Positions 1 to 35,954 are shown, numbered from the stretch's first letter. The stretch is 35,954 bases of DNA from Acidimicrobiia bacterium (GCA_040880805.1 JBBDHW010000037.1:45460-81413); one strand, 5' to 3'. Notes: generated from the sequence alone by a model not told the origin. Program-made: numbers and translations.

Positions 1-68
1 AGAGCCTGATGGAACGAAGAGCCTGATGGAACGAAGAGCCTGATGGAACGAAGAGCCTGATGGAACGA
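1..68. repeat. Four-copy 17-bp tandem repeat spanning a stop/start junction
   Basis: The unit AGAGCCTGATGGAACGA occurs four times head to tail and stops at position 68. Each copy carries an ATG (9, 26, 43, 60). The first three ATGs open five-codon reading frames (M-E-R-R-A-stop) whose TGA overlaps the next ATG as TGATG. The last ATG opens the long reading frame. Because 17 is not a multiple of 3, every copy shifts frame. The array may extend left of the window. It could be a slippage expansion of a coupled stop/start junction, or an assembly artefact at a contig edge; the sequence alone cannot decide. Confidence 0.9.
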
Positions 69-863
69 AGAGAAGGTCACGTGGTCGTCCCCACGAGCGT
101 GCCGCCGTCGGAGCCGGCGCGGCTCGTCGACGACTTCACACCATTGCTCCTCGATGTCGGCGAGCACCAGCTCTGCCCGGGCTGTGGCGAACCGGTCGCG
201 ATGCGCTCGGCACTCGAGGCAATCGCGGAGCTCGACGTGATCCAACGCACGATCGCAGTCTTCGGGATCGGTTGCTACACCGCGTTCTCGAACAATCTCG
301 ACGTCGAAGTGCTGCAGGCGCTCCATGGCCGAGCGCCGTCGCTGGCAACCGGCGCGAAGCGCGCCAAGCCGAACACAGTTGTGTTTACGGTGCAGGGTGA
401 CGGCGACATGGTGAACGAAGGACTGCAAGAGGTGCTTCACGCGGCGGCACGCGGTGAGCGCATCACCTGCATCATGTTGAACAACGGCGTGTTCGGCGAG
501 ACGGGCGGCCACATGACCGCCACCACCGTGCTCGGCCAACGCACGAAGAACACCCTCGACGGCCGCGAGGCCGAGGCCCACGGCTATCCCATCATGCTCA
601 GCAACCTCATCGCGCAGCTCGAAGGTGCGGCGTACGTCGCGCGGGGCGCAGTGAACAACGCGGGCAACGTCGCGCGTACCAAAAGGATGCTCCTCCGCGC
701 GTTCGAGTCCCAGCTCGCGGGGGAGGGGTTCTCGTTCGTGGAGATCCTCACGATGTGCCCAACCGGCTGGTTCATCGAGACCCAGGAGTCACCCGGCTAC
801 CTCGCGGAGCACCTCGGGTCGGTGCACACGGTCGGTGTGCTCAAGGACGTCGCTCTGAGGTAG
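60..863 (+). CDS. 2-oxoacid:ferredoxin oxidoreductase beta subunit (TPP-binding)
   Basis: This is the thiamine-diphosphate-binding beta subunit of a cytoplasmic 2-oxoacid:ferredoxin oxidoreductase, an enzyme that oxidatively decarboxylates a 2-oxoacid to an acyl-CoA and passes electrons to ferredoxin. The TPP motif is GDGD at residues 113-116 with NN at 141-142, followed by GETGG. Four cysteines fit the beta-subunit [4Fe-4S] cluster: C39 and C42 in CPGCG, C72 in GIGC and C233 in MCPTG. At 267 aa it is closer in length to the Vor/Por-like class than to the longer actinobacterial KorB. The alpha (and gamma) subunit is expected just left of the window. ATG 60 lies inside the tandem repeat; GTG 81, preceded by GAGAAGG, is an in-frame alternative start. 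The substrate (pyruvate, 2-oxoglutarate, branched-chain or aryl) cannot be assigned. Confidence 0.85.
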   Translation: MERREGHVVVPTSVPPSEPARLVDDFTPLLLDVGEHQLCPGCGEPVAMRSALEAIAELDVIQRTIAVFGIGCYTAFSNNLDVEVLQALHGRAPSLATGAKRAKPNTVVFTVQGDGDMVNEGLQEVLHAAARGERITCIMLNNGVFGETGGHMTATTVLGQRTKNTLDGREAEAHGYPIMLSNLIAQLEGAAYVARGAVNNAGNVARTKRMLLRAFESQLAGEGFSFVEILTMCPTGWFIETQESPGYLAEHLGSVHTVGVLKDVALR

Positions 864-872
864 AACGCCTCC

Positions 873-1820
873 ATGAGCGACGGAGACGGGGGGCGGCGGG
901 CGACGGTCGTCGTGAACCTTCCGGGTGGCGGTTTGGTGCCGCAGGTCCAGGAAGTGCTCGGCGACGGCGAAGTGGTGGTTGCCATCGACGACGAGCGTGC
1001 CCGCGACGCCGACATCCTGCTGGTGCTCTCGCGCGACCGCGCGACGCTCGAGCAGTCGGCGGCACCGAACGTGCGCTGGCTCCACGCCTTCAGCACGGGC
1101 GTCGACGGGTTCCCGCTCGACGTCATCGGTGATCGCACGTTCACCTGCTCGCGCGGGGCGAATGCGGTGGCGATCGCCGAGTTCGTGCTGGCGTCGATGC
1201 TGGCCTTCGTCAAGCGGTTCCCGGATACGTGGCGCACGGAGCCGCCGGAGCGATGGAACATCGCCAACCTCGACCTGCTCTCGGGGAAGACCGTCGGTCT
1301 TGTCGGAGTCGGTGCGATCGGCACGGAGGTGGCACGACGCGCGCTCGCGTTCGACATGCGCGTTGTCGCGTACCGTCGGCGCCAGGTCGCGCACGATCTT
1401 CCCGAGATCGAGCTGTGCGCGACGCTCGAAGCGCTCCTGGCACAGTCGGATCACGTGGTGATCGCGGCGCCGGCGACACCCGACACGTACCACATGATCG
1501 ACGCCGACGCGCTCGCCGTCATCAAGCCGGGAGCGCACCTCGTGAACATCGCGCGCGGCTCGCTCGTCGACCAGGACGCGCTGATCGCCGCGCTCGACGA
1601 CGGCCGGGTCGCGTGCGCATCGCTCGACACCGTCGATCCGGAGCCGCTGCCCGAAGGCCACGCGCTCTATGCACACCCGAAGGTTCGGCTGAGTGCGCAC
1701 GTGTCGTGGAGCGCACCCGACACGCTCGGCCCGACGCTCGACCTCTTCGCGGCGAACGTGCGGCGCTACCGCGCCGGCGAGCCGTTGGAGGGCATCGTCG
1801 ATGTGGAAGCCGGCTACTGA
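873..1820 (+). CDS. D-isomer-specific 2-hydroxyacid dehydrogenase
   Basis: A cytoplasmic NAD(P)-dependent oxidoreductase that interconverts 2-oxoacids and D-2-hydroxyacids. At 315 aa it has the usual family length. The Rossmann motif G145-V-G-A-I-G150 is intact, and the catalytic set is R228 (NIARGS), E257 (VDPEP) and H276 (SAHVS). The residue after the second beta strand that is normally Asp in NAD-specific members falls in AYRRR (167-170), so NADP(H) preference is likely, by inference. It lies 9 bp after the oxidoreductase beta subunit on the same strand, so both may be co-transcribed and share a 2-oxoacid theme. The substrate is unknown; hydroxypyruvate/glyoxylate reductase-like activity is one option. 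Confidence 0.88.
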   Translation: MSDGDGGRRATVVVNLPGGGLVPQVQEVLGDGEVVVAIDDERARDADILLVLSRDRATLEQSAAPNVRWLHAFSTGVDGFPLDVIGDRTFTCSRGANAVAIAEFVLASMLAFVKRFPDTWRTEPPERWNIANLDLLSGKTVGLVGVGAIGTEVARRALAFDMRVVAYRRRQVAHDLPEIELCATLEALLAQSDHVVIAAPATPDTYHMIDADALAVIKPGAHLVNIARGSLVDQDALIAALDDGRVACASLDTVDPEPLPEGHALYAHPKVRLSAHVSWSAPDTLGPTLDLFAANVRRYRAGEPLEGIVDVEAGY

Positions 1821-1823
1821 GGG

Positions 1824-1952
1824 CTAGCGATACTGGCGTCCTGTGAAGCGTTCGAGCTTGTCGAACGTGTGCTCACCGCTCACGCGGCGGACCGTTCCCG
1901 AGCGTGCGCGTACGAGCTCGACGGCGAGGTTCCGGTCAGGCGTGACGTCCAT
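1824..1952 (-). CDS. Possible 42-aa ORF downstream of the HEAT-repeat gene
   Basis: A short ATG-initiated reading frame on the minus strand, 13 bp beyond the stop of the HEAT-repeat gene. The product would be a basic 42-residue peptide starting MDVTPDRNLAVEL and ending FTGRQYR. I recognise no family. It is listed because it fills the space between two genes and its composition looks protein-like (balanced hydrophobic and charged residues), unlike most shadow frames here. It may not be translated. Confidence 0.2.
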   Translation of the reverse strand: MDVTPDRNLAVELVRARSGTVRRVSGEHTFDKLERFTGRQYR

Positions 1953-1965
1953 CCGCGGACGATAC

Positions 1966-2364
1966 TCAGTCGACGTTGACCCTTCCAGTGCGGCGTTGGC
2001 GCGCTCCGAGGATGCGCGCGAACCGCCGGACTTTGCGATCAGCATCGTTCCGCGCGACCTCGAGCGCGTCGTAGACGCGCGGCGCGAGCGCGCGCGGAGA
2101 GCCGTCGACCATCGCGTGGATCGCGTCGTAGCGAACGCCCGGGTCGTCGTCGTGCGCGAGCTCGAAGATCCGTTCCCAGACCTCGTCGCGCCGCCGTTGC
2201 ACACGACACGGACAGAGGTTCTTGAGCGCGACTCGGCGCGCCTTGGGATCGTGATCGTGGCTGAGTAGGAGCAACTCGTCGAGTTGGGAGTCGGTGGGAC
2301 GCGGTGCGTCGCGTCCGACGATGCCATAGCCCGTGCGCGCCCTTACTCCGTCGTACTTCCCCAC
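1966..2364 (-). CDS. Small HEAT-repeat protein
   Basis: The product is 132 aa with paired-helix repeats. One helical pair covers about residues 24-55 (DSQLDELLLLSHDHDPKARR onward) and another about 65-95 (WERIFELAHDDDPGVRYDAI), typical of HEAT/Armadillo scaffolds that bind proteins. The segment NLCPCRVQRR is a Cys-x-Cys patch between repeats, a feature I associate with a family of small HEAT proteins in high-GC bacteria. The GTG at 2364 is chosen because codon content upstream looks non-coding and a TACCGT box sits 8 bp before it. The long minus frame that extends to 2553 is probably not used upstream of this GTG. No partner can be assigned. Confidence 0.65.
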   Translation of the reverse strand: MGKYDGVRARTGYGIVGRDAPRPTDSQLDELLLLSHDHDPKARRVALKNLCPCRVQRRRDEVWERIFELAHDDDPGVRYDAIHAMVDGSPRALAPRVYDALEVARNDADRKVRRFARILGARQRRTGRVNVD

Positions 2365-2372
2365 GACCGGAC

Positions 2373-2378
2373 ACGGTA
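2373..2378 (-). promoter_or_regulatory. Possible -10 box (TACCGT) of the HEAT-repeat gene
   Basis: On the minus strand TACCGT ends 8 bp before the GTG at 2364. This spacing fits a leaderless transcript with an actinobacterial TANNNT -10 box. No convincing -35 box is visible. Confidence 0.35.
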
Positions 2379-2401
2379 CCGCACGCTCCGTTCCGCGCGG
2401 A

Positions 2402-3391
2402 TCAGGAATTGATCCACGCGGCGGTCGCAGGGTCGTAGGTGAAATGGGCGCTGCCTGCCGTGATGGACACGCCGGTCGCCGTCGTGGTGAGCGCGATTGC
2501 GCTGTGCCGCGTGACCGAGCGGGGGAGCGCGACCACGGTGATCGGGGGTTCATTGTTGATCAAGGCGTTCTGCTCCAGGCGTCTCGTGTCGAGGGCGGCG
2601 AGTTTCCGGGCGCGGGCGTCGGCGACGTAGAGCGTGTTGCCACTCGGATCGAGCGCGATGCCGGCACTCCGGGCCGAGCCCCGACCGAACGACTCGGGGA
2701 GATCCACGCAGTAGGCCCAGTTTCCGCCGAGGTCGAGCACGTGCACGAAGGACTCACTCGGGACCTTGGAGCTGGCGGCGAGGTCGGCGTCCTTCGGCTG
2801 GGCGTACAGCGTGTAGAGCTGACGGCCCGACGACGCGTAGACCTGCTGCCGGGCGGTTCCGACCATGTCCTCGAGCGAGGACTTGTCCGGCCCGGCCAGC
2901 TTCGAGAACTGTCCCGTCTCGAGGCTCATCGACGCCACTCTGTAGTACGTGGGGTTGCGCGCCGGATGGTGGTCGATCACGAAGAGCGTCGGTGAGCCCA
3001 CGCCGAACGCTTCCGGCTCCACGTTCCGGTTCAGGTCGTATGCGCGCGTCGCTCCGGTCGTGACGTCCACGACGACGAGGTGCGTCGACGCGCGCCCGCC
3101 GGGGTGGTAGGTGTCGGCGCCCTTCGGCAACGGACTACCGAGCACCACCCGCTGACCGCCGGGCTCGACCAATCGCAGCGTGAGCGGTTCGTCGAGCGTG
3201 GCGACGAGCTGGGGATCGTGCGAGACCCGCTCGAGGCGGGTCTGGTCGTCGACCGTGATCGATCGGAACGCGATGCCATCGCGCGACGTCAGCGTGTCGA
3301 CGGCCTTCGCGCCCGCGGGTCCGGCGACGACCGTCACGAGGCCCCAGAGCACACCGACCAGCATTGTCAACCGCAGGGCGCGTCCGCGCAT
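2402..3391 (-). CDS. Secreted beta-propeller-like protein
   Basis: A 329-aa exported protein. The N-terminus has Arg residues and a hydrophobic stretch (LTMLVGVLWGLVTVVAGPAG) ending in Ala residues, a Sec-type signal peptide of about 28 residues. The rest is rich in beta-strand patterns such as STHLVVVDVTTGATRAYDL, FVHVLDLGGNWAYCVDLP and GIALDPSGNTLYVADARARK, recalling NHL/YVTN propeller blades. ATG 3391 is preferred over GTG 3403 because GGAGG lies 5 bp upstream. It sits 70 bp downstream of the anti-sigma gene on the same strand, so it may belong to the sigma regulon or act as an extracytoplasmic sensor or target. The function is otherwise unknown. Confidence 0.7.
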   Translation of the reverse strand: MRGRALRLTMLVGVLWGLVTVVAGPAGAKAVDTLTSRDGIAFRSITVDDQTRLERVSHDPQLVATLDEPLTLRLVEPGGQRVVLGSPLPKGADTYHPGGRASTHLVVVDVTTGATRAYDLNRNVEPEAFGVGSPTLFVIDHHPARNPTYYRVASMSLETGQFSKLAGPDKSSLEDMVGTARQQVYASSGRQLYTLYAQPKDADLAASSKVPSESFVHVLDLGGNWAYCVDLPESFGRGSARSAGIALDPSGNTLYVADARARKLAALDTRRLEQNALINNEPPITVVALPRSVTRHSAIALTTTATGVSITAGSAHFTYDPATAAWINS

Positions 3392-3473
3392 GGCAACCTC
3401 CACATCTCCACTGGCCGACGTCGTCTCGACCAGATACCCCGCTCGGCCCGGGTCGGTTCCGCGGACCCTTGCC

Positions 3474-4172
3474 CTACCCTCCCCGGGTCACGGAGCGGGC
3501 GACGGACAGCATCTCGTCGAGCGGCAGGTCGCCTTCGAGGCGGAGCTCGACGCCGTCGTTGTCCCAGATCAAGGAGTTACCGGACCGGAACGTGTGACCG
3601 TCGATCGTGCGCGTGTGTTCGCCGCTGACGTAGACCGCGGGCAGTTGCCCGACCTGCACGAACTGTACGTTTGCTCCGCCCGCGTAGCGCTTGATCGAGG
3701 GTCCGGCTCCGGCAAGCTCGCGCTGCGACAGCACCACGTGCTCGTACGCGACGACCGTCTCGCCCAACGGGGCGATGAGCCAGCCGACTGGCTCCCCAGC
3801 CAGCACGGTGTCGGGTTCGAACAGATGAGCCTGCGCGAGCTGTTCCGCCAGCCGGGCGCGGTCGCCGTTCGACGGCAACGGGCGGGTTGCCTCCGTGTGG
3901 GGGAGGCGGTCGACGTGCTGCACCTGGGTCGCGCCGATCCCGAGGAGGTCGGCAACCGCGTGGCGCGCGGGTGCGATGCTCACGACCGAGATCGCGATCA
4001 CCGCGATCACGGCTGCGACCACGACCCAGAGCGGCCATACCGCGCGGGGCGCGTGGTTCTCCTCGAGCTGGGCGCGCACCCGCGGCCAGAGCGAGTGCTC
4101 GGGCACCGCGACGTGCGCGCCGAGATCGATCAATGCCGGGCCCAGCTCGACGTCGGAGCTCCACTCAGTCAC
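3474..4172 (-). CDS. Predicted membrane anti-sigma factor
   Basis: A 232-aa single-pass membrane protein. About 43 cytoplasmic residues precede one hydrophobic helix (about 44-69, VWPLWVVVAAVIAVIAISVV), followed by an external domain starting PARHAVADLLGIG, a junction typical of RsiW/DUF4367-like anti-sigma proteins. The zinc-binding HxxxCxxC motif of ZAS anti-sigmas is absent. The GTG start overlaps the ECF sigma stop by 8 bp (GTGACTGA), so translation is probably coupled and the two should be made in balance. It is expected to hold the sigma factor at the membrane until an envelope signal arrives. The assignment rests on gene order plus topology. Confidence 0.7.
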   Translation of the reverse strand: MTEWSSDVELGPALIDLGAHVAVPEHSLWPRVRAQLEENHAPRAVWPLWVVVAAVIAVIAISVVSIAPARHAVADLLGIGATQVQHVDRLPHTEATRPLPSNGDRARLAEQLAQAHLFEPDTVLAGEPVGWLIAPLGETVVAYEHVVLSQRELAGAGPSIKRYAGGANVQFVQVGQLPAVYVSGEHTRTIDGHTFRSGNSLIWDNDGVELRLEGDLPLDEMLSVARSVTRGG

Positions 4173-4728
4173 GTGCCACCTCCAGCTCCTCGAGCTCGGC
4201 GCGGAGCCGCGCCATCGCCCGCGACAGTCGCGACTTCACGGTTCCTGGCCTGATCGCCAGCGTGGCGGCGATCTCGCGCTCGCTCATGTCCTCGAACCAG
4301 CGGCACGCGATCATCACGCGGTCGCGCGCCGGCAGACGGGCGACCGCCTGCGCGAGCGCGAGGCGCCGCTCCTCGGCCATGACCGCGGCGGGCCCGGCGT
4401 CGTCGGCGGTGTCCGCGGCCCGTGCGCGCAGCGTCAACTGGAGGTGGCGCTGCTCGGCGCGCACGCGGTTCTTCGCGCCGTTCACGACGATGCGGAGCAG
4501 CCAGGGCAGGAACGGGCGCGCGGCGTCGAACCGACCCAGCGAGCGGAATGCACGGATGAATCCTTCCTGTACGGCGTCTTCGGCGCCGGCCGACCCGCAC
4601 ACCACCGAGGCCACGCGGATGGCGGTGGCCTCGTGTCGGCGCACGAGCTCTTCGAACGCGCCGAGATCCCCGCGCCGCGCGCGGGTCACGAGCTCGCCGT
4701 CCCCGGAAGCCCCGGTCGCCGGCTCCAT
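4165..4728 (-). CDS. ECF-family RNA polymerase sigma factor
   Basis: A 187-aa extracytoplasmic-function sigma factor. Region 2 spans about residues 24-95 and includes [19 protein letters not shown] and the [15 protein letters not shown] helix, for -10 recognition and core binding. Region 4 spans about 125-180, with [20 protein letters not shown] as the helix-turn-helix that reads the -35 element. No extra C-terminal domain is present. It directs polymerase to a small regulon that probably includes its own operon (sigma, anti-sigma, secreted propeller). It is transcribed divergently from the ClpC N-domain gene, 65 bp apart. The inducing signal is unknown. Confidence 0.9.
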
Positions 4729-4757
4729 TCCCTGTTCCTACACCGCGAACGGCCCCC

Positions 4758-4786
4758 TGGTTCCGCCGCGCGGAGCGTCGTACGCT
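4758..4786 (+). promoter_or_regulatory. Possible promoter of the ClpN-domain gene
   Basis: TACGCT (4781-4786) ends 7 bp before the GTG at 4794, with TGGTTC (4758-4763) 17 bp upstream as a weak -35. There is no Shine-Dalgarno before the GTG, so the mRNA may be leaderless. Confidence 0.4.
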
Positions 4787-4793
4787 CGCGGCC

Positions 4794-5327
4794 GTGTTCG
4801 AGTTATTCACGGATCGGGCCCGCCGCGTGGTCGTGCTGGCGCAGGAAGAGGCGCGCCTGCTCGCCCACAACTACATCGGGACCGAGCACATCCTCCTGGG
4901 CCTGGTCCACGAGGGTGAGGGAATCGCGGCCCAGGCGCTCGAGTCGCTCGATATCTCACTCGAGGCGGTCCGCACCGAGGTCGAGGAGATCATCGGGCGC
5001 GGCGATCAGGCGCCCCCGGGTCCGATCGTCTTCACGCCGCGCGCGAAGAAGGTGCTCGAGCTCTCGCTGCGTGAGGCGCTCCAGCTGGGGCACAACTACA
5101 TCGGCACCGAGCACATCCTCCTCGGGGTGATGCGTGAGGGGGAGGGCGTCGCCCCACAGGTGCTCGTGAAGCTCGGTGCCGATCTCTCGCGCGTGCGGCA
5201 GACCGTCATCGGGCTGCTGGGCGTCCACGAAACTGCCGCGACCGCGAGCGAGGAAGATCCGTACACTGAGGACCCACACATTGAGGACCCACACATTGAA
5301 GAGAACGGCGACGACGGAGACGAGTAG
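4794..5327 (+). CDS. Stand-alone ClpC N-terminal (double Clp-N) domain protein
   Basis: The first about 143 residues closely match the N-terminal domain of actinobacterial ClpC. Two Clp-N repeats each contain [12 protein letters not shown] (about 25-36 and 98-109). In ClpC this domain binds adaptors and substrates, including arginine-phosphorylated proteins in Bacillus. There is no AAA+ module; after residue 145 the protein ends in an acidic tail ([14 protein letters not shown]...) built on a 15-bp DNA repeat. The sequence beyond the stop is an RNA regulator, so this is not a simple frameshifted clpC. It may act as an adaptor or decoy for a ClpCP protease encoded elsewhere, by inference. The TAG stop lies inside the T-box of the next gene. 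Confidence 0.85.
5266..5300 (+). repeat. 15-bp in-frame tandem repeat encoding the acidic tail
   Basis: CTGAGGACCCACACA (5266-5280) is followed directly by TTGAGGACCCACACA (5281-5295) and a partial third copy (TTGAA). Being 15 bp it keeps frame and encodes repeats of Glu-Asp-Pro-His. A degenerate earlier copy encodes EEDPY. Such repeats can vary in copy number by slippage. Confidence 0.85.
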
Positions 5328-5537
5328 CGAGACCGCCCGAGTGAGAGAGAGCCACCGGTAGCTGGGAAGGTGGCTTCGGGCCCTCGTGAACGACACTCCC
5401 GAGCTGCGAGCACCAATGAGGCCGCACGACCGCGAGTCGGGCGGTGAAGTGCGGTGGCACCGCGGGATTGCCCTCCCGCCCGCACGACCAGGGTGTCGTG
5501 CGAATGCGCCAAGGTGTCCCGAAAGAAGGTGCCAACG
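5311..5537 (+). ncRNA. T-box riboswitch with Asp (GAC) specifier, upstream of aspS
   Basis: A classical T-box leader that senses uncharged tRNA. Stem I helices: GGAG 5316-5319 with CUCC 5396-5399; GCGAG 5327-5331 with CUCGU 5383-5387; CCCGA 5336-5340 with UCGGG 5376-5380; GCCACC 5351-5356 with GGUGGC 5369-5374. The distal loop has GCUGGGA (matches GNUGNRA) and is preceded by GAGAG. The specifier loop's 5' strand carries AGUA and its 3' strand GAACGACA, placing GAC (Asp) at 5392-5394 followed by A. The T-box is GCGGUGGCACCGCGGG (5451-5466). The antisequestrator helices are A1 5449-5454/5480-5485, bulge UGGCACC 5455-5461, and A2 5462-5466/5475-5479. UGGC pairs with GCCA, the 3' end expected for tRNA-Asp (G73). 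A competing hairpin lies at 5481-5488/5495-5502. No U-tract follows, so translational control is likely. Confidence 0.92.
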
Positions 5538-6833
5538 ATGAGCCGGATCTTCAGTGTCGAACTCGCGCGCCACGTCGGCGAGCGCGTGCGACTCGCCGGG
5601 TGGCTACACCATCAGCGTGCGCTCGCGCACGTCAGCTTCGTGTTGCTGCGCGACGGCAAGGGTGTGGCGCAGGTCGTTGTCGTCGACGAGGGCGCGCGTG
5701 AGCAGCTCGCGGCGCTGCTGCCCGAGACGGTGATCCAGGTGGAAGGCACGGTCGTGGGCTCGGAGCAGGCACCGGCGGGCGTGGAGCTCCACGACCCGTC
5801 GATCGACGTACTGGTCGAGCCTGACATCGCGCCACCGTTCGAGCTTCGGCGTCGCGAGATCCACGCCCAGCTCCCGACGATCCTCGACCATGCTGCGGTG
5901 TCGCTCCGTCACCCGCGCCGGCGCGCCGCGTTCGCGCTCGCGGCCACGTCGGTGGGCGGCTTTCGCGCCACGCTCGACGCGGCGAGCTTCGTCGAGGTGC
6001 ACACGCCCAAGGTCGTTGCTGCGGCAACCGAGAGCGGCGCGAACGTGTTCCCGGTCGACTGGTTCGGACGCCCCGCGTTCCTTGCGCAGAGCCCGCAGTT
6101 CTACAAGCAGATCATGGTCGGCGTGTTCGAGCGCGTGTACGAGGTCGCGCCGGTGTTCCGCGCCGAGCCACACGACACCGTTCGGCACCTCGCCGAGTAT
6201 GTGTCGCTCGACGCCGAGCTCGGATTCATAACTGATCACCACGACGTCATGCGCGTGCTGCGCGACGCGCTCGCGGGCATGGTCGAAGCGATGCGCGAGC
6301 GCGCGGCCGGCGTGGTCGTCGACCTCGAACTCGTGTTGCCGGTCGTTCCCGCGCACATCCCGGTGGTCGACTTCACCGAAGCGCAAACGATGATCGAACG
6401 CGCGACCGGAGAGTCGATCATCGGCGAGCCGGACCTCGCTCCTGCGCACGAGCGCTGGCTGGGGGAGTGGGCGGCGCGCGAGCAAGGCTCCGACTTCCTG
6501 TACGTCAGCGGCTATCCGATGGCGAAACGCCCCTTCTACACGCAGCCCGATCCCCACCGACCCGCGTTCTCGAACAGCTTCGACCTGCTCTTCCGCGGGT
6601 TGGAGCTCGCGACAGGCGGTCAACGAATGCATCGGCTTGCGGATTATCTGGCCGCGCTCGCGGGCCAGGACCTCGCGCCCTACGAGGGGTACCTCGAAGC
6701 CTTCCGCCACGGGATGCCTCCGCACGGCGGGTTCGCCATCGGCCTCGAACGCTTCACCGCGCGCGTCACCGGTGCGGTGAACGTCCGCGAGACCACCCTG
6801 TTCCCGCGGGACCGCAACCGCCTGACGCCATGA
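5538..6833 (+). CDS. aspS: Archaeal-type aspartyl-tRNA synthetase, probably non-discriminating
   Basis: A 431-aa class II synthetase. An N-terminal OB-fold anticodon-binding domain (about 1-105) is followed by the catalytic domain. Class II motifs: motif 1 near FVEVHTPKVV, motif 2 in VYEVAPVFRAEPH, motif 3 in GGFAIGLERFTAR; the C-terminus LFPRDRNRLTP is that of archaeal/eukaryal-type AspRS. It lacks the large GAD insertion of standard bacterial AspRS. The anticodon-domain positions that are Trp and Lys in discriminating enzymes are H24 (GWLHH) and P79 (QAPAG), as described for non-discriminating AspRS2 of Thermus. It should then charge both tRNA-Asp and tRNA-Asn, the latter for amidation by GatCAB, which is not in this window. 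GAAGG lies 8 bp before the ATG, and the T-box governs expression. Confidence 0.9.
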   Translation: MSRIFSVELARHVGERVRLAGWLHHQRALAHVSFVLLRDGKGVAQVVVVDEGAREQLAALLPETVIQVEGTVVGSEQAPAGVELHDPSIDVLVEPDIAPPFELRRREIHAQLPTILDHAAVSLRHPRRRAAFALAATSVGGFRATLDAASFVEVHTPKVVAAATESGANVFPVDWFGRPAFLAQSPQFYKQIMVGVFERVYEVAPVFRAEPHDTVRHLAEYVSLDAELGFITDHHDVMRVLRDALAGMVEAMRERAAGVVVDLELVLPVVPAHIPVVDFTEAQTMIERATGESIIGEPDLAPAHERWLGEWAAREQGSDFLYVSGYPMAKRPFYTQPDPHRPAFSNSFDLLFRGLELATGGQRMHRLADYLAALAGQDLAPYEGYLEAFRHGMPPHGGFAIGLERFTARVTGAVNVRETTLFPRDRNRLTP

Positions 6834-6875
6834 CAACTCGGGTACGCTCGCACGACTGACGGCAGCAGGAGAGAG

Positions 6876-7346
6876 ATGAGCGACAACGGCGCCGCTGCCA
6901 GGTTCCGCCTGGCGGGACCCGAGATCATCAGCGAGACGTTCGACGACGGGGAGAGCGTCGTCGTGAACCTCGAGAACGGCTTCTACTTCAGCCTGAACCC
7001 AGTCGGAGGTCTGGTGTTCGACCTCCTGGGTTCGGGCGTGTCGCGCGCCGCGGCCGAACAGGTGGTCGGCGCCCGGTACGAGGCGGCACCCGGCACCATC
7101 TGCGCCGCGGTGGCCGACTTCGCGACGCATCTCGTCGAGGAGGGGCTGCTCGCCGTGGGTGCACCTGCCGATGGGAGCTCGGCCGAGGACGTCGCAGCTC
7201 AGGTGCGCACCGGGGCGGCCGACGGCCGGGTGCCCTTCGAGAACCCCACGCTCACCGTGTACACCGACATGCAGGATCTGCTGCTCGCCGATCCGATCCA
7301 CGACTACGACGAGACGGGCTGGCCGGCACGGATCGACGAGCGTTGA
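6876..7346 (+). CDS. PqqD-family (RRE-fold) protein with C-terminal tail
   Basis: A 156-aa protein. Residues about 15-95 fit the PqqD fold that acts as a RiPP recognition element, with SVVVNLENGFYFSLNPVGGLVFDLL, then helices ending FATHLVEEGLLAV. A linker of about 25 residues leads to a tail, PTLTVYTDMQDLLLADPIHD followed by YDETGWP, which is not part of PqqD. PqqD binds peptide precursors and presents them to modifying enzymes. SD AGGAGAGAG lies just before the ATG, and a TACGCT box at 6843-6848 gives a short leader. It is followed 9 bp later by an HPr-kinase-like gene, a pairing known as the HprK-related/PqqD-related system of unknown product. The tail could be a fused substrate peptide or a kinase-docking segment; neither is proven. 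Confidence 0.72.
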   Translation: MSDNGAAARFRLAGPEIISETFDDGESVVVNLENGFYFSLNPVGGLVFDLLGSGVSRAAAEQVVGARYEAAPGTICAAVADFATHLVEEGLLAVGAPADGSSAEDVAAQVRTGAADGRVPFENPTLTVYTDMQDLLLADPIHDYDETGWPARIDER

Positions 7347-7355
7347 ACGGATCTC

Positions 7356-8417
7356 GTGTGCTCCCACACTGACTCGCCGAGCCCCGCTCAGCGGTTCTTC
7401 GACGACGCCCGCTCGTCCTTCGAGCGCGCCGCCGCACAGGCAGGGAGCTCCGAATGGCAGCTCGGGGTCGCCGGTCACGTGATCCGCATGCGTTTTGCCG
7501 GTGACGCCCTCGTACCGCTGATCACTCCCGCGCTCGAACATCTCCGCGTGCGCACAACACGGGAGGAGCCGGCTTTCACCGTCGAGCTGTTCGACACCGA
7601 GTCGACCGGTGTGCGCATGGTCCCCGCACCCTGGGCGCCGGACGCCTACGGCCCGAAAGGCGAGATCGTCGGCTACAACGACGAGTGCTCTCGCACCGTC
7701 TATCAACCCGGCGTCGACATCCTCCAGCTCTTCGATGCTGCGCGCGCCACCGCGGTGTACTGGACGCCGAGCTACCGGTACATCCCGTGGTGGGAGTCGA
7801 GCTTCCCGCTGCGCACCGCGATCCACTGGTGGACAACGACCACACCTTCGCTCCAGCCCATGCACGCGGGAGCGGTGGGTCGCGACGACGGTGGCGTGCT
7901 GATCGCCGGACGGGGTGGCACGGGCAAGTCCACCACGTCACTGGCGTGCCTCGACGGCGGCCTCCTCTACGCGGGCGACGACTACGTGCTCGTCGACGTC
8001 GACCAGCCCACGGTGTACAGCCTCTACAACACGGCGAAGCTCCGCCCCGAGAACCTCCATCGGTTTCCGCACCTCGAACGCCTGGTGACGAATGCCGACT
8101 CACTGAGTGAGCAGAAGGCGATGCTCTTCCTCCAGCACCACCGCCCCGAGCAGCTCCGTGCCGGCTTTCCTGTCCGCGCGATCTTGCTGCCGCGCGTCAC
8201 GGGCCGGCCGCGCACCCAGACATCACCGGCAACCGCGCGCGACGCGCTCGCGGCAATCGCGCCCACCACGATGTTCCAGCTGCCGGGCGCCTCTCCCGAG
8301 CTGTTCGAAAAGGTGGGCCGGCTCACTCGCGCGGTCCCGTGCTTCTGGCTCGACGCGGGTACCGAGCTCTCCGAGATCCCCGTCGCCGTCGATGACCTCA
8401 TCGCGAAACTGCGATGA
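7356..8417 (+). CDS. HPr kinase-like (HprK-related) protein
   Basis: A 353-aa protein whose C-terminal half is the P-loop fold of HPr serine kinase. M-H170-A-G-A precedes Walker A G185-RGGTGKST193, then YAGDDYVLVD (about 205-214) supplies acidic residues for Mg2+. The N-terminal 165 residues, with a Trp/Tyr-rich segment (YWTPSYRYIPWWES), are unlike classical HprK. Homologues occur in RiPP-type and exopolysaccharide clusters, where they may phosphorylate a peptide or sugar instead of HPr. The GTG start is 9 bp after the PqqD-like gene, and the end overlaps the glycosyltransferase start by 4 bp (ATGA), so the three genes form an operon. Confidence 0.75.
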   Translation: MCSHTDSPSPAQRFFDDARSSFERAAAQAGSSEWQLGVAGHVIRMRFAGDALVPLITPALEHLRVRTTREEPAFTVELFDTESTGVRMVPAPWAPDAYGPKGEIVGYNDECSRTVYQPGVDILQLFDAARATAVYWTPSYRYIPWWESSFPLRTAIHWWTTTTPSLQPMHAGAVGRDDGGVLIAGRGGTGKSTTSLACLDGGLLYAGDDYVLVDVDQPTVYSLYNTAKLRPENLHRFPHLERLVTNADSLSEQKAMLFLQHHRPEQLRAGFPVRAILLPRVTGRPRTQTSPATARDALAAIAPTTMFQLPGASPELFEKVGRLTRAVPCFWLDAGTELSEIPVAVDDLIAKLR

Positions 8418-9871
8418 GTCCTCAGCGTCCGTTCGTGAGCGTGATCACGCCGGTGTACAACGGCGCACGCTACCTCGTCGACGCGGTCACCAGCGTCGAG
8501 CGTCAGGATTACGAGCCGTTCGAGATCATCGTGGTCGACGACGGTTCCACCGACGAAACGCCCCGCGTGATCGCGGAGCTCGGTCGTCGGGTGCGCGCGT
8601 TCCGGCAGGGCAATGGCGGCCCTGCGGCGGCGCGCAACCGGGGTATCGCCGAAGCGCGTGGTGAGCTGCTCGCGTTCTGCGACGCCGACGACGCCTGGCC
8701 CGACGGCAAGCTGGATCTCCAGGTCGGCCGTTTGCAGCAGGATCCGGAGCTCGCCGTTGTTCTCGGGCGCGTGCAGTACATCGCCGACGGGGTCGAGCTC
8801 CCGAACGTGCCGTACGAAGACCCGGACGCGAAGGTCTTGACGCACGTGCACTTGGGGAGTGGCGTCTACCGCCGAAGTGCGTTCGAACGGGTCGGTTCCT
8901 TCGACGCGACGCTTCGGTTCAGCGAAGACGTCGACTGGTTCTACCGCGCCCGCGAGCTCCGTGCGAAGATCCGCATCCTTCCCGACGTCACGCTCTATTA
9001 CCGCGTGCACCGGAGCAACATGACGCGCGGGAAGCACGCTTCGGACTTCGAACTCACTGCGGTGCTCAAGCGGTCGGTCGATCGACGCAAGGCGGCGGGA
9101 CGCGAGGGCGTCAGCCTCGAAGGGTGGCGCGATCTCGACGATGTGCAGCCTGCGGGACCAAGGAGCGCGCTTGGCGAGCCCACAGTCAGCGTGATCATCC
9201 CGGTGTTCGACGAGACGCGGTATCTCGCCGAAGCAATCGACAGTGCGCTCGCACAGACTCATCGTCCCGTCGAGATCATCGTGGTCGACGACGGGTCCGA
9301 CGAGCCCGTCCGCCTGCCGGACCGACTCCTGGGCCGCGTCATCGTCGTTCGGAGCGCGCATCGGGGCCAGGGTGCGGCGCGCAACCTCGCGGCCGCGCGC
9401 GCGCGCGGCGAGCTACTCGCCTTCCTCGATGCCGACGATGTCTGGCTTCCCGACAAGCTCGAGCACCAGGTGGCCGCCCTCGGGTCCGACGACTCGCTCG
9501 ACATGTGTTTCGGCTACGTCGAGGAGTTCTTCAGCCCCGATCTCGAACACGCCGACACCTCGCCGGCTCGAATGCAGGTCTACGAACGCCGCGGCGCGTT
9601 GCCGAGCACATTCGTCGTGCGCACCCGCGCGTTCCGTCGCGTGGGGAAATTCCGCGAGGACGTGGTCTTCGCTGAGTTCATCGACTGGTACGCCCGGGCT
9701 ACCGAGGCGGGCGTCCGGGAGGTGAAGCTCGATCGCGTCGTGGCCCGGCGACGTATCCACGACCGCAACGCGGGGATCCTCCGCCGCGATCTCCGCGGCA
9801 ACTACGCCCAGGTGCTCAAGGATGCGCTCGACCGCCGACGGGCCGGCGGCGCGCCAACCTCGGCCGGGTAG
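8414..9871 (+). CDS. Tandem two-domain family 2 glycosyltransferase
   Basis: A 485-aa protein with two complete GT-A domains, about 5-235 and 256-480. Each begins with a VSVI(T/I)P-V-(Y/F) strand and has VDDGS for nucleotide binding (41-45 and 291-295) and a DAD metal motif (90-92 and 339-341). An acidic motif of the acceptor side is present in the first domain (SEDVDW, about 170-175) and less clearly in the second (FAEFIDW). The two halves look like an internal duplication, since the motifs and Arg-rich segments match in order. No membrane helix is evident, so it should act in the cytoplasm on a nucleotide sugar and an unknown acceptor. Its coupling to PqqD/HprK-like genes suggests a peptide or glycan product. 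Confidence 0.88.
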   Translation: MSPQRPFVSVITPVYNGARYLVDAVTSVERQDYEPFEIIVVDDGSTDETPRVIAELGRRVRAFRQGNGGPAAARNRGIAEARGELLAFCDADDAWPDGKLDLQVGRLQQDPELAVVLGRVQYIADGVELPNVPYEDPDAKVLTHVHLGSGVYRRSAFERVGSFDATLRFSEDVDWFYRARELRAKIRILPDVTLYYRVHRSNMTRGKHASDFELTAVLKRSVDRRKAAGREGVSLEGWRDLDDVQPAGPRSALGEPTVSVIIPVFDETRYLAEAIDSALAQTHRPVEIIVVDDGSDEPVRLPDRLLGRVIVVRSAHRGQGAARNLAAARARGELLAFLDADDVWLPDKLEHQVAALGSDDSLDMCFGYVEEFFSPDLEHADTSPARMQVYERRGALPSTFVVRTRAFRRVGKFREDVVFAEFIDWYARATEAGVREVKLDRVVARRRIHDRNAGILRRDLRGNYAQVLKDALDRRRAGGAPTSAG

Positions 9872-9879
9872 ACCTCAGG

Positions 9880-10704
9880 TCAGCGCAGGCGCCACTCCTT
9901 GCGCCCGCCGCCGAAGCGCTCCTGGCCCTTGATGAGCTCGCGAGGATCGCTGCCGATGCGGCACAGGAAGTTGGCGACCTCGAGCGCCTGTCGGCGTGAC
10001 AGCTCGACGCCCGCCCAGAGCGCCCGCACCGTCCCCTGGATGCCGAGCTCGGGGGAGTCGGCGATGGTGCGCGCCGCCCACGCGACGCGCTCGTGCAGCT
10101 CGGCCGACGGGACGACTTCCGACACCAACCCGACCTCGTACGCGCGCTGCGCCGACATGCGTTCCGCACTTCCGAGCAACGCCATCCGCGCGATCTCGCC
10201 GAACGGCATCTTCGGCAGCATCTGGATGGGCTCGTACCCCGCGATCATCCCGAAGGTCGTGTGCGGATCGAAGAACGTGGCGTGGTCGGCCGCGATGATG
10301 AACTCCACTTCCCCGAGCAGGTAGAACGCACCGCCGCACGCGATGCCGTTCACGGCACCGATGACCGGCTTCCACATGTCGTTGGCCTTGGGCCCGAGCT
10401 CGAACCCGGGATCGTCGTAGGTCCATGGAGTCGGGTAGCCCACGAGCTTCCCGGTGTCGAGGGCTTTCTGCTGGATCTCGGGGTTGAGCGACTCTTCGCG
10501 GTCGATACCCGTGCAGAACGCACGCTCACCGGCGCCGGTGAGCACCGCGACCCGCACGTCGTCGTTCCAGCGCATCCCGCGCCACACGGACTGGAGCTCG
10601 TCGCGCATCTTCTGGTTGAACGCGTTGAGCACGTCGGGACGGTTCAGCGTGACCCACGCGATGCCGTCGTCTTCTTCGTAGGTGATCGTTTCGAAGTCGC
10701 TCAC
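9880..10704 (-). CDS. Crotonase-family protein lacking both hydratase glutamates
   Basis: A 274-aa enoyl-CoA hydratase/isomerase-fold protein. The oxyanion-hole segments are visible (AFCTGIDRE near 63-71, and NGIACGGAF near 120-127). The two glutamates that activate water in true hydratases are replaced: Y128 in the GGAFYLL segment and H148 in DPHTTFG. The DPH motif is common in actinobacterial crotonases of uncertain reaction, so hydration is not the safe call; isomerisation, hydrolysis or C-C cleavage of a CoA ester are alternatives. It ends 9 bp from the convergent glycosyltransferase and lies 61 bp downstream of the ABC substrate-binding protein on the same strand. Confidence 0.85.
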   Translation of the reverse strand: MSDFETITYEEDDGIAWVTLNRPDVLNAFNQKMRDELQSVWRGMRWNDDVRVAVLTGAGERAFCTGIDREESLNPEIQQKALDTGKLVGYPTPWTYDDPGFELGPKANDMWKPVIGAVNGIACGGAFYLLGEVEFIIAADHATFFDPHTTFGMIAGYEPIQMLPKMPFGEIARMALLGSAERMSAQRAYEVGLVSEVVPSAELHERVAWAARTIADSPELGIQGTVRALWAGVELSRRQALEVANFLCRIGSDPRELIKGQERFGGGRKEWRLR

Positions 10705-10765
10705 GGCGGCACACTACGCCGAGACGGGGGGAGCCGGCTGGGTGCCGGCTCCCCTGCACGTCTCG

Positions 10766-12067
10766 CTACTGCGCGGGTGGAGCCGTCGTGGTGGTGACCG
10801 CGGTCGACTCCTGGATGAGCTTGCTCGGCCACGGTGTGGCCGCGGGCTTGCCCTTCGGTGGGAAGAGCACGAACTTGCCGTTCTTGACCTGCACGTACCA
10901 ACCGCAGCCGACGTCGGACGCCTGGCCGTAGGTCTCGAGGCTGATGTCGATCGGCCGGCACGAGAGGCCTGCCTGGTCATAGGTCTTGGTCTTGCGGAGG
11001 TTCGCTGCGTACGCGTCCCGGGTGGGCGGATTGCCGGCGTTCTGGAGACCCTTGATCGCCAGGTCGCAGGTGATGTATCCGGTGTACACGCCGAAGTCGG
11101 GAATCTCGGTGAAGCCGACCTTCTTGAGGTCGGCCTGGAGCTGCTTCGTAGCCTTGGTCTTCAGCTCCACCGGCGCGAAACCGGTGGCCAGGATGACCTC
11201 CGGGCCGAAGGTCTTGGCGACCGGCTGATCGAGCAACGCTTGCCCGTAACCCGTGGCGAGCACCGTCGACTTCATCTTCACGCCGTTCTGTGCGAGGCCC
11301 TGCACCACGGCGATGTTGGAGGAGGCAACCATCGGCAGATAGACCGCGTCGGCCCCGGCGTTCTTGATCCCGAGCACCAGCGGACCGACCTCGGTGCTGC
11401 CGAAGTCGACCGTGGTGTTCGTGTAGACGGCCTCGAGCCCGACCTTGGGCACCGCGAACTTCTGGAGGTTCTCCGCCGCCGCGGTCGACGACGCCGAGAT
11501 GCCATAGGCCAGCGCGGCGACCTTCGAAGCGCCCATCGCCTTCATCACCTTCGGCAGCCCGTCGTAGGTGACCCCGTTGACATTGATGACGTTGCCCAGC
11601 GCCGAGATGATCTTCTCGTTGCCCGCTGTGCCGTAGTACGTGCCGTCGTATCCACCGTTGACCATGGGGACGCCGGCGTCGAGGAGGAACTTGTAGGTCA
11701 GGAAGGCGAAGGACGAGTTGTTCACCACCATGAACACGTGCTTGTTCTGCACCAAGTCCTGGGCGCCGGTCTTGTTCGTTGCCGACGACTGGTCGTCGAC
11801 GTACTCCACGTCGACCTTCCGCCCGTTCACGCCGCCCTTGGCGTTCTCGCGCGCGACGCGGGCCTGGCAGCCCTTGTCGGCGTTCAGGAAGGTGGATCCG
11901 GCCACGCCGGTCTTCGAGAAGATGTAGCCGATCTTGATGCTCTTCGCGGTGACCCCGTCGTCGAGAGCGGCAGCTGCACCTGCGCTGCTGAGACCCGACG
12001 TTGCCAGGGCACCGACCAGGGCGGCAAACACCACCGAGGTAAGCAGTCGCCTTCTCACGTTACGCAC
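10766..12067 (-). CDS. Branched-chain-amino-acid-type ABC transporter substrate-binding protein
   Basis: A 433-aa extracytoplasmic type I periplasmic-binding fold (Peripla_BP_6). An Arg-rich N-terminus and hydrophobic segment (LLTSVVFAALVGALATSG) form a Sec signal peptide ending near AGAAA. The mature domain starts VTAKSIKIGYIFSKTG, typical of LivK-like proteins, and ends with a Thr/Pro-rich tail (TAVTTTTAPPAQ). GTG 12067 is preferred over the upstream start at 12094 because AGGGGG sits about 7 bp before it. It follows livF by 102 bp and completes the importer. Binding proteins of this class in catabolic regions often take up aromatic or steroid-like acids, so the ligand need not be an amino acid. 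Confidence 0.88.
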   Translation of the reverse strand: MRNVRRRLLTSVVFAALVGALATSGLSSAGAAAALDDGVTAKSIKIGYIFSKTGVAGSTFLNADKGCQARVARENAKGGVNGRKVDVEYVDDQSSATNKTGAQDLVQNKHVFMVVNNSSFAFLTYKFLLDAGVPMVNGGYDGTYYGTAGNEKIISALGNVINVNGVTYDGLPKVMKAMGASKVAALAYGISASSTAAAENLQKFAVPKVGLEAVYTNTTVDFGSTEVGPLVLGIKNAGADAVYLPMVASSNIAVVQGLAQNGVKMKSTVLATGYGQALLDQPVAKTFGPEVILATGFAPVELKTKATKQLQADLKKVGFTEIPDFGVYTGYITCDLAIKGLQNAGNPPTRDAYAANLRKTKTYDQAGLSCRPIDISLETYGQASDVGCGWYVQVKNGKFVLFPPKGKPAATPWPSKLIQESTAVTTTTAPPAQ

Positions 12068-12098
12068 CGGGAACCCCCTATGGTCCGAAAACACGCTC

Positions 12099-12113
12099 TT
12101 GGGCTTCGCCCAA
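12099..12113 (-). terminator. Short perfect hairpin between livF and the binding-protein gene
   Basis: TTGGGC-TTC-GCCCAA is a perfect 6-bp stem with a 3-base loop in the leader of the binding-protein gene. On the minus strand it is followed by GAGCGTGTTTT. It could act as a weak attenuator or as an mRNA-stability element that sets different levels of binding protein and permease. The U-run is too short and too distant for a confident terminator call. Confidence 0.35.
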
Positions 12114-12169
12114 TCTTGATCGCACCGTACCGCAAGCTCGTCCGGTTGTCACCGCGGGGCGCTGCCGGC

Positions 12170-12898
12170 TCAGCTCATGGCGTCGGCGGCTTCGCCGAGA
12201 TAGCGGTCGAGCACCTCCTGCCGTGCGTTTGCCGCGGGTCCCGACCAGGCGACCGATCCCTGCCGCAGGATCACGCAACTGCTGGCCAACGCGAGCGCAC
12301 GGTGGATGAACTGCTCGATGAGCACGATGGTGACGCCGCTCTTGCTGGCCCGTTCGATGTTCTCGAAGACGAATTCGACGACGAGTGGGGCGAGCCCGAG
12401 CGACATCTCGTCGGCGATGATGAGCCGAGGCGGCACCGCCAGGGCGCGGGCGAGGGCCAGCATCTGCTGCTCGCCCCCCGAGAGCGTGCCGGCGCGCTGC
12501 GTGCGCCGATCGCCGAGCGCGGGGAACAGTTCGTACGCGAGTGCTATGGCGGATCGGCGCTCGTCGGTGCTCCCGACCCTGCGCACGGCCATGCGGAGGT
12601 TCTCCTGCACGGACAGCCCCGGAAAGATCCCCCGACCCTCCGGGATGTGGACGAGACCGGCGCGGCGAATCCGGTGCGGGTGCCACTTGGTGATGTCTTG
12701 GCCGTCGAAGGTGACCGTCCCCGCGAACGCGGGCACCAACCCGGATACCGTGCGAGCCAACGTGCTCTTCCCCGCGCCGTTGGCGCCGAGCACCGCCACG
12801 ACCCCACCCTCCGGCACGTCGATCGACACGTCGAAGAGTGCCTGGACGGATGCATACCGGACGCTCAGGCCAACGACTGAGAGGAGCGCATCGCTCAC
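12170..12898 (-). CDS. livF: ABC transporter ATP-binding protein, LivF type
   Basis: A 242-aa cytoplasmic ATPase of the branched-chain amino acid/HAAT importer family. Walker A is G38-ANGAGKST46, the signature is LSGGEQQ, and Walker B is PRLIIADE followed by the MSLGLAP D-loop region. The motif IPEGRGIFPGLSVQENL is diagnostic of LivF. The GTG start overlaps the livG stop by 4 bp. It pairs with LivG beneath the fused permease. The gene order on the minus strand is livHM, livG, livF, binding protein. Confidence 0.92.
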   Translation of the reverse strand: MSDALLSVVGLSVRYASVQALFDVSIDVPEGGVVAVLGANGAGKSTLARTVSGLVPAFAGTVTFDGQDITKWHPHRIRRAGLVHIPEGRGIFPGLSVQENLRMAVRRVGSTDERRSAIALAYELFPALGDRRTQRAGTLSGGEQQMLALARALAVPPRLIIADEMSLGLAPLVVEFVFENIERASKSGVTIVLIEQFIHRALALASSCVILRQGSVAWSGPAANARQEVLDRYLGEAADAMS

Positions 12899-13752
12899 GA
12901 CTGCGCACCTCCGGCTACTCCACCGCCGGTTCCTTCGATGGCCTCGTCGTCACCGAGATACGCGCTGCGCACCGCCGGATCGTTCCGGATCTTGTCCGGT
13001 GTTCCCTGAGCGATGCAGATGCCGAAGTCGAGCACCGACACGAAGCTCGACAATCCGAGCACCATGGCGACGTCGTGCTCGACGAGGAGCATCGAGACCT
13101 TCTCCTCTTCGACGACGCGGCGCAGCGCGGAGCCGAGCTGGGCTGTCTCGTGACCGTCCAGGCCTGACGACGGCTCGTCGAGCAACACCACCGACGGCAC
13201 GGTGGCGAGCGCCCGTGCCACCTCCACCCGGCGCGCCGTTCCCAGTGGGAGCGATGCGGCGGGCGTCTTGGCGACACTCGCGAGCCCGAGCAGTTCGACG
13301 AGATAGTCGACTCGCTCCTTCTCCTCGCTGGTTTCGCGGTGCAGCGCACCTGCAGTGAGCAGATCGCTCCAGAGCCGGTTGCGTGCCTTTCGGATCCGGT
13401 ACCCCAGCACGACGTGTTCCCGGACGGTCAGACCCATGAACAGCTCGAGTTGTTGGAAGGTCCGGGCGAGCCCGAGACGCGCGCGTTTGGCGGGCGTGGA
13501 GTTCGTGATTCGTCGGTCGCCGAGGAACACCTCGCCGTGCTGCGGTCGTAACAGCCCGGAGATCACATGGAACAGCGTCGTCTTGCCCGCTCCGTTCGGT
13601 CCCACGAGGCCGACGATCGTGGCCGGTGGCACCCTGATGCTCACGTCGGACAACGCGACCAGGCCGCCGAAGCGAACGGTGACCTCGCGTGCTTCGAGCA
13701 CGGCAACTTGCTCGACGTCGCGCGTCGCGTCGGCGGCTTCGGTGAGGCTCAC
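12895..13752 (-). CDS. livG: ABC transporter ATP-binding protein, LivG type
   Basis: A 285-aa ATPase partner of LivF. Walker A is G51-PNGAGKTT59, the Q-loop region is LARTFQQLELF, the signature is the LivG variant LPLGTARRVEVARAL, and Walker B is PSVVLLDEPSSGLD. The C-terminal SVLDFGICIAQGTPDKIRND segment is typical of LivG. About 18 extra residues precede the first beta strand. The GTG start overlaps the permease stop by 4 bp (GTGA), as livF does with livG, indicating a translationally coupled operon. Confidence 0.92.
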   Translation of the reverse strand: MSLTEAADATRDVEQVAVLEAREVTVRFGGLVALSDVSIRVPPATIVGLVGPNGAGKTTLFHVISGLLRPQHGEVFLGDRRITNSTPAKRARLGLARTFQQLELFMGLTVREHVVLGYRIRKARNRLWSDLLTAGALHRETSEEKERVDYLVELLGLASVAKTPAASLPLGTARRVEVARALATVPSVVLLDEPSSGLDGHETAQLGSALRRVVEEEKVSMLLVEHDVAMVLGLSSFVSVLDFGICIAQGTPDKIRNDPAVRSAYLGDDEAIEGTGGGVAGGAQS

Positions 13753-15776
13753 GGTTGGCTCACTTCGGCCGCTCGATCACGGCCCGTGTCGTCGTTCTGA
13801 GAGGATTCGTGTAGTCGGGGATCATGCCGACCGGCATACTCGGTGGCGGCCGGCACTGCCCGGGCGCCACCGAAACGGCGGAGCGTGCGCTGGAATTGCA
13901 TCGCCTGCATGTGGATGGTGCCCTCGGGGTTCTTGGCGAGCAGGATCGCGCCGACACCGAAGAGGAGCACCGGCAATTGCGCCCACGTGGGGGTGGTGTA
14001 GCTCAGGAGCAACGCCGGCGTGATCGTGAACCCGATGGCGGCGAGGAGCGCGGCGATGTTGGAGCGGACCCCGAACGTGACGAGCACCGCCAGCCACGCC
14101 AGGCCCAGAAGGGTCGCGTACAGCGCCGGCACCGCCGCCTTCTGTTGGCTCGCGTAGAAGCCTCCGCCCACACCGGCAACGAAGGCGGCCAAGCCCGACA
14201 CCAGCAGCTTCATCTGGAGCACGCTCAAACCCATCGTGCGCGACGCGGTCTCGCTCCAGCGCACCGCATTGAGCGCCATTCCGGTCGTCGACCGTCGGAG
14301 GTTGACGATGAGGATCGCGAAGATCGCGAACGCCGCGAGCGTGAGGTACAGGAGGCCGCGATCCGAAGACGCGAACTCGGGCCGGGGGACGATGCGACCG
14401 ATGCCGTTCTGGGCGAAGACGTCCAGGGTGAACACCAATCGCTCCATGAGGAGACCGAACGTGAGCGTCACCAGCGCGATGTACAGGTTGCCGAGACGAA
14501 TCGTGAGGAGGCCGATGATCAGGCCGATCACACCCGCGGAGAGCCCGCCCATGACGATGGCGAGCAGGACCGGAAGGCCCCAAACGTCCGCGACGTATGC
14601 AGTGCTGATCGCGCCGACGCCGGCAAAGGCGATCTGGCAGAGCCAGAGCATGCCTCCCTCGCCGGTCACGAGTGTGAACGACAAGAACACGATGGCGAGC
14701 GCCGCCGCCGCGCCGAGCTGCCCGAGCCAGAACGGCTTGAGGATCAGGCCGACGACGCAGACGGTCGCGAATACGAAAATCGGGAAGAAAAAATTGAGTC
14801 GCGAGAACGGGTCGTCGACGTCGACCGATGCGGCGAGCCGGCTCCCGCCGTGCGGTGTGATCGCTCGATCGAGTGCGCCGCCCACACCTTCTTCCTCGTT
14901 GACGCGTCCCAGGCGCGCGATGTTCACAATGAGTGAGATCACGATGAAGACGAACGGGATGCTCGGGATGACCGCGGCGGTGAACTGGCTGTCGGTTGGC
15001 AGGTAGTACTGCACGAGCGAGCTGGCCACGCCCATGAGCAGCGCCACGATGACCGCGATGGGCAGACTGCGCAGGCGCGCGGCGATGACGGCGGCGAACG
15101 CCGCCGCGGTGAGCAGCGTGAACTTGCCGGCGTCGAGGCCGATGACGGGTGCAGCCAGGATCCCCGACAGCCCGGCCAGGAACATCGCGATGACCCACAC
15201 GCCGGCCGCGATGCGCGACGGGTCACTGCCCGACAGCGACGTCATCGCCTCCGAGTCGACCATCGCGCGCACGCTGAGTCCCGCCTCCGTGTAGCGGAAT
15301 ACCAGCGCGCCGAGCACGACGATTGCGAGCAGGCACGAGTACGTGATCACCTGGTTCAGCGTGACGACCGTGCCGAAGAACGGGTAGAAGCTGACCGGCT
15401 CGGGGGCGAGGCCGGGCGTGAAGAAGATCTCGACCTGGCCGAAGATGATGTTGCTGATCTGGGGGACCGCCACGAACAGGCCGATGGTGACGACGACCTT
15501 GATGAGCTGTGACGACAAGCGCAGGAACCGGAAGATCCCCATGTAGAGGGCGAGCCCGAGCAGCGGCGACACGACGAACAGACAGAGTCCGGCGGACAGG
15601 AGGATTCCCCATCCCTTCTCGATGTGCATCCAGTAGTAGGTGCGGGCGATGAAGTAGGCGAGGGAACCGAACGCGAAGTTCAGGACGCCGGTCGACACGT
15701 AGGTGATGACGAGGCCGGACGCGGCCAGGGCGTAGATACTCCCCAACACGAGCCCAACGATGACGAACTGCAGCAC
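13749..15776 (-). CDS. Fused LivH-LivM branched-chain amino acid ABC permease
   Basis: A 675-aa integral membrane protein. Residues 1 to about 290 are LivH-like, with start MLQFVIVGLVLGSIYALAAS, the TYVSTGVLNFAFGSLAYF motif and multiple helices. A hydrophilic linker of about 40 residues (GRVNEEEGVGGALDR...) leads to a LivM-like half (about 335-620), which contains FTLVTGEGGMLWLCQIAFAG and the EAA-like loop around RRSTTGMALNAVRWSETASR. A charged tail of about 50 residues follows. In most bacteria LivH and LivM are separate subunits; here one chain makes both halves of the pore. The start is GTG with AAGGGGGGA 8 bp upstream. The solute is unknown. Confidence 0.9.
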   Translation of the reverse strand: MLQFVIVGLVLGSIYALAASGLVITYVSTGVLNFAFGSLAYFIARTYYWMHIEKGWGILLSAGLCLFVVSPLLGLALYMGIFRFLRLSSQLIKVVVTIGLFVAVPQISNIIFGQVEIFFTPGLAPEPVSFYPFFGTVVTLNQVITYSCLLAIVVLGALVFRYTEAGLSVRAMVDSEAMTSLSGSDPSRIAAGVWVIAMFLAGLSGILAAPVIGLDAGKFTLLTAAAFAAVIAARLRSLPIAVIVALLMGVASSLVQYYLPTDSQFTAAVIPSIPFVFIVISLIVNIARLGRVNEEEGVGGALDRAITPHGGSRLAASVDVDDPFSRLNFFFPIFVFATVCVVGLILKPFWLGQLGAAAALAIVFLSFTLVTGEGGMLWLCQIAFAGVGAISTAYVADVWGLPVLLAIVMGGLSAGVIGLIIGLLTIRLGNLYIALVTLTFGLLMERLVFTLDVFAQNGIGRIVPRPEFASSDRGLLYLTLAAFAIFAILIVNLRRSTTGMALNAVRWSETASRTMGLSVLQMKLLVSGLAAFVAGVGGGFYASQQKAAVPALYATLLGLAWLAVLVTFGVRSNIAALLAAIGFTITPALLLSYTTPTWAQLPVLLFGVGAILLAKNPEGTIHMQAMQFQRTLRRFGGARAVPAATEYAGRHDPRLHESSQNDDTGRDRAAEVSQP

Positions 15777-15823
15777 GCGTCAATCCCCCCTTCGTACGTT
15801 CTCGTCGGACATTCGCGGTTCGA

Positions 15824-16633
15824 TCACGTTCCCGTGAACCGGGGTGCGCGCTTCTCGAAGAACGCCTCGTTGCCTTCCCGCACGTCGTCGGTCCGCAGGG
15901 ACAGCAGATCGTAGGCGATCGATGTTTCGAACGCGCCGAGCGTGAGCTGCTTGAGCATCGCGTTCAACGAGAGCTTCGTCCACGCGAGCGCGAGCGGCGG
16001 GCCGGCGGCGAGCTTTTGGGCAAGTTCTTCAACGACGTTGTCGAGCTCGGCACCCGGGACCGCGCGGTTGATCAACCCGATGTCGGCCGCTTCCTTGCCG
16101 GTGATCGGGTCGCCGAGCATCAGCATTTCTTTCGCACGGCGGAAACCGATGAGCAACGGGAACAGCGGGACGCCTCCGTCGCCCGCCGTGATGCCGTTCT
16201 TCACGTGACTGTCGCAGAAGCGCGCGTCGTCGGCCGCGATCACGAAGTCGCATGCGAGCGCGATGTTGACGCCCATCCCGTAGGCAGGGCCCCGCACCTT
16301 TGCGATCGTGGGCGTCTCGCAGTCGAGGATGTCCCAGATCCGGTCGCGGATGCCCTTGGCCGCGGCCTTCGACCGCGGGCGGGTGCCGGGAGTGTCCTGC
16401 TCGGCGATCCGGCTGAGGTCGAGGCCCGAGCAGAACGCATCGCCATCTCCCGCGAGGATCACCACGCGGATGTCCTCGTCGGCGTCGACGTCGCGCCAGA
16501 GGCGGTTCAGGTCGCCCGCGACGCCGGCGTTCACCGCGTTCTTCTTCGCCGGGTTCGTGATCGTGGCCCGGAGGATCGGGCCCTCGGTGCGGAGCCGGAC
16601 GTGCTCATAGCTCTCGACGTCGATGCCCGGCAC
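15824..16633 (-). CDS. Crotonase-family protein (GDGG type)
   Basis: A 269-aa CoA-ester enzyme of the crotonase fold. The oxyanion-hole segments are near DAFCSGLDL (65-73) and RGPAYGMGVN (114-123). The positions of the two hydratase glutamates are N123 and H143 (CDSHVKNG), followed by the AGDGG motif (150-154) seen in a group of actinobacterial crotonases; the Asp there may take part in catalysis, by inference. It should not be assumed to be a hydratase. The GTG start has no clear Shine-Dalgarno. It lies 47 bp upstream of the permease gene on the same strand and could be in the same transcript. Confidence 0.85.
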   Translation of the reverse strand: MPGIDVESYEHVRLRTEGPILRATITNPAKKNAVNAGVAGDLNRLWRDVDADEDIRVVILAGDGDAFCSGLDLSRIAEQDTPGTRPRSKAAAKGIRDRIWDILDCETPTIAKVRGPAYGMGVNIALACDFVIAADDARFCDSHVKNGITAGDGGVPLFPLLIGFRRAKEMLMLGDPITGKEAADIGLINRAVPGAELDNVVEELAQKLAAGPPLALAWTKLSLNAMLKQLTLGAFETSIAYDLLSLRTDDVREGNEAFFEKRAPRFTGT

Positions 16634-16719
16634 AGGCGGGAGTCTCGCGCGTCGACCAACAAAGCGCTATCGGGCCCGGCCGTATTCTCCGGAGACATGG
16701 GTGAGCTCGCTCCCTAACG

Positions 16720-16766
16720 AACCTGCGTCGTTCATGGGCGTTCTACGACCTTGAACGACGCAAGTT
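16720..16766 (-). terminator. Long inverted repeat downstream of the acyl-CoA dehydrogenase
   Basis: AACCTGCGTCGTTCA (16720-16734) and TGAACGACGCAAGTT (16752-16766) form a 15-bp stem with one mismatch and a 17-base loop. It starts 11 bp past the acyl-CoA dehydrogenase stop and lies before the next minus-strand gene. The GC content and position fit a transcription end, but no U-tract follows, so a factor-dependent terminator or an mRNA 3'-end stabiliser is also possible. Confidence 0.5.
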
Positions 16767-16777
16767 GGATGTGCGGG

Positions 16778-18931
16778 CTAGTTGAGGAGGGGGTCGCGGG
16801 GGAGGCCGAGGATGCGCTCGCCGATCTGGTTGCGGGTGATCTCGGACGTACCTCCCGCGATGGAGAGGGCACGCGTGAAGATCACGGCGTTCGCGGCCAT
16901 GCGGCCTTCTTCCTCGAGCGCGGCGGGGCCGAGCAACTCGAGTGCGAGGTCCGCAGCACGCTGCGCGTGCTCCGCGGACAGCAGCTTGGTGACGTTGCCT
17001 TCCGGGCCCGGTTCGCCGCCCGCGACCGCGCGTTCGACCCGTCGCAGGTTGAGCGCGCGCATCGCGGCGCCTTCGGCAACGTGCTCGCCGACCTGTCGGT
17101 GCAGATGCGTGGCGCCGTTGTGGGTGCGGAGGACGTCGATGACGTCGATACTCCACCCGCCTCCGCTGCCACCACCGATGCTGACCCGCTCGTTGCCGAG
17201 GGTGGAACGCGCGACGGTCCAGCCACTGTCCACCGCGCCGACGACGTCGTCGTCGGGTACGAAAACGCGGTCGAAGAAGACCTCGTTGAACATCGACGCG
17301 CCGGTGGCTTCGCGCAACGGGCGCACTTCCACGCCCTCGGCCTGCATGTCGATGACGACTGTGGTGATGCCCGCGTGCTTCGGCGCGTCAGGATCGGTGC
17401 GCACCGTCGCGAGGCCGCGCTGGCAGTGCTGCGCGCCGCTGGTCCACACCTTCTGACCGGTGATCTCCCATCCGCCGTCGACCCGCGTGGCGCGCGTGCG
17501 GATCCCGGCCGCGTCGGAACCGGCGTCGGGCTCGCTGAAGAGCTGGCACCACATGAACTTGCGTTCCAGCGTGGGGCGCACCCAACGCTCGATCTGGTCG
17601 TCGGTGGCATGCTGGATGAGCGTGAGGATGATCCATCCGGTGATCCCGTACTCCTGGCGGCGCACACCTGCGCGGGCGAACTCTTCGTCGATCACGAGCT
17701 GCTCGAGCGCCTTCGCGGCGCGTCCCCACGGCGTCGGCCAGTGCGGCTGGACGTAGCCGGTGTCGATGAGCCGGGTGAGCTGGGCCTCGCCCCCGAGCGC
17801 CGCGAGCTCCTCGGCGATCGCGCGCGTCGCGGCGCGATACTCCTCGGCTTCGGGCGGCAGCTCGAAGCCGTGATCGCGCGACACGCCTGCGAGCGAGCAG
17901 CGCGTCACCGTCTCAGCCGCTTCACCCGCGTCGAAGAGCGCCGCGAGCGCGGTAGCGCGCCGCAGCAGCATGTGACCGTCGTGCTCCCAGGTGAAGCCGA
18001 TCCCTCCGTGCACCTGGATGTTCAACTGCGCGTTGCGGTAGAACGCGGGGAGCGCGAGCGCGGCGGCCGTCGCCGCGGCGAGCTCGAAGTGCTCTGGATC
18101 ACCGGTCGCAGCGCGGCCCGCGTCCCATACCGCTGCGGTCGCGAGCTCGGCGGCCACCAGCATGTTGGCGCAATGGTGCTTCACTGCTTGGAACATCGCG
18201 ATCGGACGGCCGAACTGCAGGCGATCCTTTGCATACGCGCTCGCGGTGTCGACGCAGTCGCGCGCGCCGCCGGCCGCTTCTGCCGCGACGATCGCCCACG
18301 CAACCTGCTGAGCGACGGGGAACGCGCCGCGCAGGACGCGCTCCGGCTCGACGCGCGCGCCCGCGATCGTCACGTGGCCGACGCGACGCGTGGGATCCAG
18401 GCCCGGTTCCACGGCGACCTCGACCCCGTCGGCGGACCGCTCGACGAGGACCATGTCGTTCCCGGCACGGAGCACGAGCACGTCGGCGAGTCCGCCGCCG
18501 AGCACGAGGCCCGCATCACCCGACAGTGAGCCGTCGGCGGTGAGCTGTAACGAACCGTCGAGTCCGACCGCGCCGGTCTGGGTGCCGTCGACGAGTGGAG
18601 GCAGGAAACGCGATCTCTGGGCGTCATCGCCCGCGCGATCGACGAGCGCCGACGTGAGGACCGTGGGGAGGAACGGGCCCGGGGCGGCCGCCCTCCCGAG
18701 CTCCTCGAGCACCACCGCGAGCTCGGACAGGCCGTAGCCCGACCCGCCGTACTCCTCCGGGATGTGCAAACCGAGCCAGCCGAGGTCGGCGAGATCGCCC
18801 CAGAACGCGGGGAGCGACTCGTCCGGGGAATCGAGGAGCGCGCGCGCCGCGGCGCGCGCCTTGTTGTTCTCCAAGAACGAGCGGGCTACCGAGCCCAGCT
18901 CGCGGTGCGCGTCGGAGATCGCGATCGCCAT
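16778..18931 (-). CDS. Double-domain acyl-CoA dehydrogenase (FadE34-like fusion)
   Basis: A 717-aa flavoenzyme with two full acyl-CoA dehydrogenase units. The first (about 1-355) includes LHIPEEYGGSGYGLSELAVVLEELG and the QVHGGIGFTWEHD loop; the second (about 375-717) includes FSEPDAGSDAAGIRTRA and IAGGTSEITRNQIGERILGLPR. It oxidises an acyl-CoA to the 2,3-enoyl-CoA with FAD. Mycobacterial FadE34 (about 711 aa) has the same fused layout and acts on steroid side-chain CoA esters, where unfused relatives form alpha2beta2 complexes. ATG 18931 is chosen because AAGGAG lies 7 bp upstream; the frame runs further but loses protein character. It is divergent from the TetR gene, a plausible regulator. 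Confidence 0.9.
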   Translation of the reverse strand: MAIAISDAHRELGSVARSFLENNKARAAARALLDSPDESLPAFWGDLADLGWLGLHIPEEYGGSGYGLSELAVVLEELGRAAAPGPFLPTVLTSALVDRAGDDAQRSRFLPPLVDGTQTGAVGLDGSLQLTADGSLSGDAGLVLGGGLADVLVLRAGNDMVLVERSADGVEVAVEPGLDPTRRVGHVTIAGARVEPERVLRGAFPVAQQVAWAIVAAEAAGGARDCVDTASAYAKDRLQFGRPIAMFQAVKHHCANMLVAAELATAAVWDAGRAATGDPEHFELAAATAAALALPAFYRNAQLNIQVHGGIGFTWEHDGHMLLRRATALAALFDAGEAAETVTRCSLAGVSRDHGFELPPEAEEYRAATRAIAEELAALGGEAQLTRLIDTGYVQPHWPTPWGRAAKALEQLVIDEEFARAGVRRQEYGITGWIILTLIQHATDDQIERWVRPTLERKFMWCQLFSEPDAGSDAAGIRTRATRVDGGWEITGQKVWTSGAQHCQRGLATVRTDPDAPKHAGITTVVIDMQAEGVEVRPLREATGASMFNEVFFDRVFVPDDDVVGAVDSGWTVARSTLGNERVSIGGGSGGGWSIDVIDVLRTHNGATHLHRQVGEHVAEGAAMRALNLRRVERAVAGGEPGPEGNVTKLLSAEHAQRAADLALELLGPAALEEEGRMAANAVIFTRALSIAGGTSEITRNQIGERILGLPRDPLLN

Positions 18932-19036
18932 GACACAGCTCCTTGTCGTCCTCTCGCGGACAGTATCCGTCGGTATTGCACGGCGGCCAACTTCGCCGGC
19001 GCAGGCCCGTTCGTAGGACCACATTCCGAATTGGCC

Positions 19037-19050
19037 TAACATGCGATGTT
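19037..19050 (+). promoter_or_regulatory. Palindrome over a -10 box in front of the TetR gene
   Basis: AACATGCGATGTT (19038-19050) is a perfect inverted repeat of two 5-bp arms around GCG. TAACAT (19037-19042) looks like the -10 box for the TetR gene, so a protein bound to the palindrome would block polymerase. It is the most obvious candidate operator in the 148-bp divergent region shared with the acyl-CoA dehydrogenase. A single short palindrome can be chance, and TetR sites are often longer. Confidence 0.4.
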
Positions 19051-19079
19051 CCGTATCCCGATGACAGACGAGGAGCAGC

Positions 19080-19772
19080 GTGGCACGCGCGAGCGCACCC
19101 ACGTCGAGGCGCCAACCGGCCGAAGCGGCGGCCAACGGCGGCGCGTCGGGACCCCGCCGTTCGGGCCTCGTGCAGGAACGCTCGCGGCGTACGCGGCAAC
19201 AGCTCGTCAACGCAGCGGTGCAGCTGTGGACGGAGCGTGGCTTCGAGAAGGGTATCGAGGAGACGACGGTCGAGGAGATCGTCCAGGCCGCCGGGGTCAC
19301 GAAGGGCACGTTCTACTTCCACTTCGCGCACAAGGAAGACATCCTGCTCGAGGTGGGCTGGGGTACCTCCGAGGCGATGTTCAAGGACGCCACCAAGGTG
19401 CTCGCCGGCGATCGTTCGGTCGACGACGTGCTCGACGACCTCCTCGGCCTTCTCGCCCGCCGGATCACTGCCACGCCCCGCGCGGCCGTGGCGCGCACGC
19501 TCGCCGAGTTCTACCGGCGTGCCGACCGTGGCCGCGACCTCGCGGGTGAGCACTTCGGGTTCCAGCGCTCGTTCGCAGTGGTGTTCTTCCACGCCCAGGA
19601 AACCGGCCAGCTGCCCACCGTCACCGACGCGCGCAGCCTCGGGGAGATGCTGTCGTCGTTGACGGTCGGCGCGATCTACGCGTGGACGTGTGACGTGGAA
19701 CCCGACCTTGCCGCTGCGTTGCGTTTCCGTGCCGCGCTGTTGCTCGCCGGCGTGCGCCAAGTCGCTACATGA
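19080..19772 (+). CDS. TetR-family transcriptional regulator
   Basis: A 230-aa repressor-type regulator. A disordered Ala/Arg-rich N-terminus of about 30 residues precedes the TetR DNA-binding domain (about 36-85), with TTVEEIVQAAGVTKGTFYFHF as helix-turn-helix and start of helix 4. The rest is the helical ligand-binding domain. TetR proteins beside acyl-CoA dehydrogenases usually respond to acyl-CoA ligands. The GTG start has GAGGAG upstream. It faces the fused acyl-CoA dehydrogenase across 148 bp, so divergent control is likely, and its end overlaps the convergent thioesterase by 8 bp. Confidence 0.9.
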   Translation: MARASAPTSRRQPAEAAANGGASGPRRSGLVQERSRRTRQQLVNAAVQLWTERGFEKGIEETTVEEIVQAAGVTKGTFYFHFAHKEDILLEVGWGTSEAMFKDATKVLAGDRSVDDVLDDLLGLLARRITATPRAAVARTLAEFYRRADRGRDLAGEHFGFQRSFAVVFFHAQETGQLPTVTDARSLGEMLSSLTVGAIYAWTCDVEPDLAAALRFRAALLLAGVRQVAT

Positions 19773-20664
19773 TGCGCTCGTAGTCGCCCGAGTGGTCGCC
19801 GCCGTCGGCGAACGCGCGCACCATGTTATCCTGGGTGTAGGTGGCTACGAGCTTGCCGTCGCGCGTGAAGATGTTGCACAGCCCGTAGCTGCGCCCGCGC
19901 CCGGCCCACACACTCTGGTTCGCGAGGAGCAGCCAGTCCGACGCGTCGAACCGGTCGTGGAAGTTGATCGTGTGGCTCACGACGCCGGTGGAGATCGAGC
20001 GGTGTGCATGACCCTCGTTGAGGCCGGGATGCGGGAGCATCGCGGTGCCGATCAGGTACCCGTCGGTTGCCCACGAGAGGATCGCCTGGTTCACGAGCGC
20101 CGAGGCCGATGTATCGGGTGCGAACGCCTGCGGGTACCGCGTCCAGACGTACTGCACCGGAGGCCGGAGTGGCTCGTCGTCGCTCCACGTGTTCACGCCA
20201 CCGACGATGAGGCCGACGGCTCCCGGGAAGACGCGGAAGTCGGATCGACCATCGGGATCCTCGGGCCCGGGCACGTCGGGCATCTCGACCGACGTGTGCC
20301 GGATGAGGTCGGGCTCGTCGCTGCTCAGCAGGAGAAGTCCGCGCGACATCACACGCCCGCCCTGGAGGCACGTGACGGTGTCGCTTCGAAAGGTGCGTCC
20401 CGCGTGCATCGAGTCGACGTCGTACTCGAGCGCGCTCTCGAAATCGGCGGCGCGGGCGAAGATCGCGTGGATCGACTTGACCTCCTTGCCGGAGTCGTCC
20501 TCGAGCGCCGAGGCGATGATCATCTGGGCCAGGATCTGGCCACCGAAGACGACGTCGCGCACGACGTCGTCGCGCGCCTCGAACGGTGCGCGGTAGCGGT
20601 GGTCGCCGAGTTCCTCGAGCGCCAGGACGTCGGGAAGATCGCCGAGGTCGAGTGAGTGAGCCAT
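19765..20664 (-). CDS. Acyl-CoA thioesterase II (TesB family)
   Basis: A 299-aa double-hotdog thioesterase that hydrolyses acyl-CoA to free acid and CoA. The first hotdog has VFGGQILAQMIIASAL and SIHAIFARAADFESALEYDV; the second has ILSWATDGYLIGTAMLP, where the Asp matches the TesB catalytic Asp, and SHTINFHDRFDASDWLLLAN with a final ATYTQDNMVR carrying the Gln. ATG 20664 is chosen over the upstream ATG at 20691 because a TACCCT box lies 6 bp before it. It is divergent from the CoA-transferase pair, 25 bp apart, and may recycle CoA trapped in dead-end intermediates. Confidence 0.88.
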   Translation of the reverse strand: MAHSLDLGDLPDVLALEELGDHRYRAPFEARDDVVRDVVFGGQILAQMIIASALEDDSGKEVKSIHAIFARAADFESALEYDVDSMHAGRTFRSDTVTCLQGGRVMSRGLLLLSSDEPDLIRHTSVEMPDVPGPEDPDGRSDFRVFPGAVGLIVGGVNTWSDDEPLRPPVQYVWTRYPQAFAPDTSASALVNQAILSWATDGYLIGTAMLPHPGLNEGHAHRSISTGVVSHTINFHDRFDASDWLLLANQSVWAGRGRSYGLCNIFTRDGKLVATYTQDNMVRAFADGGDHSGDYERIM

Positions 20665-20670
20665 TTCCGG

Positions 20671-20680
20671 AGGGTAGCGT
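20671..20680. promoter_or_regulatory. Overlapping divergent -10 boxes (TesB and CoA-transferase)
   Basis: AGGGTAGCGT holds TACCCT on the minus strand (20676-20671, 6 bp before ATG 20664) and TAGCGT on the plus strand (20675-20680, 9 bp before ATG 20690). The two boxes share two bases in a 25-bp intergenic space, so polymerase could occupy only one direction at a time. Both transcripts would be leaderless or nearly so. Confidence 0.45.
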
Positions 20681-20689
20681 GCCGCGCGC

Positions 20690-22075
20690 ATGCTCCCACT
20701 GGCCCAGCTCCCACTCGCTGGTGTGCGGGTACTCGAGCTCGGCTACGGCATCGCGGCGCCGGTCGCGGCTCGCAACCTCGCTCAGTTCGGTGCGGATGTC
20801 ATCCGGGTGGAGTCGACGCGGCGGCCCGATTCGCTGCGGCTCGGCGGCGCGGGATGGTTGCCGCGAGGCTTCGACCAGGCGGTGCGGCAAGACACCCTCC
20901 CGTCGCTGAACTTCTCGTCGGCCGAGAAGCGGAGCATCGGGCTCGAGATCGACTGCCCGGAAGGTCGGGCCGTGTTCGAGCGGCTCGTCGCGGTATCCGA
21001 CGTGGTCATCACCAACGTGAGCGAAGAGGCGCTGATCCAGCTCGCGTTGACCTACGAGCAGATCCGCACCTTCAAGCCCGACATCGTGCACGTCACCCTG
21101 CCCGCGTTCGGATCCGACGGCCCCTACCGCATGTACCGAACGTGGGGTCACAATCTCTCGGCCGCTTCGGGGATCGACCACCTCATCGGCTGGCCGGACC
21201 GTGACCCCGTGCAGATCGGCTTCGCCTATCCCGACTTCGTATCGGCGCAGGCCGCGACCGTCGCCGTGCTCGCCGCGCTCCGTCGCCGCGCACAGACCGG
21301 GGAGGGCGCGCACATCGAGGTGTGGCAGTACGCAATGGCGTTGGCGTGCCTCGGTCCGGCCGTCGTCGCCGCGCAAGTCGAAGGGCGCGCGCCCGCGGCG
21401 CTCGGGAACCGCGACGCGGACCGCGCGCCGCAGGGCGTCTATCCGTCCCGTGGCGAGGAGCGTTGGATCGCGATCGCGGTGGAGGACGACGCGATGTGGG
21501 AGGCGCTGTGGCATGTGCCGGGGCTCGAATCGCTCGGCACCGACACGCGCTTCGCGACGGTACAACGACGACTCGAACATCACGACGAGCTCGACGACGC
21601 GCTCGCGGAGTGGACGCGCACGCGCACCGACGCGGAGGCCGCCGCCGAGCTCCAGTCGTTCGGTGTCGCTGCGACCCCCGTGTTCGACGCTTGGGACCTG
21701 ATCGCCGATCAGCAGCTCGCGGCGCGCGACTTCTTCCAGGCGCTCCCGCACGCGCGCTTCCCGCGCGACCTCGTCTTCGGCCAAGCGGTCCACCTGTCGG
21801 CGACCCCGCCGCGCGCGGAGCACGCCGCGCCCGCGATGGGCGAGCACAGCCGTGACATCCTGCGCGAGCTCGCGGGCTTCGACGACGCGGAGATCGACGC
21901 GCTCGTCGACGAGGGCGTCGTACACGTGATGCAGCACCGCGACGTGGTGCTCGAGCGGCCGTACCTGAACTGGCTGCGCAACGTGCAACGGCTCGTGCCC
22001 TGGGGAACGCCCACGTTCGACCCCGCGACCGAGATGATGCAGCGCCTGGCCGACGCATCGGAACCACAGGAATGA
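20690..22075 (+). CDS. CaiB/BaiF family III CoA-transferase, catalytic subunit
   Basis: A 461-aa family III CoA-transferase. The N-terminal Rossmann-like part has AGVRVLELGYGIAAPVAARN and FGADVIRVES. D182 in AYPDFVSAQAATVAVLAAL is at the position of the catalytic Asp that forms the acyl-anhydride intermediate in formyl-CoA transferase. The C-terminal segment contains VAATPVFDAWDLIADQQLAA, typical of the family. It moves CoA from a donor such as succinyl-CoA to a carboxylic acid. The stop overlaps the next CoA-transferase by 4 bp (ATGA), so the two are probably subunits of one enzyme. The substrate is unknown. Confidence 0.9.
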   Translation: MLPLAQLPLAGVRVLELGYGIAAPVAARNLAQFGADVIRVESTRRPDSLRLGGAGWLPRGFDQAVRQDTLPSLNFSSAEKRSIGLEIDCPEGRAVFERLVAVSDVVITNVSEEALIQLALTYEQIRTFKPDIVHVTLPAFGSDGPYRMYRTWGHNLSAASGIDHLIGWPDRDPVQIGFAYPDFVSAQAATVAVLAALRRRAQTGEGAHIEVWQYAMALACLGPAVVAAQVEGRAPAALGNRDADRAPQGVYPSRGEERWIAIAVEDDAMWEALWHVPGLESLGTDTRFATVQRRLEHHDELDDALAEWTRTRTDAEAAAELQSFGVAATPVFDAWDLIADQQLAARDFFQALPHARFPRDLVFGQAVHLSATPPRAEHAAPAMGEHSRDILRELAGFDDAEIDALVDEGVVHVMQHRDVVLERPYLNWLRNVQRLVPWGTPTFDPATEMMQRLADASEPQE

Positions 22076-23226
22076 CGGGCACCGACCTTCTCGCCGGCGT
22101 GCGCGTGCTCGATCTCGCGGATGAGTCGGCCGCGTACACCGGGCGCATGCTCGCCGACCTCGGCGCCGACGTCGTGCTCGTCGAACCGCCGGAAGGCTCA
22201 CCGTACAGATCGAGCGCCCACTTCGCGTACATGGCAGCAGGCAAGCGGTCGGTGACGATCGACCTCACGAACCCGCGGGGCCAGGAGCGGTTCCGCACGC
22301 TGGCGAACGCGAGTGACGTCCTCGTGACGAGCGCGGCAGTGGGGGAGATGGAGGCGCTCGGTCTCGGAGCCGACGACCTGCACGCGTGCAATCCGCGCCT
22401 CGTCTACACGTCGGTCACTCCGTTCGGGCTGACGGGACCGCGGCGTCGTTGGCTCGGTGCTGACCTCCTCGGTTGGGCGTCGAGTGGCGCGATGCCGTCG
22501 ATCGGTGATCCCGACCGCGCTCCGCTCGCGCCCGGCGGCGGCCTCGCGCACATGACCGCGTCGCTGAACGCGGCGATGGGAACGATGCTCGCGCTCATGG
22601 CGCGCGACGACGCGGGCGGCGGGCAGGTCGTCGACATCTCGGTGCAAGAGGCAACCATCAGCGTCGCCATGGAGGTCAGCCCGATGGTGGTGCTTGAGGG
22701 CGGCTTCACGCAGCAGCGCACGGGCAAGCGAAAGCAAGGCGGGCCCATCGGGCACTACGCAACGCACGACGGCGCGGTGAGCATCGTCGCGTACATGCCC
22801 GAGCATTGGCGCACGCTCGCCGAGTGGGTTCGCGACGAGACCGGCGTCGAGGAGATCATGTCCGACGAGTTCTCGGGCACGCCGATCTCCCGCATGCACT
22901 ACAACGAGCTCATCGACATGTGGATCGAAGGCCTCACGACGCGTTACACGAAACAGGTGTTCTTCGAGGAGGCGCAGCGCCGTGGCATCACCGTCGCGCC
23001 GGTGAACTCGGCGAGCGACGTGCTCCACGACGCGCACCTCGACGCGACGCAGGGGTGGACGCAGTACGAGAGCCCCGACCTCGGCACGCTCCGCGTACCG
23101 ACACCGCCGTTGCACTTCGACGGCCGCACCGCGGTCGTCGGTGACGTCCCGCGCCTCGGCGAGCACAACCGCGCCGTGTTCGTCGACGAACTCGGCCTTA
23201 CCGACGACGACCACGTCTCGGGCTAG
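22072..23226 (+). CDS. CaiB/BaiF family III CoA-transferase, subunit without the catalytic Asp
   Basis: A 384-aa family III member with the normal fold signatures: AGVRVLDLADESAAYTGRML, LGADVVLVEPPEGSPY, and RGITVAPVNSASDVL near the C-terminus. When aligned to its neighbour across the helix GLAHMTASLNAAMGTMLAL, the catalytic Asp position is H160. It is therefore unlikely to work alone. Heteromeric enzymes such as succinyl-CoA:benzylsuccinate CoA-transferase (BbsEF) also combine one active and one inactive subunit. The 4-bp overlap with the active partner supports a complex, by inference. Confidence 0.88.
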   Translation: MTGTDLLAGVRVLDLADESAAYTGRMLADLGADVVLVEPPEGSPYRSSAHFAYMAAGKRSVTIDLTNPRGQERFRTLANASDVLVTSAAVGEMEALGLGADDLHACNPRLVYTSVTPFGLTGPRRRWLGADLLGWASSGAMPSIGDPDRAPLAPGGGLAHMTASLNAAMGTMLALMARDDAGGGQVVDISVQEATISVAMEVSPMVVLEGGFTQQRTGKRKQGGPIGHYATHDGAVSIVAYMPEHWRTLAEWVRDETGVEEIMSDEFSGTPISRMHYNELIDMWIEGLTTRYTKQVFFEEAQRRGITVAPVNSASDVLHDAHLDATQGWTQYESPDLGTLRVPTPPLHFDGRTAVVGDVPRLGEHNRAVFVDELGLTDDDHVSG

Positions 23227-23243
23227 GTCCGCTCGTTCCCAGG

Positions 23244-23249
23244 TACGGT
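23244..23249 (+). promoter_or_regulatory. Possible -10 box (TACGGT) of the DinB-fold gene
   Basis: TACGGT ends 6 bp before ATG 23256 and no Shine-Dalgarno is present, so the transcript would be leaderless. No clear -35 box is visible. Confidence 0.4.
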
Positions 23250-23255
23250 CGGTCG

Positions 23256-23789
23256 ATGGTGACGGTCTGGCAAAGCCTCGTGGTCGATCAGTTGGCGGCC
23301 TGGTGGGACACATGGTTCTGGCCGAGACTCGACGGGCTGACCGACATCGAGTACTTCTGGGAGCCGACGCCCAATTGCTGGAGCATCCTGCCCCATCCCG
23401 ACGGCGGCTTCGTCATCGACTGGGCTTTCCCCGCGCCTGACCCCCCTCCCGTCACCACGATCGCCTGGCGGCTCGGGCATATCGGCAGCGGCGTCTTCGC
23501 GGTGCGGAACGCCGACCACTTCTCCGGTCCTCCGTGGGACATGGGCGGCCGCGAATGGCCCGGTTCGGCAGCGGACGCACTCGCCTGGGTCGGGGGCGGC
23601 TACGCGCGGTGGCTCGAGGGGGTGCGGGCCCTGAGCGAGCAGCGCCTCGCGGAGCCGGTCGGACCTACCGGCGGACCATGGGGTCACTTGCCGATGGCGG
23701 GACTCGTCTTGCACATCAACCGCGAAGTCATGCACCACGGCGCCGAGATCTGCCTGCTCCGTGATCTGTGGCGGGCAAAGTTCACGTGA
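23256..23789 (+). CDS. DinB-superfamily protein (possible thiol-dependent enzyme)
   Basis: A 177-aa four-helix-bundle protein of the DinB/YfiT/mycothiol-transferase group. Metal ligands are suggested by H75 (RLGHIGSG) and by H153 with H160/H161 (VLHINREVMHHGAEI), the usual one-plus-two His pattern. Several Trp residues crowd the N-terminus (WWDTWFWPRL). In actinomycetes such proteins often use mycothiol in detoxification or isomerisation, but the specific reaction cannot be told. It follows the CoA-transferases by 29 bp, though its own TACGGT box suggests independent transcription. Its last 8 bp overlap the convergent thioesterase. Confidence 0.75.
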   Translation: MVTVWQSLVVDQLAAWWDTWFWPRLDGLTDIEYFWEPTPNCWSILPHPDGGFVIDWAFPAPDPPPVTTIAWRLGHIGSGVFAVRNADHFSGPPWDMGGREWPGSAADALAWVGGGYARWLEGVRALSEQRLAEPVGPTGGPWGHLPMAGLVLHINREVMHHGAEICLLRDLWRAKFT

Positions 23790-24639
23790 TCGTTGGTGTT
23801 CCCAGGGAGGCCGCGGGGCCTGTATCCCCGGCTCGTAGTGAGCGATGGATCATCAGGTGCTCTTGCGCGAGGCTCGCAACCAGCTTGCCGTCGGGGCTGT
23901 GCACCGTACCCGTGTAGTACGCGCGCCCTCCCGATGCCACGACCGGGTCGAGGTCGACGAGCACCCACTGGTCCATGTGCACGGGCCGGTGGAACCACAC
24001 CGCATGGTCGAGGCTCGGTCCACCCATCGGCTCGTCGGTCGGCACCTTCATGAACCCGGTGCCCATGTCGGAGAGATACGTGAGGACGCACGCATGCAGT
24101 AGCCGGTCGTCGGGCAGGGGACCGCGCGTCCGTGCCCAGAAACGGTGGCTCAAGCCCGGGAACCCTCCGGGACGCGCGCTCCGCCCGATCGGACGGAGGT
24201 CGAACATCGTGTTGTGACCGCCGAGCTCCTCTTCGGGGATCTCTTCCGGTGGCGGCGCGGGACTCGGGATCTCCGCTTCCTGGAACTCGCGGCCTTCCTT
24301 GTCGACGTTGAACGACACGAGGAGGCTGAGGATGACCTCTCCGTTCTGGAGCGCGTTCACGTGCCGTGCCGAGAACGAGCGGCCGTCGCGATCGCGGTCG
24401 ACGCGGAGGATCGTCGCGTGGTCGGAGCGTCCGGGCCGCAGGAAGTAGCCGTGGAGCGAGTGCAGGAAGCGCCCGTCGGGAACGGTCAGGCTCGCAGCGC
24501 GCGCGGCTTGTGCCGCGACCTGGCCGCCGTACAAGTGGGGGAGGAACGTCTGCGGCGGGTTCCGCGCGCGGAAGAGGTCGCGATCGAGCTCCTCGAGGTC
24601 GAGGAGGCGCAGCAGGTCCTCGACGTCTCGTGGTTCCAT
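23782..24639 (-). CDS. Acyl-CoA thioesterase II (TesB family), second copy
   Basis: A 285-aa double-hotdog thioesterase. It begins MEPRDVEDLLRLLDLEELD and has the TesB motif LPHLYGGQVAAQAARAA, then SLHGYFLRPGRSD. The active-site Asp is in LTYLSDMGTG and the Gln in ASLAQEHLMI. It is closer to classic TesB than the first copy, which differs in most motifs, so the two are not recent duplicates. The ATG is joined to the DUF2889 stop as TGATG (1-bp overlap). A much longer open frame continues upstream to 26397, but that part overlaps other clear genes and is not protein-like. Confidence 0.88.
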   Translation of the reverse strand: MEPRDVEDLLRLLDLEELDRDLFRARNPPQTFLPHLYGGQVAAQAARAASLTVPDGRFLHSLHGYFLRPGRSDHATILRVDRDRDGRSFSARHVNALQNGEVILSLLVSFNVDKEGREFQEAEIPSPAPPPEEIPEEELGGHNTMFDLRPIGRSARPGGFPGLSHRFWARTRGPLPDDRLLHACVLTYLSDMGTGFMKVPTDEPMGGPSLDHAVWFHRPVHMDQWVLVDLDPVVASGGRAYYTGTVHSPDGKLVASLAQEHLMIHRSLRAGDTGPAASLGTPTIT

Positions 24640-25613
24640 CAGACGTTCGTGATCGACGCCGCGAGGTACGGGACGTCGGCGAGCTCGCGCAGCTCGTTGG
24701 TGAGGTGCGTGCAGCTCTCGAGTCCCTGCAACACCTTCGGCACCGACGAGCGCAGACCGTCGAGCGACGTGCCCACCAGTTTGCCGACCATCTCTCCCGC
24801 TGACGGGCACTCCTTCCACGGCAACGCGTGCGGAACGGCACTCACGTCGACGAGCGTGTGGTCGGTCGCGTCGGCGACGAGGTGCACCGTGTACTCGTGC
24901 AATGCGCCGCACTCGCCGCTGGAGTTCCGGTACGTGTCGCGGAACCACGCGTCGATTCGCCACACCGCGCCGTCGGGAACCACGTCGATCCTCCGATGAC
25001 GACGGAGGCCGGGCACCGGGATCGTCGATTCCGGCCAGCCGTCTGCGCCCTTGGGGAGCTGGGGGACGTCGGCGAGCGGCTCGAACGGGAGCTGCTCGCC
25101 GGCGCGCACCGCGATCATCATTGTGCCGTCGGACCGCCAGCCGGAGCACAGGTTTGCCTGGTGGAAGCCACGGGGCATCTCGTCGTGGTCGGTGTCGGAG
25201 GCGCCGGTCCCGGGGCCGAGGCGGCGCTCCATCGCGTGCACGTATCCGGCGGCGATCAGCGCGCCGGGAAGGTCGTCGAGGAGCAGGCCGAGCGGCCGGC
25301 CGCCGCCGTCGTGCGTCGCGCGCACGCGCGCACGGAAACCTTGCCGGAGCGGTTGGCCGAGGAGCTCGGCGACGTCGAGCTCGGCCGGCTCGAGCTGGAG
25401 CTTCGTCAGCAGTGCGCCGCGCGTCTCGACGTCGACCGACGCCTCGTGCGCGATGTGGGTGACACCGCTCGCGTCGGTGATCTCGTCGCGAGCTTCGCCG
25501 CGGACGCGCACGTCGACGAGGTCGATCCAGTCGTAGTCGAGGGACATCACGCGCCGCACCGACGGTGATGCGCGTCGCGGAAAGTCTGGGCGCGGATCGA
25601 TCGGACGGATCAC
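24639..25613 (-). CDS. DUF2889-domain protein
   Basis: A 324-aa protein. The central and C-terminal part (about residues 195-315) resembles DUF2889: GLRRHRRIDVVPDGAVWRID, RDTYRNSSGECGALHEYTVH, and the ending LQGLESCTHLTNELRELADV. The first about 180 residues also look structured, with RVRGEARDEITDASGV and an acidic/His stretch, but I recognise no domain. DUF2889 proteins are often found with CoA-ester and thioesterase genes; no reaction is known to me. The GTG start is 9 bp after the enoyl-CoA hydratase. ATG at codon 23 (MSLDYDWIDL) is an alternative start. Confidence 0.7.
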   Translation of the reverse strand: MIRPIDPRPDFPRRASPSVRRVMSLDYDWIDLVDVRVRGEARDEITDASGVTHIAHEASVDVETRGALLTKLQLEPAELDVAELLGQPLRQGFRARVRATHDGGGRPLGLLLDDLPGALIAAGYVHAMERRLGPGTGASDTDHDEMPRGFHQANLCSGWRSDGTMMIAVRAGEQLPFEPLADVPQLPKGADGWPESTIPVPGLRRHRRIDVVPDGAVWRIDAWFRDTYRNSSGECGALHEYTVHLVADATDHTLVDVSAVPHALPWKECPSAGEMVGKLVGTSLDGLRSSVPKVLQGLESCTHLTNELRELADVPYLAASITNV

Positions 25614-25622
25614 CGGGCCAAC

Positions 25623-26381
25623 CTACTTTCCCGTCCAGCGGGGCTCGCGCCGTTCCGCGAATGCAGTCGCGCCTTCGCGTGCGTCGTCGCTGGCGAAAGC
25701 CGGAGCCGCTTTGGCGCGGATCGCCGCCCACTCCTCGGCGTTGTGGTTCCCTGCCGCTTCCCACACGAGCTGCTTCGTGATCCGCAGCGCGATCGGCGCG
25801 TTCGCGGCGATGCGCCCCGCGAGCGCCATCGCGCGATCGAGCACCTGCTCCTTCGGCACCACCTCGTTGACGAGGCCGAGACCGAGCGCACGGTGCGCGG
25901 TGATCGGGTCGCCGGTGAGGGTCATCTCGAACGCGATCGCGGGCGGCACGCGCACCGCGGTCCGCGTGGAGCAACCGGCACCGACCACGCCCCGCTTGAC
26001 TTCGGGTACGCCGAACATCACATGGTCGGCGGCGACCGCGAGATCCGACGCCATGACGAGCTCGAATCCGCCGCCCATCGCCGCGCCGTTCACCGCGGCG
26101 ATGACGGGCTTCGGGTAGCAGCGATTCATGAGCACCTCGAGGCCGGGACTGCCTGGCGGTGGGACGCGCTCGCTGCCCTGCGCCTTCAGGTCCATCCCGG
26201 CGCAGAAGACCTTGTCGCCCGCGCCGGTGAGCACGACCACCTGCACCGCATCGTCGGCTTCCGCCTCGGCGAACGCAGTGCCGATCGCGCCCATCGTGGC
26301 GCCGTCGAGCGCGTTCGCGCGTTCGGGGCGGTTGATCGTGACGACTCGGATTGCGCCGTGGGACGCGACATCGACAGGCAT
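25623..26381 (-). CDS. Enoyl-CoA hydratase (crotonase with both catalytic Glu)
   Basis: A 252-aa crotonase. Of the three crotonases in this window, only this one keeps both hydratase glutamates: E107 in MGGGFELVMASD and E127 in FGVPEVKRG. Oxyanion-hole segments are KVFCAGMDLKAQG (57-69) and VNGAAMGGG (97-105). It should add water to a 2-enoyl-CoA in beta-oxidation. The C-terminus AFAERREPRWTGK is typical. It is first in a three-gene minus-strand operon with the DUF2889 and TesB genes, and is divergent from the LLM gene by 57 bp. Confidence 0.88.
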   Translation of the reverse strand: MPVDVASHGAIRVVTINRPERANALDGATMGAIGTAFAEAEADDAVQVVVLTGAGDKVFCAGMDLKAQGSERVPPPGSPGLEVLMNRCYPKPVIAAVNGAAMGGGFELVMASDLAVAADHVMFGVPEVKRGVVGAGCSTRTAVRVPPAIAFEMTLTGDPITAHRALGLGLVNEVVPKEQVLDRAMALAGRIAANAPIALRITKQLVWEAAGNHNAEEWAAIRAKAAPAFASDDAREGATAFAERREPRWTGK

Positions 26382-26426
26382 GGGCGAATGTTGACACGGC
26401 CCAAGAAGCAGCGCACTTCGACGCGG

Positions 26427-26432
26427 TAGCTT
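26427..26432 (+). promoter_or_regulatory. Possible -10 box (TAGCTT) of the LLM/acyl-CoA synthetase operon
   Basis: TAGCTT ends 6 bp before ATG 26439 with no Shine-Dalgarno, consistent with a leaderless operon transcript. A TTGACA at 26391-26396 lies too far upstream (30 bp) to be its -35. Confidence 0.4.
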
Positions 26433-26438
26433 GCCGCC

Positions 26439-27344
26439 ATGCGGATCGGCGTGTTCTTCCCTACCAAGGAGTACGTACCCCTCGACGAGATGGTGGCGCG
26501 CTTCCGAGCCGTCGCCGACCAGGGATTCTCCTCCGTGTGGCTCCCGCAGAGCGCCGGGTTCGACGCGCTTACCGTGTTGGCAGTGGCCGGGTCGCAGGTG
26601 CCGCGAGTGGAGCTCGGTACGTCCGTCATCCCGACATACCCGCGTCACCCCGTCGCGCTCGCGGCGCAGGCCCTCACGGTGAACGCAGCCGTCGGTGGCC
26701 GCCTGTTGCTGGGGCTCGGCCTCTCGCACAAGATGGCGATCGAAGGTACGTACGGCGTGTCGTACGACAAGCCGGCGCGGCACATGCGTGAGTACCTCGC
26801 GGCCCTCGTTCCCCTTCTCTCGGAGGGAATGGTCGATGTCGCCGGTAGCACCATCACCGCGCGTGCACGGCTCTCGTGCCCGGGTGCCGACACGCCGCCG
26901 GTGCTGCTCGCCGCGCTCCAGCCGCGCATGCTCGAGCTCGCCGGAGGTACCGCGGGCGGCACCATTACGTGGTGCACCGGTCCGATCACCCTCGAGTCCC
27001 AGATCGTCCCGCTCGTCACCGCGGCGGCGAGCGCAGCCGGGCGTCCGGCCCCGCGTGTCGTCGTCCCCTTGCCCACGATCGTCACCGACGACGAGGCCGA
27101 CGGTCGCGCCAAGGCCGACGAGCAGCTCGCGGGCTACGGGGACATCCCCGTGTACCGCGCCGTCCTCGATCGCGAAGGCGTCGCGGGCCCGGCCGACGTG
27201 TCGGTGGTGGGCAACGAGGAATCCGTGAGCGCGCAGTTGCGCCGCCTCGCCGACATCGGCGCCACCGACTTCGTCGCGATCCCCACCGGCAATCCCGACG
27301 ACCGTCAACGCACGCTCGCGCACTTGGCGACCCTCGTCTCGTAG
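26439..27344 (+). CDS. LLM-class (luciferase-like) F420/flavin-dependent oxidoreductase
   Basis: A 301-aa TIM-barrel protein of the bacterial luciferase-like superfamily. Signatures are MRIGVFFPTKEYVPLDEMVA, a strand with SSVWLPQSAGFDALTVLAV, RVELGTSVIPTYPRHPVALA and GGRLLLGLGLSHKMAIEGTYG. In actinomycetes most such proteins with this N-terminus use F420, though FMN cannot be excluded. Near the C-terminus, GNEESVSAQLRRLADIGATDF is the usual final helix-strand. It opens an operon with acyl-CoA synthetase (10 bp gap). A role in reducing or oxidising the same acid substrate is an inference. Confidence 0.88.
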   Translation: MRIGVFFPTKEYVPLDEMVARFRAVADQGFSSVWLPQSAGFDALTVLAVAGSQVPRVELGTSVIPTYPRHPVALAAQALTVNAAVGGRLLLGLGLSHKMAIEGTYGVSYDKPARHMREYLAALVPLLSEGMVDVAGSTITARARLSCPGADTPPVLLAALQPRMLELAGGTAGGTITWCTGPITLESQIVPLVTAAASAAGRPAPRVVVPLPTIVTDDEADGRAKADEQLAGYGDIPVYRAVLDREGVAGPADVSVVGNEESVSAQLRRLADIGATDFVAIPTGNPDDRQRTLAHLATLVS

Positions 27345-27354
27345 GAAACAGGCG

Positions 27355-29004
27355 ATGGAGATCCCCGACCTCGGCTACGAACCCACCATCCCGGAGGTTC
27401 TGCACCGCGCGGTGCGCGAATGGGGCGACCGCGACTTCATCGTCACTCCCGATCGCCGCATGACCTACGGCGAGGCCGAGGAGCGCTCACGGCGCCTCGC
27501 CAAGCGGATGATCGCCGCGGGCATGGGGAAGGGCACCCGCGTGGGCTTGTACTTCACGTACGGCCAGGAGTGGGTGATCGCGTGGCTCGCCGCGAGCCGC
27601 ATCGGCGCGCTCGTGATGCCGCTCGCGACCACGTACCGGCCCACTGAGATCCGCAAGGTGCTGCGCATCGGCGACATCGACACGCTGATCACCGCGCGCA
27701 CCGTGCTCGGTCGTGACATGGCCCAGATGTTGGAAGACAGCGTGCCCGGGCTCGCCGAGGCGACGGGTTCACCGCTCTACCTGCCGGATGCGCCGTCGCT
27801 GCGTTCGGTCTGGATCACCGGCTCCGTGCCCGAACGGAAAACCGGCGGCACCGATCGCGAGTGGGCCACCCCGATCGAGCTCGAAGCCGAGCCCGACGTC
27901 GACCCCGCGATCGACGACGCGCTCCTCACGGCCATGGAGGCGGAGGTCGTACCGGCGGATCTCGCGCAGGTCACGTACACGTCGGGGTCGAGCGCCGATC
28001 CGAAGGGCGTCGTGCACACGCACGCGACCGTGTTGCGCGGCACCTACTGGTTCGGTGCCATGCGCGGTGCGGGAGCCCGCGGTGAGGCAGAAGGGGAGAC
28101 GAAGATCTTCTGCGCGTTCCCGTTCTTCTGGATCGGCGGCACGCTCATCCTCGGCGCGGCGATCCAGGCGGGGCTCACCGTCGTCTGCATCGAGCGGTTC
28201 GAGCCGGGCGCGGCGCTCGACATCGTCGAAGCCGAACAAGCGAGCATGGTTGCCGGATGGCCCACGCTGATGCAGGCCATGCGCGACCACGCGACCTTTC
28301 CGGACCGCAAGCTCCCCGAGATCGCCGGGCTCACGATGGGACCCACCGACGTCGCGCTCACCGCGGTGCCGGTGCCGGGAATTCCCGGCCATCGGGGGAT
28401 GAGCGAGACGCTCGGCAACTTCATGGGGGTCGAGGTTCGGTGCGTCGATCCCGAGACCGGCGAGTTGCGACCCGACATGGCGGAGACGCAGCGCAGGCGT
28501 GGGCGGATGCCCGGGACGCCGGAGCGGAGTCGACCCGATGAGCTGGAGGGCGAGCTCTGGCTCCGCGGCCACGGGCTCATGCACGGCTACTACAAGAAGG
28601 AGCGCGAAGAGGTCTTCGACGTGAACGGATGGTTCCACACCGGCGACCGCGTGTTCATCCACGAGGGCCGTCCGTACTTCGTGGGGCGGTTCACCGAGAT
28701 GGTGAAGTCGCAGGGCGCGAACGTCGCGCCGCGTGAGGTGGAGCTGTTCCTCGAGACCTATGACGAGGTGCTCTACGCGTTCGTGGTGGGTATGCCGCAC
28801 CCCGAACGCGGAGAAGAGGTCACCGCGGTGCTCGTCGCGGCGTCGGGTCGGGAGATCGACCCCGCGGATCTCCAATCGCGCGCCCGAGAGCAGATCTCGT
28901 CGTACAAGGTTCCCACTCGCATCGAGATCTGGCCCGAGGAAGACGTCCCCTGGCTGGGTTCCGGCAAGCCCGACAAGCTCGCGATCAAGGAGCGTCTCCA
29001 GTGA
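27355..29004 (+). CDS. Acyl-CoA synthetase (ANL superfamily)
   Basis: A 549-aa AMP-forming CoA ligase that activates a carboxylic acid to its CoA ester using ATP. The phosphate-binding loop is Y208-TSGSSADPKGVVHTH (the usual TSGTTGxPKG with SSAD instead of TTGx). The hinge and adenylation motifs are GWFHTGDRVF and VGRFTEMVKSQGANVAPREVE, and the C-terminal catalytic lysine lies in SGKPDK (538-541). The protein is of normal length with a complete C-terminal domain. It is second in the operon, 4 bp overlapping the PPOX gene (GTGA). The substrate is unknown; the context favours a non-straight-chain acid. Confidence 0.9.
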   Translation: MEIPDLGYEPTIPEVLHRAVREWGDRDFIVTPDRRMTYGEAEERSRRLAKRMIAAGMGKGTRVGLYFTYGQEWVIAWLAASRIGALVMPLATTYRPTEIRKVLRIGDIDTLITARTVLGRDMAQMLEDSVPGLAEATGSPLYLPDAPSLRSVWITGSVPERKTGGTDREWATPIELEAEPDVDPAIDDALLTAMEAEVVPADLAQVTYTSGSSADPKGVVHTHATVLRGTYWFGAMRGAGARGEAEGETKIFCAFPFFWIGGTLILGAAIQAGLTVVCIERFEPGAALDIVEAEQASMVAGWPTLMQAMRDHATFPDRKLPEIAGLTMGPTDVALTAVPVPGIPGHRGMSETLGNFMGVEVRCVDPETGELRPDMAETQRRRGRMPGTPERSRPDELEGELWLRGHGLMHGYYKKEREEVFDVNGWFHTGDRVFIHEGRPYFVGRFTEMVKSQGANVAPREVELFLETYDEVLYAFVVGMPHPERGEEVTAVLVAASGREIDPADLQSRAREQISSYKVPTRIEIWPEEDVPWLGSGKPDKLAIKERLQ

Positions 29005-29396
29005 TCGAACCCGACGCCGCTACATTTCTCGCCGAGCACCAATGGGCGGTGTTCTCGACCGGGCGCCGCAACGGGTCACCGCAATCGTCGCTCATCGGGT
29101 ACTTCTGGGACGGCGAGGATGTCGTACTGACCTTTCGTCGCTCGAGTGCGAAGTACCACAACATCACTCGGCAACCTCGTGTTGTCATGGTGGTGCCCGA
29201 CGGTCGCAAGGCCGTCACCGTTTACGGCGACGGTGAGCTCGTCGAACAGGATCCGGCACGTGTCGACGCGTACGCCGCCATCGTCGCTTCGTTCGGTGCG
29301 CCCGAGGCTCCGCGTGGCGAGTTGGTGCGCCGACTCGATGAGGAAGACCGCGTCATTCTGCGGATCCACCCGACCACGACGATGCTGAACGGCTGA
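29001..29396 (+). CDS. PPOX-class (pyridoxamine-phosphate-oxidase-fold) F420/flavin protein
   Basis: A 131-aa split-barrel protein: WAVFSTGRRNGSPQSSLIGY, FWDGEDVVLTFRRSSAKYHNI and a QPRVVMVVPDG strand are typical of the PPOX-class F420-dependent family common in actinomycetes, which reduce unsaturated or heteroatom-containing compounds. The pattern S-S-A-K-Y-H-N-I fits the phosphate-binding part of the cofactor site. The GTG start overlaps the synthetase stop by 4 bp. Cofactor assignment (F420 or FMN) cannot be settled from sequence by eye. Confidence 0.82.
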   Translation: MIEPDAATFLAEHQWAVFSTGRRNGSPQSSLIGYFWDGEDVVLTFRRSSAKYHNITRQPRVVMVVPDGRKAVTVYGDGELVEQDPARVDAYAAIVASFGAPEAPRGELVRRLDEEDRVILRIHPTTTMLNG

Positions 29397-29404
29397 CGAG
29401 TCCG

Positions 29405-29836
29405 TTGTTCCACGTCTCTCGGTTCACGCCCGACCAGGCTTGGTTCGCCGAGTTCCTCGCATGCCTCTGGCAGGGCGACGTTCCCGCGAGTCTCCAACTC
29501 GTGAAGTGGCTGTACCTGCCGGGAGAGCCGCGCGCGATGTTGCTGCTGTGGGAGGGCGACGACGACGCGCGCGCCTATGTCGACCGTGCGTTCGGCAACT
29601 TCGGCGCGCTCGACACGGAGATCGTCACCGACGCGACGCCCGGGTTGGCCGCTGCGCTCGCTCGTGACCTCGACGCCTTCGGCCGACACATGGAAGCGAG
29701 CAGCGCCACGTCGGAGGCGATCGCCGCCGCGCTCGACGTCCGGCGCCGTGGCATGGATGCGTCGAGCCAGGACGACGCGGCCACCGCCGGGCGAGCTTGG
29801 GCCGCCGAGCAGGCCGATAGGGAAGGGGGTCACTGA
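29405..29836 (+). CDS. Unrecognised protein in the acyl-CoA synthetase/Rieske operon
   Basis: A 143-aa protein with a TTG start. I do not recognise a family. The N-terminal about 85 residues, from MFHVSRFTPDQAWFAEFLAC through AMLLLWEGDDDARAYVDRAF, alternate strands and helices as in small alpha-beta barrel (ABM-like) domains. The rest is Ala-rich and helical, ending EQADREGGH. It lies 8 bp after the PPOX gene and its stop joins the Rieske start as TGATG, so it is translated with an electron-transfer protein. It could be a small subunit or accessory of an oxygenase, by position only. Confidence 0.55.
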   Translation: MFHVSRFTPDQAWFAEFLACLWQGDVPASLQLVKWLYLPGEPRAMLLLWEGDDDARAYVDRAFGNFGALDTEIVTDATPGLAAALARDLDAFGRHMEASSATSEAIAAALDVRRRGMDASSQDDAATAGRAWAAEQADREGGH

Positions 29837-30159
29837 TGCCCCAGTTCTACGACGCGCTTCCCACCGACTACCTCGCCGCCGGTGAGTCGATGACGGTGTC
29901 GGTCGACGGCTTCCCGGTGGCCGTCGCCAACGTCGAGGGTGAGTACTTCGCGTTCCAGAACCTCTGCCCTCACCAGGGCACCACGTTGGGCGGCCGCCCG
30001 ATCGTCGACGGCCACTTCATCGTCTGCTCCCAGCACTCGAGTTGCTACAACGTCAAGACCGGCGAGTGTGTACATCCCTCCGAGGGCGACGGCTTCCACC
30101 AGGATCTGATGGTCTTCGAAGTCCAGGTGGTCGACGACGTCGTCCAGATCAAAGTCTGA
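29836..30159 (+). CDS. Rieske-type [2Fe-2S] ferredoxin
   Basis: A 107-aa soluble Rieske protein. The cluster ligands are C44-P-H46 and C64-S-Q-H67, 17 residues apart as in oxygenase-associated ferredoxins (CxH...CxxH). There is no signal peptide or membrane helix, so it is a cytoplasmic electron carrier. It is the last gene of the plus operon and ends 3 bp from the convergent LLM gene. A cognate oxygenase (terminal Rieske subunit) is not in the window, so its partner is either elsewhere or one of the operon's flavoproteins. Confidence 0.9.
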   Translation: MPQFYDALPTDYLAAGESMTVSVDGFPVAVANVEGEYFAFQNLCPHQGTTLGGRPIVDGHFIVCSQHSSCYNVKTGECVHPSEGDGFHQDLMVFEVQVVDDVVQIKV

Positions 30160-30162
30160 CCG

Positions 30163-31002
30163 TTAGAGCTTCGAGATCACTTCGTCGCCGAAGCGGCGGA
30201 TGCCTTCGATGGCTTCGCGTGACGATGCGAACGGCCGGCAGATCAAGCGATCGGCGCCCGCGTCGCGGTAGCGCTGCACGTCGTCGGCAGTTTCGAGCTG
30301 GCCGCCGATCGTCACCTCGGTCTTTCCGGCGCGGCCGGCGTCGGCGCGCATCTTGTTGATGCGATCGACGCTGGGGCGGAGCTGTTCGAGCGAATGGTTC
30401 ATCGGGATCCAGCCGTCGCCGAGCGTCGCGGTGCGCCGCATCGCCGCGGGCGAGTCGCCGCCCACAACAATCGGGATCGGCTGCTGGATCGGCTTCGGCT
30501 CGAACATCACCGGCTGGAAGTCGAAGAACTCTCCGTGGTGCTCGACGACCTCCTCCGTCCAAAGCCGGCGGCAGATCTCGATGGTCTCGTCGACGCGGCG
30601 TCCGCGCGTGCTGAAGTCGAGGCCCACGGCGTCCCACTCCTCCTCGAGCCAGCTCGCGCCGATGCCGAACTCGACTCTTCCACCGGAGAACACGTCGAGC
30701 GTGGTGATCGCGCGCGCGGTGACGAACGGATGGCGGAGGCCGATGTTGTACACGTGCGTGCCGAGCCGGATCGTCGATGTCGCCGACGCGACCATGGCGA
30801 GCGCGATGAACGCGTCGTACGCGGGGATGCTCGGCGGAATCGGCACCTCGTCGTGCCCGGCGTACGGACTCCCCTTCATCTCGACAGGGAGCACCAGGTG
30901 CTCGGGGACCCAGACCGATTCGAAGCCTGCCTGCTCGGCTTCCTGCGACGCGACGACCCAGAACTTCGGGTTCACCGCCTGGAGCTGGAGAGCGATCTTC
31001 AT
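30163..31002 (-). CDS. LLM-class F420-dependent oxidoreductase
   Basis: A 279-aa luciferase-like TIM-barrel enzyme. Signatures are FESVWVPEHLVLPVEMKGSP, TIRLGTHVYNIGLRHPFVTA and GRVEFGIGASWLEEEWDAVG, the last being typical of F420-dependent members in actinomycetes. PIPIVVGGDSPAAMRRTATLGDGW is the usual central strand. The reaction and substrate are unknown. It is third in a minus-strand group after nitroreductase and VOC genes, and its start overlaps the VOC stop by 4 bp (ATGA). Confidence 0.9.
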   Translation of the reverse strand: MKIALQLQAVNPKFWVVASQEAEQAGFESVWVPEHLVLPVEMKGSPYAGHDEVPIPPSIPAYDAFIALAMVASATSTIRLGTHVYNIGLRHPFVTARAITTLDVFSGGRVEFGIGASWLEEEWDAVGLDFSTRGRRVDETIEICRRLWTEEVVEHHGEFFDFQPVMFEPKPIQQPIPIVVGGDSPAAMRRTATLGDGWIPMNHSLEQLRPSVDRINKMRADAGRAGKTEVTIGGQLETADDVQRYRDAGADRLICRPFASSREAIEGIRRFGDEVISKL

Positions 31003-31460
31003 GAGCTTGGGCCCTTCGGTTCGACACGGATGACTTCGAACATCAACCCACCGACAATGCAGAAGAAGTTCCTGATGTTGTCGCGCTCGTTCCAGTCGGC
31101 GACGGTGATCGGTGTTGCCGGGATCCCGCGCGCCCCGCAGCGTTCGTGCGCGGCCTCGATGTTGCGCGTGCCGATGCAGATCGCCCAGAAGGCGGATCGG
31201 TCGCTCTTCAGGATCTGGAACTGACGGCTCTGGGTGTTACCGGCGATGAACCCGACGGTCTCGGTTCCGCCGCGCTGCTGGGTGACGTCGTCCATCGAGA
31301 GCTCGCCGCCCGGTCCGAGGGGTGCGTCCGGCCCCGGCCGCGCCGCCGCCGCCTGCGCGCCGAGCGGCCAGCCCTCGGGGATCTCGCACACCTCGCGCAG
31401 GAAGGCTTCGACGAGCTCGGGCTGCGGCGTGACCATCTTCACGTGGTTGATGCGATCCAT
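30999..31460 (-). CDS. VOC-superfamily (glyoxalase-fold) protein
   Basis: A 153-aa protein of the vicinal-oxygen-chelate fold. MDRINHVKMVTPQPELVEAF is the first beta-alpha unit, and QFQILKSDRSAFWAICIGTRNIEAAHERCGARGIPATPITVADW is the second, ending MFEVIRVEP. The His and Glu that would bind metal are H7 and the final E of FEVI. Roles include dioxygenase, epimerase or glyoxalase-type chemistry; none can be chosen. ATG 31460 is preceded by GGGAGAGAG. The longer frame up to 31616 is Arg-rich and non-coding in look. Confidence 0.78.
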   Translation of the reverse strand: MDRINHVKMVTPQPELVEAFLREVCEIPEGWPLGAQAAAARPGPDAPLGPGGELSMDDVTQQRGGTETVGFIAGNTQSRQFQILKSDRSAFWAICIGTRNIEAAHERCGARGIPATPITVADWNERDNIRNFFCIVGGLMFEVIRVEPKGPSS

Positions 31461-31479
31461 CTCTCTCCCATTTCGGTAA

Positions 31480-32178
31480 TCAGGGCTGCGAGCGCGGCGG
31501 ACCCGCCGCAGTGTGGCGCGCTTCGGGCGGGTCGACTGCCCATTCCGGCGAATGTTCCCAGGTCTCCTCGTACACGAGCTCCGAGATCGGCCGCCGCCGG
31601 ACCGGGCCGTGGCCACCCACCGGCTTTCCGATCGTGATCGTCGCCGCGACGAACACCTTGTCGGGGATGGCGAGCAGCGCGCGGAGCTCGGGTTCGACGA
31701 ACGCGTGGAACCCGGTCATCACGCCGCCGTAGCCGAGGGCCCGCGCCGCGAGCAGCAGGTTCTGGCACGCGGGATAGATCGACGCGCCCTCGGTGGGCAC
31801 GGGCGGCCGGTAGCGCACGAGGCAGCCGAGTACGAGCACCGGCGATCTCTCGAAGTGGTCGACATAGTGCTGCATGGTGTCGGCGAGACGCGCCTTCGGC
31901 GTGTTGGCAACGGTTCCGGACCCGCGGTCGTAGCCGTCGGTGGCGCGCTTGCCACCCCAGATCGTGCGCGCCGACTCGCCGATGAGGCGCTTCGCCTCGA
32001 GCGCCTTCGGGCCGTCACGGAGCACGAGGAAGCGGAACGGTTGACGGTTCGACCCGCTCGGCGCGCGTGTCGCCGCGAACATCATGGTGCACAGCGCGTC
32101 GGTGGGGACCGGCTCGTCGCGGTACCGACGAACGGCACGCGTCGACGCAATGCCTTCGAGCAACCCAATCGAGTCCAT
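31480..32178 (-). CDS. Nitroreductase-family flavoprotein
   Basis: A 232-aa FMN-dependent nitroreductase-fold enzyme: [21 protein letters not shown] is the start of the family, [20 protein letters not shown] the FMN-binding segment, and [20 protein letters not shown] with [10 protein letters not shown] the C-terminal parts. It transfers hydride from NAD(P)H to nitro, quinone or enone substrates. ATG 32178 has GGAGG 6 bp upstream, and TATCGT further upstream may be its -10 box. It opens a group with the VOC (19 bp) and LLM genes. Divergent from the dienelactone hydrolase by 55 bp. Confidence 0.88.
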
Positions 32179-32218
32179 CGACGTCCTCCGCGGGCGGGCA
32201 GCCACGATACCCCGGTGG

Positions 32219-32224
32219 TACGGT
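32219..32224 (+). promoter_or_regulatory. Possible -10 box (TACGGT) of the dienelactone hydrolase gene
   Basis: TACGGT ends 9 bp before ATG 32234 and no Shine-Dalgarno is seen. Identical in sequence to the box before the DinB-fold gene at 23244. Confidence 0.35.
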
Positions 32225-32233
32225 CGGCCGCCC

Positions 32234-32941
32234 ATGGCGGACATCACCATCCCGGTTCCGCAATCGCTGCGCGCGCATCTTGCGCGTCCGTCCGGTGACG
32301 GACCCTGGCCCGGCGTGATTGTCATCCACGACGCGTTCGGCATGACGTCGGACGCGCGTGAACACGCCGACTGGTTTGCGACCAACGGCTACCTCGCGAT
32401 CACGCCCGATCTCTACACGCGCGGCAACCGGGTCGCCTGCATGGTGTCGACGTTCCGTGACCTGTCCGCCCGGAAGGGTCCGGCCTTCGACGACATCGAC
32501 GCGGTGCGCACTTGGCTCGCCGCGCACGACGACTGCACGGGGAAGGTCGGCGTGATCGGCTTCTGCATGGGTGGCGGCTTCGCGCTGCTCCTCGCCACCG
32601 GACACGGGTTCTCCGCGTCGAGCGTGAACTACGGGTCGGTGCCCGACGATGCCGAGACGCTCCTCGCCGCGGCCTGCCCGGTCATCGGGAGCTTCGGCGC
32701 GCGCGATCGCACGCTCCGCGGCGCGGCGGACAAGCTCACGCGCGCGCTCGAAGCCAACGGCGTGGAACACGACATCAAGGAGTATCCCGACGCCGGCCAC
32801 TCTTTTCTCAACGACCATCCCAGCGTTTGGTTCACGCTGATCGGCAAGATGATCGGCGGTGGCTACGACGAAACTGCGGCGGCCGACGCGCGCCAGCGCA
32901 TCCTCGCCTTCTTTGACCGCGAGCTACGCGGGAGCGGGTAG
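32234..32941 (+). CDS. Dienelactone hydrolase family protein
   Basis: A 235-aa alpha/beta hydrolase. The triad is C111 (GFCMGGGF), D158 (FGARDRTL) and H189 (DAGHSFLND), the Cys-Asp-His arrangement of carboxymethylenebutenolidase. Near the N-terminus [20 protein letters not shown] supplies the oxyanion hole. In aromatic catabolism the enzyme opens dienelactones to maleylacetate; many relatives hydrolyse other lactones or esters. It may be single-gene. The last 18 bp overlap the convergent gene. Confidence 0.9.
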
Positions 32942-33715
32942 ACCCATCTGCTGACGGACGACTCCGTCGGTCACGAGCGCGATGCGCGAGTTCGCACAGC
33001 GCGCCGGCTCGCCGAATCGCGATTCGATCGACGTCGGCGGCAGCGTCCCACGATTGGCGGTGAAGTCCGCCCACAGTGACGACGCGCACTCCATGTCGGC
33101 GCAGTGGCGTATCGGCGGGAAGAACAACTCGGTCCAGGCGACCGACCAGGTGTCGAGCTTGCTCCACGCGTCGGGCACGAGGATCCGACCGATCTCAGCC
33201 TCGGCGCCCGTCTCGGTGTCGCGAACCGTACCGACCCACCAGCAGGCAGCGCCCGACGCGGCGATGCGGAGCCCGTACCGGCGACCGGCAACCCACTCGT
33301 AGGGGATCAACGTCTGGTACCCGGTGCCCTCGCCGCCGAACGGTCGGGCGACGCCGCTGCCACGCGCGTCGTGGGCGTTCCAGATCGAGAAGATCGCAAC
33401 CTTGGTGGGGCGACCGGGCGGGTACGAGCCGTTGGCTTGCAGTCCGACGTACCCGGCGCTCTGGGGATCACCGCTGTCACGAAACGCGAACTGGTGAGCC
33501 CAGAAGTAGCCCTGTGACGTGTCGAGCTCGGGGGTGAGGTCCCACTCGAAGCTGTCGAACCCATCGAACGCTCCGCGGGGTGCCGGCCACCGTAGATACA
33601 TATAGGTGCCGCACGGTGCAGGCGGCCCCGACGACAGCGACGGGAATATCACCTGCACGTCGGCAGGTGGCGTGTAGCCGATGGGCCACTGCTGGCGTGC
33701 TGCTCTACCACTCAC
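32924..33715 (-). CDS. DUF3472-like beta-rich protein
   Basis: A 263-aa protein. [32 protein letters not shown] and [15 protein letters not shown] resemble DUF3472, a domain seen in secreted or carbohydrate-related proteins. Many Trp/Tyr/Phe residues and strands suggest a beta-sandwich. Three Cys near the C-terminal half (RHCADMEC and ARCANS) could pair. No clear signal peptide follows the GTG start; a missed upstream start or a non-classical route is possible. The family call is by resemblance only. Confidence 0.55.
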
Positions 33716-33890
33716 CGCGCCCGAACCTACCGGAGCGCGAAACGGGATAAGGCGCGCCTGGGGTGCGGTTTCCGCTCCCAGAGGCGGGCCTTTACGGGCG
33801 AGAAACGGTCAGAACTCGAGCGAGGGCCGCTTAGGTTGGTCTCAGGCTCAGAGGGCGACGATCGGCGAAGCGACAGCCAAGGACGGGCGC

Positions 33891-34760
33891 GTGGGCGACG
33901 GCATACCAACGGGCGAAGCAACCGAGCCGATCCCGGCGCTCCTGTCATCGACTCCTGCTGCGGTCATCGCGCCTCACCCCGGCCGCGTGTTCGTTCCCAA
34001 GTGGCTCGCGATCGGGATCGCGCTCGTGCTCATCGGCGGCCTCGGCTTCGCGATCGGCTGGATCGCAACGCCGGACGATGCCAGCCAGTCGAGCAGCGCG
34101 CCGAGCCGAGATACGACGCCGACGACGCCGAGTCCCAGCACAACGGGTCCACCGGCGACCACGACCCCTTCTGCCTCGGCGTTGTCGGACCTCGGTCTGC
34201 GCCAAGGCGACCTCACATCGTCGGTCTCGTTGCAGCTGATCCCCGGCGGGAACCGAGTCGCCGGCGCGCCCACCCTGGATTTGTGCAACGGCACATTCCC
34301 GAGCGAGTCGGAGCGCAAGGCCCGTCTCCAGGTCGTGGCCGTCGACGCCCAGGGCAACGCCACGCTGAGCACCGAGGCGGTCTTGTACGCGAACGCGGCG
34401 GCCACCGAGCGCGCGTTCACCGAGCTCGACGCGACCGCGGCCAAGTGCCCGAGCTCACCGGTGCGAAGCCCTGTGGGCGAGTCCACGGTCACGACCATGT
34501 TCAACCCTGCTCCCGACGGCTCATGGCCCCAAGTCGCGAGCGTCGACCGTCTCGCATACGAGTTCGTGACGACGGACGAGTCGGGTCAGACCCAGCACTC
34601 GATCGCCGTTTACCTCCGCCGCGGGCGCGCGCTGATGGGTATCTACTTCCCGGACCCCGACTCGCCGCAGTCCGCGGTCGCGGGGAAGACCACGATCCCG
34701 GGGATCGTCAACGTCTTCGCAACCCGTATGGCCCAGCTACCCGATTCGGTCGTCGACTAG
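33891..34760 (+). CDS. Single-pass membrane protein with Pro/Thr linker and external domain
   Basis: A 289-aa protein. A cytoplasmic segment of about 35 residues leads to one hydrophobic helix (VPKWLAIGIALVLIGGLGFA), then a low-complexity Ser/Thr/Pro linker of about 50 residues, then a folded external domain with two Cys (DLCNGTFPSESERKARLQVV and TAAKCPSSP) that could form a disulphide. The layout recalls extracellular domains of actinobacterial sensor or lipoprotein families, such as the PknH external domain, but no family is certain. GTG 33891 is the nearest in-frame start before the helix with sensible composition. Its stop shares CTAG with the convergent SDR stop. Confidence 0.6.
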   Translation: MGDGIPTGEATEPIPALLSSTPAAVIAPHPGRVFVPKWLAIGIALVLIGGLGFAIGWIATPDDASQSSSAPSRDTTPTTPSPSTTGPPATTTPSASALSDLGLRQGDLTSSVSLQLIPGGNRVAGAPTLDLCNGTFPSESERKARLQVVAVDAQGNATLSTEAVLYANAAATERAFTELDATAAKCPSSPVRSPVGESTVTTMFNPAPDGSWPQVASVDRLAYEFVTTDESGQTQHSIAVYLRRGRALMGIYFPDPDSPQSAVAGKTTIPGIVNVFATRMAQLPDSVVD

Positions 34761-35521
34761 AAGCTGCGGCAGTAGACGGTGTCGAGCTTCTGTGTGCGCG
34801 GGCGCGTGACGATGAAGATGTGGACGTCGCCGACGTCCTCCACCGCCTGGCCACCGGCATGGCCGGCGACACGGCCCATGTAGCCCTTGTTCGTCCACAT
34901 CTCGATCGCGGCGGCACCATGCTCGGGATCCCACGCGAAGTCGGTCGTTCCCTCACCGGTGCCCGCCGCGGTGCCTTGCACCAGGGTGGTCACGCGGATC
35001 TCGTCGTCGCGCAGCTCGTCCGCGAGGATTCGGTCGAACATCTCGAGCGCGGCCTTCGTCGCGACGTACATCGACAACATCGGGAACGGGTCGAGCGTCG
35101 ACTCGCTCGAGGTGTTCACGATGTCGCCGCCACCTGCGGCGCGCATCAACGGGATCGCGGCGCGGCACGTGTAGACCGGCCCGAGGAAGTTCGTGCTGAC
35201 CTGCCGGAGGATGTCGCCGTCGCTCAAGAGCTCGACCGCGCACGGCCGGTAGATGGCGGCGTTGTTGATGAGGATGTCGAGCTTGCCGAAGCGCGACTCG
35301 ATCTCCTGGAACGCGGCGCGCACGCTGTCGGGATCGCCCACATCGGTGGCGACCGGTATCGCGCGATCGCCAAGCTCGGCCGCGACCTCAGCGAGCCGCT
35401 CGGCGCCGCGCGCCAGCATCAGCACCGAGGCGCCTTCCTCGACGAACCGCTGCGCGATCCCTCGCCCGGATCCGCTCGTTGCGCCGGTGACCGCGGCGAC
35501 CTTGCCGTCGACCGCTCCCAT
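34757..35521 (-). CDS. Short-chain dehydrogenase/reductase (SDR), active type
   Basis: A 254-aa classical SDR. The cofactor motif is T12-GATSGSG19, NNA is at 87-89, and the catalytic Ser138/139, Y152 and K156 (YVATK) are all present. It should be an NAD(P)-dependent alcohol or ketone oxidoreductase. The region LDPFPMLSMYVATK is a typical active-site stretch. It is translationally coupled to the upstream SDR-like gene by TGATG, with one base overlap. The substrate is unknown; the shared operon suggests a heteromeric or sequential role. Confidence 0.92.
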   Translation of the reverse strand: MGAVDGKVAAVTGATSGSGRGIAQRFVEEGASVLMLARGAERLAEVAAELGDRAIPVATDVGDPDSVRAAFQEIESRFGKLDILINNAAIYRPCAVELLSDGDILRQVSTNFLGPVYTCRAAIPLMRAAGGGDIVNTSSESTLDPFPMLSMYVATKAALEMFDRILADELRDDEIRVTTLVQGTAAGTGEGTTDFAWDPEHGAAAIEMWTNKGYMGRVAGHAGGQAVEDVGDVHIFIVTRPRTQKLDTVYCRSF

Positions 35522-35954
35522 CAGCAGGACACGGTCTGGCCGTGCAGCGTCGCGTCGCCGCCGATCAGGAACAACAACGTCGGGATCACGTTCCGTTCGA
35601 GACTCGCGCCGCCGCCCGGCTGGAAGATGTTGACGCGGACTCCCTGGAAGAACCATGCACCCGCCGCGGCGCGGGTCCAGGCCACGACCGCCTGGGCGAT
35701 GGTCGCGGGCAGCGCCCGCCCCGCCTCGCCCAGTTCGCCCGCCATCTCGGCGTGGTTGATCACGTGGCCGCCGCCCGACGTCGACAGGTGACGGAACGCG
35801 GCCTGATTCGCCGTGCGCGCCGTCCGCAATGACGTCTTGAACAGACCATCGAAGTCGGCGCGGCTGACGTCGACCGCGGGCTTGTCGCCTGTCGTCGGCT
35901 TGGATAGGTTCGCGAGCACGTCGAGCCCTCCCAGTTCCGAGATCGCGCGTTCGA
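35521..35954 (-). CDS. Degenerate SDR-family protein, N-terminus outside the window
   Basis: The frame is open from the window edge through GTG 35919, and the codons upstream of it read ERAISELGGLDV, the usual alpha-beta unit before NNA in SDRs. So the gene continues right of the window and 35919 is not the start. The active-site line reads INHAEMAGELG then GRALPATIAQAV where a standard SDR has Ser, Tyr and Lys: the Ser, Tyr and Lys positions are E, P and A. NNAG is replaced by ANLS. It ends GVRVNIFQPGG..., still SDR-like. A non-catalytic subunit of the coupled active SDR is the likeliest role. Confidence 0.8.
   Translation of the reverse strand, partial: ERAISELGGLDVLANLSKPTTGDKPAVDVSRADFDGLFKTSLRTARTANQAAFRHLSTSGGGHVINHAEMAGELGEAGRALPATIAQAVVAWTRAAAGAWFFQGVRVNIFQPGGGASLERNVIPTLLFLIGGDATLHGQTVSC

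Follow-up and report, generated by a model that had tools for sequence, protein, structure and literature searches.

What does a bacterial operon modify when it encodes a peptide-recognition protein, a kinase and a glycosyltransferase, and no peptide gene stands beside them? The question is raised by an Acidimicrobiia locus in what we call the window (the whole stretch of DNA analysed, 35,954 nucleotides). A first-pass annotation had described three coupled genes at 6876-9871, for a PqqD-like protein, an HPr-kinase-like protein and a two-domain glycosyltransferase, without a separate precursor, transporter or protease alongside, and had put them forward as the best candidate for an undescribed modification system. 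The three open reading frames are present and form one tight operon, with these features:

6867..6875, plus strand: Shine-Dalgarno-like sequence AGGAGAGAG, abutting the PqqD start codon
6876..7346, plus strand: PqqD-type RiPP recognition element (RRE), C-terminal tail included; 156 aa, ATG start
7236..7343, plus strand: conserved tail, residues 121-156, FENPTLTVYTDMQDLLLADPIHDYDETGWPARIDER; leader-like FxxPxL, then DM..LL..DPIH..D..GWP
7356..8417, plus strand: HprK-like kinase; 353 aa, GTG start; N-terminal region and HprK-type P-loop kinase domain
7908..7934, plus strand: Walker A loop GRGGTGKST of the kinase, residues 185-193; G185, G188, G190, K191 and S192 invariant in the alignment
7977..7982, plus strand: D208-D209 of the kinase (GDDYVLV), invariant in the alignment
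8414..9871, plus strand: two-domain GT2 protein; 485 aa, two PF00535 stretches

Proteins of the operon

Nine bases separate the PqqD stop from the HprK start, the GT2 start codon overlaps the HprK stop codon as ATGA, and the Shine-Dalgarno before PqqD is graded strong. None of the three genes shows signs of decay, and neither a sigma-70-type promoter nor a terminator was found in 6700-10000. The flanking genes are, as described, aspS and a crotonase gene. No separate precursor gene, transporter, protease or nucleotidyltransferase adjoins the cassette, and no lasso cyclase (asparagine synthase-like) was found among the window neighbours checked (the flanks of other loci were typed by Pfam in part).

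The PqqD protein is an RRE, with a winged-HTH fold and a leader groove. It matches Pfam PF05402 above the cut-off (E 1.3e-10, restricted to residues 26-92), a profile search that bears out the peptide-recognition fold proposed for it; in NCBIfam the lasso PqqD chaperones are nearest, below cut-off. AlphaFold2 gives the protein an RRE fold, whose best Foldseek matches are TbiB1 (5v1v/5v1u) and TfuB1 (6jx3), at TM (target) 0.84-0.87 (for 5v1v, E 3.7e-4 and TM (target) 0.85). These nearest solved structures are lasso RRE-leader complexes, determined with bound leaders. Groove residues F82 (27/29), L86 (27/29) and L91 (29/29) are kept in 29 PqqD proteins, with the same spacing as F74/M78/L83 of LppB and F83/L87/L92 of PbaB1, in both of which these RRE residues line the leader pocket (PMC13381572).

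The other two family calls hold as well. Judged by sequence, the kinase is a distant HprK relative that has the P-loop and acidic pair of the HprK C-terminal domain. Both motifs are intact in the window and, with H170, invariant in ten aligned homologues; D208-D209 stands at what we take to be the place of the HprK catalytic/Walker B aspartate pair. Its profile matches the HprK structures 1jb1, 2qmh and 1ko7 at E 2e-6 to 2e-5. The Pfam HprK C-terminal domain matches at E 0.0023, below cut-off, and the NCBIfam models HprK_rel_A (E 1e-7), HprK_rel_B (E 2e-6) and SynChlorMet ScmC all match far below theirs (for HPr-rel-A, TIGR04352, 31 bits against a cut-off of 200).

The GT2 protein has two Glycos_transf_2 (PF00535) domains (E 4e-67), with the VVDDGS and DADD motifs kept in both; the mycofactocin MftF model scores it at 150 bits, the cut-off being 280. 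Domain 1 matches the first GT2 of four Bacteroidota loci (L003-L006) at 41-43% and domain 2 the second at 37-39%, and by this comparison the window protein is a fused form of two neighbouring Bacteroidota GT2 genes, with their order kept. At five other loci (L073, L074, L083, L085, L086) it is the kinase and GT2 that are fused in one protein, and such natural fusions argue that the two enzymes act on a shared substrate.

The gene before the cassette (5538-6833) encodes an archaeal-type non-discriminating aspartate--tRNA(Asn) ligase, and contig C67 of the same genome holds a second class II synthetase match, in a 590-aa frame about as long as a bacterial AspRS, which suggests two AspRS in this genome. 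We rejected aspS as a cassette member: it does not adjoin the cassette in the relatives examined, and there is this second AspRS-sized synthetase elsewhere in the genome. A defence system was likewise rejected, PADLOC giving no match for the three window proteins.

A cassette shared by three phyla

The cassette is no chance assembly, because its gene set recurs in 28 other loci across three bacterial phyla. The 29 tailed loci examined, the window's included, belong to Acidimicrobiia, one other actinobacterial family, Bacteroidota and one cyanobacterial plasmid. A kinase search of genome contigs yielded four Bacteroidota loci (L003-L006), and the same search of 100 related genomes five more full-length matches. 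A profile of the tail by itself detects it in 17/395 Acidimicrobiia genomes and 6/395 Bacteroidota genomes; the tail also occurs in a further actinobacterial family (L090), and tblastn places it in a cyanobacterium, on a plasmid of Crinalium epipsammum PCC 9333. The taxa covered were Actinomycetota, Bacteroidota and one cyanobacterial plasmid record.

Gene order is PqqD-HprK-GT2-GT2-ABC exporter-PF14907 nucleotidyltransferase in Bacteroidota and PqqD-HprK-GT2(-GT2)-PF14907 in Acidimicrobiia. The kinase is present in 27/29 tailed loci (the exceptions, L072 and L075, are short or edge-cut contigs), a GT2 in 28/29, the PF14907 gene in 27/29 and an MsbA-like ABC exporter in a few; these gene calls outside the window were scripted, with a few starts perhaps wrong, many of the loci come from draft genomes, and flanks were family-typed in part. 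PF14907 is absent from the window locus and from L028, and the sole PF14907 gene in the genome of the window lies on another contig, at another RRE locus.

The tail marks one HprK clade, found in 17/17 tailed genomes of the class (15 with the clade at E < 1e-50, 2 with an HprK-GT2-GT2 fusion) and in 0/378 untailed ones, where the best match is at E 1.9e-25. Kinases of this clade match over their full length, those of untailed loci over the kinase domain only. In a kinase tree with some long branches, a 100/98 branch splits the tailed-locus kinases from nine untailed Acidimicrobiia kinases, and the window kinase groups with Cyanobacteria and Bacteroidota (92/84), not with its own class. It is 43-44% identical to the Crinalium plasmid protein WP_015180011.1, kinases of its own class being less close. 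This placement suggests that the window kinase was likely acquired by horizontal transfer, and the cassette appears to be horizontally mobile.

Some loci carry further genes. L090 (G1082:C8:220001-234742) has a tailed PqqD, two HprK-like kinases, a NodU-type carbamoyltransferase, GT2s and a sugar epimerase-like gene. In L083, two adjacent proteins of 460-480 aa without a Pfam match (13798-15240 and 15246-16631) come after the tailed cassette, and proteins of similar size also follow it in L085 and L086.

The C-terminal tail as the recurrent peptide

When 715 small ORFs from 28 loci, 27 of these tailed, were compared all against all, no peptide recurred besides the tailed PqqD, and all other links joined at most three closely related loci. 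No recurrent separate precursor was found among them, whether with a YxxPxL leader or of the LppA type, with phospho-Ser and YxxPxVLxHQxIxFETxxS. Throughout the genomes and loci searched, every tail sits inside a PqqD ORF and none is free-standing; no standalone tail peptide was confirmed in viral contigs. The neighbourhood search proposed at the outset thus gave a conserved cassette, usually with PF14907 and sometimes with an MsbA-like ABC, and did not give the recurrent small ORFs or asparagine synthase-like genes that had been suggested, none of the latter being noted among cassette neighbours. The lasso leader peptidase B2 (PF13471) scores over cut-off in 3/26 tail-bearing genomes or records, never near the cassette, and we rejected a lasso cluster because the genome of the window has no PF13471. 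That the operon has no visible precursor is right insofar as there is no separate precursor gene; it probably misses the point, since a single peptide does recur, the C-terminal tail of PqqD, and this is itself a candidate.

In the alignments, PqqD relatives throughout end in a short tail that follows a variable linker; in the window protein this tail is the last 36 residues. The tail is the most conserved part of PqqD, with a mean majority frequency of 0.74 in its core (129-150) against 0.44 in the RRE fold (22-93; 28 sequences). Five residues, D131, D139, P140, H142 and G148, are invariant in 29/29 tails, and W149 (27/29), P150 and D145 (26/29 each) and M132 (25/29) are nearly so. These 29 tails have no conserved Ser/Thr from residue 131 onward, nor is there a conserved cleavage site or protease. 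The only PDB match of the tail is a chance-level one to tektin (E 1.8), and the papers searched gave neither a mention of the tail motif nor "HprK-related kinase" together with PqqD.

In about half of the sequences the tail opens with an RRE-leader motif. Discrete lasso, LPP and PQQ RREs have as their ligand an aromatic-xxP-x-hydrophobic motif, the aromatic being published as Y or W (PMC13381572). Widened here to accept F as well, as [Y/W/F]xxPx[L/V/I/F/Y], the motif is found in 15/29 tails, the aromatic-xxP part being absent from the other 14/29, and in 2.2% of random 17-mers drawn from neighbouring proteins; since the 29 tails are related and the counts not independent, this comparison is not a p-value. 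D139 stands at +15 from the motif Pro, the same distance as separates the phospho-acceptor S3 of LppA from its P-13; this is possibly a coincidence, and we do not rely on it.

AlphaFold2 predicts a tail strand at 126-129 (LTVY) directly after FENPTL, with a block mean pLDDT of 91, followed by a helix at 132-138 and a poorly ordered end (2/5 models were good, from an alignment of 5 rows, four of them near-identical). The strand is seen again in a second run, a read-through fold of PqqD and HprK with both chains in one model (window 6876-8414, the single in-frame TGA taken as Gly), whose mean pLDDT of 56 and unfolded HprK N-terminal region make it uninformative on the PqqD-HprK interface. The sheet of the PbaB1 complex is lengthened by the three residues that follow WxxPxL (PMC13381572), and the predicted tail strand lies in the same register as that described for lasso and LPP leaders. 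To judge by the predicted strand, the confidence given to it and the register in which it lies, the RRE most likely holds its own tail in the groove.

What the cassette may modify

We therefore favour, with a probability of roughly 0.4, an RRE-guided peptide-tailoring cassette in which the RRE carries its own leader-like peptide and displays a segment of it as substrate. The start of the tail (FENPTLTVY) would occupy the leader groove of the PqqD fold, much as separate leaders do in lasso and LPP RREs, and the self-bound tail would display the invariant segment DM..LL..DPIH..D..GWP. Once the RRE is loaded in this way, the kinase and both GT2 domains would dock on it and modify the displayed segment with phosphate and sugar; in relatives, the PF14907 nucleotidyltransferase and sometimes the ABC exporter would complete the pathway. 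The published roles of the partners, namely the kinase, PsmN and a leader-presenting RRE, make RRE-guided tailoring with phosphate and sugar the best frame: in the pseudomycoidin pathway a homologous kinase phosphorylates the peptide and a PF14907-type enzyme (PsmN) adds hexoses to the phosphopeptide (PMC9266682). To this extent the first-pass interpretation is partly supported.

That the tail is the chemical acceptor we infer with less certainty, because it has no conserved Ser/Thr; this leaves Asp, His, Trp or some residue that is not conserved as the acceptor, unless the tail is bait. Characterised peptide HprK kinases are published as phosphorylating Ser, which counts against the tail as substrate, as do the want of a conserved protease or cleavage site and the 14/29 tails without the aromatic-xxP part. 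Tentatively, PqqD might be a natural RRE-precursor fusion, its tail made up of leader and core, with the invariant core DP[IV]H-x-[VA]D-x2-GWP phosphorylated and glycosylated in cis to give a conserved (cofactor-like or signal-like) glycopeptide in at least three phyla. It is possible too, if doubtful, that the tail is a fixed bait, partly in the RRE groove, that recruits the kinase (through its N-terminal region) and/or the GT2s, the true acceptor being separate, whether a protein with its gene elsewhere or a glycan intermediate. Three observations would suit a bait: the residues best conserved in the tail (D, DP, H, D, GWP) are unusual as kinase or O-glycosyl acceptors, the tail accompanies just those kinases that match over their full length, and it stays constant while the loci differ in how many GT2s and which accessory genes (FkbM, epimerase, carbamoyltransferase, acyltransferase) they have; yet no other recurrent acceptor gene was found across the loci, and a bait need not have a leader-type strand that fits the RRE's own groove.

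To call the system undescribed was too strong, since RRE, HprK kinase and nucleotidyltransferase (plus an MsbA-like ABC) are published as the tailoring set of paeninodin-type lasso peptides and LPPs (PMC13381572). Like LPP clusters, the cassette has an RRE and an HprK-like kinase, and it resembles those of Bacillota (PMC13381572) in its discrete RRE, in the NTP transferase of nearly all its relatives and the MsbA-like transporter of some, in its [Y/W]xxPx[V/L] leader logic and in its siting in glycan loci. LPPs, however, have separate LppA precursors bearing the phospho-acceptor Ser, and a SipW-like peptidase, whereas the cassette has its leader-like peptide, without a conserved Ser, as part of the RRE protein, and its GT2s are constant; lacking a separate Ser precursor, the cassette is not LPP in the strict sense. 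With paeninodin and pseudomycoidin tailoring (PadeK/PsmK, PsmN) it shares an RRE structurally closest to lasso B1 proteins, the HprK-like kinase and, in relatives, the PF14907 enzyme, but the genome of the window has no lasso leader peptidase, and no linked cyclase or precursor was noted. HPr-rel-A/B (TIGR04352, TIGR04355) and SynChlorMet ScmC/ScmD likewise pair an HprK-related kinase with a PqqD-like protein, though the kinase and PqqD of the cassette fall far under the curated cut-offs, which sets it apart from HPr-rel-A and SynChlorMet. Mycofactocin offers a GT2 (MftF) in a pathway guided by an RRE (MftB), with a strictly conserved peptide core; the cassette differs in having no adjacent radical SAM or MftA and in its added kinase. 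In borosins, the core peptide is fused to the modifying methyltransferase. The concept of a substrate covalently joined to its own machinery is the same, except that the fusion here would be to the recognition element and not to a catalytic enzyme. The parts consulted of two RRE surveys (PMC12710340, PMC7470986) describe RRE fusions to enzymes, glycosyltransferases included, and do not name an RRE-precursor fusion.

Because of its tail, its GT2s and its missing leader peptidase and precursor, we regard the cassette as a variant of the LPP/paeninodin tailoring set, probably a little-known form of the machinery that adds phosphate and sugar to small peptides. Many discrete PqqD-like proteins have no recognisable precursor nearby, and in this cassette the RRE may itself carry the peptide. 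If so, an RRE with a conserved tail becomes a new pattern for genome mining, and the substrate of the HprK-like and PF14907 enzymes could be tested directly from one short protein; deposited strains (Ohtaekwangia koreensis DSM 25262, Crinalium epipsammum PCC 9333) carry the cassette, so such tests do not need the uncultured host.

The glycan-rich surroundings of many homologues are why we keep a further reading, also raised at the outset, as a rival: assembly of a surface polysaccharide or phosphoglycan, with PqqD and the kinase as regulators or carbohydrate kinases and no peptide modified. Many homologous loci do lie among GT2/GT4, sulfo-, acyl- or carbamoyltransferases and EPS-type genes, some with the MsbA-like ABC; but the cassettes of the window, L068 and L069 stand alone amid housekeeping genes, LPP peptide clusters too are found inside capsule loci, and this reading does not easily explain why an RRE should have its groove intact and bear a leader-like tail. 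We consider it unlikely.

It is also improbable, by a slightly smaller estimate, that a normal precursor is encoded unlinked elsewhere in the genome and displaces the tail, which would then be an autoinhibitory plug. A second RRE/kinase/PF14907 locus in the genome of the window, L036, does have small ORFs with YxPPxI repeats, but these adjoin a different PqqD/PF14907 pair, and near other tailed loci no separate peptide recurs.

L036 (G000:C33:101001-115235) deserves a description of its own. Its small ORFs (8044-8394 and 8413-8658, minus strand) consist of two and three tandem units that start YEPPRIEER or similar, and lie beside the PF14907 gene, a second PqqD and an HprK-like match; from their sequence they resemble a multi-core precursor in which each repeat has a lasso-type motif for RRE binding. 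Five untailed PqqD/PF14907/HprK loci of related Acidimicrobiia (L034, L037, L038, L039, L042) adjoin or overlap ORFs with Tat-like N-termini (RRxxLxxGAxxAG..AAPxxxT..A), some of them beside Wzz-type EPS genes, and these ORFs may be the substrates of the untailed systems.
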